From positions 6,262,001 to 6,326,000 of the forward strand of contig OY754468.1 in NCBI GenBank assembly GCA_963575645.1: a stretch of DNA of 64,000 nt, read 5' to 3'. Shown here in pieces: positions 1-64,000 of the stretch. Source of the DNA: Xanthostigma xanthostigma. Its lineage: Eukaryota > Arthropoda > Insecta > Raphidioptera > Raphidiidae. Position numbers and translations under genes: made by a program. The first letter of the stretch is position 1. Every line of letters begins with the position of its first letter. The notes beneath the pieces were generated by a model. The model did no database searches, was not told the origin of the DNA, and was given only the letters and a program-made list of their open reading frames with translations.

Positions 1-628
1 TTTTGGCATTCTTAAGTGCTGTCTCATAAGGTCACGTGTGAGCGTCCTTAGATATTCAAGGTCAAAGGCAGCGAGAATCAGTTTTTTGGAAATAAACCGC
101 TTCCTTTGCCTTAAATCGTATTTGCATTTATTATAAAAGTTATAGAGTACAAAATTCTCTACAAATTTCGTCTTAATCAATTTTTTATACGTTTAACAGT
201 TTTTGAGATAGCCATACATGCCATAACGCAATGTCAATCGCGAATTTTTTGACAATCCTTTCTGCAACACAGCATTAGAGTAATACAGCAGCATATCATA
301 AAAGTCCAAAAAATTTATCATTTACCGTTTTTAATTATTTACCTAGGGAGATAAAGGACATTGAGGCTATTATAAAATGTTTCATTATTCGCTTCCATAG
401 TATAATATTAGTTAGGTAAATTTACAGATCTTTTTGCAATAAATTGTTTTTATTATTAATAAACTATGCTTAATTAAAAAAAGTTATCCTTCTTTATTCG
501 CCGTCTCTGGTCTAAACGATAAATTTTATTATTTGTTATTGCATAACGTTATTATGCATTATGTAACATTGTCTTGTCATTGTGTCGACTTTATACGTTT
601 GGCAAATAGCCTGGGAAAATTAAGAAAT
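1..628. other. AT-rich sequence, nothing recognised
   Basis: I see no coding signature, tRNA or delimited repeat here. The sequence is AT-rich with short A/T runs. Confidence 0.5.
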
Positions 629-1284
629 TCAGACCAAATAATTCATGTAGTTTTGAAAGTTGGTACAGTTATTCCTAAAGGTGTCCAGATGAATATACTA
701 AAAGCCCCCGAGGGAGGGACACGAGCCGGCGATGGGGGAGGGGGGGAAAGGTCTCTTTTTCAAGGTTTTTGCTTGTGACTCGAAAACTATTTATAATATC
801 TCTTTAGTGACTTCTACATTAATCATCTACATTAAATTTCCTATAAATTATGTCTAAACATTTTTACTGTACGATCAATACTTTAGGAGATACAGAGTAT
901 TAAAGGTGATAAAAATAAGAAGCTAAATCGTTTTACAAATTTTAATTCTGAAAAATTAAAAAAAATTCTTATGCCGACTTATCAATCAAATTGTGTTTCA
1001 TCTTCGTCATCTTTATCATTAACATCGATGGGGGCTCCATTGGTACAAGCGCCTAGGCAGCCGTTACAGATATGACTACACTTAATGCCCGCTTTTCGAC
1101 AACTGCATTTTCCAGAACAACCACTTTTACATCGGCAAAAAATTGAAACTAACAACGCGTCAGGAGCAGGAGGATCCAAGGTCGTGATTGGTTCTAAGTT
1201 TCCATCGACTCCTTGCTTCCAACCCCATATTTCAGGAGGCAGTTGGTTCCCAAGCCACTCCTGTACTTGATGGAACACTCTGTT
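629..1284 (+). repeat. Left arm of a large inverted repeat
   Basis: This segment is the near-identical reverse complement of 2201-2855, with a few substitutions and single-base indels. The outer ends read TCAGACC on the left and GGTCTGA on the right. The inner boundary falls where the ACTCTGT match stops. The spacer is about 0.9 kb. The arm carries an antisense copy of the last ~98 codons of the ORF in the right arm. It could be a very long terminal inverted repeat or a post-insertion inverted duplication. I see no convincing target duplication outside the arms. Confidence 0.85.
982..1278 (-). pseudogene. Antisense truncated copy of the CXC-domain C-terminus
   Basis: Ninety-eight codons repeat the C-terminal part of the ORF at 1270-2502 almost exactly (for example GWKQGVDG against GWKRGVDG), including the whole cysteine-rich CXC block and the acidic tail. 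It is a by-product of the inverted duplication and has no N-terminal nuclease part. Upstream of it, past position 1285, the sequence switches to the spacer. It is unlikely to be a functional gene. Confidence 0.75.
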
Positions 1285-2502
1285 TTATCGAAATCCGACA
1301 CTAATGTAAATTTGAAAACTAGTGAGACGGTTATTGATAGTGGCTTTCTTTTGCACCGTACCAAGTGGCAATTGGGCTCCTCTTACTCAGATATATGTGA
1401 TCAGTACATAAATTATGTAAAATGTCATTACGGGCCACCTTCTACCGTAGTGTTTGATGGATACGATGACGTAAAAAATAGCACAAACACATCTGAACAA
1501 AGAAGGAGGGCGGTGAAATCGTCTGTTGATATAAACACCAATCTCTCGATGAAGGTCACTGTTCAGCAAGAGAATTTTCTATCAAATACAAAAAAAAACA
1601 AGTCCCAACTGATTAAACTTCTGACAGAAAAAATGCAGGCTGCAAACATAGAAACACAAATAGCTGCAAGTGATGCTGACTGCACAATTATTCGCACTGC
1701 AATTGATAAAGCTGTAGACAATCTTGTGGTCACTGTTATTGGAGAAGATGTTGATCTTGTAGTCCTTCTAATGGCTCTTACCCCTCCTGAAAAAGAAATA
1801 TTTTTTGTCAAACCGGGAAGAGGAAAAGTGGAAACCAATATATTTTCCTCCCAAGAACTTCAAAAACATTCATTTTGCGGTTCTATTCTCTTTCTGCATA
1901 GTTTCAGTGGGTGTGATACAACCTCAGCTATTTACAGGAAGGGCAAAACATCAATTATCAAGATTTTTGATCAAAAGCCATTACTAAAGGAAATAGCAAC
2001 TGTATTTTATGACCCAACATCAACTCCGGATGTTATAGCAGAAGCCGGAGAAAAAATGTTTCTTGAAGTATACCGAGCGCCCTGTACTCAGTCTAAGATT
2101 AACAGACATCGATTCACAGTTTTTCTGAAATCTTGTACCAAGCCCAAACCGGATCTTTTTTCCCTCCCCCCTACCAAAGGGTCAGCGAAATATCACGCTT
2201 ACAGAGTATTCCATCAAGTACAGGAGTGGCTTGGGAACCAACTGCCTCCTGAAATATGGGGTTGGAAGCGAGGAGTCGATGGAAACTTAGAACCAATCAC
2301 GACCTTGGATCCTCCTGCTCCTGACGCGTTGTTAAGTTCAATTTTTTGCCGATGTAAAAGTGGTTGTTCTGGAAAATGCAGTTGCCGAAAAGCGGGCATT
2401 AAGTGTAGTCATATCTGTAACGGCTGCCTAGGCGCTTGTACCAATGGAGCCCCCATCGATGTTAATGATAAAGATGACGAAGATGAAACACAATTTGATT
2501 GA
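1270..2502 (+). CDS. N-truncated PIN/XPG-like nuclease fold plus CXC domain protein
   Basis: This is an open frame of 410 codons from the first methionine that sits mostly in gene-like sequence. I see the acidic pattern of the PIN/FEN1-XPG nuclease fold: VVFDGY (Asp ~63), DADC (Asp ~135 and 137), GEDVDLVVLL (Glu ~159, Asp ~160 and 162) and FSGCDTTSA (Asp ~216). These resemble the FDG, SEDxD and GxD motifs of FEN1. Residues ~360-390 hold a CXC (tesmin/TSO1-like) cysteine block (CRCKSGC, CSCRKAGIKC, CNGC), a known DNA-binding zinc motif. The tail is acidic. The first residues come from the inverted-repeat arm, so the native N-terminus is missing. The nuclease assignment is an inference from motif order and spacing. 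A mobile-element or domesticated origin is possible; I do not know the family name. Confidence 0.6.
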   Translation: MEHSVLSKSDTNVNLKTSETVIDSGFLLHRTKWQLGSSYSDICDQYINYVKCHYGPPSTVVFDGYDDVKNSTNTSEQRRRAVKSSVDINTNLSMKVTVQQENFLSNTKKNKSQLIKLLTEKMQAANIETQIAASDADCTIIRTAIDKAVDNLVVTVIGEDVDLVVLLMALTPPEKEIFFVKPGRGKVETNIFSSQELQKHSFCGSILFLHSFSGCDTTSAIYRKGKTSIIKIFDQKPLLKEIATVFYDPTSTPDVIAEAGEKMFLEVYRAPCTQSKINRHRFTVFLKSCTKPKPDLFSLPPTKGSAKYHAYRVFHQVQEWLGNQLPPEIWGWKRGVDGNLEPITTLDPPAPDALLSSIFCRCKSGCSGKCSCRKAGIKCSHICNGCLGACTNGAPIDVNDKDDEDETQFD

Positions 2503-2855
2503 TAAGTCGGCATAAAATTTTTTTTTAATTTTTCAGAATTAAAATTTGTAAAACGATTTAGCTTCTTATTTTTATCACCTTTAATACTCTGTATCTCCTA
2601 AAGTATTGATCGTACAGTAAAAATGTTTAGACATAATTTATAGGAAATTTAATGTAGATGATTAATGTAGAAGTCACTAAAGAGATATTATAAATAGTTT
2701 TCGAGTCACAAGCAAAAACCTTGAAAAAGAGACCTTTCCCCCCCTCCCCCACCGCCGGCTCGTGTCCCTCCCTCGGGGGCTTTTAGTATATTCATCTGGA
2801 CACCTTTTGGAATAACTGTACTAACTTTCAAAACTACATGAATTATTCGGTCTGA
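2201..2855 (+). repeat. Right arm of the large inverted repeat
   Basis: This is the partner of 629-1284. It contains the 3' third of the nuclease/CXC ORF and about 350 bp of downstream non-coding sequence, including a C-rich tract near 2738-2750. Confidence 0.85.
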
Positions 2856-3138
2856 TCGACGATTCTGAAACTAATTTTCTTAGACTAAAAAATTCCTATT
2901 GAAACATGTTTTCAAAATTAAAAGTCAGCATTGCAATTTCATTAGTCAAATTAGTCAATTTAACGCTAAACATACAATCCTAATCGTGGCGAGATTTGAT
3001 CCAGTATTTATCACATTTGTCGGGATCCTGCAATACAAGTGAGAGTGCATATTATACCTATTAATTCACGAAAGCTACGTTTACGATACTAAAGCCAATA
3101 CAAGACAATAATTTCTGTAAGTACTATAATATTGATGT

Positions 3139-3727
3139 TAGGATTGCCAGGTCGCCAAGCCAAATAGCCGGACAGACCAGCCAGTTTGGCCGGACATTTG
3201 GGTAAAAAGGCCGGACAGCCTATACATTATTGAGGATTTTGTCTCAGTATTAATAGGTACGACAAAAAAAATGTATGTAAAATCAAGCTTTTTTGATTAT
3301 TACCATGAATCTTGTTAAATTCTATTGAAATATAAATAACATCGAATGCCAAATCAGTTCAAGTACTTTATTACTAATCAGCCAAAGTCATCCGTCAAAA
3401 TTAAATTCTAGATAAACATTTATCAACATTTTAAATTCTTCTTAAATTCTAATGAAAAGGCAATTCCACAAATAAGTCTTATGCACCTGCTTTTACTCCC
3501 CAAAACAAAATAAAAAACAATCTAAACTAAACAGAACTTCTTTTATTTAAGTTAATAAAAATCATTATTCATATTCGCCTTCGCTCGGCCACGCTCGACG
3601 CTCGCTCGTTTGCGAAATGTAAAAAGTCTAACAAAAGCCGGATAAGCCGGACACCGTTTATTTTGGCCGGACACGCAATCAAAAAACCTAACTATGTCCG
3701 GCTTTATCCGGACGCCTGGCAACGCTA
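3139..3727. mobile_element. hAT-like non-autonomous element with GCCGGACA subterminal repeats
   Basis: The ends are inverted: TAGGATTGCCAGG on the left, and the complement of CCTGGCAACGCTA on the right. The flanking octamers ATTGATGT and GTTGAGGT match at six of eight positions, consistent with an old 8-bp hAT duplication. The motif GCCGGACA occurs several times near both ends in opposite orientations, like transposase-binding sites. There is no coding capacity. A GC-rich patch of short TCG/CTCG repeats lies near 3583-3616. Confidence 0.65.
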
Positions 3728-4015
3728 GTTGAGGTTGATTTTTTTACTAAAATACTAGTGGACGCCGGGTGGTCGAAGTTCGGCCTTAATTCACTAAATT
3801 TTTAAGTTTAAACGTTATTGACGTTCTTTTGTCATTATATGGATTTTGCCCGAATCGAATTTACCGATGAAACATAATATATTGTGCACTTCTACTCAAT
3901 TAAAGCATGTTTCATCATAATGTGTGCGAATTAACACACTCAAATCGGTACCACAACTTTTTTCCATCCTATATTTATATATAGATTTTTTTTAATTTGA
4001 CTTGTTCATTATTTA

Positions 4016-4548
4016 GTCTAGTCAAGAAATGAGATTCTTGAGGATAATTCTTCAAAAAACTTTATTTTTTCGCCGACAAAAATTTTATTAATAAAAAACG
4101 AAAAGACAAAAAGTCCCCTCAGATTTTTGGCAATTACTCAAAAATTTGCAAAAAAGATTCTTAAAGCGGAGAAAATTCCCAATAATAAAGTCTCTTTTCC
4201 AGAACGCTATCTCTATTATTTATGGTTTTAATTTAACGTTGAAAGTAGGGTTCCGCGCGGCCATTACAGCTCGAGCGCAACGCGTTGAGAGAATACAAAC
4301 ATAAAATATTTTTTTTGTAGTATTAAATAACAATTTAAAAATTTGAATAAATTATGGTGTCATTTTAACACTTGAAACAATAAAGTTACGTTGAAAAATG
4401 TATTTTTTATTTTTTTTTTTAAAGTGAGGCTAATAATAATTGTTAACTAAATAATTTTTTTCGAAAAACCATCTCCATTGAAAACAACAAAAAATGTTTA
4501 AATAATTCGTCTATAAATTTTTTGCTTCGTGGAGCCCTTTTTGCATAT
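4016..4548 (+). repeat. Interspersed repeat, copy 1 (uninterrupted)
   Basis: This copy starts near CTAGTCAAGAAATG and ends near CGTGGAGCCC. The same sequence occurs in the same orientation at 5458-6765, where it is split by an insertion. Copy 1 therefore shows the empty site. No family is recognised and there is no ORF. Confidence 0.7.
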
Positions 4549-4659
4549 AGGTACATATACTTAACAAGATTACGTCATATAAATATTAAAAAGTTATTTA
4601 TTTTGTTTATTATAAATTTTTAAAGTTAACAAAAAATGATAGATTTGTCATTTTTTGAA

Positions 4660-4790
4660 TGATAAATAAAATTTCTGATATCGTGACGCCGGTAATGGCT
4701 AGTTTTAAATATGATATTATACCTACTATATCAAATGTCAATATGTCGGAGTTGGAATGGCCCCGTCGCCCAATTGACCGATTTTTTTTT
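4660..4790 (-). mobile_element. Family F fragment abutting the host exon
   Basis: The sequence from the AAATTTCTGATATCGTG area through GTTGGAATGG to the T-run matches the end of family F, whose best copies are at 25818-26455, 29095-30392 and 42888-44107. Its terminus (CCAATTGACCG then Ts) lies directly before the splice acceptor at 4818. Its T-run forms part of the pyrimidine tract. Confidence 0.7.
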
Positions 4791-4818
4791 TTATAATTCT
4801 TGTCTCCGTTTATTGCAG

Positions 4819-5031
4819 AAGTGCTATCGCAAACGGGCAGCGGTCGACGCAGCGACAGTCCCGCTGGAAGTCACATTCGAGGCAGCGTCCACAGGCAAGG
4901 TTCCATTTTGGCGTTGAGTGACCGTCTATCATTGGCATCCGGAAGTCTCGCCAGCGGGGGCGGCGGCAGTCAGGCCGGAGCTGGAGGTGTTGTTTCGGAG
5001 AATCTCACGCCGCAACAACTCGGATTAATGG
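4819..5031 (+). CDS. Internal coding exon of an unidentified host gene
   Basis: A GC-rich open stretch in an AT-rich background is flanked by a good acceptor (pyrimidine tract, TTTATTGCAG ending at 4818) and a consensus donor (G then GTGAGT from 5032). Both introns are phase 1, so the 213-bp exon is symmetric and encodes about 71 residues. The peptide is a low-complexity Ser/Gly/Arg linker with GSGRRSDSPAGSH, a phospho-site-like HRQGSILALSDRLSLASG segment, a poly-Gly run and a closing ENLTPQQLGLMG. It has no catalytic motif, so I cannot name the gene; a cytoplasmic, phosphorylated linker of a large protein is the best guess. No second exon of the same gene was recognised in the window. Being symmetric, it could be skipped without a frameshift. 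Confidence 0.72.
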
Positions 5032-5073
5032 GTGAGTCCTACTTGCTTTTTTTATTAAATTTTTTCATTCAAA

Positions 5074-5245
5074 TAAACAAAATTGTCGACCAATTTTTCT
5101 CAGACCATATATTGACAAAAAATAATAAAAATACAAATCAGTATACCTAACACAAGATGACGTTTTGATCCGGATTTGGATCTTCATCAGAAATATCTAA
5201 AAAAATATAAAAATTAATTAGTATTAAGTTATTTATTATCTAATG
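5074..5245 (-). mobile_element. Penelope-like fragment with a hammerhead-like core
   Basis: This is one arm's worth of the palindrome found at 57502-57845. Read on the minus strand it contains CTGATGA at 5184-5190, a GATCC/GGATC helix and AAAACGTC (5159-5166). This matches the hammerhead ribozyme layout (CUGANGA, stem II, GAAA) except that the first G of GAAA is A. It starts about 40 bp after the exon donor site. The family assignment rests on the ribozyme-like motif and the inverted-copy habit; I see no reverse transcriptase. Confidence 0.45.
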
Positions 5246-5457
5246 TAATTCACGAAAGATTGAAAGTTTGAATAATTCAAAGATTTAAATTTTTTCATTG
5301 TTTCGTATTACTGTTAGAAATACAAAAATACTTAGATAAGTTGAACTTCAAGAAAAATGTTAAAATGTTGGAATTAAAAAGGTTTCAAAATATCGGGATT
5401 TTACACTCTGAAATGTATAAACTATAACTGAACCTTTTCGCCTACGACCTCGTTATA

Positions 5458-6765
5458 GCCTAGTCAAGAAGTGAAATTCATGAGAAAAATAGATCCAAGT
5501 CTCCAAAAAATATGAGTAATAGCTTATTCTATTCGGAAAAATATTCCGAAAAAGACGTTTTTTATTATTTTTTTCGTCGACAAAAATTACGAAAAGACAA
5601 ATAAAGCCCCTCAGATTTTTGGCAATTACTCAAAAACTATAAGCGATCGCAGAAATTGAGAAAAAGATTTTTAAAGACGAGAAAATTTCTAATAATAAAG
5701 CCCCACTCCCGGAACTAAATCTCTATTATTTATAGTTTTAATTTCACGTTGAAAATAGGGCTCCGCGCGGCTGTTACAGCTCGAGCGCACCGTCCTGTTT
5801 GTATAAAGTCAATACATAAAATAATGAGCCTTTTTCCTGAGAATAGTGCAGCGAAAGTGTCACGAGAGGCAGCACTAGTAGTAGGGACAAACATAAAATA
5901 TTTACATGCCAACCAATGTTATTTACGTGATATTATTTTATTATTTAAAAATATAAATCTGAAATAAAAAAAATTTTGAACTGATAAACTTATCACTTAG
6001 TCATCATTTACATATGTTATCGAAATTATTTTTAAAATTAATTAAATTAATAAAAAATGAATAGTAAATTTTTGACAGTTTATTACCATTGATTAGAATG
6101 AGATATAACCTCAATCTTTTATTAAATTATATTCATTTATTATATTTAATTAAATTTATTTTATTACCATATATTTTTGATTCATATTTCATTTGGAAAT
6201 AAATCTGAAATTCATAATTATTTTCAATTTCTCTTATTACAGTTTGAATTTATCGCTAATATTTTACTAGAGTCTGCATAAGTACCTGTCTATTAATTCA
6301 TTTTTTTTTCTAGATACTTTTAAATTACGACACGCAAGCCAACGTTTTAATGTTACTACATTATTATCTTTTACAGTTGCAAATTTTAGTTTTGTTCCAG
6401 GAACATCATCTTCTGTTAAAAACATTTTTTTTCAAGTACATTTTAATGTGTGTTTATATGGGGATTTGACAGTGTTTGTCCCTACCGAACTACTAGCGCT
6501 ACTAGTGAGTGATTTTTCGTACTTCATGAAAAAGGCTCATTTTTTTATAGTATTAAATAACAATTTAAAAATTTTAAAAAATTATGGTGTCATCTTAACA
6601 CTTGACAAAATAAAGATCCGTTGAAAAAAAATTTAAAATTTATTTTTAAAAAAGTAAGTCAACTAAATATTTTTTTTCGAAAAACCGTTTCTATTTGAAC
6701 ACAACAAAATTGTTTAAATAATTGGCCTATAAATTTGTTGCTTCATGGAGCCCCTCTTACATTAT
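5458..6765 (+). repeat. Interspersed repeat, copy 2 (split by an insertion)
   Basis: The left part (5458 to about 5825) and the right part (about 6539-6765) align with 4016-4548. The break occurs after CATAAAATA and before TTTTTTTATAG, exactly where copy 1 is continuous. Confidence 0.7.
5826..6538. mobile_element. Short element with AATGAGCC inverted ends, inserted in repeat copy 2
   Basis: The left end region (5826-5893, AATGAGCCTTTTTC... to GTAGGGACAAAC) is the imperfect reverse complement of the right end region (6473-6538, GTTTGTCCCTAC... to GGCTCATT). That gives terminal inverted repeats of about 65 bp with several mismatches. The undisturbed target is visible in copy 1 at about 4295-4325. 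It is non-coding and its superfamily is unclear. Confidence 0.65.
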
Positions 6766-7227
6766 TATAACCCTTAATTTTTTGCTTCATCGTATTCGGG
6801 TAAAATAGTCTTCCTTTCGATGAAAGAAACACTAACAATTTATTTTGACTGCTTTAAGACGGCCTATTTGTCAACATATTAATTATCGAGGCGATGAGCG
6901 AAGTTCTAGTATTATTATTTGTCGAGTTCATTATTTTTGATTGTCGATAACTGATGATGAGTGACGGCTTTCAAAGTTATTCAGGGCTACCAATCATTCT
7001 CACTTTTATGTGCTACAAAAAAGACGATATGGGTCCGCCATACTGCTTTTTTTACTGAGCTGCATAGACCGGGAACTTTGGTTTTTCAGTAAATCAAATG
7101 TCAGCGTTTCATGTTTATAAAAAAAATCTATTTTTTGAACCTCTTGTCCGATTTCGGACATTGCCCGATGTGGCTCGGGCATTGTCGACATTGCCCAGAT
7201 TCCGGACATTGACCGTAACATATACAC

Positions 7228-7413
7228 CAGTGGCGGATCCAGGATTACGGCAAGGGGGGGTCTTGAAAATTTTTTACTCCTTTTGCGGAGAATTCATGAA
7301 AAACATGAAAAGCTTTTTTTTTTATTGCGCAGTAAGATTTTAATTTGGGATTTTTGATTCTCTGGAAGGGGGGGGGGGGGTTGAATCCGACCCCCCCCGT
7401 GGATCCGCCACTG
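7228..7413. mobile_element. 186-bp hAT miniature element (CAGTGGCGGATCC ends)
   Basis: The ends CAGTGGCGGATCCA and TGGATCCGCCACTG form perfect 14-bp inverted repeats. It is flanked by a perfect 8-bp duplication, ATATACAC (7220-7227 and 7414-7421), diagnostic of hAT insertion. Internal G-runs and C-runs (7369-7398) are prone to length change. Confidence 0.92.
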
Positions 7414-7619
7414 ATATACACGGTATAATAAAATTGTTTGAATCGATTAGAGTTATTTTTCGAATAGGATCGATTTAACAATTTCCACTTCGAAACAACA
7501 TTTTTCTACGGATATTGATAAAAATTTAGTTTGAAAACGATCTCTACTGTGCAGATCAAACAATTGTTTTTGTGTTCTACATGGCAGGGAGTTTAAATAC
7601 GACATTAGACTGCTCCTGC

Positions 7620-7889
7620 CAAGGGCGTAGATAAGGGTGGGGGGTAAAGGGGGTAATTACCCCCCCAGGATCATAATTATAAAAAAATAAAATTGAAAAT
7701 AATACGAATACCTGGCTCAAAGAATAAAATTTAGAAACACATCTTGAAAAAAAAAATTGTAAAATTGATTTGGAAATTGATATTTTGCTTCACATCTTCC
7801 TTTGTGAGTATTCTTGTGTGATATTAAAAAATGTTGATTTTCTGCTTTACCCCCCCCCCCATCAGAAAAATAAAATATCTACGCCCTTG
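7620..7889. mobile_element. 270-bp hAT miniature element (CAAGGGCGTAGAT ends), copy 1
   Basis: Inverted ends CAAGGGCGTAGAT and ATCTACGCCCTTG are flanked by a perfect 8-bp duplication, GCTCCTGC (7612-7619 and 7890-7897). A second, longer copy in the opposite orientation is at 49482-49992. The GGGGGTAATTACCCCC palindrome near one end is shared. Confidence 0.92.
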
Positions 7890-7897
7890 GCTCCTGC

Positions 7898-8526
7898 GTG
7901 TATTAAAACTATAACAATATGATCACAATCTGAGATCATTGTCAAATCTTCGTTACCAATAGTTTGTGCAGCATACAATAAAGGAAATTCCTTAGTAAGT
8001 AGACTTGGAATACACATTAGATGTTTCTTAAAGTTTAACCAGTATTTTATAATTATTGGGACTCCCTGTAGAATGTCTGGACGAGTATTTTTTATTTTAT
8101 TTTTTTTTTGTGCGTAACAATGCTTGCAGGTAATTGTCTGCATTGCATCAGCAATTAGTGTAGTTTCTGAGGCATAAATGAATTTAATTGGTCAACATAG
8201 GCGTGCTAAAATGCACGATTTTTTTTACTTTAAAATGGTATTTACATTGTCTGGTACTACCAAGAAACAATACGACCAATTCAATTACAGAAAGTTTCCT
8301 TGGGTGTTCACTACGATTTTCAATTAATTCGTAGGCCAAAATAATTGCTCTCATATGTTTTGAACAGGACGCATACTTTAAATTTGACTCGACATCGAAC
8401 AGAATGATTGATACCTTAATGCCGGCTTGCAGAAAAACAAATCTTAGATTATTGTAATATTATTACAGTTTTAATACATTCGGAAACAGTCGAATGTCGT
8501 TGGGAAACTCCCTGTGGGCTGTGTTC
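7898..8526. other. Unrecognised sequence between two hAT elements
   Basis: A decayed open stretch is visible on the minus strand (about 7915-8143, broken on both sides). It contains readable segments such as FKKHLMCIPSLLTKEF but no family motif. It may be an eroded mobile-element or retrogene coding region. Confidence 0.3.
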
Positions 8527-8534
8527 ATCTAACG

Positions 8535-9072
8535 CAGAGGTCCCCAAACTTTTTTGTCTCGTAGACCACTTGCCATGTTTTTCGGTTTTGGGTAGACCCT
8601 CTGCTTATCTGATATTGATTTTTTGTAAATTCATTTAATTTCAAATGTATTTTTGACAACCGGTATAGTGCTACTCACTTTGAAAGTTTTAAATTTATAA
8701 CGGTAGTGAAATGTAGTGTAAAATGTTTAGTTTTATACATTTATTAATTAGATTCAAATTAAACGAATCAAATTAAAATTTACTTTCTGTTACATAACAT
8801 AACTAAGCAAAAAATAAATGCTTTTAGTGTGAGGGATAAACCTGATGCTCTAATAATAAATTTTCAACATTTGGCATCAATTTAGTTAGATTTAATCTTA
8901 AATCTCTTCGGTTAACGATGTCCAGTTTGTTTCTTTTTTTGTTAGAAGATTCACTATCGTTGACCTCCATTTTCATTTCATGGACCCCCAATCTTTTTTC
9001 CCGCTGACATGAACCCCTTGCAAGTTGTCGTCGGCCCCTGGGGGTCGATATAGACCACTTTGGGAATCACTG
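8535..9072. mobile_element. 538-bp hAT-type element (CAGAGGTCCCCAAACT ends)
   Basis: The left end CAGAGGTCCCCAAACT and right end CTTTGGGAATCACTG are inverted, a common hAT terminus. The flanking octamers ATCTAACG (8527-8534) and GTCTAACG (9073-9080) match at seven of eight positions. There is no transposase. Confidence 0.85.
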
Positions 9073-9269
9073 GTCTAACGGCTCGACAAAGCCGAAAGAA
9101 ACCTACTAAGAATGCTAAAGAGAAACGTACCTATAGAATTGTTTCCTACAATGATTTATTTTATTTCTAAGAAAATACTCTTCCAAAAATCCCCACTCCG
9201 TCGAATTTCGACGGGACCAGACTAGTTTGATTTATAATATTTACCTGCAACATATATCGTTCAATTTAC

Positions 9270-9530
9270 CGAGCGGAGCAACGTAGTGGTGAGAGCACTA
9301 GACTCGCATTCGGAAGGTATCGGATTCGAATCCCGACGGAGGCAGGTGTGGCTGGTGACTTTTTCCTGCTGTCTCTCGCCGAGAAACGGTAATTCCTGTA
9401 CCGGCCATCTTGTTGATGTTTTCCGTGGTTTCCCTTAATAATTCCAGATAAATATTGAGATGGTTCCTTATTCAAGGCCACGGCCGATTACCTGTCAAAC
9501 TCCTGTGCTCAAAATTTGACTACCTTATCC
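9270..9530 (+). mobile_element. tRNA-derived SINE
   Basis: The head carries a pol III A-box-like segment (GTAGTGGTGAGAGCACTAG) and a B box (GGATTCGAATCCC), in the order and spacing of a tRNA. The body contains TTTTCCGTGGTTTCCC and GGCCACGGCCGATTACC, a conserved domain that recurs in many insect SINEs. No clear poly(A) tail or target duplication was found, so the 3' boundary is approximate. Confidence 0.75.
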
Positions 9531-9574
9531 TAATTTCATAAAAATTCCTTCATTCGCCCATTGCTATTAATTAG

Positions 9575-9678
9575 TTGAAGTTGAAAAAATTTTGAAAATA
9601 ACGGGAAGTGTGATAGATGGAAAATAGTAATAGTGCGAATGGCGTCTGTTACGACATAAAGTCAAAAAACGGACGTTA
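9575..9678 (+). repeat. Repeat segment, inverted partner at 14906-15030
   Basis: The stretch from the GAAGTTGAAAAA area through GGCGTCTGTTACGACATAAA to CGGACGTTAAA is repeated in reverse complement at 14906-15030. The mariner element at 9679 begins right at its end. It could be the end of an older element now split by the intervening 5 kb, or two independent copies. Confidence 0.55.
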
Positions 9679-9967
9679 AAGGGTGTCCCAACAAGAGCGC
9701 CGGATTTAAATTTGCCGCCATTTTGTTAATACGAGTTGTATGGTGATTTTTTTTTGGCAATTTAATTTTAAGAATATGGAGAAGTATTCAAACGTACAAC
9801 GTTTAATTATTGTAAAAAGACATTACAAAAATGGTGAATGTTTTGCGAAAACAGTTCACCAATTACGTCCAGTTTTCGGCCAAATGAGTCGACAGTGAGG
9901 CGCTTAATTACAAATTTGAGACCAAATTTACGCTGATAGATCAGAAGACCATTGTTCGTCGTCATCC

Positions 9968-10243
9968 TTGTCGGTGACTCGCGAAATGTTAACGGAGTCT
10001 TTGTGGCCCGATTTGGATTTAATTGGCGTGGAGGACTTGTTTTTCCATCAAGACGGTGCGACCTACCATACAGCACGTGAAACAACGGTGTTACTGCAGA
10101 CCAAGTTTCCAGGCCGTGTCATTTCTCGATTTGGCGATCAACATTGTCCACCAAGATCGTGCGATCTAACGCCGATGGACTTTTTTCTTTGGGGCTATGT
10201 TAAGGAAAAGGTGTATGCGAATAAGCCTGAAACAGATGATTAA
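9968..10243 (+). pseudogene. C-terminal half of a D41D mariner transposase
   Basis: Visible catalytic-core motifs are HQDGATYHT (second Asp) and SCDLTPMDFFLWGYVK (third Asp), separated by 41 residues. The frame ends early at 10241 (TAA after KPETDD). Recognisable transposase (RRVIGEISHIYAKTLF) continues in the same region with further stops. The first Asp domain was lost in the internal deletion, so the protein cannot be active. Confidence 0.8.
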
Positions 10244-10392
10244 TTTAAAGAGTAATTACGACGCGTTATTGGTGAAATCAGCCACATTTATGCGAAAACT
10301 TTATTCAAAATTTCATCAAAAGAATAACCCTGTGCCAGAGGTTTTGTGGGGGCCATTTGCCTGATGTATTTCACGTTTAATCGGAACTATTT

Positions 10393-10855
10393 TTCTTTGG
10401 ACGATATTCCTTTAAATATAAAAACTAAACTATATAACTTTTGAGTTCTGCCATCTTTAACGTATGGTGCCCAAACCTGGTCCTTAACTGAAAACCAGTA
10501 TAATAAACTGCAAGCTTGTCAAAGATCAATGGAAAGGAAAATGCTCAACATAAAACTATAATAGATAAAATTAATTTTAATATCATAAGAAAGAAAACAA
10601 AAATAATAGACGTAAAGCAAAAAATAAAATACATGAAATGGACTTGGGCAGGGCATATAGCAAGAATAAGTAACGATAAATGGACAAAGATAATAACGGA
10701 ATGGTATCCAAAAGACGGTAAAAGGAAGCAAGGAAGACAGAAGAAAAGGTGGAAAGATGATATAGAAAAGTTAGCTGGAAAGTATTGGCATCGTACTGCT
10801 GAAGACAGAAAACATGGATAGATCTTGGGGAGGCCTTTGCCCAATAGTGGAATAA
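10393..10855 (+). pseudogene. RTE-clade LINE, 3' end of the ORF
   Basis: Two out-of-register stretches read as the C-terminus of an RTE-type reverse transcriptase polyprotein: LPSLTYGAQTWSLTENQYNK near 10450, then MKWTWAGHIARISNDKWT and KRKQGRQKKRWKDDIEKLAG (to 10818), ending with LGEAFAQ-like residues. The conserved W(A)GH(I/V)AR and RWxDDI motifs are clear. The 5' part is absent and several stops are present. It is inserted in the mariner element. Confidence 0.8.
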
Positions 10856-12358
10856 AAAACCGGTCAAGTGCGAGTCGGACTCGCACACGAAGGGTTCCGT
10901 ACACTATGTACTTTTTAAATACTTTTGTAAAAGAAACAAGAGAGGCGCTATAACAATATGTAACCAGTGGGAGTATGCAAGTAGTTCAAGAATTTCAAGG
11001 CGTGAAATTTTACATAATTCACCCCGGCGTTTTTATATTATAAACACTTTTTTTACAAAAATTTCTTGTAGAATAAAATAATATAAGGTTTTGATAAATA
11101 TACCATTATATCAAATAACAACGTTATGGCAAATATCTCTGTTGCGCATGCACCGATTTCCCCAAAAAAAAAAAATACAAAACTTTAGAATATTAAACCA
11201 TTATGAAACGTATACCATTATTATATAAAAACAATGTTATAGCACATATCTCTTCTGCGCATGCGCCGCCTTTCCCCCTAAAACTTTTTACAAAACTTTC
11301 TTTTAAAATAGAATAATAAACCATTATGAAATATATACTATTATTATATAAAACAACGTTATTGCATATATTTCTTTTGCGCATGCGCCAATTTTTCCCA
11401 AAAAAATTACAAAACTTTTGTAAACATAGATAGAATAATAAACCGTAATGAAAAGTATACCGTTATTATATAAAAAACAGCCTTATAGTATATATTTCTT
11501 CTACGCATGCGCCGATTTTTTTCAAAAATTTATTTTACAAAACTCCTGTAAAACAAAATAATACGCCTTTATGAAAAGTATACTATTATCTTATAAAAAC
11601 AACATTATAATATATATTTCTTTTGCGCTTGCGCCGACGTCTCTGAAAAACAATAGGCCTCTTCATATTTGCATATCAAACATCCTCCCAAAATTTGGTT
11701 TCATTCCGCTCATCCATGGTGTTGGAATGGTAAAAAATGTAAAAAATGACGTTTGCATCTGTCAAAGCAATATGTTCTAATAATTAAAATTAGTTATTCA
11801 AATCGTTAACTCAGAAGGCGTTGCAAAAAAATACTAATGTCAAAAGACTGACTAATATTTGAAATGACATTCGTTTTTGAACAAATGCAATCTTTTTTTT
11901 TAAGACAAAACATACGCAATATTTAAATTCCCATAGTACACTATGCAACAAACGAAGACAGACGATCTCCGTGTATGCTATGGATTAGACAAAATTGAAT
12001 TTATACATTATATTTCTATATAAAGCTGTACAAAAAAAGTGTTTCGACGAATTCTGTTATACAAAATCTATGTAAAATTTTCTCCTCTTTCGTTTAAGAC
12101 AGGTCTCGAAACGATCTGATTTAAATTGAGCGAATTATAAGCAAAAAACTTAGTTTGCTCCTCTTTTGGGAGTTTTGGGGGGTTTTTAATTATTTGTTGT
12201 TCTAGCGGCAATAGAAATACACACTCTGTGAAAATTTCAACTCTCTACCAATTACGGTTCTTGAGATACAGCCCGCTGACAGACAGACGGACAGACAGAC
12301 GGACAGCGGAGGCTTAGTAATAGGGTCCCGTTTGAGCACCCTTCGGGTACGGAACCCT
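10856..12358 (+). repeat. Long interspersed repeat with GAAGGGTTCCGTAC / GTACGGAACCCTAAA ends
   Basis: It begins AAACCGGTCAAGTGCGAGTC and ends TTCGGGTACGGAACCCTAAA, after a run of GACAGACGGACAGACAG. I recognise this pair of ends from very common repeats in moth genomes; that statement is from memory of the sequence type. The interior includes the tandem array at 11040-11640. It has no coding capacity. Confidence 0.6.
11040..11640. repeat. Five-unit tandem array, ~115-bp period
   Basis: Each unit carries a GCGCATGCGCC palindrome core, an A-run, TTTTACAAAACTT, AATAATAAACC, TATGAAAAGTATACC and ATTATATAAAAA. Units start near 11044, 11171, 11286, 11400 and 11525. The same unit occurs once inside family F at about 26060-26165, 30080-30180 and 43760-43870, so the array probably expanded from a family F piece. 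The last unit continues into family F sequence (CTTCATATTTGCATA) to ~11745. Confidence 0.8.
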
Positions 12359-12609
12359 AAAAAGGCTATATTATTATTATTATTATTATTTATTTTTCTT
12401 TGTGTTGCAATAAAAATGTTTGCTTAATTCAAAAATAAATTAAATCCGCCGCTCTTGTTGGGACACCTTTTATTATATCGTTCAATTTCAAGGTCGAGTA
12501 GAGAACTTCATGAATCGTATTACATCACAGTTGTAAAGTGTTCCTGTAAACATTACCTACATCTGTCGCGAATGTCATCGAATGCGGATGCCAATAAAGC
12601 TGCGTACAG

Positions 12610-12920
12610 ACGGCCAGCACACGCATGTCGACATATTCAAGGTGTCAGACATTTTAAACGGTTCATGTTATTTGTCAGAGAACATTATTTTAGCGTTTTG
12701 GTTGTAATTTTTAAGCTATCCAATTAAAAAAACAAACGGTGTCTATAAATTTTTACATGTCGTCAAAACGACATCTTTCGGAATATTTAGAGGGAAAACG
12801 CCCCAAAATCAAGAAAAGTCATAGAGGAAATAGGTGTCAGACTAGGTCTAATGAAGCCATATACAAAGTTTGGGGAGAGTATTTGTCAGTAAAATTTTTG
12901 CCTACGGGCACTCTGGCTAA
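12610..12920 (+). repeat. Unrecognised repeat, inverted copy at 45740-46250
   Basis: The sequence is shared, in reverse complement, with 45740-46020. It includes a short open frame starting MSSKRHLSEYLEGKRPKIKK. Its partner at 46006-46236 extends further in a different open frame. It may be a decayed DNA-transposon coding region; I do not recognise the family. Confidence 0.5.
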
Positions 12921-12939
12921 TATATTGTCGTGTTAAATT

Positions 12940-13022
12940 AAAAGCGGTTTTCGTGGAGACCAATTTTGCAACGCAAGTCAACGAAAAAACGGTGCCAATC
13001 TACAAATTCGAGCGAAGTCGAA
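12940..13022 (-). repeat. LINE/SINE 3'-tail fragment
   Basis: On the minus strand this reads GACTTCGCTCGAATTTGTAG and CGTCGACTTGCGTTGC-type sequence. It matches 33522-33766, a member of the 'tagcggtccg... / ctttatatattagtatagat' retroelement tail group. Confidence 0.5.
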
Positions 13023-13585
13023 CCGGACCGCTATTATTTTTGTAAATAAAGGCTTTCTTTTCTTCTTTAAGCAGTTTGCCCTTCTTTGTGTAGTTTGTAG
13101 CACAAGTTAATTAATTGTTAAATGTACCTAACCCATATTTTAAATGGTAAAGGCAGGATATTATTATTTAAAATGAAATGACACCATTTTTTGTTAAATA
13201 GTGGGTCAGCCTAAACAACCTTGCATTAATCTCAATCAGTGTCGAGCATTCGGTGGTAGCGGCACAATGATTGAAGTAGCCAACATCCCACGAGAGACCG
13301 CTAAAGTCTTTGTATGTAGGTACACCTATCTAAAGTCACTAGATTTTACAAAGTACCGCATTCGTCCACCGTTTTGGGGCATAAGATTCAGTTGGGTTTT
13401 TGACTAATTTTTTTTTACATAAATGGAAAGATCACACGATTACAAGTTTCGTAGCAAACTACTTTTTCTTCATACCTCGAACGAAAGTACGTACTTTCGT
13501 CCCTTATAGCAGGGACGAAAGTTTAACATTTACTCCCTGTTATTTATTATATTAAATGACAGCGGTAACCCTAGTTACGAGTATA

Positions 13586-13612
13586 AATAGATAGATAGAT
13601 AGATAGAGATAT
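13586..13612 (+). repeat. (ATAG)n microsatellite at the LINE 3' end
   Basis: A tract of about five ATAG units lies at the 3' side of the minus-strand reverse transcriptase. Simple repeats of this kind commonly terminate non-LTR retrotransposons. Confidence 0.7.
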
Positions 13613-13702
13613 ATATTTAGTGACCATATTTGTATAAAAACGTCAAGAAGAATACAAAAATACATCTTAAAAGTAATTACGTAAAATTTGTTTAACCAGT
13701 TA

Positions 13703-14710
13703 CTAAGTACATAAAAAATCAGTATATTTGTATAAGCACATATTCTGCAGCATATTTTTAATTTTGTTTCTGAAAATGTTCAGTGGTAAGGTCTTTACAC
13801 TATTTGGAAGGTGATTATAAAATTTGGGTGCCCAAAAGTTGGGACCATTGATTAATTTATTGTTATTATAAAAAGGTACTCTTATGTCAGAACAGCTTCT
13901 GGTGCTGTGAGAATGTATTTGATTTACAGTTTCATAAATATCCAAATTTTGTTTTACATACATTAGGTTTTCAAATACGTACAGCGAATGCAATGTTAAT
14001 ATGTTAAAATGTTTAAATAGAGGAGCACAATGCTCGGTTGACTTTTTTTTGGCAATAATGCGAATCGCTCGTTTTTGCAATTTAAAAATTCTCACAGCAT
14101 CAGAAGCTGCTCCCCATAGTAGTATTCCATAGGATAAAACTGAATGAAATAAGCCATAGTATACATTTTTAATGACAGATTCTGAACAACATAAGGATAT
14201 CTTTCTGAGTAAAAAAATTACAGTTGTAAGTCTGTTACTTACATAGTTAATATGTTCCTTCCACTTCATGTCATTGTTAATATTCAAACCCAGAAATTTG
14301 ACATAATTTGTACTAGTACTTGAACCACAGTAACGGAAAATACATTGTTGCGTTTTTTCTTTGTTAAGTAGTAACTTGTTGCTTGAAAACCAATCCGACG
14401 CATTTTCAAGAGTTTTTGCAGACATTTCTTGTAATTTATTTATATCATTATGAACAGTAATAAAAGATGTGTCATCTGCATATAGATAAAATTGTGAATT
14501 TGTAATTTTATTAGGTAAATCATTGATATAAATAATGAATAACAGTGGTCCAAGTATGGATCCTTGTGGAACACCGCAATGTATTTCCCGGTACTGTGAT
14601 TCATCGTTAAGCACAGATACTTTTTGATAACGATTTGATAGATAAGACTTGAAAAACTCTTTGACAATACCTCTACAACCATAGAAATTTTTTCCTCCCG
14701 CTGTTCTCAC
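13703..14710 (-). pseudogene. 5'-truncated Jockey-like LINE reverse transcriptase
   Basis: An open frame of 335 codons contains reverse transcriptase motifs GVPQGSILGPLLFIIYINDLP (residues ~46-66; read as two overlapping pieces, GVPQGSILGPLLF and YINDLP), the catalytic YLYADDTSF (YADD ~77-80) and NKEKTQ. It then shows the thumb and C-terminal signature LSYGILLWG, FKLQKRAIRII and LPNSVKTLP. This is the layout of Jockey/CR1-group non-LTR elements. The endonuclease, gag-like ORF and N-terminal palm are missing, as usual after 5' truncation. The frame is intact, suggesting fairly recent arrival. The first ~10 residues come from the host element. Start codon choice is meaningless here. Confidence 0.9.
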
Positions 14711-14905
14711 TAGGAGTAAATGTCAATTTTTCGTCCCTGCTGACGAAAGTACGTACTTTCGAGCGGATATGAAGAAAAATCGTATACACCACACGGGACT
14801 TAAAAGTTGAAATCTCGGCCCTTGTGATGTAATATACTATTTTTAACTTCATAGTTAAAAAGTTGAATATAATAATAGTAAGATATGACTAGCTATAATA
14901 ATAAT

Positions 14906-15030
14906 GCGTTTAACGTCCGTTTCTCGACTTTATGTCATAACAGACGCCATTCGCACCATTACTATTTTCCATCAGTCACACTTCCCGTTATTTTCTACAT
15001 CTTTAAACTTCCACTTAATTAGTTTTAATT
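14906..15030 (-). repeat. Inverted partner of 9575-9678
   Basis: This is the reverse complement of the segment before the mariner element, with moderate divergence (GGCGTCTGTTATGACATAAA in place of GGCGTCTGTTACGACATAAA). Confidence 0.55.
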
Positions 15031-15092
15031 AATAAAATAATTATAGCAAGTATCGATGCAAGATCCTTGCGTAAGAAGCGCAACTGGTGTAG

Positions 15093-15706
15093 TAGTGATG
15101 TGTCCGCACATGACTCTTTATTGGGAGCTGGCTCCGTGTGCTCCGCTCACTAAAAAGAGTCGCTCAGAGGGATTCGTTCAAAGGAGCACACTAGACAGTA
15201 CGCACTACACAAGAGTGCAGACTGCAGAGGTGTTAACTGTCATCATGCATGCTCAGGAGTCACTTAGCATTGCACAGCACAGTATACACACACTCAGCTC
15301 TGAGCTCATTTTAATATGATTTTGATCTTATATCATTCGCATTTCGTATAAACTGTAAAGTATAATAAAAACTTAACAATAATACCGTTTATTGTTACAA
15401 TATTATATCTTTGTCAACGTCAATGTGAATGGTTTAAGTCACTGTTAAGCTTAGTACTATTACACATTGTGTCATTCAACATTAAATGACTCAGCAAAGA
15501 TAACTCCGTACGTGCTAAATTTACTAGTGCCTCTGTGGCTTGTGCTGTGAGCGTTCTGTAAATGTGCGAATGCAACGGTACAGAACAGCTCAGCACAGAG
15601 CAATGGCGCTCGGAGTGAGTCATTCACCAAAAAAAGAGCGACTCGCTCCGCTCCGAGAAAGCAGTCGTTCAGTATGAACGACTCGCTCAGGAGCGACACA
15701 GCACTA
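15093..15706. mobile_element. hAT-type element with TAGTGATGTGTC ends, copy 1
   Basis: The left end TAGTGATGTGTC and right end GCGACACAGCACTA are inverted, flanked by TGGTGTAG (15085-15092) and TGGTGTAT (15707-15714), a seven-of-eight 8-bp duplication. Subterminal GAGTCGCTC/GAGCGAGTCG motifs recur near both ends. Related copies are at 26753-27345 and 39788-40361. Small ORFs inside are not real genes. Confidence 0.88.
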
Positions 15707-16102
15707 TGGTGTATCCCAAACCCGTCATAAGTATAGCAGTTACTGTGCTGTTTTATTGTGTCTTGATCTAATTAAATTTAACGAGAAAATTAAAATCTGC
15801 GACCTCTCCGATCCAATGAAACAAAGTACTTATTCCATATACTACTTACGTAATGTAATATGAAATATTGATTTCTTCAATGCATTAGCGGTGACCCATT
15901 TTCCTGCAATATACTAATTCATCGAAGTTCTTATTCCTACGGGTGTCGTTCAGAACGACAGAACTAAGATAGCGCGTGTAACGGAAAAACTACATAAACG
16001 TAAAACATTTAAAATTCTGCAAATTAACTTGGATGTTCAATATGGCCCCTTATTCACCCGCATAACTTTATATTACCAAGCATTTCAATGTATGTGTGCG
16101 TA

Positions 16103-16380
16103 TTAAATATAGTAGAACCTGTGTAAGTCCAACTTCAAGGGAGACGCTAAAAAATTCGAGTTATAGAGTTTTTGATGGATTTTATAAGTAAATATTCGAC
16201 TTGATTAATTCGAACTAATTTTGAACTGCTATGTTCGAGATACAGAGGTACAATTTCCGAGTTATAGATGGAAAATATGCACCGAAATGGCTTGTAGGGA
16301 CTCACTGATTATTTCGACTTATAAAGAGGGTTGAAATTTCGAGTAATGGAGGTTTTGGGGCTTAAAGGGAAGGAACATCT
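16103..16380 (+). mobile_element. Putative pogo/Tc1-like short element
   Basis: The left TATAGTAGAACCTGTGTAAG and the right complement of GGAGGTTTTGGGGCTTAA are weakly inverted, with TA beside the left end. The body repeats 'ttcgagttatagag'-like phrases. The termini are badly decayed, so boundaries are approximate. Confidence 0.35.
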
Positions 16381-16639
16381 TTTTTGTTTTGAAGGTTTTC
16401 GACTTATTTACGAGAGAGAGAATGATACGGAACATCAGCAGCGTTCTCTCTCTTAACTGAGGACACTTTCACTTACGGCAAGCATATACGCACTAGCTTA
16501 TAGTCTAGTTACTTTTATCTCTACATGGTGAAACCATATTATGTAGGTAACCATATTAACGAAATGTAGACATAACATTTATTACTAACCGTTACCCTCA
16601 TGACCACACGCTTTAACATAAATTTTATTTTATTTATAA

Positions 16640-16958
16640 ACTAGCGGTCCCGCCCGGTTTCACTCGGGTGAAAAAGAACAAGTGGAGGAAGGCACAATAC
16701 TACGCACGTTCATCTTAGTTTACCGAGATGAATGTTGTATCCAAACATGATGATCGAAGTTACCGTTCAAAAGTTTTTGTCAAGCGGACATTTTTCATTG
16801 ATGCTCGCTCCTATTGGTCGTAGCGTGATATTATATAGTCTATAGCCTTCCTCGATAAATGGACTATCTAACAATTTTTTTTTCAATACGAATGTAGTTC
16901 CTGAGATTAGCGCGTTCAACCAAATAAACTCTTCAGCTTTATATATTAGTATAGATAG
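16640..16958 (+). repeat. Retroelement 3' tail, group A
   Basis: It starts ACTAGCGGTCCCGCCCGG and ends CTTTATATATTAGTATAGAT, after GAGATTAGCGCGTTCAACC. The same tail is at 25253-25578 (minus) and 37902-38490 (plus). Such tails belong to truncated non-LTR retrotransposons or their SINE derivatives. Confidence 0.65.
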
Positions 16959-17034
16959 AAAATAGGTACAAAAAATATAAACAGAAAAAGTGATGAAAAC
17001 TGAAAATTAGCTCTAGGAATCTTTAAAACTGTTT

Positions 17035-17478
17035 AATTACAGTTTAAGTTACGATTGTACATACCGCTAAACTAGCGGTATGTGTTTTATTGTCGCTTTG
17101 TGCGTCAGAGCTGACTTTCGTTCATATAAGAAGTTATATCTAAGTTAATTTCACACGAAATCCATTCAAATTGAAGCTTTTTGAAAAGAGGAGATTCAGA
17201 TCTATAAAACAGAACCATTTTTAAATCAGTTCGAGTTCATAAATACTATTAAAATTGCAATTGAAAATTACAAACAGCAGTTGTCGGTTGGTCTGTACGT
17301 ATGTACGTATGAACGTATGTACGTCACAACTCTACAGATCGCAATTTTGGTCGGATTGCCTTGGGTTATATTTTATTCACTTTGTTTAGTATCTAACCAC
17401 AACCCTATTTAAATTCACATAAATGTGTTTAGTAGTTTAATTTTTATAAACAGTTTTATTTTATTATTTTTGACAGCT
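17035..17478 (+). repeat. ~440-bp repeat with ACCGCTA/TAGCGGT hairpin, copy A
   Basis: It matches 35040-35455 in reverse complement along its whole length. One end carries the hairpin ATACCGCTAAACTAGCGGTA; the middle has GTACGTATGTACGTATG. The terminal hairpin recalls Helitron 3' ends, but I do not see a clear CTRR terminus. Confidence 0.6.
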
Positions 17479-17601
17479 AATAGTTAATATAAAAAACCTT
17501 AAAAAAACAAAAAAATACCTATTACTGTTATTGTAAAATATGTAGTGTATTACGTAGAATACCTGCTACACTGCTATACCACAATAACAACACAAGCTAC
17601 G

Positions 17602-17672
17602 ATATCGGAATGGCCGAGCGGTTAAAAGCGTTGGTCCATAGCAAGGTGCCGGGTTCGATTCCCGCTGACACA
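17602..17672 (+). repeat. tRNA-like sequence (degenerate, Leu/Ser-like)
   Basis: The sequence has a D-arm (TGGCCGAGCGGTTAAAAGCG) and a T-arm with B box (GGGTTCGATTCCC). The acceptor arms do not pair and no anticodon stem forms. It is a tRNA-derived pseudogene or SINE head. Confidence 0.55.
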
Positions 17673-17997
17673 AGTAATATTATTTTTTCTATTCCATTTT
17701 GTTTTTAATTTTTTTTCTATTTTTTTAATTGGTTTTTTTAAATCTATTTTGTCAATTTTTTTTTATTACCTATAATATGTACAGTGGAAAACTTGCGGGA
17801 TGTGCACTTTTGGTTTTGCCAACTATTTTATTTATTTGAATTAATTGGGCTAACGTATGTGTAATTCATTAAAAAAACAACTCTCACAGTATGTAGATTT
17901 TGTACTCCGTTACTATATATACAGGCACCGGACAATCATACCATATTATGTATAAAACATATTATAAACAAAATTTTCAGCTTTATATATTATAGAC

Positions 17998-18345
17998 GAA
18001 GAGCTGGCTACGGAGAAAATGGGTGACTCTGTGCAGAGCTGAAAATTTGCAGAATAATAGGAGATAGTACAAGTAAGTAGGGAAAAAATTGCCAGAAGGC
18101 TAGGTGGAAGGTAAAGAGCCGCCAGAAGGCGCTAATGTTGCAAAAAATCAGTGCACTTCTGGCAATTTCTATACTTATTTTGTAATTTTTTGCAACATTA
18201 GCGCCTTCTGGCGGCTCTTTACTTTCCACCTAGCCTTCTGGCAATTTTTTCCCTACTTACTTGTACTATCTCCTATTATTCTGCAAATTTTCAGCTCTGC
18301 ACCGAGTCACCCATTTTCTCCGTAGCCAGCTCTTAGCCCATTAGT
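17998..18345. mobile_element. Foldback element, ~150-bp arms
   Basis: The left arm (~18000-18150) and right arm (~18182-18335) are almost perfect reverse complements. Both contain AAAATGGGTGACTC/GAGTCACCCATTTT and GCCGCCAGAAGGCGCTAATG. A ~30-bp loop separates them. It is inserted within the 3' region of the first antifreeze-like gene. Confidence 0.85.
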
Positions 18346-18374
18346 ATAGATATATAGATATAGAAATAACGTAA

Positions 18375-18427
18375 AAGTCAGTATTTTTGAAGTTGAAAAT
18401 AATAGTCCTGTCGCTCTATTCTGCTGG
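18375..18427 (-). mobile_element. Family F terminus fused to the 3' end of antifreeze-like gene 1
   Basis: On the minus strand this begins CCAGCAGAATAGAGCGACAG and continues to TTTCAACTTCAAAAATACTG. It parallels the family F end CCAGCCAATTGGGCGAC...CATTCCAACTTC. The gene's stop codon (18416-18418) lies within it. Confidence 0.65.
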
Positions 18428-18832
18428 AACTGTGTCATAATCATATTGGTTTTTGACAACTTCGCGATATTTGGGACATCCTGTTGAAATGATACAGTTC
18501 GTAGCTTGAAAACAGTCTAACGAGCTGATGCAAGAGTCAGCCTTATGACAGTTTGATGAGCTTACACATCTCCTAGCTGTAATACAGCCTTCTGAACTTG
18601 TACATGTCCTAGCAGCAGTACAGCCATCTGAACTTACACATGTTTCTGCCTTGACACAATTTTGAGAAGCGGTACACTTTTTTGCATTTATACAGTTGGC
18701 ACATCCAACACATTCTGTTGTACAAGTGGGACAAAAGGAACCTGTGCACTGACAATAACACTGGGTACACAAACACAGAACTATAACCGCTATTACCAGC
18801 CATTTTTTTGTCAAAGAATTTCCACCAAACAT
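18416..18832 (-). CDS. Antifreeze-like cysteine-rich repeat protein, gene 1
   Basis: This intact, intronless frame encodes 138 residues. Residues 1-27 are a signal peptide (charged TKKW, then the core [11 protein letters not shown], ending CYC), so the product is secreted. From Gln28 a cysteine recurs every six residues, giving ~12-residue coils such as [12 protein letters not shown] and [12 protein letters not shown]. This is the disulfide-braced beta-solenoid pattern of Tenebrio/Dendroides antifreeze proteins, which bind ice with stacked Thr-Cys-Thr. Here the motif positions read KCT, TCV, TCT, RCV, SCI, NCI, so only one TCT remains. A 16-residue tail (REVV...VPAE) extends beyond the usual family end. 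Mature length is ~111 against roughly 84 in the family. The ATG context is AAAATG. Activity is uncertain; membership in the family is not. Confidence 0.9.
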
Positions 18833-18869
18833 TTTGAATGACGTTATTTGTCTCGCTGTTTACTTCGAA

Positions 18870-18905
18870 CGACTGCTGCATTCGGCTCAGCTCTCTAAAA
18901 ATATA
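18870..18905 (-). promoter_or_regulatory. TATA/initiator core promoter of antifreeze-like gene 1
   Basis: On the minus strand TATATTTTTA (18896-18905) is followed about 30 bp downstream by GCAGTCG (18870-18876), an arthropod-type initiator. This predicts a ~41-nt 5' leader. The same arrangement is conserved in gene 2. Confidence 0.65.
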
Positions 18906-19002
18906 ATACCACAAACAAGGGATAACGTATCATCGAGGATAACAGTCACCTTTGGCTTCACAGAAATTTAATATTATTTTGATAATTTTACATTATATTG
19001 AT

Positions 19003-19618
19003 AACACGGGTCAACACAAAAATTGTCTTTAACATTAGACTATGAAATTTCGATGAATTAGATGATAGTTAAACGAAAAAAAATTATATGGCTTAAAAAA
19101 GTTTGCTTTTGTATCCAGGGAACGTTTAAACCATATTTTCAAAAACTTGTGATTTTTACTTTAATTTTGTAAAAAAAACGATACAAATATAAATGTACAT
19201 TATTTTTATTAATTTTAACTATCAAATTTGTTTACAAAAAAGTGGAAAATAAGTCAAAAATGCACGGTATTACTTTTTCTTTTATGCTCGTAAGTACTTT
19301 CTCTCAATAAACCCCAAATATAGTCTCCCATCATATTTTCATTGTATTGGCCTTGATAACGTTGTTCGAAGTTCATATCTTGATGGAAACGTTCTCCTTG
19401 CTAGCATATGTACTTTTAAAGACATCCTGCAACCCATGACTAAAATTAATTGAAATTCCTATAAAAACTCGACAATGAGTATAATTACGACAGTTATCAC
19501 AAAAGCAAACTTTAAATAGAAAGAAGGTATTTTTTTATCGTTTTTGTGGCTAACTAATCAGAAAATCATAAAATAAACTTTAGGACAAGGAATGAAATTT
19601 TTTTTGTAGAGCCGTGTA
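19003..19618. mobile_element. Insertion with ACACGGGTC/GAGCCGTGT ends
   Basis: The flanks TTGATA and AATCGTAGCACA are contiguous (TTGATAATCGTAGCACA) in block copy 2 at 22836-22853, which gives the empty site. Ends ACACGGGTCAACACAAAAAT and the complement of ATTTTTTTTGTAGAGCCGTG are inverted. A TA-type target is likely. There is no coding. Confidence 0.65.
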
Positions 19619-19810
19619 ATCGTAGCACACTGTCTTATATTTTTTATGAGGTTATAAAGTTGTGTGTGTTAAGTATTAATGTTTATTTGGCTTAATTCTT
19701 CAATGACATTTTAAATGCAAAAAATTAAAAAGTTTTCACAGGTTTGTTTTAATTTAAATCTTAAGTACCCATTATGAATGACCATATCAAAGAAGATATG
19801 TATAGTAATA

Positions 19811-20667
19811 ACGGGTGTCCCAAAATTTACGCAAGATTTGAATAGAAAACAGAGTTTTTCTTAAATAAATTTTAATTTCTTTATTGGAACATAATGTACA
19901 TAGTCTAGGGTTACATATGAAATAACACATCGGACATATGGCCTCCACGACTTTGCTGACAAATACTAACTCTTTTTTCAAAATTTTCTATCACCATTCC
20001 GCATAAATGTGGCTGAATTTCATTGATACAGCGTTAAATCTCTTCCTTCAATGCACGGGTGGTTAGAGGCTTGTTGGCATAGACCTGTGACTTCAAAAAA
20101 AAACCCATAGAAAAAAAATCCAGTGAGGTTAAATCAGATGATCTAGGGGGCCAATTCTGATCACCGAAATGAGAGAGTACACGACCAGGAAATGTCTCTT
20201 CAAGTAATTCAATAGTTTCACGGGATGTATGGCATGTGGCACCATTTTGTTGAAACCACATGTCGTCCACATCAATATTTTCTATTTTAGGAAGAAAGAA
20301 CTCTCTTATCATGTTGCGATATCGAACACCAGTAACAGTTACTGCTTGACCAGCCTCATTTTCAAAGAAGTATGGTCCAATGATGCCTCCAGCCCAAAAT
20401 TCGCACCAAACAGTGACACGTTGTGAATGCATCTTTTTTTCTCTCTAAATTTTTTAATGATTTCCTTCACAGTTGAAGAATTTAAAACAATATTACGACC
20501 ATATTTTGTGCGAAATTTGCGAATTGTGGCAGCAAAACTTTCACCATTTTTAAAATATTGTTCAACAATAAACTATTAGCTGAGAAACTGTCTTTTTTTT
20601 TGTTAGAAACACTTTACCTCACAAATGGCGGCAAATTCAAATTTTGCGTAAATTTTGAGACACTCTT
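19811..20667 (-). mobile_element. D41D mariner-family element, second defective copy
   Basis: Ends ACGGGTGTCCCAAAATTTACGC (left; 22 bases here read as ACGGGTGTCCC plus AAAATTTACGC) and its imperfect complement at 20645-20667 are flanked by TA. On the minus strand the helix-turn-helix region (FIVEQYFKNGESFAATIRKF) is followed, after a deletion, by the catalytic domain. Confidence 0.85.
20034..20432 (-). pseudogene. Mariner transposase catalytic domain, D41D, inactivated
   Basis: A frame of 132 codons contains VTVWCEFWAGGIIGPYFFE and then WFQQNGATCHT, where the second catalytic Asp has become Asn. SSDLTSLDFFSMGF follows, with 41 residues from the mutated position to the third Asp. The N-terminal half lies upstream in another frame. 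It is the same group as the element at 9679-12470 but a distinct lineage. Confidence 0.8.
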
Positions 20668-20722
20668 TATTTACATGTAAATAGGTTTCCTACAGACCAG
20701 CAGTTCAGACAAAAATGGCTTG

Positions 20723-21110
20723 ATGTCCTTGGTAGTACGAGCACCAAGGCAATTTTAAATAAAAGGCTTGATTTTTTTTAATATGAAGTTGGACTAAGTC
20801 TAAACCAATTCTGAAAATTTTAGGGGGGGTTGCCCGATTATTTAAATAAATAAATGACTTCAAAAGTAGGCATATTTAACATTGGCTTTATGGTAAAACG
20901 GTAGATGGATGATATGTTTTCATTGATTTCTCCAAAACTAGTCGGTGGAAATAAAAAAAAACTATTTAAATTAAAGTTAAAACCTTAATAAATTATTGAA
21001 AACAAAAAAGAACCGTTGTGCCCGACTAATTAAAAAGATTAAATATCTTCTTAATTAGTCGAGAACAACGGTTTTTTTTTGTTTTCAATAAAGGCCATAT
21101 AATAATTATC
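20723..21110. mobile_element. Foldback family G, copy 1
   Basis: It shares GTAGTACGAGCACCAAGGC, GGCTTGATTTTTTT, AACGGTAGATGGATG and AACCGTTGTGCCC with 30770-31262. It has a central palindrome (AACCGTTGTGCCC...GAACAACGGTT, 21010-21075). The outer right arm is missing in this copy. Confidence 0.65.
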
Positions 21111-21247
21111 TCGTAAACTACTTATTCAATTTAGGTACTTGAAATTTTCAAGGTATATTTTCGATACATCATGCTACAAGAAAATGCAAAAAAAGAAATC
21201 GATTTTTTCAAAATCTTGACTATCTCTAACCTTTTAAACAAAATCCT

Positions 21248-21368
21248 ATGCTATTTATGTAAAAAAAATGTTTTCATACGATATTCATTCAAAACTTATA
21301 AATACATATTTTTTTACAAGTTTTGAATGAATATCATATGAAAATATTTTTTTTACATAAATAGCATA
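21248..21368. repeat. Near-perfect ~48-bp-arm hairpin
   Basis: CTATTTATGTAAAAAAAATG ... TTCATTCAAAACTT is mirrored, after a ~19-bp loop, by AAGTTTTGAATGAA ... TTTTTTTTACATAAATAG. It is probably the centre of a foldback element. Confidence 0.7.
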
Positions 21369-21589
21369 CCTATATATTGTAAATAAATACAATAAAATTA
21401 ACAATTTTAATTTTTTATTACAAATAGCTGTGCCAAGATATTGAATGGCAACCAAATCAATTTTTCTTAATATATTATATTATCAAGTTCCAAATTTCAT
21501 TAGAAAACTCGATGGGTGAAGATCAAACCTAACTGGGATCGCAGACCAGCACTAGCTTAGTCTACTTACTTTTATCTCTACATGATGAA

Positions 21590-22068
21590 TAGTATATTGT
21601 GCGACTAGTGAGAGAAGGAGAAGATTCCATGAGCGTGGTAACACGCGAGTGGAATATTCTCCTTCGATCAATGGTCGCACATAATACTTTATTCAACTAG
21701 CACGAGTAATATGTAATCGGGGCCCTGATAAAAGAGGGAAAAATAATAAATCACTTCATTGATTAACGTACCCACCGCTCTCGATGCACACAAGATGGCC
21801 CTGACTTTCGCTGAATTGCGATGCTGTTTTCATATATACAAATCGCTACCGCGTTCCTATTAGTCCAGAAACTATGCAGTAATAAATCATTACCGTACAG
21901 TTTCGGCTCGCTACCGCGTTCCTATTGGTTCAGAAACTATTCAGTTATACATTATCGTACAGTTTCGGCTCATTATTAGCATTCTACGCGTCAACATGAA
22001 GTAATTTATTATTTCTCCCGAATTTAGCAGGGCCCCGAAATTATATATTACTCACGCGTGCTGAATAA
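21590..22068. mobile_element. Insertion with ~85-bp inverted ends and internal tandem repeat
   Basis: It sits between CTACATGATGA and AACCATATTATG, which are nearly adjacent in block copy 1 (16520-16545). Arms 21688-21775 and 21985-22068 share TTATTCAACTAGCACG and CGGGGCCCTG in inverted form. Inside, a ~63-bp unit (CTACCGCGTTCCTATT ... CAGTTTCGGCT) is repeated twice (21845-21970). A further hairpin (GTGCGAC ... GTCGCAC) is at 21598-21672. Confidence 0.7.
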
Positions 22069-22231
22069 ACCATATTATGTAACCATATAAACGAAATGAG
22101 GATATAACATTTATTACTAACCGTTACCCTCATCACGACACGCATTAACAGAAATTTTATTTTATTTATAAAAATGTGTCAAATGTCAATATTTTTTAAA
22201 TTGAAATAGTCCTGTCGCCCTATTCTGCTGG
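22064..22231 (-). mobile_element. Family F fragment fused to the 3' end of antifreeze-like gene 2
   Basis: From the minus-strand CCAGCAGAATAGGGCGACAG through ATATTGACATTTGACA, AAATAAAATTTCTG and GGTTACATAATATGG, this follows family F for ~165 bp. It holds the gene's last three codons plus stop (22220-22231). It also holds overlapping AATAAA signals at 22156-22166, about 55-60 nt past the stop. Confidence 0.75.
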
Positions 22232-22672
22232 GACTGTGTCATACACATATTGGTTTTCGACAACTTCGCGATGTTTCGGACATCCTGTTGAATAGATGCA
22301 GGTCGTAGCTTTGTAGCAATTGGTTGATTCAATGCATGTTGCGGCTTCAAAACAGTCTAACGAGCTGATGCAAGTCACAGCCTTATGACAGTTTGATGAG
22401 CTTGCACATGTCCTAGCTGTAATACAGCCTTCTGAACTTCTACATGTCCTAGCAGCAGTACAGCCATCTGAACTTATACATGTTTCTGCTCTGACACAAT
22501 TTTGAGAAGCGGTACACTTTTTTGCATTTATACAGTTGGCACATCCAATACATTCTGTTGTACAAGTGGGGCAAGAGGAACCTGTGCACTGACAATAACA
22601 CTGGGTACACAAACACAGAACTATAACTGCGATTACCAGCCATTTTTTTGTCAAAGAATTTCCACCAAACAT
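22220..22672 (-). CDS. Antifreeze-like cysteine-rich repeat protein, gene 2
   Basis: This intact intronless frame of 150 residues is paralogous to 18416-18832, with the same 27-residue signal peptide ending CYC. The mature part (~123 residues) has cysteines every six residues. It has one more 12-residue coil than gene 1, in the [12 protein letters not shown] area. The ice-face triplets read KCT, TCI, TCR, TCA, TCI, TCI, TCI. The first Thr of the family's Thr-Cys-Thr motif is kept in six of seven coils while the second is replaced, mostly by Ile. The tail ends VYDTVPAE, and its final residues and stop lie in family F sequence. In the known family these proteins are secreted to hemolymph and lower the freezing point. 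Whether this version binds ice is open. Confidence 0.9.
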
Positions 22673-22709
22673 TTTGAATGACGTTATTTGTCTCGCTGTT
22701 TACTTCGAA

Positions 22710-22745
22710 CGACTGCTGCATTCGGCTCAGCTCTCTAAAAATATA
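22710..22745 (-). promoter_or_regulatory. TATA/initiator core promoter of antifreeze-like gene 2
   Basis: TATATTTTTA (22736-22745) and GCAGTCG (22710-22716) on the minus strand are at the same spacing and with the same sequence as in gene 1. Near-identity of the promoter runs ~135 bp upstream of the ATG, then breaks. Confidence 0.65.
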
Positions 22746-22958
22746 ATACCACAAACAAGGGATAACTTATCACCGAGGATAACAGTCACCTTTGGCTTCA
22801 CAGAAATTTAACATTTGATAATTTTACATTATATTGATAATCGTAGCACATTGTGTTATATTTTCACGAACAATTTCGAGCTCTCCTCGACCCCCTCTAT
22901 CTCTGAGGCTATTTACAGAACTTATTTTATTTTCAGGTGAGTTAAGGTTACTAGATAT

Positions 22959-23786
22959 TAGGGAATGCAATCCCGCAAGATAATTTCAATCCCGGTATTT
23001 GCGGGACTGAACCATCTTAGTCCCGCTGGAGCCAGGTATTTGCGGGATCCAGCAGGGTGGACTTAGACTTCTGAATTCAATTGTAATAAAGACCTATTAG
23101 ACCTCATTTTTATGGTTTTAATTTTAACCTATATTAAGCAAGTTTTTGATACATATTAAATGGTTTATTAATGCTTTTAGACATAAAGATTAAGACATAA
23201 AATTGATCAAAAAAATGTGTTACTGTATATGCTGCCATCGGGGCAGCCGGTTTTCTTTGACTTCTGCAAGATTAGGCTCCAAAAGGGCGCTGGGTGAGTC
23301 GCCCATAAGGAAATAACCAAAGGCGTTCAAGTCAGATGGATTGTCGGATATTGGAGTTATGGGTCACGAATTCAAACAAGCTTCAATTTGATTTAGGAGG
23401 AAACGTAAACAACGATTTTTTTACTCGACGTAAATAATACTTATACAACTCTTTATAGCCGCCTCCCACAGAAGTGGGGTGCGCGAGACGGAATAAAATG
23501 CCAGGAAATTAAACTATCAGATATAAAGTTTAACATTTTTTAATTGACTTATTTGTTTGAAAAATTGTTTTTCTAATTTTATAAGCTTACGATTAGCGCC
23601 AATCAAATATCGCTAGCTTGCCAAATGCCAGTCCACGTGCCGCCGCACGTCGGGTAACGCGTATGAACCATACTTCTTTGTAATCCCGCCAGTCCAGCGG
23701 GGTCCCACAAAATTTTCGACCGAGATTAGTCCCGCTAAATGTATGCGGGATCCCGTTATTTCGGGATCCCGGATTGCATTCCCATA
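22959..23786. mobile_element. hAT-like element with TAGGGAATGCAATCCCG ends
   Basis: Left TAGGGAATGCAATCCCG and right CGGATTGCATTCCCATA are inverted, with one extra base on the right. Subterminal GCGGGA/TCCCGC motifs are repeated. The termini resemble the hAT element at 29198-29890. No matching 8-bp duplication is visible (CTAGATAT against AAGAAGCA), perhaps because of the right-end change. It contains a transposase remnant of another type at ~23240-23400. Confidence 0.65.
23240..23400 (-). pseudogene. Decayed mariner/IS630-type transposase fragment
   Basis: On the minus strand a short stretch reads PSDLNAFGYFLMGD followed by LLEPNLAEVKENRLPRW. It resembles the SPDLNPxDYFLWG third-Asp motif and following helix of mariner/IS630 transposases. 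It is too short to assign further. Confidence 0.4.
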
Positions 23787-23808
23787 AAGAAGCAGTATTC
23801 TAAATTTC

Positions 23809-23890
23809 ATACGCCCAGGTGGACTAGATTCCAAGATATGGGTGTTTATAAATTTTATAAACACCCATATCTTGGAAACTAGTCCATCTG
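23809..23890. repeat. Hairpin 1 of a tandem pair
   Basis: CATACGCCCAGGTGGACTAG with CCAAGATATGGGTGTTTATA is mirrored by TATAAACACCCATATCTTGG and CTAGTCCATCTGGGTGTATG. Arms are ~40 bp with few mismatches and almost no loop. Confidence 0.85.
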
Positions 23891-23897
23891 GGTGTAT

Positions 23898-23937
23898 GAA
23901 TGCCCAAAATCGTGATTTAATCACGATTTTGGGCATT
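23898..23937. repeat. Hairpin 2 of a tandem pair (perfect ~20-bp arms)
   Basis: ATGCCCAAAATCGTGATT and AATCACGATTTTGGGCAT form a loop-free palindrome eight bases after hairpin 1. Confidence 0.9.
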
Positions 23938-24411
23938 CTCTGTCTGACTGACTGACATATATCATCATAAAGTAGTTCGCTTTGGTTTTTTCTGCAACCT
24001 TCACCTCAAAGCAAAATGTTCAAGCCTAAAATCCTATATGGTTGAAGGCTAGGAGTTGAAGCTAAGATTGAAACTAGAGATGAAGCTGGGACTGGATATT
24101 AGGGGTTGGAGTCAAGGGTTGAGGGCTGGGAAGTTGTTGAATGTTAGAGGCTGAACGGGACTAGGCGGCTCGCGGTCGTTGGCTAGCAAGGTTACGTGTG
24201 ACGTCAATGGTGGGGGTAAAAACATGGAATTACAGACTTGAAAAATTTTGCTTGGAGGCTGCAGAGAGGCCAAAATAACCTACTTCATAAATCACTAGCG
24301 TCTAGTTGAATCTGGGAAGTCCGTCAGTCCATAGCATATTGTCGGTGCTGGGATCGCGTGTGATATAATGAATTATGATATATAAATATGATATAATGAA
24401 ATCTTCATATA

Positions 24412-24686
24412 CAGGGGATATTCAAAAAGTTCACAATGCCTAAATGAAAGTTGTTCAACTTGTTGTAATGCATTTTTCAGTCACAAAAATTCCTCCTAAG
24501 GGGGTGCTCCCGTGGGGATTAACTTTGAAATTTTAAATGGCAACCGCATTTTTTTATTCGGGCAAAAAAGACATCTTTTGTCTCAAACTTTTTTTTTGTT
24601 CAACAACTTTCATTCGCAACATTTTTCAAATAAACTTAATCTCACTGAGATATTCAAGCGTTGCGGGACTTTTTGAACATCCACTA
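24412..24686. mobile_element. TA-flanked short element (GGATATTCAAAAAGTTC ends)
   Basis: Left CAGGGGATATTCAAAAAGT and right ACTTTTTGAACATCCACTA are inverted over ~30 bp. TA is present on both sides. It is Tc1/mariner-type and non-coding. Confidence 0.7.
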
Positions 24687-24689
24687 TAG

Positions 24690-25105
24690 AAATATCGTGT
24701 CACGATGTTCGTCCAAGCTAATCTCCGATACCACTGGACCGATTTTAACGAAATTTCGTAAATACTTATGTCTTGCTTGATCCAACTTACGCTATAAGAT
24801 AGTTTTTATTAAATATTCTGTACAAAATTACGTTGTTTTCTCAAAAAAACTGGTTTAGTAACATGCAACGACATCTGATAGAATTCGTTTAAAGCTATTA
24901 GTACAGAAGCAAACAAAAATGAATGTTTTAGTACCAAGTAGCAACATCTGTTAGAATTTGCTTAAAGCTATTAAGTTCAGACGCAAATCTGATAGAATTT
25001 GCTCAAAGCTATTATATAGTTCAGACGCCGGGCCGCAAACGAAATACATTTTGCAGAATTATATCTATCGCACCCGAGTGAAGCTGGAACGGACCTATGG
25101 TATAT
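24690..25105 (-). repeat. Retroelement 3' tail, group B
   Basis: On the minus strand this reads from GGTCCGTTCCAGCTTCACTC to GTGACACGATATTTC. Its relatives are at 33762-34165 and 44203-44640. Internal phrases such as 'atctgatagaatttgctcaaagctatta' are repeated three times. Confidence 0.6.
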
Positions 25106-25252
25106 ATAATTTTAAGTAGAATAAGTAAGAATATAATTGCAAAAAGTACTAAAATCGCACTAAACACATAAATGTGAAAAAAAGGCGATAAAAAGACGGA
25201 AAATTTCTTGTCCTAGTCCATTTATTCTTAAAGTATTAATCGGAAAAATCTA

Positions 25253-25578
25253 TACTAATATATAAAGCTAAAGAATTTGTTTGTTTGTTTGTTTGGTTGA
25301 ACGGGCTAATCTCAGAAACTACTGGTTTATCGAGGAGGCTATAGTCTATATAATATCACGCTACGACCAATAGGAGCGGAGCATTAATAAAAAATGTTGC
25401 AAAATATAACTCAAAATTTGTCCGTCCGACAAAAACTTTTGAACGGTAACTTCGATCATCATGAAATTTGGACACAAGATTCATCTCGGTAAACTTAAAG
25501 ATAAACGTGCGTACTCATGCCCCTCCCCCCATTCGTTCTTTTGTATCCAGGTGAAACCGGGCGGGGCCGTTAGTCTTA
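25253..25578 (-). repeat. Retroelement 3' tail, group A
   Basis: The reverse complement ends CTTTATATATTAGTATAGAT and starts with CGGCCCCGCCCGGTTTCACC. It matches 16640-16958 and 37902-38490. Confidence 0.65.
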
Positions 25579-25817
25579 TATAAATGTTTTTGTCATTTCA
25601 TGCCACGGAAATTGGTTAAAAAACGATTGGCAAGTAAGACGATCACGTGACTTCACTGACTGAACAGATCTGCGTAATATAAAGCGAAACACTTCGCGCA
25701 TTTTGTATGTAAGTAGGTATAGAAAATATAGAAAGAAAAAAAAATACAGACACTCTATTAAAACACGGGTCGCGTGCAGATATTAATAATTTATTATACA
25801 CAACTGATATTTTTCCA

Positions 25818-26455
25818 ATTTAATCATTCCAACCCCCAATTGAGGAATGGAAGGTACTAGTTTAGGTCAAAAGTCACTTTTCAAAATATTAAAATATTTT
25901 TTCGATTTGAGTTCCCCCGAATTCAAAAAACACATTATTGTTTATCTATGAGCACGATACAGGTGAACGGGTTGAAACCAAACTTTGGGAGGATATTTGG
26001 TATCGTATGCAAATATGAAGAGCCCTATTGTTTTTGGGGAAAATCGCCGTATGCGCAGAAAAGATATATGCTATAACGGTGTTTTTTTATATGATAATGA
26101 TATACTTTTCATAACGGCTTATTATTCTATTTATTTTTTCAACAAAGTTTTGTTAAAACAATGTTTTCTAAGCTTTATAGTTTCGGATATATTTTGAAAA
26201 TTTAAAAAATCAGCTGTTCTTTTGTTTTATGAATCTGTCAGAAATAAGCAAGTTAAGCATGCTTTGATTAATTTTTAGATGACGTGGAACATATTATGTA
26301 GATGGCAACGAATAGCAAATATATTGAATACTAGCCATTACCCACGTCACCTCACGCAATATCAGAAATTTTATATTCATAATTATACTATATCAAATGT
26401 CAATATTTTTGAAGTTGGAACGGTCCCGTCGCTCAATTGGCTGGATTTTTTTTAT
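25818..26455 (-). mobile_element. Family F element, fairly complete copy
   Basis: The right terminus (read on minus) is AAAAAAATCCAGCCAATTG followed by GCGACGGGACCGTTCC. The other end contains ATTCCAACCCCCAATTGAGG. The interior includes GACGTGGAACATATTATGT, AAGCATGCTTTGATTAATTT, CAGCTGTTCTTTTG and one copy of the GCGCATACGGCG-containing unit. No ORF is supported. Confidence 0.7.
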
Positions 26456-26752
26456 AATAAAATTTACCTACATAGAAATGTTTGACCTATTTCTGAGTAG
26501 TGCGGCAAATAGAACGCTAACTAACTAGGCTACTGCATTTTAGTCGATGTTCCGTTAAGAAGGCGGATTGTTCATTTTACAAATAGGAACACACACACTA
26601 CATAGCGCATGAATAGAGTGTAAGGGAGGTCTTTGGTCCACATTTTCTAACTTATCGATCTGCAGCGTCGCCAATATCCTTCCGACTCGCAAGATGACGT
26701 CTTTGTACCCTCGCGCGTGCACCTCATTCGTACCAAGTTCGTGTACAGTAGT

Positions 26753-27345
26753 GATGTGTCCACATGACTCTTTATTGGGAGCTGGCTCCGTGCGCTCCGC
26801 TCACTAAAAAGAGTCGCTCAGAGCGAGTCGTTCAAAGGAGCGACACTAGACAGTACGCACTACACAAGAGTGCAGACTGCAGAGGTGTGAACTGTCATCA
26901 TACATGCTCAGGAGTTACGTAGCATTGCACAGCACAATACACACACTCAGCTCTGAGCTCATTTTCATATGACTTTGATCTTATATTCGCATTTCGAATA
27001 AACTATAAAGCTTAACAATAATAATGTTTATTTTTACAATATTATATCTTTGTCAACGACGTCAATGTGAATGATTTAAGTCACTGTAAGCTTAGTACTA
27101 TTACACATACAATGTGTTATTCAACATTAAATGACTCAGCAAAGATAACTCCGTACGTGCAAAATTCACTAGTGCCTCTGTGGCCTGCGCTGTGTGCGCT
27201 CTGTAAATGTGTGAATGCAACAGTACAGAATAGCTCAGCACAGAGCAATGGCGCTCGGAGTGAGTCATTCACAAAAAAAGACCGACTCGCTTCGTTCCGA
27301 GAAGGGAGTCGTTCATTATGAACGACTCGCTTCGTTATTCGCGTC
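26753..27345. mobile_element. hAT-type element with TAGTGATGTGTC ends, copy 2
   Basis: It is collinear with 15093-15706, including GAGCTGGCTCCG, GCAGACTGCAGAGGTGTGA and CACTCAGCTCTGAGCTC. The right end is degraded (TCGCGTCACTGA) and I cannot see a matching octamer. Confidence 0.75.
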
Positions 27346-27384
27346 ACTGAACTACACTCAGGCAAATAGGTATTTGACACTATG

Positions 27385-27640
27385 AAAAAAATTCCAGCTA
27401 ATTGGGCGACAGAACCAATCCAACTTATAAATATTGACATTTGATATAGTAAGTATAATAAAGAAAATAAAATTTCTAATATCGCGTGACGTGACGCGGC
27501 TAATGACTAGTATTCAATATGATATTTGCTATTCGTTGCCATGGTTACCTACATAATATGTTCCACGTCATTTATTAAAGCATGCTTAACTAGTTTATTT
27601 TCGACAGATCTACAAAACAAAACAACAGCTGTTTTTTTTT
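27385..27640 (+). mobile_element. Family F fragment
   Basis: It starts AAAAAAATTCCAGCTAATTG and runs through TTGACATTTGATATAG, CGTGACGTGACGCGG, CGTTGCCATGGTTACC and GTTCCACGTCA to AACAACAGCTG, collinear with the other family F copies. Confidence 0.7.
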
Positions 27641-27699
27641 ATTTTCAAAACTATTCCTAGCCCGTATTAGGAGATACCTCCGGTTGATTCTGGTGAGCA

Positions 27700-28120
27700 C
27701 CCGTTTAAAATGTTTACGCGCCGCCACTGTATAGGGGTGCAGGCAGTGTGGTAGTTCACTGCATGCGTACGATGTAATGTGTAAGGCAGGCAGCAAACAG
27801 GCGTCTGTCTAGCGCCGCGACGCCCGGCCGGCGCCATCAGGTCTGCGTGTTGTCTCTCTATGTGCCGTGCGTTCTCTCACTCCCCTTTACCTCCACCGTC
27901 TACATACAGTAGGAGCACCACAACGACTGAATTTGGAAGGGGTCGGGTCATGGGCTCGCCTGTACAAAAAAGACGATGCTATGCCGCAATTCTATAAATA
28001 TTAGATTCCAGTTGTGATAAATAGTGAATCAAAACAATGTGAATTGACTGATGTTAGTGAATTTTTTGTTACAAACCCACAATGCTATGTAAGATTTTGT
28101 TAATATTGTTGCATGCCCTC
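27700..28120. other. GC-richer unique stretch
   Basis: It contains CGCCGCGACGCCCGGCCGG and other CpG-rich patches, unlike its surroundings. I see no open frame with coding character, no splice-bounded exon and no repeat partner in the window. A C17 tract closes it at ~28118-28134. Confidence 0.3.
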
Positions 28121-28133
28121 CCCCCCCCCCCCC

Positions 28134-28680
28134 CCTGTTGGGACGACATGGGTTCTGTAGAATCTTCTAGCAACAACAACAATGGAAAGCAGGTAAAAGA
28201 ACCCGACCTTCAGAGAATCGTCTGGAGAATGTAATGCAGGTAAAGAGAGGTTCTCGGCCCTTTTTAAAGTTTCGATGTTGTGGGTATCGAAGCTATAAAA
28301 GGCACTAAGTTAGTGAAGATAGTAAGAGAGAGAGTTACGTTTCGTATATTGGAAGTTGAGAGGGAGATATAAGTTAGTGAGTGCGACAAAGACGGAGCAT
28401 TAAGTTGAGAGGGAGATATAAGTTAGTGAGTGCGACAAAGACGGAGCATCGTAAACAACTATTTGACGTTTAAAATGAAAACAATTGCTTTTGTATCAAA
28501 AATACATTTCAACGAATTTTGCTGCATTTTGTAACGGGAAATAATGTAAATTAGTTAATAAATCCTTTTAAGTATTATAAATTATGCTAATATATATATT
28601 TACATATTTTGCCTATTAATTAAACAAAAATTATATTTTAAACATTTCGTCTTTGTAGATATGTGCTAGAGAGTGAGGTT
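28134..28680 (+). mobile_element. Possible solo LTR or retroelement leader
   Basis: It starts TGTTGGGACGACATGG and has a TATA-like GCTATAAAAGGCAC at ~28291-28304 and AATAAA at ~28558. It contains a directly repeated ~54-bp unit (GTTGAGAGGGAGATATAAG..., 28346-28450) also found inverted at ~41995-42055. I cannot define a matching 3' CA end or target duplication. Confidence 0.3.
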
Positions 28681-29197
28681 ATATTGTGTTCGATAAACTT
28701 TGAGACAAACTGATTTGTTTATGAATTTTACATGAGCAAATTTGAGGTATTTACGTATTATTCTTAATAAATATATTTAAAATAATTATGGCAGGAAGTA
28801 TAGTTTTACTTCAGTCGTGTGGTCTAAAGCACACTCGCTTTTTTTATTGTTCTGACTGTATAGTCCGCTCTCCCTATACCCCACGGTGAGCTTACATTCA
28901 TGTAGTGTACGACGCGGTTTAACCCCGTCCTACTTTCAACGTCCCACTGGCGCCTCCATAACTACGTCGGATCGTCCCAGATGCCGCCGTTCTTATAACG
29001 CAATACAATGTTACTGGTCACTACTAAAGCGCTATCTAACAGCACATTGTGACGACAGAACAAACAAAATTAAGGGCGTCGTATAGTGTGCCAGGTCAAA
29101 AAATTCCGACCAATTGGGCGACGGGACCATTCCAACTCCAAAAGTATTGACATTTGATAGAGTGTAATAAAGAAAATAAAATTTCTGATATCATGAC

Positions 29198-29890
29198 TAG
29201 AGAATACAATCCCGAGAATGTTTTTCAATCCCGGGATTACGGGATTTTTGATGCGTATGTGGTTTCTATTTGGGGTTAAATGAAAAAAACTTGAGTAATT
29301 TCTTAAAAAATATTTTTAAAATAGTTGCACAACACAAATCACAATATAGTAAGAAAAGAAAATAGACAAAACAAATAAAAACTTTACTTTTGCAAGAAAT
29401 CAAAAAGACAACACAAAAAAACTATTTAGAATTTAGAAAATACAATCGCAGAAATATCAAAGCATCCAATGTTTGACTTCCAAGCCTGATTCGTAGTTTA
29501 TTGCCAACATAGCAGCAGCTGAAAACGCTCGTTCAGGTTCTACGCTCGTTGGAGGAATAGACAATAGATACTTATATGCTGATATCCACGCACTCCTCCA
29601 TTTTCGAACAGGCTTATTTCACGTCTAATACTATTTGCCAACCCCGATTCATTTTGTACTTGTACTTCAGGATCTGGAGATTTCATATTCTTACATATCG
29701 TACCGCGTATTTAAGTATTGTTTTTTGTCGTTATGTAACAAATAATATTAATATAATCTAGGCAAGGTAATTGTCAAGGCGCAACGGATTACGGAATGCA
29801 AACTAGATCTGTTTTTGGCAATCCCGAAAATCCCGAGATTAGCCATAAGATCCCGGGATTTTCGGGGTCAGAAAACGGCCGTATTCTCTA
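29198..29890 (-). mobile_element. hAT element with TAGAGAATACAATCCCG ends and transposase remnant
   Basis: Ends TAGAGAATACAATCCCG and CGGCCGTATTCTCTA are flanked by a perfect 8-bp duplication, ATCATGAC (29190-29197 and 29891-29898). The insertion cleanly interrupts family F. CCCGGGATT motifs lie near both ends. Confidence 0.92.
29440..29570 (-). pseudogene. hAT transposase C-terminal dimerisation fragment
   Basis: On the minus strand LLSIPPTSVEPERAFSAAAM is followed by LAINYESGLEVKHWML. This is the conserved hATC dimerisation signature (the S-x-E-R-x-F-S motif). The catalytic domain is gone. It fits the hAT-type duplication of the surrounding element. Confidence 0.75.
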
Positions 29891-30769
29891 ATCATGACGC
29901 GGGTAATGGCTAGTTCTAAATATAATATTTGCTATTCGTTGGCATAGTTACCTATATATAATATTTTCCACGTCGTGTAAAAATTAATCAAAGCATGCCT
30001 AGCTAATTTATTTCTGACAGATCTGCAAAACAAAAGAACAGCTGATTTTATTTTCAAAATATTTCCGAAACTATAAAGTTTAAAAACAAATTTTTTTAAC
30101 AAAACTTTCTTGAAAAAATAAATGGAATAATAAACCGCTATGAAAAGTATACCATTATTATATAAAAAACAACGTTTTTCACATAAATAAATAAACTAGT
30201 TAAGCATGCTTTGATTAATTTTTACATGACGTGGAACATTATGTAGGTAACCATGGCAACGAATAACAAATATCATATTTAAAACTAGCCATTACCCACG
30301 TCACCGCACGCGATAACAGAAATTTTATTTTCTTTATTATATCAAGTGTTAATGTTGTTGGAATGATCCCGTCACCCAATTGGCTGGATTTTTTTTCTTC
30401 ATTTCGGACAAGCAGAACAGCCGCAGTCATGGTCGCCACCTATCTAATTTTTTTCCATGTTGTGGTCGAGAAAAAATTAATGAACTGTCTTAAAGATGAA
30501 TAGATATATTTGAAAAATTTCAACCAGTCCCCCAAAAAAATTTCCGAAACAGCTTAGAAATCCGGGTATATTACACTAGACGATCCCCTTAAAGTAAACG
30601 AAACGCATTTGTTTTGTTTTTTAAATAAAAAAAGCGAATCATTTTGAGTGTTATCCTTAATTATCAATGCAAGGTTATCATTGTGTCAAAACACTTTTTA
30701 ATATACAAAAAAAAAACAATTTTGACTACCTAATACTTATAAAAGTTTTTATTATTTTCTTCTTAAGAT

Positions 30770-31262
30770 AGTACGAGCACCAAGGCAATTTTAAAAGAGA
30801 GGCTTGATTTTTTTATATTTAACGGTAGATGGATGTGTTTTCATTGATTTCTCCAAAACTAGTCGGTGAAAATTTAAAAAAAGCTATTTAAATTACAGTT
30901 AAAGCATTAATAAATTATTAAAAACAAAAAAAAAAACCGTTGTGCCCAACTAATTAAAAAGATATTTAATTAAAAAGTATCTTTTTAATTAGTCGGGCAC
31001 AACGGTTTTTTTTTTGTTTTTAACAATTTATTAAGGTTTTAAGTAACTTTAATTTAAATAGTTTTTTTTTTTTAATTTCCACCACTAGTTTTGGAGAAAT
31101 CAATGAAAACATATCCATCTACCGTTTTACCATAAAGCCAATGTTAAATATGCCTACTTTTGAAGTCATTTATTTAGTTAAATAATCGGGCAACCCCCCC
31201 TAAAATTTTCAGAATTGGTTTAGGTTTAGTCCAACTTCATATTAAAAAAATCACGCCTTTTA
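30770..31262. mobile_element. Foldback family G, copy 2 (long palindrome)
   Basis: Arms run from GTACGAGCACCAAGGCAATT inward to AACCGTTGTGCCCAACTAAT and back out. The central stem, 30930-31025, is almost perfect. A related copy with the same unique segment (ATCGGGCAACCCCCCC against GGGGGGGTTGCCCGAT) is at 20723-21110. Confidence 0.8.
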
Positions 31263-31384
31263 ATTGCCTACTACTTAAAGTTGCAATAGAAAATTACATT
31301 AGGACGCTGTGATTTGTGAATGAAGAGAAAAATTTCTACCTAACTGCCAATCGATTTTTGAAATTTTTTATATAATTTTTATTT

Positions 31385-31450
31385 ATTTGTCAAATGTCAT
31401 TATTTTGGACATTGGAATGCTCCTCTCGCCCCATTGGCTGGAATTTTTTG
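31385..31450 (-). mobile_element. Family F terminal fragment
   Basis: TCAAATGTCATTATTTTGG followed by CATTGGAATGCTCC and CCCCATTGGCTGGAATTTTT is a family F end with no further body. Confidence 0.6.
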
Positions 31451-31805
31451 TTTAAAATAATCTTCAAATTATTGTTATTTAAAAAATACTTTTTTTCTTT
31501 ATTTTGAAAATATAAACTGCTTTAAAATAATATCAACTACAACAATCTACTACAATTTTACCTTCTAATTTCAACTTTAAAAAATCCGTTAATTAGGATT
31601 GTGCAGTCTAGAGTAGCAGCCAATGTAGACTCAATACAAATTTATGGCAGATTTCTAAGTACTTCGTAAGTAGCGTTTTATTAATTTCAATTTAGAAAAT
31701 AAAGTTTGCGCACGCAAATGAAAATAGCCACTTTTCAACCGTAACAGCATGCGTAAAGTTACCACTTTTCCCGCATGAATAATAAAAAAAAAATAAATCA
31801 TACTT

Positions 31806-32512
31806 CGGAAAAATTAGGGGAAAGCTAAATTTTCATATGAACCCTCCTTTTGTGGTTCTTAACAATATCTCAAAAGTCCGCACAAATACACGTGTCGCTG
31901 AAAATGTTACGCGGGTCAAAGGTCACAAAAAACGGGTTTTCTCAAAAATCTCGTTAACGGTGACTTTTAAAATAAAATAGTGGTTATCAAATTTTTAGCT
32001 TAGAAAATTTCCTATAAAAATAGTATTACTTTATTTCGTAAGACTAAAATTACCAATTACGTACGACATACGACACATGCGGTATGATGCTCGTTCTCTC
32101 ACCTCGCATTCATTCAATCGCTTAGTGAATCATTCCAGTTCACGCATCCGCATGATGTATGTCGTATGATGCATTGTACCTATTCGTTCGTATAATTGCA
32201 TCAAACGAATCGAAGTGTTATTTAAGAAACATTACAAACGTTACAACTTTTTAAATAAATTTTTTTCGAAAAAAGTAATATGTAGTATGTTTTTTGTAGG
32301 CAATTTTCTAAGCTACAAATATGATAACCACTATTTTTTCATAAAAGTCACAGTTAACGAGATTTTTGCTAAAAAAAAGTTTTTTGTGACCTTCCATCCC
32401 GCGTAACATTTTTAGCGGCACATGTATCGGTAGGAACTTTTGATATATTGTTTAGAACCGCGAAAGTAAGGTTCGTGCAAAAATCCAGCATTCCCCTAAT
32501 TTTTCCACTCTG
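31806..32512. mobile_element. Inverted-repeat element with ~240-bp diverged arms
   Basis: Left arm segments GAAAAATTAGGGGAA, GTTACGCGGGTCAAAGGTCAC and TAGTGGTTATCA recur inverted on the right as TTCCCCTAATTTTTC, GTGACCTTCCATCCCGCGTAAC and TGATAACCACTA. Arms diverge visibly, so it is old. The centre contains GTACGACATACGACACATGC-type repeats. There is no coding. Confidence 0.7.
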
Positions 32513-33088
32513 AAATGTCTCTATTCCCTGTATTACATAGACAGGGTGAGTTATTAAAATTTTCAGAGCCTGCATAAATCGCTTACGTCGATACCGGAAT
32601 AACGTAGACCAATATAAGAAGAGCGTTGCGTAAGATTTTTAATTTTGATTTCGTTGCCTTTACGGTGCGTCCCGATGCGGTCGTTTCTTTGTATCAAAAC
32701 ACAGCACGGCCCTGACTAAACTGCATGTCCGCGGGACTCCCCAAGACTTGTAAAAAAAACCCAGAACCCTACAGTTGTACACACCTAGCATACGTTTATT
32801 TTTGAGGTAACGGGTAACCAAACCTGACAAGCTGCGCTGCGAGAGATAAGCGCAGCGGCGCAGAACAATCGAAGCATACTTCCCTCTATATCTATCTGTT
32901 GTATCTATCGATGTATACATTTTCAGGAACACTTTCTCCTTCGCATGTATTCTTTTTTTTGGGCTATCAAAACATATCGAATGTCCCGCTGAGCACATCG
33001 TTCAAATACAGCGTTTGTTTGAAAGTACTTGTTTCTGTGTAACGTTTCAAAAAAACAGCACGTTACTGCAGCGAAAATGGATTATGAT

Positions 33089-33402
33089 ACGCGCCACGGA
33101 TCTAAAAGGTTCGGAAGTTAGTCACAAACAGCGTCGCAAAGGCACATTTTAGAGCCGTTGAGACTCCCACCACCTCCCAGCTACCTGCATGGAACGTGCG
33201 CTCATCGGTGATTGGCCGTGATCGCTCGTTGCCTTTGTCACTTGTCCCTTTCCTGCTTTAAAGTACAGTCGAGTACGCTATTGTCAAGTTGTATTGTTAT
33301 TTTAGTTTTGTTGAGTTGCTAGTTTGTAGTTTTTCAACAGACTGTACAAGCGCAAGCCCGCATTCGCATCTAACTTCCGAGCCTTTTAGATTCGTGGCGC
33401 AT
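33089..33402. mobile_element. Short element with CGCCACGGATCTAAAAGG ends
   Basis: GCGCCACGGATCTAAAAGG...CGGAAGTTAG at the left is the complement of CTAACTTCCG...CCTTTTAGATTCGTGGCGC at the right (~31-bp inverted repeats, few mismatches). The length is ~314 bp. The target duplication is unclear. Confidence 0.7.
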
Positions 33403-33521
33403 ATTAAACTAAATTATTTTTAGCCCTGTTCCCTATGGAAAACAACAGGAGGCGCGAATAGTAATTCTCACAAAGACGTAAAATATAAGTGAAATTAGCA
33501 TTCCTTATCTATATATATTAA

Positions 33522-33766
33522 CTAGCTGTCCAGTTCGGCTTGGCCCGAATTTGTAGATTATCGCCGTTTTTTCGTCGACTTGCGTTGCAAAATTGGTCTC
33601 CACGAAAAGCGCTTTTATTTAAACGCAATAATATATAGCCTGTATCTATCTTGAAGTACCATTCTAAATATTGATGAAAAAAAAAATTTGAAATCGGATG
33701 AGTAGTTTCTGAGATTGCCTTCTACATCGAAACTTCCAAACTTTACCTCTTTATAATATTATAGCG
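33522..33766 (+). repeat. Retroelement 3' tail, group C
   Basis: It starts AACTAGCTGTCCAGTTCGGC and ends CTCTTTATAATATTATA, with GATGAGTAGTTTCTGAGAT inside. It belongs to the same broad class of truncated non-LTR tails. Confidence 0.6.
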
Positions 33767-34165
33767 GTCCGTCCCGATTTCACCCGAGTGCGATAGATAT
33801 AATTCTGTAAAATGTATTTCGTTCGCGGCCCGGCGTTTGAACTAATAGCTTTGAGTAAATTGCAAGTTCTAACAGATGTCGCTATTCGGTACTAAACAGT
33901 GTTTGTTTGCTTCTGAACTAATAGTTCAGAAACAAACAAAGAAAACTGACTTCTGATAGAACAGATGTCGCTACGTGTTACTAAAAAAGGATTTTTGAGA
34001 AAATACCGTAATTTTGTACAAAATATTTAATAAAAACTATCCTATAGCGTAAGTTGCACCAAGCAAGACACAATTACAAAATTTTATTAAAATCTGTTCA
34101 GTGGTTTGGGAGATTAGCGCGGCCAAAATTGTGACACGGAAATTTTATATATATAGATAGGCCAG
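33762..34165 (+). repeat. Retroelement 3' tail, group B
   Basis: It runs from TAGCGGTCCGTCCCGATTTC to the TATATATATAGATAG end. It matches 24690-25105 (inverted) and 44203-44640. Confidence 0.6.
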
Positions 34166-34462
34166 CAGTTTTTTTGTTCGATTATCTCCTTCTAGACTGC
34201 TGGACCGATTTCGACAAACGAGGTGTTGTTTGAAAGGGCTCGACGTTAATAGGTTGTCCGGATTGCGAAAAGTGAATGATTGAAAATCTATAAGACTGTG
34301 ACATACGAACGGACGGACGGACAAAATGACGTAATTATAAGAGTTCCGTTTTTTGCCACTTGGCTACGAAACCCTAAAAATCACCTTCATCGCGCCCTTG
34401 ACGCGAAATTAACTGTTATGTTTCTTATGAAATTCTGAAAAGAAAATAGCTGTTATCTAGTT

Positions 34463-34718
34463 CAGAGGTTCCCAATTTTATTTGGCCATGGAACCCTAAT
34501 TGATCATACTTTTTTGGCGGAACCCTAGCTGGCTATTTTGATAACTAGTGTTTACATTGTACTGTGAATATTTTCATGTTTGACTCGAAGAAAGAACAAA
34601 TTATGAATGAAAAATAATTATTATGAGTATTGCAAATCATTTATTGTAACAAAGAAATACAATTTTGACTCTCCGACAGACCGCGGAACCCATGTGGACC
34701 ACCTTTTAGGAATCGCTG
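34463..34718. mobile_element. 256-bp hAT miniature element (CAGAGGTTCCCAATTT ends)
   Basis: CAGAGGTTCCCAATTT and TTTTAGGAATCGCTG are inverted. A perfect 8-bp duplication ATCTAGTT (34455-34462, 34719-34726) is present. Its ends resemble those at 8535-9072 and 39091-39642. Confidence 0.9.
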
Positions 34719-35039
34719 ATCTAGTTGACACACAAAATATGATGTACGCAGTACGATGTCGTGACTGACTCCTGGCAAATTCATGCTAGGACTAGGACTG
34801 GGACTGAGTCCCATCGATTTTGACATGTATAACAGATAATTTAATATTCATTTGCATTATGAACATTGTTATGAATGATACACAACGTGTTCTACAGCGA
34901 TACTGCGTCAGACGCCGCAACTATTGATATCGCGACATCAGAAGATAAATATACAGTAATAATAATAATAAATATATAGAAATTTTAAGGAGAAGAGCTG
35001 ATTTTGGAATTGATCGGTTTTACTAAATTTTATCAAATT

Positions 35040-35455
35040 TTGAGGTCGGTCCTAAATAAAATAAAACTGTTTATAAAAATTAAACTACTGAACACATTAA
35101 TGTGAATTTAAATAGGATTCTGGTCTGATACTAAACAAAGTGAATAAAATAATATAATCCAAGGCAATCCGACCAAAATTGCGATCTGTAGAGTCGTGAC
35201 GTACATACGTACAGACCAACCGACAACTGCTGTTTGTAATTTTCAATTACAATTTTAATAGTATTTATGAACTCGAATTGATTTAAAAATGGTTCTGTTT
35301 TATAGATCAGAATCTCCTCTTTTCAAAACGCTTCAATTTGAATGAATTTCGTGTGAAATTAATTTAAATATGACTTTTTATATGAACGAAAGTCAGCTCT
35401 GACGCACAAAGCGATAATAAAGCACATACCGCTAGTTTGCGGTATTTTAAAACAG
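35040..35455 (-). repeat. ~420-bp repeat with terminal hairpin, copy B
   Basis: This is the reverse complement of 17035-17478; the hairpin end is TACCGCTAGTTTGCGGTA. It lacks the GTACGTATG microsatellite expansion of copy A. Confidence 0.6.
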
Positions 35456-35523
35456 CTGAATAGATTTTAATTAGAATTAGTGCATTATGACGCTATTACT
35501 TTTTATCTTCAGCAGAATTAAAA

Positions 35524-36012
35524 AACTTTTTAACAAAAAATTAAACCGCCGAAAAACTGAAAAGCAAAAAATAATAAATCTTTTTATTTAACTAAGTTCT
35601 ATCTAAGTAGTTGAACGTATGTGACAGTCTCGTATATCTAAGTAATTTTGAGTCGGCGTCAACAATCCTTCGCCGAAAATCTCTGAGCGTTCACGAAGTT
35701 AATGTCAGCGACAGAGCAACCCGAACGGGCGCACACTGAGGGCACACGTCTTTGCGAGTGGTCGTGTGGAGAGCGCATTTTTGGAATGTTAATGTTTATC
35801 GCTGGAGATTTCACGTATCATTGTTAATTTGATTTGTTTATTTCTTTTAGTGATCTTTGTTCATTGATTGTTTGACGCCGACTCAAAATTACTTAGATAT
35901 ACTAGACTGTCACATACGTTCAACTACTTAGATAGAACTTAGTTAAATAAAAAGATTTATTATTTTTTGCTTTTCAGTTTTTCGGCGGTTTAATTTTTTT
36001 GTTAAAAAGTTT
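35524..36012. mobile_element. Foldback with ~135-bp arms around a unique ~200-bp core
   Basis: TTTTTAACAAAAAATTAAAC ... AAAATTACTTAGATATAC-type arms face each other. The core (35672-35874) is unique and moderately GC-rich, with TGAGGGCACACGTCTTTGCG. Termini resemble those of 43123-43620 ('tttttaacaaaaaaattgaaccgacttc'). Confidence 0.75.
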
Positions 36013-36062
36013 TTATTTTATAATTTTTTGTGGCTATATAATTTATAATTGTAATACACAAC

Positions 36063-36560
36063 TCAGCATGAAAATCTGTGAGTGAACAATAAATCACCCC
36101 TATTTTCCCATCCTTAGGGTAGGATTTTTTTTCCAAATTTATATGAGACCAACCTCGAGTTATACCCTATCCAATAAAAAAATAATTATCAAAATCGGAC
36201 TACTCTGTAAAAAGTTATGCGTAGTCATACATTACAATCTGTGAGTGAACAATCAATAATCCCGTTTTCCTACCCTTAGGGTTGAAATTTTTTTTCCAAA
36301 TTTATATGGGACTAGCTTCGGGGTATGCCCTTTCCAATAAAAAAAGAATTATCAAAATTGGACTACTCGGTAAAAAGTTATGTGTGGTCATACATTACAA
36401 TCAGTGAGTGAACAATCAATTATCCCCTGTTTTCCTACCCTTAGGGTTGGAATTTTTTTACCAAATTTATATGGGACCAACTTCGGGGTATACCCTTTCA
36501 AACAATAAAAAAATTATCAAAATCGGACTGCTCTGTAAAAAGTTATGCGTGGTCATACAT
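36063..36560 (+). repeat. Three tandem ~170-bp units
   Basis: Units contain GTGAGTGAACAATCAATAAT, CCTACCCTTAGGGTTGAA, TTTATATGGGAC, CCAATAAAAAAA and AAAAAGTTATGCGTGGTCAT. They are followed by a long A-rich tract (36565-36597) and a CCTCCTCCGTTTTTGTTTTT terminus (36618-36637). Together with 35524-36012 this may be one composite element ending in CGTCGGTTAAAAAT. Confidence 0.75.
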
Positions 36561-36847
36561 AAATAAAAAAAAAAAAAAAAAAAATAAAAAAAAAATATAC
36601 GCGTCGACTTGAGAACCTCCTCCGTTTTTGTTTTTCGTCGGTTAAAAATCCATACAACTTTATGATTATTTTAGAAGCATCAAATAATAGTAATTTGCGG
36701 AATTCAAACTACAATCAACAACAATTAACCTAGAATGCGTATGTAAATGACAAGGGCCGGTCGGTCGCGATAATTAATATATACGGCGTTCGCGTTGTTT
36801 GCTGTGCATACAGATCTAATATCAGAGAAAAGAAAACACTAATTAAC

Positions 36848-36998
36848 TAATGCCCATATTCACCGAACACTATTTAAGATAGAAGTAACTAATCTTGGAA
36901 CAAATTTATTCGTTAGAATAAAATTTACTTTTAATTCACCAAGCAAAATAACAGATAGAAAAGTTATTTAAAGAATAAATACACAGTGTACTATAATA
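36848..36998 (+). repeat. Single-end fragment of the element at 52188-52738
   Basis: AATGCCCATATTCACCGAAC and TAATCTTGGAACAAATTTAT match the complement of 52590-52738. The opposite end is absent. Confidence 0.6.
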
Positions 36999-37074
36999 CT
37001 GCCTGATTAAGTTAAAAGTTTGTAAAGAAACACATTTTTACACTTTTTATATTAACTTCACTTGTAAGTTTGTA

Positions 37075-37106
37075 TGTATGTATGTATGTATGTTTGTTTG
37101 TTTGTA
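37075..37106 (+). repeat. (TATG)n/(TTTG)n microsatellite
   Basis: About five TATG units pass into three TTTG units. Confidence 0.85.
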
Positions 37107-37170
37107 ACCTTCGTTTGGACTACAGCAAGTGGTTTATTACTGTAGTATAATATGCCAGCTCTGTAACTAC

Positions 37171-37259
37171 AGTGGTTAGCCGTGCGGTCTAAGGCACGGG
37201 TCTTCGCTGACGTCAGCTCTCGGAATCACGGGTCGTGGGTTCTAATCCCGTCCACGCCG
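37171..37259 (+). repeat. tRNA-like sequence (Leu-like, degenerate)
   Basis: D-arm AGCCGTGCGGTCTAAGGC and B box GGGTTCTAATCCC are well placed. A 3' CCACGCC is present, but the 5' acceptor does not complement it and no anticodon stem forms. It is likely a SINE head or pseudo-tRNA. A T/A-rich tail follows. Confidence 0.55.
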
Positions 37260-37330
37260 AAAAAAAATTGTTTTTTTTTTCGGCAAATTTTTGACTATAA
37301 ATCGAACTAAAAAGTGGAAAATAAATATAG

Positions 37331-37614
37331 TTTAAAAAAACTAAAAAACACGCTTTATATCGAACTAAAAAGTAAAAAATATTTTTTTTAAAATAAGCTT
37401 AAAACAATGAATGAATAAAAAATACAAGTATTATTGTGAAAAAAGCGTGGGGCGCTCGATATACGAAAATGTGGAACAAAGCGCCCCACGCTTTTTTCAC
37501 AATAATACTTGTACTTATTTTTTATTCATTATTGTTTTAAGCTTATTTAAAAAAAAAATATTTTTTACTTTTTAGTTCGATATAAAGCGTGTTTGTTAGT
37601 TTTTTTTAAACTAT
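37331..37614. mobile_element. Foldback with ~130-bp near-perfect arms
   Basis: Arms from CTAAAAAACACGCTTTATAT through ATACAAGTATTATTGTGAAA to GCGTGGGGCGCT mirror each other across a ~20-bp loop (GATATACGAAAATGTGGAAC). Confidence 0.85.
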
Positions 37615-37901
37615 ATTTATTAACATAGTAGAACACGTATCGTGACAGCACGGCGTTTGTGACGAACTTAGAGTACTTAGGCTTTGAGAAAACAGCCATT
37701 ATTCTTCTATTTAATACCAGCAACATTTCAAATAACAACTGAACCGGAACTCTTCAAGAATAGTGAGTATAACAATCGGTTAAATTACGTAGTCATCTAT
37801 TGTGTCGATTGGGCTTTTAAGCTATCGATTGTTTTCAAATAGAATTCTACATCTTCGAGCCATAAACAATCGAAAATGTATTGCAAAATTATATAGAAGA
37901 C

Positions 37902-38490
37902 TAGCGGTCCCGTCCGGTTTCACCCGGGTGTAAAAGAATGAATGGGGAAGGGAGGAACATGAGTATACACATTCTACTTAGTTTACCAAGATGAAATTTG
38001 TGTCCAAATTTCATGATGATCGGAGTTACCGTTCAAAAGTTTTTGTCGATAAAAAGCAGTTTTATACTTTTTTTAATTAATTAAATAAAATTAAAATAAA
38101 TTTAAATGTAAGCCTTAGAAGAAAGCAATGTAGAAAATAAAAAAATAAAAATATATTCGCCCAACGTGGGGCTCGAACCCACGACCCTGATATTGACAGT
38201 CACATCCTCTATCGATTGAGCTAACCGGGGTTGTTTACTCACCGCGCTAATATGAGTATATCTAGTTAGTGCATTTCACCTGAATAGAAGCTTATTTTTG
38301 AGATACATTTTGCAACATTTTTCATTAACGCTCCGCTCCTAATGGTCGTAGCGTGATATTATGTAGCCTATAGCCTTCCTCGATAAATGGGCTATCCAAC
38401 AAAATTTTTTTTTTCAATTTGAACCAGTAGTTCCTGAGATTAGCGCGTTCAAACAAACAAATTCTTTAGCTTTATATATTAGTATAGATG
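37902..38490 (+). repeat. Retroelement 3' tail, group A, with a nested insertion
   Basis: It runs from ACTAGCGGTCCCGTCCGG to TTATATATTAGTATAGAT. The tail is interrupted at ~38050-38305 by sequence carrying the minus-strand tRNA-Lys-like element. Confidence 0.65.
38157..38230 (-). pseudogene. tRNA-Lys-like pseudogene
   Basis: On the minus strand GGTTAGCTCAATCGATAGAG, CAGGGTCGTGGGTTCGAGCC and CCACGTTGGGCG follow the eukaryotic tRNA-Lys body closely. The loop CTGTCAA would give anticodon GTC (Asp). The anticodon stem (TGTGA/TATCA) has two mismatches, and the first acceptor pair is C-C. I read it as a tRNA-Lys-derived pseudogene or SINE head, not a working tRNA. Confidence 0.65.
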
Positions 38491-38584
38491 AGCCGCGGTG
38501 CTTATGCGTGAAATTGTTTGCATAAATATTTGGAAGTTATACTCGTTTTAATAAAGTAACAATATTTTAAAAATATTGAATACT

Positions 38585-39075
38585 AGTCGCCCGGTTCACC
38601 TTCGCTCGAATTTGTAGACCATGTGTTCCTTGAAATTGAAAAACTTATAAAATTATAACTATTTTCACTTTTAATAAACATTGCTCATTGACATACGGAA
38701 AATTTGAGGTTGAAGTTTCTCTTAGTGCTCACCACAAACGTTCGCATCGAAAAATTTGTAACTCTGCCTCCTTGCACAATGCACATAGCCCATAAAAGAG
38801 GAACAACTCCATCGTACATTGTTTTGTTATATCTCAAAAGGATTAAGCAGCGTTTTCAATGAAAGCTCCCAGTCGGCTTGATTTTTTCCAACATCTTCAA
38901 CAAACATCGTCATATTTCAATCAATTTTCACAAAATATTAATGAATTATACACATAAACCTTTCTCTTGAATCACTGGTGAAAACCGTATGAAAATCTGT
39001 TCGGTAGTTTTTTAGTTTATCGCGTTCAGACAGACAGACGCGACGGGAGGCATTTGTTTTATAATATTATGTAGT
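38585..39075 (+). repeat. Retroelement 3' tail, group D
   Basis: It starts ACTAGTCGCCCGGTTCACC and ends with TTCAGACAGACAGACGCGAC and a TTTGTTTTATAATATTATG tail. The end is shared with 44500-44640. Confidence 0.55.
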
Positions 39076-39090
39076 GATTGTAGTTTAAAC

Positions 39091-39642
39091 CAGCGGTTCC
39101 TAAACTTTTAAGGTAACGGAATCTCAAAAAAATCCCTTTTATTTTATGGAACCCCACATCAAATGTTTACAAATGAAAGACACTGCAATTAAAAATAAGA
39201 ACAAAAACGTAATCCTGTTGACCCCTCAACCCCGTTTGTCGCATCTGGGCTCAGTGGCGTAACTATACCTTCTGAGGCCCGTGGCAAATTCATCGGATGG
39301 GGCCCTCCCTTAATATAAAAAAGCTTCACGTTGTAGTTTCATCTTTATAAATCATGAAGGAAAGTAGATATTTGAATAATTCGTGTATGTTCTTTAGTTA
39401 AAATACCTAACTTAAATTGATTAAATACGAAATTTATATTTTTACCAACTTTTGTAATAAATGTTAGGTTCCTCCTGTCCTAACGGCCTCTCGGGCCGGG
39501 GCTCCCCTGAGGCCAGGGGTCCGAGGAATTTTTCCCGTTCTGCCATCCTGTTTTTACGCCACTACCTAGGCGCCTGGGCCATATGTTGGTCCAAAAAAAA
39601 AATTCCACGATTCAATGACAAATGTAATTTTAGGAATCGCTG
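39091..39642. mobile_element. hAT-type element (CAGCGGTTCCTAAAC ends) with a nested element
   Basis: CAGCGGTTCCTAAACTTTTA and TTTTAGGAATCGCTG are inverted. The flanking octamers are GTTTAAAC (39083-39090) and GTTTAAAT (39643-39650), seven of eight. Confidence 0.85.
39252..39564. mobile_element. Nested hAT-like element (CAGTGGCGTAAC ends)
   Basis: CAGTGGCGTAACTATACC at the left faces TTTTTACGCCACTA at the right. GGCCC/GGGCC-rich subterminal sequence (GGGGCCCTCCC, GGGCCGGGGCTCC) is typical of one hAT group. The octamers do not match clearly. Confidence 0.6.
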
Positions 39643-39787
39643 GTTTAAATAGTAATTTCAAAAAGAAACCAACAGAAGACTCATGATCCATCCATTCTTT
39701 ATTTTAATATGGTGAACTTGAGATGGGCCACTGCCAAACACGTAGACTTTTCTTTTACGTTCCAGAAGTTTAGTGTGTCGTAGAAAT

Positions 39788-40361
39788 CAGTGATGTGTCG
39801 CTCCTGAGCGAGTCGTTCATAATGAACGACTCCTCTCTCGGAGCGAAGCGAGTCGCTCTTTTTTTTGTGAATGACTCACTCCGAGCGCCATTGCTCAGTG
39901 CTGAGCTGTTCTGTACTGTTGCATTCGCACATTTACAGTGAATTTTGCACGTACGGAGTTATCTTTGCTGAGTCATTTAATGTTTAATGACACACTCTAA
40001 GTGTAATAGTACTAAGCTTACAGTGACTTAAACCATTCACATTGACGTCGTTGACAAAGATATAGTGTAACAATAAACATTATTATTGTTAAGCTTTTAT
40101 ATACTTTATCCGAATTGCGAATAATCAGAATCATATTAAAATGAGCTCAGAGCTGAGTGTGTGTATTGTGCTGTGCATTGTGCAATGCTACATGACTCTT
40201 GAGCATGTATAATGACAGTTCACACCTCTGCAGTCTGCACTCTTGTGTAGTGCGTACTGGCTAGTGTCGCTCCTTTGAACGACTCGCTCTGAGCGACTCT
40301 TTTTAGTGATCGGAGCGCACGGAGCCAGCTCCCAATAAAGAGTCATGTGGACACATCACTA
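39788..40361. mobile_element. hAT-type element with CAGTGATGTGTC ends, copy 3
   Basis: It lies in inverted orientation relative to 15093-15706. CAGTGATGTGTCGCTCCTG and GTGGACACATCACTA are flanked by a perfect 8-bp duplication GTAGAAAT (39780-39787, 40362-40369). This is the cleanest copy for defining the family ends. Confidence 0.93.
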
Positions 40362-40369
40362 GTAGAAAT

Positions 40370-41340
40370 GCGATATGTCATAGTTCCGTGCAGAGTTTAG
40401 GAAAACAAATCACAATCGATCAATCACACAAAATAACGAAGGTTACAAAAACCATATACCTACAGAATGTGTTATTTATGTTAAAGTGCGGATTCAAATA
40501 GTCCTTGAAAACGGTTTTGTAAATTGATGTTTTTACATTTTCGGGTCAGAACCGCAGTCGCATAGTCTGAACAGAACAGTATAAAGTAGGTCAGTAGGTG
40601 AATGCGGGGTTAAACGGCGTAGACTTTTTTAAGCCCTCTACGGAAAAACAATCATTAAGTTGTATCTATTTTTAGAGGCGGCAATATTTTTGCCGCTGAT
40701 ATATTTTTATAAGCTTTTAACTACATCTTTATATATTTATTTGTTTTAAATCTTGCGATCGATATTTCACACACAGCTTCCCGTTAACCGATTGAATTGA
40801 AATTTTGTACATATGTGTACTCTCGATAACAATACAAGAATTAGTCGTTTTTAGAATTAATAAATCAACTGTTGGGAAATGGGAATCAGGTTTCAATATT
40901 ATAAATTAAATAACACTTTTATTCTTCAATTAATTATTTCTTTATTTAAAGTGCACTAAGGAAGGCAGTGTTAATTGTATGAATATCCGTATAGAACTAC
41001 TGCATATAACAGATTTTAAAAACCATATGAGGAATCTTTTCTATACTTATCTTAAAACTGTCACATAAACATAAGTACTTCAAACCCTTATATTGTGACA
41101 GAATATTTTCTCTGTATATTTACTTTTAGCACCTTAAGAAAAATAATCATTCATCACTTAATATATATAATAGATATACAAGTATATTTGTTTTAAAACT
41201 ATTACTAAAATAGTAAAGATTAATTTTTGTATTCATGTAAATTATAATATTCCAGCATCAACCAATAAATTATCAAACTTAAGTTTCTATGAATATATTC
41301 ACATAAAAAGAATCTCTTCGTAAATTTTAAGGAAAAACAA
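40370..41340. other. AT-rich sequence, nothing recognised
   Basis: I see no exon, tRNA or bounded repeat here; only A/T-rich low-complexity patches. Confidence 0.4.
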
Positions 41341-42880
41341 TTGTTTTCATTTTAATCATAATGCCTAATAGTTGGGAGACGGTGACAGAAATGGTCAAGG
41401 AGCACTTGGTGGCAGAAACGCTCTCTTTCGTGTAGTCTGAGTCCCCCGCTACAAATCCGCTTAGTGGAGTAGGGGTCTATCGTGTTGCAATACGACACTG
41501 GGGCAAAATTTAAAATTCCTCTACTAAATGGCAGAAAATAACTGAAAGGCATCTGAAGGGATCTCCTAATTGCAGAAAAAAATATGTTCTGCCAATATAC
41601 CCCCTGCAGAGACTGTCAGTATAATAAATACAAAATAAATGACTAAAAAAAAAAAACTCGGTGAGTGAAACCGAGCTCAAAAGCCTCAAACGGTTCGTCT
41701 TCTTGTAGAGAATCCTGAAGTACAGTTTTCTGCCAAAATCAACCTTGCAAAAACGCGTCATGTTCGCGGAAAGTTTAACATGGTATTCAGATAAAGCATT
41801 AATAAGTAGGTACATTAAATTGGCAGATTGTTATCTAGCAGTGACAAAATTGGCAGATTATATTTTTTTCAAACTTTTTGGGTAATAATATAGAAATACT
41901 GGTTAAGAATTTCCGCCACAGAGCGTAGACTTTGAGAATTTTTGCCTGTGCAAATTTTGAAGAATCGTCGAAAGGATTTTAAACGTCAAATAGTTGTATT
42001 AATGCTCCATCTTTGTCGCACTCACTTACTTATATCTCCCTCTCAACTCCGTTCGCCTCGAACGATCACGCACCGTCGCGATGATGCACTTCCGTAAACG
42101 ATTTCGTCAGGCATTTACCAACTTACTCCCCAAGTCAAGCGTGCGTAAAGAAGTTTTACTTCAAAAACAGTAACAATTGCGTATGTATGTAGGTGGTCCA
42201 CCGTGTTCGCAATATATTGAATTTTGATCGCGTTTTAATGATTCGCACAAAGTCCACCGCAACCGGAAATCACACTTAACAATAACTTCCTGCGCATGCC
42301 GTGACCATAATATAACATCTAAATATGACACTTGCGTCTAACCCTTATCTAGGCACGTACGTATGTGACATGTATTCGTGATGGCGGCATTACCTTTTGA
42401 ATTTAATTACTGATTTGTAATATACTAATTGGTCGCGTACTAAGCTATGAATGATTAATTATTATTAATATACGGATTTTAAATATCGAGTGGGCGTGCA
42501 ATCTTGATTAAAAATGTCAGAGTTCAAATTGAACAAGAACTTTAAATGCCTCTATTTGCATAATTAACAAATGATTTTTATTTGATAATAATAACATAAT
42601 AATAATAAGCCGCCAGATCTACGTCATTTTAGTACTGCTAAGATTTTCTCAGTAAATGTACAATATTTAGTTAAAAACGTATGCCAATTTGCTAGCTTGA
42701 AAGCAGGGGCCTTTTAGAAAATTTAGAGATAGCAGGTTTTAAAGGTACAAAAACGCGTGCTTATACGCAATGGTATTATTCATATGAGTGCGAGTGAGAG
42801 CATTAGATCTTTTTTTTGACAGCTTCATCAAATTTAGGTTTTTTATTTTGAATTATTTACATAGATTATTTCATTACCTT
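41341..42880. other. Unassigned sequence with an inverted relative of 28346-28450
   Basis: The segment 41995-42055 (CTTATATCTCCCTCTCAAC, TTTGTCGCACTCACTTAC) is the complement of the tandem unit in the 28.1-kb element, and ATTTTAAACGTCAAATAGTT (41978-41997) matches its 3' flank. Open stretches at 41352-41815 (minus) have no recognisable motif. I see nothing else that can be named. Confidence 0.35.
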
Positions 42881-42887
42881 TATAAAA

Positions 42888-44107
42888 AAAATCCAGTAAA
42901 TTGGGCGACGACCATTCCAACTTCAAAAATGTTGACATTTGATTATAATAAAGAAAAAAAATCTGATGTCGTGTGAGGTAACTCGGGTAATAGCTAGTAT
43001 TCAATATGATATTTGCTATTCGTTGCCATGGTTACCTACATAATATTATTCAAATCTTTGATTAACGTCAGAATAGAACTCTTGAAGAGTACATAATATT
43101 ATGTTCCACGTCATGTAATAAAATATTTTTAACAAAAAAATTGAACCGACTTCAAAAAAGGCACTAAAAAGTAAAAAATAATTGCGTATTGAAATGTTTT
43201 GGAGTCGGTGTAGTTCTCGGAATAGATTTCATTTTGGCTGACACCGACTCCAAAACATTTCAATACGCAATTATTTTTTACTTTTTAGTGCCTTTTTTGA
43301 AGTCGGTTCAATTTTTTTGTTAAAAATAATTTTTTTTTTCTCTTTTTAGTGTTAATCTGACACTAAAAATCGGTGAACATACATAAAAAAACATTATGCA
43401 TGCCTTTGAAATTTGAGAGTTTCCCTCGATTTCTCCGGGATCCACCATCAGATCCTGACTTGGTTCCGATGGGACCACCTCGGAAGTGCACTCTTTCGAA
43501 TAAAAAAAAAATTTGAAAATCGGTCCATAATTGACGGAGAAATCGGTGACATACATAAAAAAAAAAAAAAATATATACAGACAAACACAGAACCTCCTCC
43601 TTTTTGTTGAAGTCGGTTAAAAATTAATCAAAGCATGCCGAACTAGTTTATTCATCCAGAAAACAAAAGAGCGGCCGATTTTTTTTTATTTTCAAAATAA
43701 TTCCAAAACTATAAAGTTTAGAAAAAAAAAATGTTTAGCGAAACTTTCTTGAAAAAATAAAAAAATAAATAATAAGAATAATAAGCCGTTATGAAAAGTG
43801 TACCATTATTATATAAAAAACACCGTTATAGCAAATATCTCTTCTGCGCATGCGCCGATTTTCCCCAAAAACAATAGGGCTCTTCATATTTGCATACCAA
43901 ACATCCTCCCAAAATTTGGTTTCAATCCGCTCATCCGTTTGACCTTTATCGTGTTCACAGACTAACAGACGCACAGTTTTTTCAAAATAAAGTTTTTTGG
44001 ATTCCGGAGATCTCAAAACGGAAAGATATTGTAAAATTTTTGAAAAGTGATTTTTGACCTAACTAGTACCATTCCCCACTTGTAGGTTGGAAATGTTGGA
44101 ATGGTAA
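42888..44107 (+). mobile_element. Family F element, long copy, split by 43123-43620
   Basis: The left end AAAAAAATCCAGTAAATTGG, the body (CATTTGATTATAATAAAGAA, GCCATGGTTACC, AAGCATGCCGAACTAG, one GCGCATGCGCC unit) and right-end GGAATGGTAAAA give the fullest view of family F. Confidence 0.75.
43123..43620. mobile_element. Element with TTTTTAAC...GACTTCAA inverted ends and a perfect hairpin
   Basis: ATTTTTAACAAAAAAATTG, then AACCGACTTCAA at the left; TTGAAGTCGGTTAAAAAT at the right. The segment 43124-43325 is a hairpin with ~86-bp arms (CACTAAAAAGTAAAAAATAA, TTGGAGTCGGTGT) and a ~30-bp loop. Such 'AACCGACTTCAAAAAAGG' repeats are frequent in insects. A relative fragment is at 62785-62830. Confidence 0.75.
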
Positions 44108-44202
44108 AATACACATGTTAATCAGTTCTATTTTTAAGCATTTTGTTTTTTCATAATTTTTATTTGAACAGATAAAAAGGGGATGTAACATTTATTACTT
44201 AC

Positions 44203-44640
44203 TAGCGGTCCGGCCCGGTTTTACCCGGGTGCGATAGATATATTTTGTGTTATCGAAAAATTCTGCAAAATGTATTCCATTAAGAAACGACTGCAGCGTC
44301 AAAATGTCTAAATTAATAGCTTTGTGCTGATATCGCTTGAAGGCAGTGTCCACTAGATCATGTCGCTAGTTCCCGCCTGGTGCGCTGCAGTGACGCGCCA
44401 TTTGAACGTAACTGCAGTTGCGTGATGTCGCTACATGATACGGATACAGTTTTTCTTGACAAAACACCGTTATTTTGTACAAAATATTTACAAATTGTAC
44501 ACAGAAACCTTCCTCGTTTATCGCTCTTTCTATTAGTGAAAACCGTATGAAAATTCGTTCGGTAGTTTTTTAGTTTATCGCGTTTAGACAGACAGACAGA
44601 CGCGGCGGAGGGACTTTATTTTATGTAGGAAGGTCATATA
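44203..44640 (+). repeat. Retroelement 3' tail, group B/D
   Basis: ACTAGCGGTCCGGCCCGG at the start and GACAGACAGACAGACGCGGC near the end; related to 33762-34165 and 38585-39075. Confidence 0.6.
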
Positions 44641-44828
44641 TCTATTAATTAACTATATGAATCATTGCCTATCTACTCAATGTGCGGTGAGTGAACGCAA
44701 CAAAGCGTCTCTTTCTTCGATGTAATTCCCTGATTTCTCCGATGATAGGATTGGTTGATGTACTTGCATTCAATCTGAATAAAGTATCTCTGTTTCAAAA
44801 ACTTTGTCTTTTTCTATGACGTTAACAT

Positions 44829-44922
44829 GGGCGTACCCAGCTTTTGGCCCAGGAGGGGGCAAATTTTAAATTTCTCAAGCCGGATCCCCGTGCTTGTTTT
44901 GCTCTCCTGGATACGTCAGTGC
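44829..44922. mobile_element. Possible ~95-bp hAT remnant
   Basis: CATGGGCGTACCCAGC and CTGGATACGTCAGTG look like decayed CAGTGGCGTACCCAG-type inverted ends. No duplication is visible. Confidence 0.35.
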
Positions 44923-45587
44923 TTACGGCGTAAAAAAAGACAGAAGTATATGTTTGCACCCTAATAGTTCGATTGCAATTTTATTCCTATGCTTAGTATA
45001 GAATAAAAGTATATGAGGTAGGTATAGATTATCGAATGTAAGAGTGCAATTATTTTGCTTATGTACTCGTACATGCATGCGTTTTCCGCCAAATAACAGT
45101 AATAAATGATGATATTTTTGAACGATTACGTAATTTAGTTTATCGGTACACAGTACACTCAATTGAACAGCTTATTTAACAACATTAGTTTTATCAAAGC
45201 ATGTCATTTTATTATACCGACAGAGCGAAGTGTGGAGTGCGTATTGCACAAGCCTAACATTTTATATTACATTGAAGCGCACGTGTCTTGTTTAAATACA
45301 TTTTAAACTGTATATTATTTTGTTGCACAGTGGCTGTAAATAAAATTTACAGTCTGTTCAAAATAAAAGAAAATATAGCCATTTTGACGTCAAACTTGGC
45401 TCTAATGTTGGATTGTGCAATGATGATTGTTGTTCAATATTACCTAAGTTCGTTAGCTTTTGGATGATGCCACGTTTGTAGTCCTCATTCGACACCATCC
45501 GAAGTTATACTGACCCAGTGCCCGCCGAAACCCACCAACCGGTGGGCCGAAATCCTCGCCAACCGCAATTGAATTTTTGACAGAAAT

Positions 45588-46250
45588 TTTTTATTACATA
45601 AATGGAAAGATCGCATACAAGTGTTTTATAGCAAAACTACGTTTATTTTATTTTTTTACCTCATATATAGTTTAAAAGTTATATGGATTTTAAAAATACT
45701 TTTTAACTACCTAAATTTATTTTGTGTACATGTAGATATAGTCAGAGTGCCCGTCGGCAAAAATTTTACTGATAAAATATACTCTCCCCAAACTTTGTAT
45801 ATGGCTTCATTAGGCCTAGTCTGACACCTATTTCCTCTATGACTTTTTTTGATTTTGGGGCGTTTTCCCTCTAAATTTTCTGAAAGATGTCGTTTTGACG
45901 ATATGTAAAAAATTTATAGATACTGTTTGTTTTTTTTAATTGGATAGTTTAAACACTTCAACCAAAACGCTAAAATAATATTCTCTGACAAATAACATGA
46001 AACATTTAAAATGTCTGAGACCTCGAATATGTTCTAAATTTGAGATGGGCAAAATCCTTAATCATTTCTTCAAAATCTATGTTTTTGAGCATATCACATT
46101 CCATGGACATTAACGACACACTCTCTCTTGAAGCATTGTATTTAAATTGTATTTTTATATATTTAAATTTAGCTAAATATGCTGAAATCGGAAAGCCTGA
46201 TTTTCGGGCGAGAGTGGAGTTGCTTCGCGCATGCAAAAGCTAACAAACAA
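45588..46250 (-). repeat. Inverted relative of 12610-12920 and 13410-13480
   Basis: The segment 45740-46020 is the complement of 12610-12920, and 45588-45660 resembles 13410-13480. An open frame at 46006-46236 (minus; SMECDMLKNIDFEEMIKDFA) extends it. The motif is suggestive of a transposase C-terminal region but is not recognised. Confidence 0.45.
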
Positions 46251-46371
46251 ATAGGGATTTAGAGTACGACAACTTGATGTGCAAAATATTCACTGGAAAT
46301 AGACAATTAAATATTTAACAGTGTTATTAACCGCTTTAAATGCGGAAAATTGATTTTTATGATTTTTTTTG

Positions 46372-46590
46372 CACAGTGAAAACGCGAAGGAGTTCTTTAA
46401 AAAAAACAATTACGGGGTCGTGTCGATGCAATGGCGTTTTTTTTGCGCAGTTTAAAGGGGAAGTCGTTTGGGGGGAGTTCTTTAAAAACAATTACTGGGT
46501 CGTGTCGATGCGATGACGTTTTTTTTGCACAGTGAAAAGGGGAAGGCGTTTGAGGGTAGTTCTTCAAAAAACAATTACGGTGTCCTGTAT
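46372..46590 (+). repeat. ~2.7 tandem units of ~80 bp
   Basis: Each unit has GTTCTTTAAAAA, CAATTACGGGGTCGTGTCGA, TGGCGTTTTTTTTGC and CAGTGAAAAGGGGAAG. Confidence 0.8.
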
Positions 46591-47458
46591 ACAAAGTGTG
46601 ATAGTAACACAGTATTTTTACACCAGTTGCTATGACATAAGTATATGTGATTTCTGATTGGTTAGATTAAAAATGAGGAAATTTGTGAATAATCTTCAAA
46701 GATTTTTTTTGACAGTCAAAATTTTCATTTTTCTATGACTTAAAAAAAAGTCAAAATTTGGCCACATCGAGTTATTGTACTAGATCCGCAAGTAGGTATA
46801 TTATAGTCAGTGCCGGATTAATCATTAGGCAGAGTAGGCAACTGCCTAGGGGCCCCGCATCGACTAGGGATCCGTGCACGCACCAAGAAAAAAAAACTTT
46901 TCATTGAACGAAAATTTTATTTGAAAATTTGTATGAAATTTCCCAACAACAATATTATTTTCTTTCGTTGTTTATTGTAATTTATTGCATTTAACAAGAT
47001 AAAATTTAAAAAAACTACGTCACGTCTCATTTCTTTTTCCTGACCCATCAAAAAACCTGGATCATCAATTATCTATAACCTATTCATTAAGACCATTTCA
47101 ATAAAGCTAACGAGTCAGGTAAGGCGATGCTGCACTGTAGAGTTGGGGAAAAAATAACTTCACGATGAAAAAATCACTGTGACAAGCCGTCTAAAATAAT
47201 CACTGTGATCTGACAAGAGATATCTACGTTCCAAAGTAACATATGTCGTTCCATGTCACCGCACTCACTGTCGCTCAAACATGACACTATGATCTGACGA
47301 GATATCTGCGTTTCAAAGTAACGTATGTCGTTTCATGTCACCGCAGTCACGACGCTCGCTCCAAGTTCCAATAGATCTATGTTTCAAAGTAACGTATGTC
47401 GTTCCATGTCACCGCAGTCACTACTGAGTACTCACTGTCGCTCAAAGTCAAACATGAA

Positions 47459-47738
47459 CGGAGTGGTGTAATGGTCAGCGTGCTGGCCTTTGGATCGCAC
47501 TGTCACAAGAATAAATAATATTCTTGTGGCACTGTCGTGGATTCGAATCCCACCTCTGCTCATGGATATTTTGTGTTGGTCGTTTAGACCGAGCTTTGAA
47601 ATTTAATTATACTGGCCAGATACTAAGAGGTAGTGCCACCCCCCCCCCCCCAAGTGATATTCTCTTGTATATGTGCATATGCTCTATATTATGTGGATAT
47701 ATACAATTGGATATACCTTTAAAAAAAAAAAAAAAAAC
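47459..47738 (+). mobile_element. tRNA-derived SINE with poly(A) tail
   Basis: The head GGTGTAATGGTCAGCGTGC (A box) and GTGGATTCGAATCCCACC (B box) is followed by a non-tRNA body with a C14 tract and an A17 tail. AACGGAGT at ~47457-47464 and after the tail (~47736-47745) forms a plausible target duplication. The head is interrupted by a small hairpin insertion (47505-47528). Confidence 0.7.
47505..47528. other. 24-bp hairpin flanked by 8-bp direct repeats inside the SINE head
   Basis: ACAAGAATA and TATTCTTGT arms surround a 5-base loop. GCACTGTC is directly repeated on both sides (47497-47504 and 47529-47536). It is the size of a micro-insertion or of the residue left by element excision. Confidence 0.8.
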
Positions 47739-48189
47739 GGAGTAGGCAAACAACGCCGTTGTGACGTCAGACCGTGCGGGCTTGTGATGTGAGTGATCGA
47801 CGTGACAAAGTCACGATGATTTTTCACTGTGATTTTTGTGTAACCGGAATAACAGTCACTGTGATCTCATAGTAACGACTTTTCCCATGTCTATGCTGCA
47901 GCATCTAGTCAAAGTAATCATGTTGTTACAATATCACATAAGACATTGAAGTAACAGGATGCCTGGAGCCAATCATCTGGAAGTTACTCACATCCCTTCA
48001 TCAACTTGAAAAGACCTGATTGCATATTTAGGCAATGCAATCAGGTCTTTGATTGCATTGCCTAAATATGTTTTTCGGTAATAAATATCGCCTATCGTTT
48101 GATGGTCTGACAGGAGCTAGGGGGCCCTTATCGATCGCGGGGCCCTGGGCACGTGCCCAGTGGAAAAGAGGGGCCTGGCGACCTTACTC

Positions 48190-49470
48190 AAACAACAGTG
48201 AACTGTCTGTATATTTCCAACTATTACCAACATGTGCAGTGTACACAGTGCACACCATAATGTCATCTGACTGCTCATAGTTGATTAAAAGTACGTACCA
48301 TGTTGGTGTTTACAATCAAATTAACGGCAAGATCAACCATTTGATACATTTGTACTAAATACTTTAACAGTTTATCATATAATTGCTAACGTAAATGGTA
48401 AACCGTTTATCAGCTCGTATCCATTACTTCTCTGTTTTCTTAACCTAGTCAAACGTATGCTGAATTTGTACACAACTCATTAATAATTTGTCTAACCTTG
48501 TTACATAATACCATCAGCGGTGCTAGATTATTAGTTTATGTATCTAGCTAGATTGTAGTGCAATATTTTATGTACGAGTTGTGACATTTTGGAAAAATGG
48601 GAGTTAGCGAGTTTAAGTCACACGAGCCGCTCGTAAAACTAATACATAATGTAGCAAGTATTGTTACATTAACTCTCTCTCTCTTTTGTAATATTGTCAA
48701 AATTAGTTTTCCTTAGCTACGCAGGAAAAATGAATGTTGTTATTAATTCTAAAAAAATCAATCGATTTCATCTAGAGAAAACATTAGATTACGAATTGTT
48801 TATAATTCAGCTTTAAAGCGTTTTATTTAAGTAAGAACTTTACCAAGTGCTTACAATTATAACATTTGTTACACGTAACTCCTGTAAAATATCTGATTTT
48901 CACTTCATAATAATATATCTGACAGCTGTCATGTTCTGTGTTTGCGACCATATTGCATTTCATTTGGGTTGTTGTCAAATTAGTTAATCCGCGCGAGACA
49001 TTAAATTTTAGCTAAAAAATCAGCACGTCGCGTCACGCAAAAATCTGGCATAATGCAATATCTACATATTATTATTAAAATTCAGGAGTTAGTGATTTTG
49101 ATTATTTGCAGTATATAAAGATAATTTCACACGTACGCAGTACAAAAGAATGTCCAAAGCTTAGGAGGATAAGGAAAGTAGAAAGATACAAACAAAATTG
49201 AACTAAAACAAAATTATGCAAGTGGAAAGATATGTTTGTTTTTAATTTTAAACACAAACACAATTCCGAACTTCCTTGTTGATTATAGTATGCTTTATAA
49301 ACAGCAACAGGTAGATACTATTAACTGCCACTTCCTATTGTTAACGAACAATGATGCAACTACAATATTGTAGTCCAATCTCTTGCATTAAATAACTCAA
49401 TTAGTCATCTATAGTAGAGCAGTGCAAATTACCAGTGGTTAAAAAGTCGCAAGCTCACGTTTCTTGTACC
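48190..49470. other. Unassigned AT-rich sequence
   Basis: Apart from a hairpin just upstream (48013-48070, GCATATTTAGGCAATGCAAT mirrored), I see no bounded element, exon or RNA gene. Confidence 0.4.
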
Positions 49471-49481
49471 CAGTCTTCCCT

Positions 49482-49992
49482 CAAGGGCGTAGATATTTTT
49501 GAAGTTTACTCCTTAAGAAATGATTTTGAGTTATAAGGCCCGGCACGGAAATTTTATGAGTAGTAAAATCAATTGGTGATGCATTACGCTTCACCGCTTC
49601 AAGTGAGGCGTTACGCTCGTCCGCTTCAAAAGAGACAAACATATATATCTGCAAGATTTAACGTGCGAAAGAATGAGATGGAATACATTACACAGCGTAT
49701 CTAAGGAGTAAACTCCAGTCGTGCATCGGAGCTGACACACAAACACACTTTTTTCTGGGGGGTAAAGCAAAAAAAATGATATTTTTGTAAGTTTTATTAA
49801 TATCACACAAGAATTACTCACAAAGGAAGGTGTCAAGGAAAATATTCATTCCTAAACTAATTTTACAGATTCCTTTTCAAAAAGTATTTCTAAATTTTAT
49901 TTTTTAGGCAGGTATTCGTATTATTTTCAGTTTAAGTTCTTTATTATTATGATCCTGGGGGTAATTACCCCCCCCCCATATCTATGCCCTTG
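49482..49992. mobile_element. hAT element (CAAGGGCGTAGAT ends), copy 2, with nested insertion
   Basis: It is the opposite-orientation copy of 7620-7889. Flanking octamers are TCTTCCCT (49474-49481) and TCTTCCCC (49993-50000), seven of eight. It is longer than copy 1 because of the insertion at 49503-49714. Confidence 0.88.
49503..49714. mobile_element. 212-bp insertion with AGTTTACTCCTTA inverted ends
   Basis: AGTTTACTCCTTA and TAAGGAGTAAACT are perfect 13-bp inverted repeats. Copy 1 at 7620-7889 has no counterpart. Internal CGTTACGCTCGTCCGCTTC/GCATTACGCTTCACCGCTTC is a short direct repeat. Confidence 0.7.
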
Positions 49993-50043
49993 TCTTCCCC
50001 CTGTTAATTATTATCTGGACCTATCGATACATACCGGGCTTAA

Positions 50044-50709
50044 GGAGGTTGATGCGTTACAGTCCCAATCAAAAGTAGCTAAGTCGAATTCTAAAAGGGA
50101 ACTTTTCCATAATCAATTTTTACAAAAGGTTATAAGTCGATGATACCAATAAATTATTGTCATCATAAAGGCATAAATAAATAATTTTTTTTAATATTAA
50201 TTAATTATATAAGTATTTTACTTAATGTAATAACTTTTGAATTTTTTGTACAAAGTTAGGTTGGAAAAAATAAATTTATGTAAATATATGTATTTTACAT
50301 ATTTTTTGCAGTAATTAATTAAAAAAAAAATTAGAAGTAATAAAAATTAAAATTAAATCATTAAAAAGTTAATATTTCAGTTAAAATTGTTAAAATTGTC
50401 AAGAATAAAAGTCTATAATCGAAAAGTGCTAAGGTTTAATAATTTTTTTTTATTGATAAGACATCGACGCTTAGTTAGTTTTCAGAACTGCTGACATTAT
50501 TTGGTTATTTTCAAAAAATTAAAATGTACCGTTTGCATGCTAGGTTGACATATTTTCCATAAGACATCTAAAAGTTTTTTTTTAATTTTTAACTTTATAA
50601 ATCTCCTAATGATTTTGGATTTTTTACAGAAAATTTTGTCATAAAAAAATCCATTAAAAAAACTTTGTTTCAGATTTTTTCATTATCTTCGTTTAACGCC
50701 TCAACCTCC
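50044..50709. mobile_element. piggyBac-like short element, TTAA-flanked
   Basis: GGAGGTTGATGCGTTA and TAACGCCTCAACCTCC are inverted 16-mers with one mismatch, directly bordered by TTAA on both sides (50040-50043, 50710-50713). TTAA target duplication is the piggyBac hallmark. There is no ORF. Confidence 0.82.
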
Positions 50710-50713
50710 TTAA

Positions 50714-51524
50714 AAACTAATTAGTTAATAGATGATAGTAATTAAAGTACAGATTTGTGTTTCAGGAAATAGTATTTTTATTTCGGTTTATATTACAGAT
50801 CTTGTTTAAACATAATATTTTGACAAGAAATTTATATTGATATATTTGTTTATTTATTACACGTTTGATGTTAAACATTTTATAGTATTATTTTTCTATA
50901 CAATACAATTGTTTTTTTACAGATCCGTTTAACTAATAAAAATAAAAATGGGTTTAGAAAAAAAAATGACATAAATTTCTATTTTTTTTTTAATTCACAT
51001 CGGAACTGTATCGTCAGTCAAGTAGGTCACATGATTAAGAATATGTTTAACTAAGCCAATCAACTCTGAAAGCTAAAAAACTAGACGTGTTATACTTTTA
51101 TCATCCCTGATTAAGTGAGAATTTAGTCAAATCAGGGCAAAGGTTCGATTCGGTTTATTTACATTTTTTTAAGTTTCTGCACTCTGGTTCATCGCTATAA
51201 TTTTCAACAAATCTTGACTTTGTAAGTAAACGCAATACCCTTGCGTAATTGAGGTGTAATTTGAAGTGACTCATTGATTTAAAATTAAACGTTGTTAAAA
51301 TGTGTTTGTTATAGTTTATTTATTACTGGCGACTACTCGCGACACCGCACACGATTGAGATGAAAAGCGACAACAGTTGTGGGGCCTTAGGCTTCACCGT
51401 ATTACAGTCTTGCCGAGCGGAGGGCACAAAGATTTTTTATATGCCCCGTACTTTCACATAAAATAACTGTAATTCATCATTACCCAGATGATTTGAGATT
51501 TTTATTTTGTATCAAAATAAAAAT
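50714..51524. other. AT-rich sequence, nothing recognised
   Basis: No coding or bounded repeat feature is visible. Confidence 0.4.
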
Positions 51525-51660
51525 AGCCTGTTACTAAGGAAGAGTGTAGCTTTTTATTAGCGAGAGAATTTTTAGAATCGGTTGAGTAGTTTCAGAGATT
51601 ATCCCCCTACAAACAAACAAACATACACATTTTAGCTCTTTGTACAATAGTACAGATAAA
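51525..51660 (+). repeat. Retroelement 3' tail fragment
   Basis: AATCGGTTGAGTAGTTTCAG, CAAACAAACAAACATACAC and TAGCTCTTTGTACAATAGTA have the order of a LINE tail (target-recognition end). Confidence 0.5.
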
Positions 51661-52187
51661 ATTAATAAAATGTAGATATACGGCGGGAAAGATGCTTTAC
51701 CCCCCGGCTTTTGTCATCGGCCCGGACTGGCTAATTTTACGCCCGGTAACCATGCATGAAAAGTAGCTATTTTATAATAGGTAGGACAAAAAATATTGAA
51801 AATATGGAGACAGCTTTTATTGTGCTTCCTAATTTAAATTTTATCAGAGCAAAGATAAACACGTTTAACTTTTTAGTGTCATGGCCTTCAGGTAAAAAAA
51901 CAAAATTGTTGACCGACAGTAGATTACAAATAAAATAGCTGAAAACAGTACAAACTATTTAAAATAATAATTTATTTGAAGAAACTTATAATTTTTTAAC
52001 GTTGACTTGACAAAAACGGAAAATATTTTATACAAACAGAAAATATAAGATATTTTTGTACCGTTTATAATATTACAAAATAAATACTGAGTACCTACTA
52101 TATTTGTCTACTAAATATTTAAAATTAAATTTACAGTCTTATCGCATAGTCACACTTTTCGATATTTGTTTTTTTTTTTCATTTTTT

Positions 52188-52738
52188 CTTTTATGGCCTT
52201 ATTCACCGAACGCAAGTAGTTATTTATTCAATTCATTTGTTTCATTCCTCCGAATAAATACCGATAATTCAATTCACCAAGCATAATTACGTTTACTGCA
52301 GATATAAATCTATTCTCGGGTATAAATATTTACACTTGAGAAAAAAATAATGGCCGCTACATAGATCATAATACCTAACCTATAAACGTAGAGTATTATA
52401 TCTGCAGTTGCTCTTGTAAATTTATTTATGTTGTTTATTAACCTATAGTTGTAAAACATTGGAAGTTTTGTGTACTATTGGATTAGAATAAAACAGTATT
52501 ATTTTGTGAAACTTTTTTTTATGTTTACACTAACGCCATCGGTCGGATTTTTAGGTTAACGTCACAATATTCAGCAAAAATAACAAGGAGTATAGTGAAG
52601 TGTGTATTTATTCTTCAACTAACTATTTTACCTGAAAATTTGGTTGGTGAATTGAAAGTAAATTTTATTGTAACGAATAAATTTGTTCCAAGATTAGTCA
52701 TTTCTATCTTTAATAGTGTTCGATGAATATGGTCATTA
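52188..52738. mobile_element. Short element with CATATTCACCGAAC-type ends
   Basis: TATGGCCTTATTCACCGAAC at the left and GTTCGATGAATATGGTCAT at the right are inverted. A half copy is at 36848-36998. Confidence 0.6.
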
Positions 52739-52739
52739 A

Positions 52740-55450
52740 TTAAAAGCATTCTCAACTTATTATTTACTTTATAACTCCTATAGGCAAAAATGATCCGGCT
52801 AGAAGCCAAGTACATTCTTAAAAGCAATAAAAACAATAATCTGGCCAGAGACCAAGTAAAAATTGTATAGACAATAAAAAAAAATAATTTCGCGAGAGGC
52901 TAAGTAATTGATAAAAATCTGACTACACGTAAGCCTGCAAGTAATGTTTTCTATATAGATAGTAATATTAAACATTTTTTTCTCTCGAAACACTACAATA
53001 TAAGAATAATTTTTCATCTCATTCTAATATAATATGTCACATATTTCTACATATTTTGTATGTATAATGCTACCTTAATGACCCTCTTGCAAAAATATGA
53101 TTTGATTAATTATTTTATGAATGTAATTTATATAAGCTAAATGCGTTACTGAAACGAGAAACTAAGCATTTCCATAGCTGCATTAAAAATGCATTTCGTA
53201 TTGTAAAACGCAGGAAACAGTTCAAAAATAAAACATACCATGTTTTAGAACATTTTTTAAAATAACCCTTAAAATAAAAACAATATGATGCACGCGTCCT
53301 AAAAAACCTTATCTGTTTATCAACAATAAATAATAATTAATTGTAAAAAATTCGGACTTGCATCACACGACAGAATTATTGGGTTATTAGCATCATTTAC
53401 GTCTATAACGTATTTTTAAGCAAATATGTTTAACTTTTATCAAACAATTTTTGACATTCATCTGTCCATGAAAATTAAACATCTTCACACAACAAATTAT
53501 ATAACGGTTTCAATTCCATAGCTAAAGGAATATGCTTATAATACCGAGTTTCCAATTTTGTAATAACTGTCCGATAATTTTAAACGTATGGTTAAGGTTA
53601 TCAAATAATAAATAATATATTAAGGTATAAAAAAAGATCAAATTTTAGGAACATAGTATATTCGAACAATAATGATCTTGGTAGTACAACTGCGTAATTG
53701 TTTAATGTCTAAAATTAATTATTGTTTAACAAAATATATGATTTTACAGTATTTTTGTTTCATTTTATACACATAATGCACTTATGCTTAGTTTTTCATT
53801 TCAAAATATTTTACGTTAACACCGACTTTACTAACATTTATTGATGGAATGCCCATATTATGTAGTCCAAGAGCTGGTGATCAAAATTTGCATAGATCTT
53901 GTAAGCACATTAATATTTTGAGGGATGCAAATAAATACACTACGGCTAACAAGTCAGCGATTGGGGTACCTGGTGCCGGAGTGGTTTAAAATATGTAAAA
54001 AACCGAGGGTTTTGTAAAAGGTGAAATGTAGTAAGGGAGGGGGGCCTAGTGGGGTGCTTAGCACTCAAGCATACCTACCTGATAAAATATTATGATTAAA
54101 CAACTCAATATCATGGTTTGATGCATTGTGGACGATTATGAATATATTTTTCTCGATAACGATAAGAAATCTACGATATGTGAATACATAAATGAAAAAT
54201 GGCATTTGCCCCGCTATGCCCCGCATATGGGGGTAAAGTGGAATACCCTAATAGTTTTTATTATCAATCATCATAAACTTCTGTTTTAAAACTAAAGAAA
54301 CAAAAGAACAAACAAACCAACGTTACTAATTAAATGTACACTGCTAAAAAACGAAATATTAACCACCACAATACATAAACAGGTTAGAAAAACAAGTGCT
54401 GTTTAATTTCGCGGGTTTTTTTTAACGAAAATACTGATTTCGAGACTTTTGTTTATATAGCATAAACGGCTGTCGAAATGCCGTGGATCGCTCATGAAGG
54501 TCACGCGCCGACTGACGACCAATCAAAGCGAGCCGTTTGACACTTTGCACGGCGTTTCATTCGAGCCGCATGAGGTATTCCCCGCTAGGCCCCGCTACCT
54601 CAATTTGCCCCCCCATGCCTAGTGTTAATTTTTTGAATATGATTTATGAAAAAACAGTTAGCGCTCACGTCGATTGAAGATCCAAACTTCTACCTACTGT
54701 CTATCAAAATAAGGTCTGAAACTTTTTTTTTATAAGTTATGCTCAGTAATTTAACATTGCGCCGAATTTCAGCTTTTTCAAAACATTCGGTTTTTTAATA
54801 CACTGACATGATTAGTACCTATATTTATTTACATCCTAAATATTGATCAATCTCAAAATATCAGCTCTTACAAAAATTCTTGCAATTTTTGACTTCGAAT
54901 TCTTGGGCTAATATAAAGTACCTATAAATTTACCTTTAGGGAATGTGAAAAGACATTTTGTATAACATTTAATCTTAATTGCTAATATTTAGAATCATGA
55001 ATCTAAGGATGAATGTTAGTCACTTATTTTTTAAATATCGACAAAGCAATTGTATTTTTCAATTTGTAAATGTGGACGAAATGAGTGCATGTTTTACTGA
55101 CATTTTTATGACTTTTTTATTGCGTAAACGGCATGATGTGCATAGCAATTACTTATTTATCAACGATGAATTGCTACTGTTTTTTTTATTCACCAACGTC
55201 ACTAGGTCTAAAGATGCAATTAGTAATTTGAAAAGTTTCATGGGTGCATATATTTTAATTGAATGCCAGCTACGTATATTCACTGATTGTTTATTACAAT
55301 ATTTCATTTTTATTTTTTGACACGACATTCCATTATAAAAATTAACAAAGTCTTTCAAGTCTTTTACATTTTTTTCAAATATAATTTCATTCTTTTACAG
55401 TATGCAGACAAAATATTTTTAACACGTTCATTTTGTTTTTCCCCTTCGAA
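52740..55450. other. AT-rich sequence with few landmarks
   Basis: No exon or tRNA was found. A GC-richer patch with repeated CCCCGCTATGCCCCGC / CCCCGCTAGGCCCCGC phrases (54210-54235, 54582-54600) may mark the ends of a decayed inverted-repeat element around 54.2-54.6 kb, but no clean terminus can be drawn. Confidence 0.35.
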
Positions 55451-55458
55451 GTTATAAT

Positions 55459-55968
55459 GGGTGTCCCAATACGATTGATATCCAATTTGATAATAACGCC
55501 ATTTGTAAACCGTCAATTTATTGTTCGCTTTGTTGAAATAAATGCAATCAATAAATGAATAGTAGAATAATGGGAACTTGGACTAAATAAAACAAATGCT
55601 AAGTTTTTCAAATTTGCAAAGTTTCGTAGATTGTTTGTCTACTTCTTCAGCCAAGTTTATAGGTTAGCTTTCTTGTTGACATTTCATTAAGTCAATCACT
55701 CTCGTCATTATTAAAATTAGTAAGCTCCGTGGCAAATATGATATTCATCAAATATATTATTTATTTGACTTTTGTTAAATAAAATTTCAAATCAAATGCC
55801 CAAAAATAAACAAATAATCATGCAAAGATACACCATCCAATGACACTAAGAAATCATTTAATTATGGCAGTTGGATGTGTGAATTGCCTTTTTTTTCAAT
55901 AACACGAAAAATAAATGGACAGTTTTTAAATGTCATTATTAAATTGTATCAATCGTATTGGAACACTC
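55459..55968. mobile_element. 510-bp element with GGGTGTCCCAATACGATTGA ends
   Basis: The left end (GGGTGTCCCAATACGATTGA then TATCCAATTT) and right end (AAATTGTATCAATCGTATTGG then AACACTC, read as two parts) are ~30-bp inverted repeats. GTTATAAT is directly repeated at 55451-55458 and 55969-55976. Ends look mariner-like but the 8-bp repeat does not fit a TA target. It is non-coding. Confidence 0.75.
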
Positions 55969-55976
55969 GTTATAAT

Positions 55977-56900
55977 CACTGATCAAAGAGAAAAATATGA
56001 AATGTTTTTCTTAACAGTAACTAACTCAGATAAAGTCTACTTCATCTTCACTTTTGAGTTGCATTTGTTTATTCGTTCTGCAAGGCTTTTAAATCGAGTA
56101 CAGTCAGCTGTTAATAATTCGTTTAGTAGCAAAACATGTCAATCATTGAGCAATCCAGTTTAAAGATATTTACACTACTGTCCTGTAAGATCGACCAAGG
56201 CACGTATCGACCACCAACATCATGGAATAAATGAACCATAGCTGATTCATTTAGGTGCTTTTCGGACTGAACTACTCCAACCAGATCAGAATTGTTAGAA
56301 ATATATTTTCCAACAAGCGGATATGTTATTAAAAGCAGCCCTTAATGCACACTCTATTAAACATGACATTGAAAATTCAATTTTACTTCTGAAGGTGATA
56401 CTCTGGGAGGACTTACTTTAGAACCAAGTTTGAACATTCCGAAGAGTCCGAGAAATGATCAACAAAACAAGCAGTTCTAACAGTCCAAGGAGTTCTGTGG
56501 TGCCAATAAACGTTTTAGAACTGCACCAATAAACACATTTTTTATAAACGGTGGTTGATGCCGTCTTGGAAATTATCCAGATGATGCTCTGACATCAATT
56601 TTAAATATGAGAGACCCAAAGGAACAATGTGCGCAGCTGTGTAGTTGCTTTCATAATAACTTCTATTTTTTTTTTCTCGGCTAGCCTAAGTGCTAAGAAG
56701 TTCTTATGCATTTCAAGGAACGATTTAAAAAAATCAAATAACTATCTGCCATTTTGTTTCCAGCTGTTTTAGTATTGGATGACACGTGTGGGAATGATTG
56801 AAATGCTCCAAAACGAATTGCGTTCATTCTTTTGACAAATTCGATGTTTATTTGTCTTAAATATTCCCTCATATTTTTTGTATATTAATAATTATATATA
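55977..56900. other. Unassigned sequence
   Basis: 56040-56660 is slightly less AT-rich and may be a decayed coding region, but I find no motif in any frame. Confidence 0.3.
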
Positions 56901-56902
56901 TA

Positions 56903-57331
56903 GGGTGACTGGTAATTGCTCGTATTCTTCTCGTGAGAAGAAACTATGACTAATTTGAATGATTTAACCTCTATCACTTAGGGGTCGGAAATGCGTTATA
57001 TTTTTATAATAATGACACTTCTGTGAAGAATTTTTATTTTATTTTTTTTTTATTTATTGTAAGTTTTAACAGACACTAACAGTAAATTTCGTGGTTTGAA
57101 GCTTTAGGAAGGTTGGCCAATTAGTAAGCTATCAGATCATGGAAAAATTCAGGCCAAAAATTGAGAATATTTTTTTTTTAATTTTTAACTGCCAAAATTC
57201 GGATTTTTGTAATAAGAGAACATAAGTAGATTTTCTCGAAAATGACGCATTTACGATCCCCAAGTAAATCATTCTAAATTAGTCATAGTTTCTTCTCCCG
57301 AGAGAGGAATACGAGCAATTACCCGTCACCG
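56903..57331. mobile_element. TA-flanked element with ~70-bp inverted ends
   Basis: GGGTGACTGGTAATTGCTCG with AAACTATGACTAATTTGAAT at the left mirrors CGAGCAATTACCCGTCACC with TAAATTAGTCATAGTTTC at the right. TA is on each side. Tc1/mariner-type. Confidence 0.8.
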
Positions 57332-57501
57332 TATATATTAGAAGTTATTATCTATTTAAGGCCAGTTGAATAGTTAGTATAGAAAATAAATCCCTACTGT
57401 AGCACCTTTTTTCTTTGAGTTCAGGTTTTTTTTTTTAATTTGCAAAGAAAATGCAGTTGCTTCGAACTTTCCACTTCCTAGTAGGACAGTTGTATAATCT
57501 T

Positions 57502-57845
57502 CAAATAAATAAAATTGTCGACCAATTTTTCTCAGACCAATATATTCACAAAAAATAATAAAATTACAAATCAATATAACACAAGATGACGTTTCGATCC
57601 GGATTTGGATCTTCTTCAGAAATATCTAAAAATATAAAAATTAATTAGATAATAAATAACTTAATACTAATTAATTTTTATATTTTTAGATATTTCTGAA
57701 GAAGATCCAAATCCGCATCGAAACGTCAACTTGTGTTATATTGATTTGTAATTTTATTATTTTTTGTCAATATATTGGTCTGAGAAAAATTGGTCGACAA
57801 TTTTATTTATTTGAAGATTTCTATTCAGACGTTAATCAAAGATTT
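57502..57845. mobile_element. Penelope-like palindromic insertion with 17-bp target duplication
   Basis: Two ~155-bp inverted arms meet near 57660. Each arm has the hammerhead-like core CTGAAGA...GATCC...GGATC/GCATC...GAAACGTC (57588-57619 minus, 57696-57728 plus). The 17-mer GACAGTTGTATAATCTT is directly repeated at 57485-57501 and 57846-57862. Inverted tandem insertion and variable-length duplications are typical of Penelope-like elements; no protein is encoded here. Confidence 0.55.
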
Positions 57846-57862
57846 GACAGTTGTATAATCTT

Positions 57863-59712
57863 TAATAACTTACGAATTATTTATATTCAATTAATTTTTA
57901 ACAAAAATGTTAGGTACTTAAAAACATCAAGCATTTGTTTTCCGTTACTTTACTAATCACTGAAGGTGTAACATTAACAAACAAGTAAACGTCCAGCAAT
58001 TTAAAACAATTCTGTAAAATGAAAGATATACTGAAGTAACCATTAAAAATCAATTTTTAAAGTTTTATTAACAGCTGATTGTATTTAATTTTTGTACACA
58101 CTGATTTAACATTGTATAATCATAAGCTTAATCTTAACAATCGTTTGGACGTTACATTTTCTGCGCTCCTTCCTTATGCGTGTCTGTTACATAATTTTAT
58201 CACCAAAGGTACTTAAAATAATATCAACTAACTACGTTCCAGTAAATAGTAAAGAATATATTGTTTTAAAGCGAACACACTTTCAACAAATTCTTACTCT
58301 GTTAAACCCATCGTCACACGATTATATAAGATTTTTAATACGAACGCATAACACTGCCATGTATGTTTGGATAGCCGACACTGCAGCCCTCACTCCAAGT
58401 TAAAATGAACGTCCCACATCTTGTTGGGATCATTTCTCGAGCAGACGCCGTAGATTATGTTCGCGTTCCGACGAATTCAATGGATGCCCAAGCGATCATT
58501 TTTTTTTTCACGGCGTCGATAATTATTATTTTTGACCCAACGTGACTGGACGCGCACATGGTCCGAAAAAGATCCATACAAAATGTCTGACGTTCTATTG
58601 TCTTTTTCCCTATTTTGGTACAATGAGTTATCTGCATGATATAGATCGGTGTTCTTCTGTACAGAAAAATACAGCTGATTCGCAAGGTCGAATTTTAAAA
58701 GACCTTAGGCTAACTATGGAATGAAGCACATGTAGGTACTAAGTAGCTTTAATAGAACTTGGCGAGCGAAGCAATAGTATTATTATTATTATGATTATAC
58801 GTTGATAACCTCAAATGTCGAGGGTCTATAATCTACATAAAATTGTGAGTTGCGAATTATTCGCAGGAACACAAAATTTACACAGATGTTCGATGGAAAT
58901 TCAAGCGAATAGTTTGAAAAAGATTATTGTTTTTATACTCGTATATACCTATATAAATAATGGTCGTATGACGATGTTTTTAATTGCTATTTTAACGTCG
59001 ATTTTTTGTAAAATATCCTTTCTTTTCTTAGTATTTTATGATCTAGTAAAATAATTATATATTTACAGAGGCTATGTACAACAAAATATTACATATTTAA
59101 ACTAACTATAAAATGTTAATATTTCGCACAGCAAAAACAAAACGGTTCTGCCGAGAGAACTACAATTTATTTCAAGCATTCGTCTTTATTTAATTGGAAC
59201 TTATTTTATTCGGTTCATACGAACAATTTGGAATATTTGAACTGGATTACAAATATATTTATTTACATATTTAAAATATTCAAAAATGTTAGGTTAAAGT
59301 TAATAATACAGATGGAACGTTTTCTGTCGACTTGGTCGCCAACTTGGCACGTCATCCTATGTCAAAAATAGTCAATACTATGGTGACGTCTAAACAGAGA
59401 ACGACCGCGACGCGACAGCACGAAACTGTCGCCGCGACAATCGTCTTATCTCTAACATAGAACAACGTACCGATTCGGCAGGAAATTCACAATCTGTTAT
59501 TCCCCTAACCGTAACTGTACTATTTTGGAACACGTTACGTTTTTAGCGCGTTCGTTAAATTAAATTAAATAGACTTAGTCTACAACTAAAGTCATTAGAG
59601 TCTAAAAGTGTAAAATAAGTGTGCTTATTTTGTTTTCCTTAATATTACCGTGTGAATGACATCCACGGAATAGAACTATGTGAACGGGGCTTTATATTGC
59701 CGTATTAGTTTT
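57863..59712. other. AT-rich sequence, no supported feature
   Basis: The segment 59340-59470 is GC-richer (ACCGCGACGCGACAGCACG) without ORF or repeat partner. Confidence 0.35.
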
Positions 59713-59715
59713 TAA

Positions 59716-60193
59716 TGCCTCCACTACACACGTGGCCAGCACCGCCACTCAAATAAGTGCCTATCATCGCCGCGATGATTGCCTAGCCGTCCACACAATC
59801 GTGCCGGTTCATTCACTCACTGTCATCCGTTCGACATGGATGTCGAAAGTGCATTTCAAATACATGGTTCTTTTTGGTAGAGTTCTATAAATTTAAATGT
59901 CTCTGTGTTGGTCCACGCATACGTAGACATTGTCTTCGCGCTAAACACCACAAAAACAATTAAATAAATAAACAATTTCACGCAATTTCTCCCTCAACCT
60001 CTGCCGTGCGACTGAATGCTGGCCGATTGTGTGTACGCGCGCACGATGCTGGCCACGCATTCCTTTGATGTACCGACAATCAACCGATTACTGCCGATTA
60101 CAGGCGATTATGTCCACGCACCGACGAACATGCCCTCTACACATTCGTGAGTGCCTGTAAGTGGCGGTGCTGGCCACTCGTGTAGTGGAGGCA
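59716..60193. mobile_element. 478-bp PIF/Harbinger-like short element
   Basis: TGCCTCCACTACACACGTGG followed by CCAGCACCGCCACT, and the mirrored AGTGGCGGTGCTGG with CCACTCGTGTAGTGGAGGCA, form ~36-bp inverted repeats. TAA is duplicated at 59713-59715 and 60194-60196, the TWA target of PIF/Harbinger. Several internal GTCCACGCA/GTCCACACA and CCGATTACAGGCGATTA phrases may be transposase-binding sites. Confidence 0.8.
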
Positions 60194-60196
60194 TAA

Positions 60197-61041
60197 GATG
60201 CGTAGCTGTTGAAATATTTAGGTTTCGATTTTATTTACTGATGAAAACAAATGAATAATATTGAAGTTATGGCGTCCAATGAGACATTTTTTTACACCGT
60301 TTACACAACTTTAAAACATTACCTCAGACTGTTGTGTAAACAATTCGAGATTAAATGTGTTTTTTTTTCTGTGATATTGTGTATTTTTATTGCTGATGAG
60401 TAATCCTTTGTATAGCAATAACAAATTTATGTTTAAATATTCTGGGATTATCGACAATTACTAATTAAAAAAGACATTACTAAATTAATTTTAAAAATGA
60501 CACATTGAAATAAATCGATCTATTCAACAGATTAATATAATGTTTTTCCTGTGCCATATTTGCTTTCTATAGATTCTAGATAAAATATAATTTATATTAA
60601 CAAAATCATTCCCCATTTTCGTCTAGAAAAAAATGTTATGAGTGAAAAAATTAGCGATCAAAAATAGTCGACGTCTGTAAAAAATGAAAATTCCCTAGAG
60701 TAAAGGTTATTCCCGACTATCACCCACCTGTGTACGACAACTTTTTATATTTATAGTTGACAAAACAGAGTATTACATAACATCTGTGTAATCAATTATA
60801 ATGTTATTACTTTAATTTTCTAGTATCGTATTTTACCGACAATGAAGTATGCGAAGATAGCTATCTATAAAATATTAATTTGCAACTAAGTTATACACCA
60901 AGCAACAGATGTGTAACTCACAGGCAAATGAATAATTTACATTGCACCGATAGAATTTGTATATTGCCGAAAAATACAAAACTAGAGATTTACCATCATC
61001 TTGTAGAGAATTTCATCTCATTAACGTAAATAGATTTTGAT
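60197..61041. other. AT-rich sequence, nothing recognised
   Basis: No coding or bounded repeat feature is visible. Confidence 0.4.
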
Positions 61042-61486
61042 AGGGGCGGATCTACATAGGGCTATAATAGGGTTTAATCTCTGGGCCTCCAAGTGTTAAA
61101 AGACCACAAAAATTGAATTATTATATTTTATTATCATAAATTTTTATAACAATTTTTTAAGTGAATATTGGCAATTTTTATTGGTGATTATTCACAAATT
61201 TTTGGGTGATTTTTGTTAAATTTTTGGGTAAATTCTAACAATCTTTTGGTGACTTTTTCACAATTTATTTTTGATGATTTTTGACAATTTTTTGGTGATT
61301 TTTGCCAAATTTCTTGGTGAATTTTTAGTATTATTTATTTGATCAGATCAGTAAGTTTCAATTCTGATTTTGATGTTATTAAAAATGAATTTTAAATCCC
61401 AAATTAAAGATTCTAAACTTAAAAAAAAATATATCTCCGTTGAACTTCAGTAAGTCCTAGGCACCGAAAAATCTAAATCCGCCCCT
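61042..61486. mobile_element. hAT-like element (AGGGGCGGAT ends) with internal minisatellite
   Basis: AGGGGCGGATCTACATAGG and AAATCTAAATCCGCCCCT are inverted. The middle (61155-61330) is a degenerate array of ~25-30-bp units of the form TTTTTTGGTGATTTTTGACA. Flanks contain TTTTGAT and CTTTGAT but not in perfect register. Confidence 0.6.
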
Positions 61487-61651
61487 CAGCTTTGATGATG
61501 TCTCCACAAATAATCGAGATACCTACAGGCCTGGGGAGTCTTGTCTGGGACATACACGTTATATAATAATCTATCCTGTAAAATTTAAGGACTAATTAAA
61601 CTAGAGTGAATCCGCAGGGAATTCACTTTAATTTGAATAGTTCTCTAAATA

Positions 61652-62081
61652 CAGGTGTCCCGGGAGGAATCTTCCAAACATCAGGGGGCGTAATCCTTAG
61701 GTCATTTGGAGCATAAAAAATATATCAACGCAAGTCCGATGCGGAGAATTGTTGATGCTACAAATGAAAGTAAGGTTTATCCTCAAATACTTCAGGATTT
61801 CATCGTGCTCAAAGTAACGGATTCATTACTATTAACATGTAGCTCATTTATGTTATTACTCCTTCATATTTCGCTGATGATGTCAGCTGTTTAGCATCTA
61901 TAATCTACCCGCTCTCTCTCCTTTAAATTGTAATTTTTGTTAAATATAAACTATTGTCTGATTAAAACAAAAACTCCCTAACCTTTCTGAATCGACCCTA
62001 TTTACATTTTTTTTTTTTTGCTTAAAATGACCTAAGGAATAATATATCCCTGAAATTGGGCAGATTCCTCCCGTGACACCC
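61652..62081. mobile_element. TA-flanked element with CAGGTGTCCCGGGAGGAAT ends
   Basis: Ends CAGGTGTCCCGGGAGGAAT and ATTCCTCCCGTGACACCC extend inward as TCCTTAGGTCATTTGGAGCA / AAAATGACCTAAGGA, giving ~60-bp imperfect inverted repeats. TA is on both sides. Confidence 0.75.
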
Positions 62082-63340
62082 TATATTTTACTAGAGTAGG
62101 TGCTCGGCCCCAGTGTCTCTATCTGAAGAAATACTACTTAGCGAAATTTAATTTTAATGGATTTATCTGACTGATTATTTATGAATATAGATTGTTGAAA
62201 TTTTTTTTATACTTCTGTACATAACGAACATGTATCTAGATTATGTTTTCTCTTTTTAGGGGTGATTAATAATTTTTTAATATAAGTAGGAAAAATTAAC
62301 CCGAAACTTCAAAGCATTTTAAAGTCATAATCGCAATGTACATCGATGAACTGGGCTGTAATAACTATTTATTAATTAAATATTGATTTATCGAATTATC
62401 GTTTTGAACTGTTTCGTGTTTTAGAAGTACATACGGATCTATTTGGCACTACACTTGTTCAAATAGCAGAAATATTTCTGGTATAAAGATTGTCGCTTAT
62501 ATGGATTTTTCACATAACTCCTTTATTGCAAGACTCCAGGTACTGACTCGGAAACTGATAAAATTATTCAATAAAATTTTATTAAGAATTCTAATCAGAC
62601 GTTAATCAAAGATCTGATAGAATTAAGTGTCAATTGAATTTTTTATTTATTATTTAAAAATATTACATTGATTCTCGGTACCACGAATGTTGGTGCTCTT
62701 AAAAGAAGATTTCGTTTGACTAGAATAAAATTTTGTATACTTTAATGAAATCGACGTTGATCTTAAAATTCAATTATACTGTTTTTACTTTTTTAGTGAC
62801 TTTTTTTGAAGGCGATCCAATTTTTTTATGAATAGTTTTTTTAAATCTATACAGATTTATTATACAGGGTGGTCTGCTCAAGTGTAAGTAAGGATTTAAC
62901 ATGTAAAATCGTAAATTTGCAAATTCCTGCTCCCCTGATTTTTTTAGAGCAAAACTTCATTGAGTCAAAAATGATCACTTAGTTATAACGAAAATAATTT
63001 CTATACAATGTAGTTACTAGAAATGCTCATTTTTAACGCTTTTATTATTAATTTGTCAGAAAAAATATTCTTGATAAAAAATGTGTGTGTGCTTTAAATC
63101 CTAAAATGAGCTAATTAGAATCGATAAAGCTCTTCTTGCATACGGGGAGGTATTGAAGTTCAGATTTGGTTCACCGAATCGAATCCCCAAGAGAGTTTTT
63201 CTATTTTTTCCCCCGCTCCCCTAAATGAGGGTAGTTTACCAATGAACAAAAATAGAAACTTATGATATTCTCTCAGTCTGGGTTTTCCAAAACAAATGAA
63301 AGTCGTCGTACTGTAGGGGATTTTTGATGACATATCGATT
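62082..63340. other. AT-rich sequence with repeat fragments
   Basis: 62580-62620 repeats TCAGACGTTAATCAAAGAT (19 bases) also at 57830-57846. 62785-62830 resembles 43285-43335. TACAGGGTGGTCTGCTCAAG at ~62871 looks like one end of a TA-type element whose partner I cannot find. Confidence 0.4.
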
Positions 63341-63359
63341 TATTTGCAGAGCTTGCGCT

Positions 63360-63765
63360 GTGCTGTTGTGAATGAGTTGCCAGACCAAATCAAACCCCAG
63401 TTCAACAATAAAAATTTCAACATTGTGTTGAAAAACTATCTTTTGGAAAAGTGTCTATACCAGGGGCGGGCAAATCTTTTGATCGCTGGGCCACATAGCT
63501 GATGAAAATTTTCAGAGAAAAAAAAAGGTCCTCACATTCCATTTCCGCATTTGGAGAGCAAAAAAAAAAAATGTCTCACATTCTATTCCCGCATTTGCTA
63601 TTTCTTTACTATTTTTCTAAAATTTATAAAATGCTTCGCGGGCCGGACAAAATTGTGCTGCGGGCCGCCATTTGCCCAGGCCTGGTCTATACTATGTTTT
63701 GTAATTTTATGATGGCTTGTCCACATCTTGAATGCACTACTGGATTAATAAAATTATTACTAGCC
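63360..63765 (+). pseudogene. C-terminus of a LINE reverse transcriptase, split by a hAT element
   Basis: Reads VNELPDQIKPQFNNKNFNIV and LKNYLLEKCLY up to 63460, then resumes after the insertion as TMFCNFMMACPHLEC. LP(D/N)xIK...F...LKxYLL is the usual C-terminal signature of Jockey/CR1-group polyproteins, parallel to LPNSVKTLPLNIFRNKIK in the copy at 13703-14710. All catalytic parts are absent. Confidence 0.65.
63461..63684. mobile_element. 224-bp hAT miniature element (CAGGGGCGGGCAAA ends)
   Basis: CAGGGGCGGGCAAATC and TTTGCCCAGGCCTG are inverted, with CGGGCCGG and CTGGGCCAC subterminal motifs. A perfect 8-bp duplication GTCTATAC (63453-63460, 63685-63692) interrupts the reverse transcriptase frame. 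Confidence 0.93.
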
Positions 63766-64000
63766 GTCCTGTTGCTCAAATTTAGTAATGCAACACATTT
63801 ACTGTTTAATTTGATAACTAAAAGTGAATCGTAATTATTTTGACATACCTAATACAAATTGTTTTTTTAAAGTCTGCTCATAATATATGATCTAAGTTGT
63901 AACGTTAAAAATCGATTGCCAACCCTTAAAATTTACTTATCGCGATTCTGACACCCTATTGCACATGTGTACGCCGTGCCCTTTCAAACGACACCTCGAT

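Follow-up and report, generated by a model that had tools for sequence, protein, structure and literature searches.

The window analysed here is a 64,000-nucleotide stretch of chromosomal DNA from the snakefly Xanthostigma xanthostigma (Raphidioptera), and it carries two minus-strand genes, A and B, separated by a transposase-like frame. Each gene runs from ATG to stop without interruption within one open frame, which bears out the two intact, intronless genes described in a sequence-only reading of the locus. The shared promoter and 27-residue signal peptide noted there are also present: a TATA-like stretch and 5′ leader are conserved between A and B, and the signal-like N-terminus, which ends before QCTG, is identical in both. 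The cysteine at every sixth residue holds from residue 47 onward. The features of the locus are as follows:

17999..18332, no strand: MITE-like palindromic repeat with arms 92% alike, directly downstream of A (from the sequence)
18416..18832, minus strand: gene A, 138 amino acids, solenoid of the antifreeze protein (AFP) family with a degenerate ice face (frame and homology)
18419..18466, minus strand: C-terminal tail of A, 16 residues (alignment with the family)
18467..18682, minus strand: six 12-residue coils of A (coil register)
18752..18832, minus strand: signal peptide of A, 27 amino acids, identical to that of B (sequence comparison)
18833..19004, minus strand: conserved 5′ leader and proximal promoter of A, TATA-like at 18900-18909 (by eye)
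20034..20432, minus strand: incomplete frame resembling a transposase, located between A and B; mariner-like by eye (open frame)
22220..22672, minus strand: gene B, 150 amino acids, AFP-family solenoid with a degenerate ice face (frame and homology)
22223..22270, minus strand: C-terminal tail of B, 16 residues (alignment with the family)
22271..22522, minus strand: seven 12-residue coils of B (coil register; predicted solenoid)
22307..22342, minus strand: 12-residue coil of B missing from A (placed by coil register)
22592..22672, minus strand: signal peptide of B, 27 amino acids, homologous to the Tenebrio AFP signal peptide (sequence comparison)
22673..22840, minus strand: conserved 5′ leader and proximal promoter of B, TATA-like at 22740-22749 (by eye)

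The additional coil of B accounts for a length difference of 12 codons, and the optimal gap in the codon alignment is 2 codons away from the placement by coil register. Similarity around the two genes is limited to about -170 to +40 bases; the 172 bases upstream of the ATG differ by three substitutions and one 4-base gap, and the signal peptides by no amino-acid change. The half-unit of the palindromic repeat recurs on contigs C1-C10 and C12, and therefore A sits in native DNA of the snakefly genome. A Pfam search with the transposase-like frame gave no match. The 16-residue tail occurs in A and B only, the other 17 family members found being without it. The alignment permits its origin by loss of a TAA stop; however, the PKH/PKY of the pair may be the older ending, judging by the ending GCPGH of the Tenebrio protein 1ezg, which also occurs as a primer in a passage of PMC8038014.

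A phmmer search of PDB chains with both proteins returned the Tenebrio molitor thermal hysteresis protein 1ezg, with E-values of 4.3e-15 (A) and 6.7e-19 (B). The cysteine periodicity is therefore not due to chance, and the proposed membership of the Tenebrio-type AFP family is confirmed as homology. The sole protein found with B in a search of 5.8 billion sequences is from Tenebrio (E 1.3e-24), and no relatives were found in viral contigs or the prokaryote genome collection. The cysteine frame and 12-residue coils of A and B are those of the Tenebrio protein TmAFP (PDB 1ezg/1l1i; Pfam PF02420) except for the first N-cap interval, the N-cap spacing being 5-3-4-3-3 in the pair and 6-3-4-3-3 in 1ezg. 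The predicted model of B, whose input alignment included Tenebrio rows, is a right-handed disulfide solenoid like TmAFP, with ten-residue block means of 89-94 pLDDT for residues 51-130 and values below 50 for residues 138-150. Foldseek superposes B and 1ezg less tightly (E 3.9e-8, TM 0.64 by target length, rmsd 4.9); 1ezg and 1l1i were the fold-search matches used, the remaining ones being weak and left out. The signal peptides of the nearest snakefly genes are 59-70% identical to those of Tenebrio P0001 and P0002, and the score of 94 between B and P0001 was reached by none of 20,000 shuffles.

Two protein-level searches of the whole genome, one querying B and the other Tenebrio P0001, gave the same 19 loci, all intact and located on three chromosomes; for large families, such counts are lower bounds. 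The family is thus multi-copy, as had been predicted, and resembles that of Tenebrio, for which 42 genes are given in passages of PMC10445852. By contrast, the Tenebrio genes are reported there as one large cluster, whereas those of the snakefly are dispersed. The suggestion that the window is the edge of a larger cluster does not hold: on its chromosome, the closest further members end near position 3,498,590, about 2.8 Mb away from A, and all others are more distant, on contigs C5, C4 and C2. A larger cluster around the window is ruled out because both searches gave the same loci. The leader and promoter core are common to all 19 members, which disfavours retroposed copies. A single mobile element carrying the genes was rejected, since the 9 of 19 loci compared have no common boundary. 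A beetle source, which the sequence-only reading had deduced from the proteins, is ruled out by the mitogenome, which matches X. xanthostigma and whose ND2 protein has snakeflies (Raphidiidae) as nearest relatives. Contamination is a very unlikely origin of the family, since the genome is curated and chromosome-level.

The coil cysteines are retained throughout the family, including the pair; however, the Thr-Cys-Thr array is present in 16 canonical snakefly genes and mostly lost from A and B. The coil triplets are KCT TCV TCT RCV SCI NCI in A and KCT TCI TCR TCA TCI TCI TCI in B. Threonine occupies the third position in 3 of the 13 coils of the pair and 84 of the 96 canonical coils, with serine in 7 further canonical coils; the gene C5:13.8457 has serine at five of its six third positions. 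A single one of the pair's 13 coils has both motif threonines, as against 69 of the 96 canonical coils. The gene at C5:13.90 Mb has no third-position threonine in seven coils. Seven of the 16 canonical genes were scored singly, and all 7 exceed the Pfam cut-off of 36.5 bits for the insect AFP repeat (PF02420), at 39.6-80.5 bits, whereas B scores 20.8 bits and A is unmatched at E-values up to 1. Therefore, of the earlier proposal that A and B are antifreeze genes, the family homology stands, and the antifreeze identity is doubtful.

With Tenebrio as the root, the protein tree has the pair and the C5:13.90 Mb gene branching first within the snakefly family, with support for their clade of 92/87 in the full tree and 92/84 in that of the N-terminal part. 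The unrooted DNA tree likewise sets them at one end, with support of 94/90 for the split; one other grouping is not rejected (p-AU 0.109). The synonymous distance of the C5:13.90 gene is 0.49-0.77 to canonical genes and 1.11-1.17 to the pair. Trees and synonymous distances do not separate one event of ice-face loss from two. The Tenebrio isoform Tm3 (K7TJK8, P0002) likewise keeps its coil cysteines, has third-position threonine in none of four coils and scores below the Pfam cut-off (21.6 bits). Unlike the pair, it has no tail and groups, on a long branch, with the Tenebrio rows, so that it appears to have lost the threonines independently of the snakefly genes.

The 16 canonical members have the appearance of functional, hyperactive antifreeze proteins. 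By analogy with TmAFP, they would be secreted, disulfide-ribbed, right-handed β-solenoids with Thr-Cys-Thr rows that adsorb to ice. A and B are probably divergent paralogues within this family, secreted solenoids that are no longer hyperactive toward ice. They would descend from a Thr-Cys-Thr gene and have kept the signal peptide, leader, core promoter and every coil cysteine, while the outward third-column threonines were mostly exchanged for Ile, Val, Ala or Arg, and a tail extends past the stop point of other members. The alternatives considered below are not mutually exclusive in their probabilities.

It is unlikely, although the most probable of the alternatives, that A and B are degenerating into pseudogenes. 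The ice face is lost, the 3′ flank cannot be aligned with that of other members, and the dN/dS of the mature regions of A and B is near neutral (0.79-1.1 by three methods). However, both frames are intact, the coil cysteines have all survived along a long branch, the signal peptide is unchanged between the copies and the proximal leader is nearly identical. Over the short distance between A and B, every cysteine survives purely neutral drift in about 9% of runs, which, together with the near-neutral dN/dS, leaves recent constraint on the pair unproven.

Hydrophobic residues on an ice face need not abolish ice binding, and the pair was originally proposed to be ordinary hyperactive antifreeze proteins, which would have to tolerate their ice-face substitutions. 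The conserved homology, predicted fold, signal peptide and leader agree with this, as does the first-position threonine kept in six of seven coils of B, which has Ile at four third positions. In the sequence of the stag beetle isoform DhbAFP3, according to a passage of PMC8038014, two repeats read Thr-Cys-Ile. The proposal is nevertheless improbable given the scarcity of coils with both threonines, the Arg, Ser and Asn among the first positions of A, and the sub-threshold Pfam results of both proteins. That the pair and the C5:13.90 Mb gene preserve a pre-antifreeze ancestor, to which the Thr-Cys-Thr face was added later, would fit their early branching and the SQNC in the first coil that they share with Tenebrio P0001 and none of the 16 others, but is very improbable, because the outgroup P0001 and 1ezg have the threonine array, so that loss needs fewer steps than gain, and the replaced third-position codons cluster one base from Thr (in A alone, two of four).

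As a divergent paralogue, B may have weak ice binding or recrystallisation inhibition, which A probably does not. Most likely, the flat strip and tail would serve a new role, either structural or toward another ligand. Members that keep the scaffold without the ice face provide natural controls for ice-binding residues and a view of functional change.

The homology of snakefly and Tenebrio signal peptides is genuine and spans a split dated to about 364 My. Nevertheless, the closest snakefly-Tenebrio distance does not exceed the largest one between canonical snakefly paralogues; α-amylase was dropped as a rate yardstick, because no clear orthologue stood out from the large multi-exon PF00128 family that its genome search gave. 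Passages of PMC8038014 and PMC10445852 report Tenebrio-type AFPs from a few tenebrionoid beetles and stag beetles, but from neither Tribolium nor a scarab genome. The small distance and patchy presence in beetles, with a reported 42 copies in Tenebrio and none in Tribolium (PMC10445852), suggest lateral transfer of an antifreeze gene, but do not prove it. The authors of PMC8038014, in the passages concerned, ask whether gene transfer explains the distribution and propose an unknown gene-transfer mechanism. A tentative scenario, at slightly less than an even chance, is transfer between beetles and snakeflies long after the lineages split, followed by expansion in the snakefly and, in one or two branches there, by loss of the ice face with the scaffold kept for another use. 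The transfer could have gone either way, or both groups could have received the gene from a third insect. If the scenario is true, a cold-survival gene has moved from one insect order to another in a case anchored to chromosomes, which could account for the scattered presence of the family among beetles. No paper on snakefly antifreeze proteins appeared in the literature listings searched. The snakefly family extends Tenebrio-type AFPs beyond Coleoptera, and transfer and deep inheritance can be tested against each other on existing genomes.

The spruce budworm AFP (CfAFP) is not known to be related in sequence to the Tenebrio-type family. It resembles the family in its Thr-x-Thr rows on a β-solenoid and multiple genes, but has 15-residue coils and a left-handed helix (passages of PMC9210311). 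The stag beetle protein DhbAFP of Dorcus hopei binodulosus resembles the family in its consensus TCTxSxNCxxAx, as given in a passage of PMC8038014.

The two genes of the window, A and B, are related to the antifreeze protein (AFP) of the beetle Tenebrio molitor. An antifreeze-related pair had been described in the sequence-only reading, and this observation is confirmed; both frames are uninterrupted.

Gene pair and flanking features (window positions)
17999–18332, palindromic MITE-like repeat with arms 92% alike, next after gene A
18373–19004, duplicated block, A copy
18416–18832, minus strand, gene A, 138 amino acids, single open frame from ATG to stop
22181–22840, duplicated block, B copy
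22220–22672, minus strand, gene B, 150 amino acids, single open frame from ATG to stop

The starts of A and B, on the same strand, are separated by 3.8 kb. The duplicated block extends from approximately 170 bases before the ATG to approximately 40 bases past the stop, and one 12-codon coil is present in B only, missing in A. The copies differ in 21 aligned codons, with 15 amino-acid changes and six silent ones, and have a dS of approximately 0.09. A transposase-like fragment, recognized by eye, separates them. Half-units of the palindromic repeat recur at approximately 97% on contigs C1–C10 and C12 (40 of 256 candidates scored), and the repeat has perhaps been recently active. The window also contains a LINE-like reverse transcriptase frame (RVT_1, E 4.7e-17) at 13703–14710 on the minus strand, a 163-base unit in three tandem copies with 87% matches at 36073–36560, and, at 1213–2502 on the plus strand, a 429-residue open frame with a cysteine-rich C-terminus, for which Pfam has no family above cut-off.

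The assembly of Xanthostigma xanthostigma, named irXanXant1.1 (GCA_963575645.1) in its genome note (PMC11871431), comprises 623,323,696 bases in 28 contigs, including C5 (53.13 Mb), C4 (54.71 Mb) and C2 (69.27 Mb). The window corresponds to C5:6262001–6326000 of this assembly (G000). COX1 is borne on C28, which is 17,745 bases long. For the ND2 protein of C28, identity is 79% to Mongoloraphidia harmandi and 71% to Agulla arizonica; the first beetle, Scirtes, has 56% identity and rank 75 among the 120 matches listed, from a comparison in which scores were computed for the 7,991 candidates with most words in common. Contrary to the earlier claim, the source is therefore not a beetle. Ranks 7–21 among the matches listed are genera of Inocelliidae. 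COX1 pieces in nuclear contigs C6 and C2 are 91–92% identical to C28, so the nuclear and mitochondrial sequences belong together. The recurrence of the repeat beside A places the pair in native DNA of the assembly.

Whether B or the Tenebrio protein served as the query, the whole-genome search retrieved the same 19 loci.

AFP-related genes in the assembly
C5, 3.45–3.50 Mb, four genes
C5, 6.28 Mb, window pair
C5, 13.53 Mb, two genes
C5, 13.65 Mb, one gene
C5, 13.84–13.90 Mb, six genes
C4, 24.18 Mb, three genes
C2, 23.48 Mb, one gene

All 19 reading frames run uninterrupted from ATG to stop, and all the genes share a leader core. Some copies are recent: the C5 genes at 3.47 Mb and 3.48 Mb match exactly across 1,581 bases, and one C4 and one C5 gene are 97% identical across 1,602 bases. 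The upstream element GAATAGCCAACGGCTAGGG and its variants occur in 13 of the 17 genes outside the pair, including that at C5 13.90 Mb, and are shortened in four; the comparison of the 19 genes did not reveal the element in A or B. Elsewhere on C5, exon matches to PF00128 (maltase/amylase-like) cluster at 0.85–0.91 Mb.

To assess the ice face, the residues on either side of each coil's first cysteine were tallied, beginning with coil one. None of the 19 proteins lacks a coil cysteine. In the 16 canonical genes, the third position is Thr in 84 of 96 coils and Ser in seven more, the first is Thr in 80, and both are Thr in 69. By contrast, the pair has Thr at the third position in 3/13 coils, at the first in 8/13, and at both in 1/13 (Fisher p 3e-6 for the third position, although coils and copies are not independent).

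Third family member with an altered ice face
G000:C5:13901690-13902100 (L018:3691-4101), coil cysteines intact, no Thr-Cys-Thr, stops at GCP, without tail

In this gene, Thr occupies the third position in 0/7 coils, the first in 1/7, and both in 0/7. Against a cut-off of 36.5 bits for the Pfam insect AFP repeat, seven of the 16 canonical genes, scored singly, reached 39.6–80.5 bits, B 20.8 and the C5 13.90 Mb gene 24.4; A had no match to this family. Of the 17 replaced third-position codons, 14 are a single base change away from Thr (B 6/6, A 2/4, C5 13.90 Mb 6/7), a larger share than at control positions (41/88; one-sided p 0.006), which fits decay from Thr. The family as a whole is probably an antifreeze family in another insect order; for the pair, with Thr at so few third positions, a hyperactive antifreeze function is unlikely. 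In a beetle, too, the ice face seems to have been lost, separately: none of the four coils of the deposited Tenebrio isoform Tm3 (P0002) has Thr at the third position.

Compared with seven of the 16 canonical genes, the pair has a dS of 0.75–1.06 and a dN/dS of 0.19–0.39. In neutral simulations, approximately 10 of 20 cysteines were lost at 0.3 substitutions per site and approximately 12 at 0.4, and none of 5,000 runs at each distance, on two templates, kept all of them. Together, these values indicate that the scaffold of the pair has been under selection for much of its branch. Evidence for selection after the A/B split is weak: dN/dS is 0.79–1.1 in the mature region, and the signal peptides have no amino-acid changes.

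The other 17 proteins stop at GCP or GCPP. In A and B, GCP is followed by PKH or PKY and a further 16 residues. The 3′ flank of the pair does not align with that of other members. PKH may be the older form of the ending, since the T. molitor thermal hysteresis protein 1ezg ends in GCPGH, as does a Dorcus primer given in PMC8038014.

Convergence of the leader between snakefly and Tenebrio is excluded, because 0 of 20,000 shuffles reached the observed score (72–106) in each of the 12 comparisons of six snakefly with two Tenebrio signal peptides. P0004, a 113-residue protein with Tenebrio-like 12-residue coils, begins with another leader, in which a dibasic site was recognized by eye, and may represent a separate repeat origin or a swapped leader. 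The full protein tree separates five Tenebrio-like rows from the 19 snakefly genes (98/94; N-terminal part 83/79), with the pair and the C5 13.90 Mb gene together as the first snakefly branch (92/87; N-terminal part 92/84). The unrooted DNA tree has the order pair, C5 13.90 Mb, the two 13.53 Mb genes, and the rest.

Within the first 62 residues, the smallest difference between Tenebrio P0001 and any snakefly gene is 27.4% of sites; canonical snakefly paralogues differ among themselves at 0–27.6%. The closest values for the other three Tenebrio-like rows are 29.5, 30.0 and 35.6%, and the pair differs from P0001 by 39–41%. For the seven of 120 canonical pairs at 25–30% difference, dS averages 0.33, whereas saturation of silent sites would be expected for an age like that of the Coleopterida/Neuropterida split. 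That split is dated to approximately 364 Mya (326–393; PMC7268685). PMC10445852 reports a single cluster of 42 AFP genes for Tenebrio, and none for Tribolium; AFP genes are reported from stag beetles, and a scarab genome is said to be without them (PMC8038014). Lateral transfer is the most natural single reading, at slightly less than an even chance; the argument uses one Neuropterida genome and Tenebrio protein sequences, and unequal constraint could mislead the distances. Snakefly larvae feed on beetle larvae according to the genome note (PMC11871431), a possible contact route but not evidence of transfer.

No treatment of snakefly antifreeze proteins was found among the titles and abstract openings listed, in a search that covered only a minority of subscription journals, and the main text of two other snakefly genome papers lacks the word antifreeze. 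The words Raphidioptera and antifreeze both occur in a lacewing taxonomic revision (PMC11077268).
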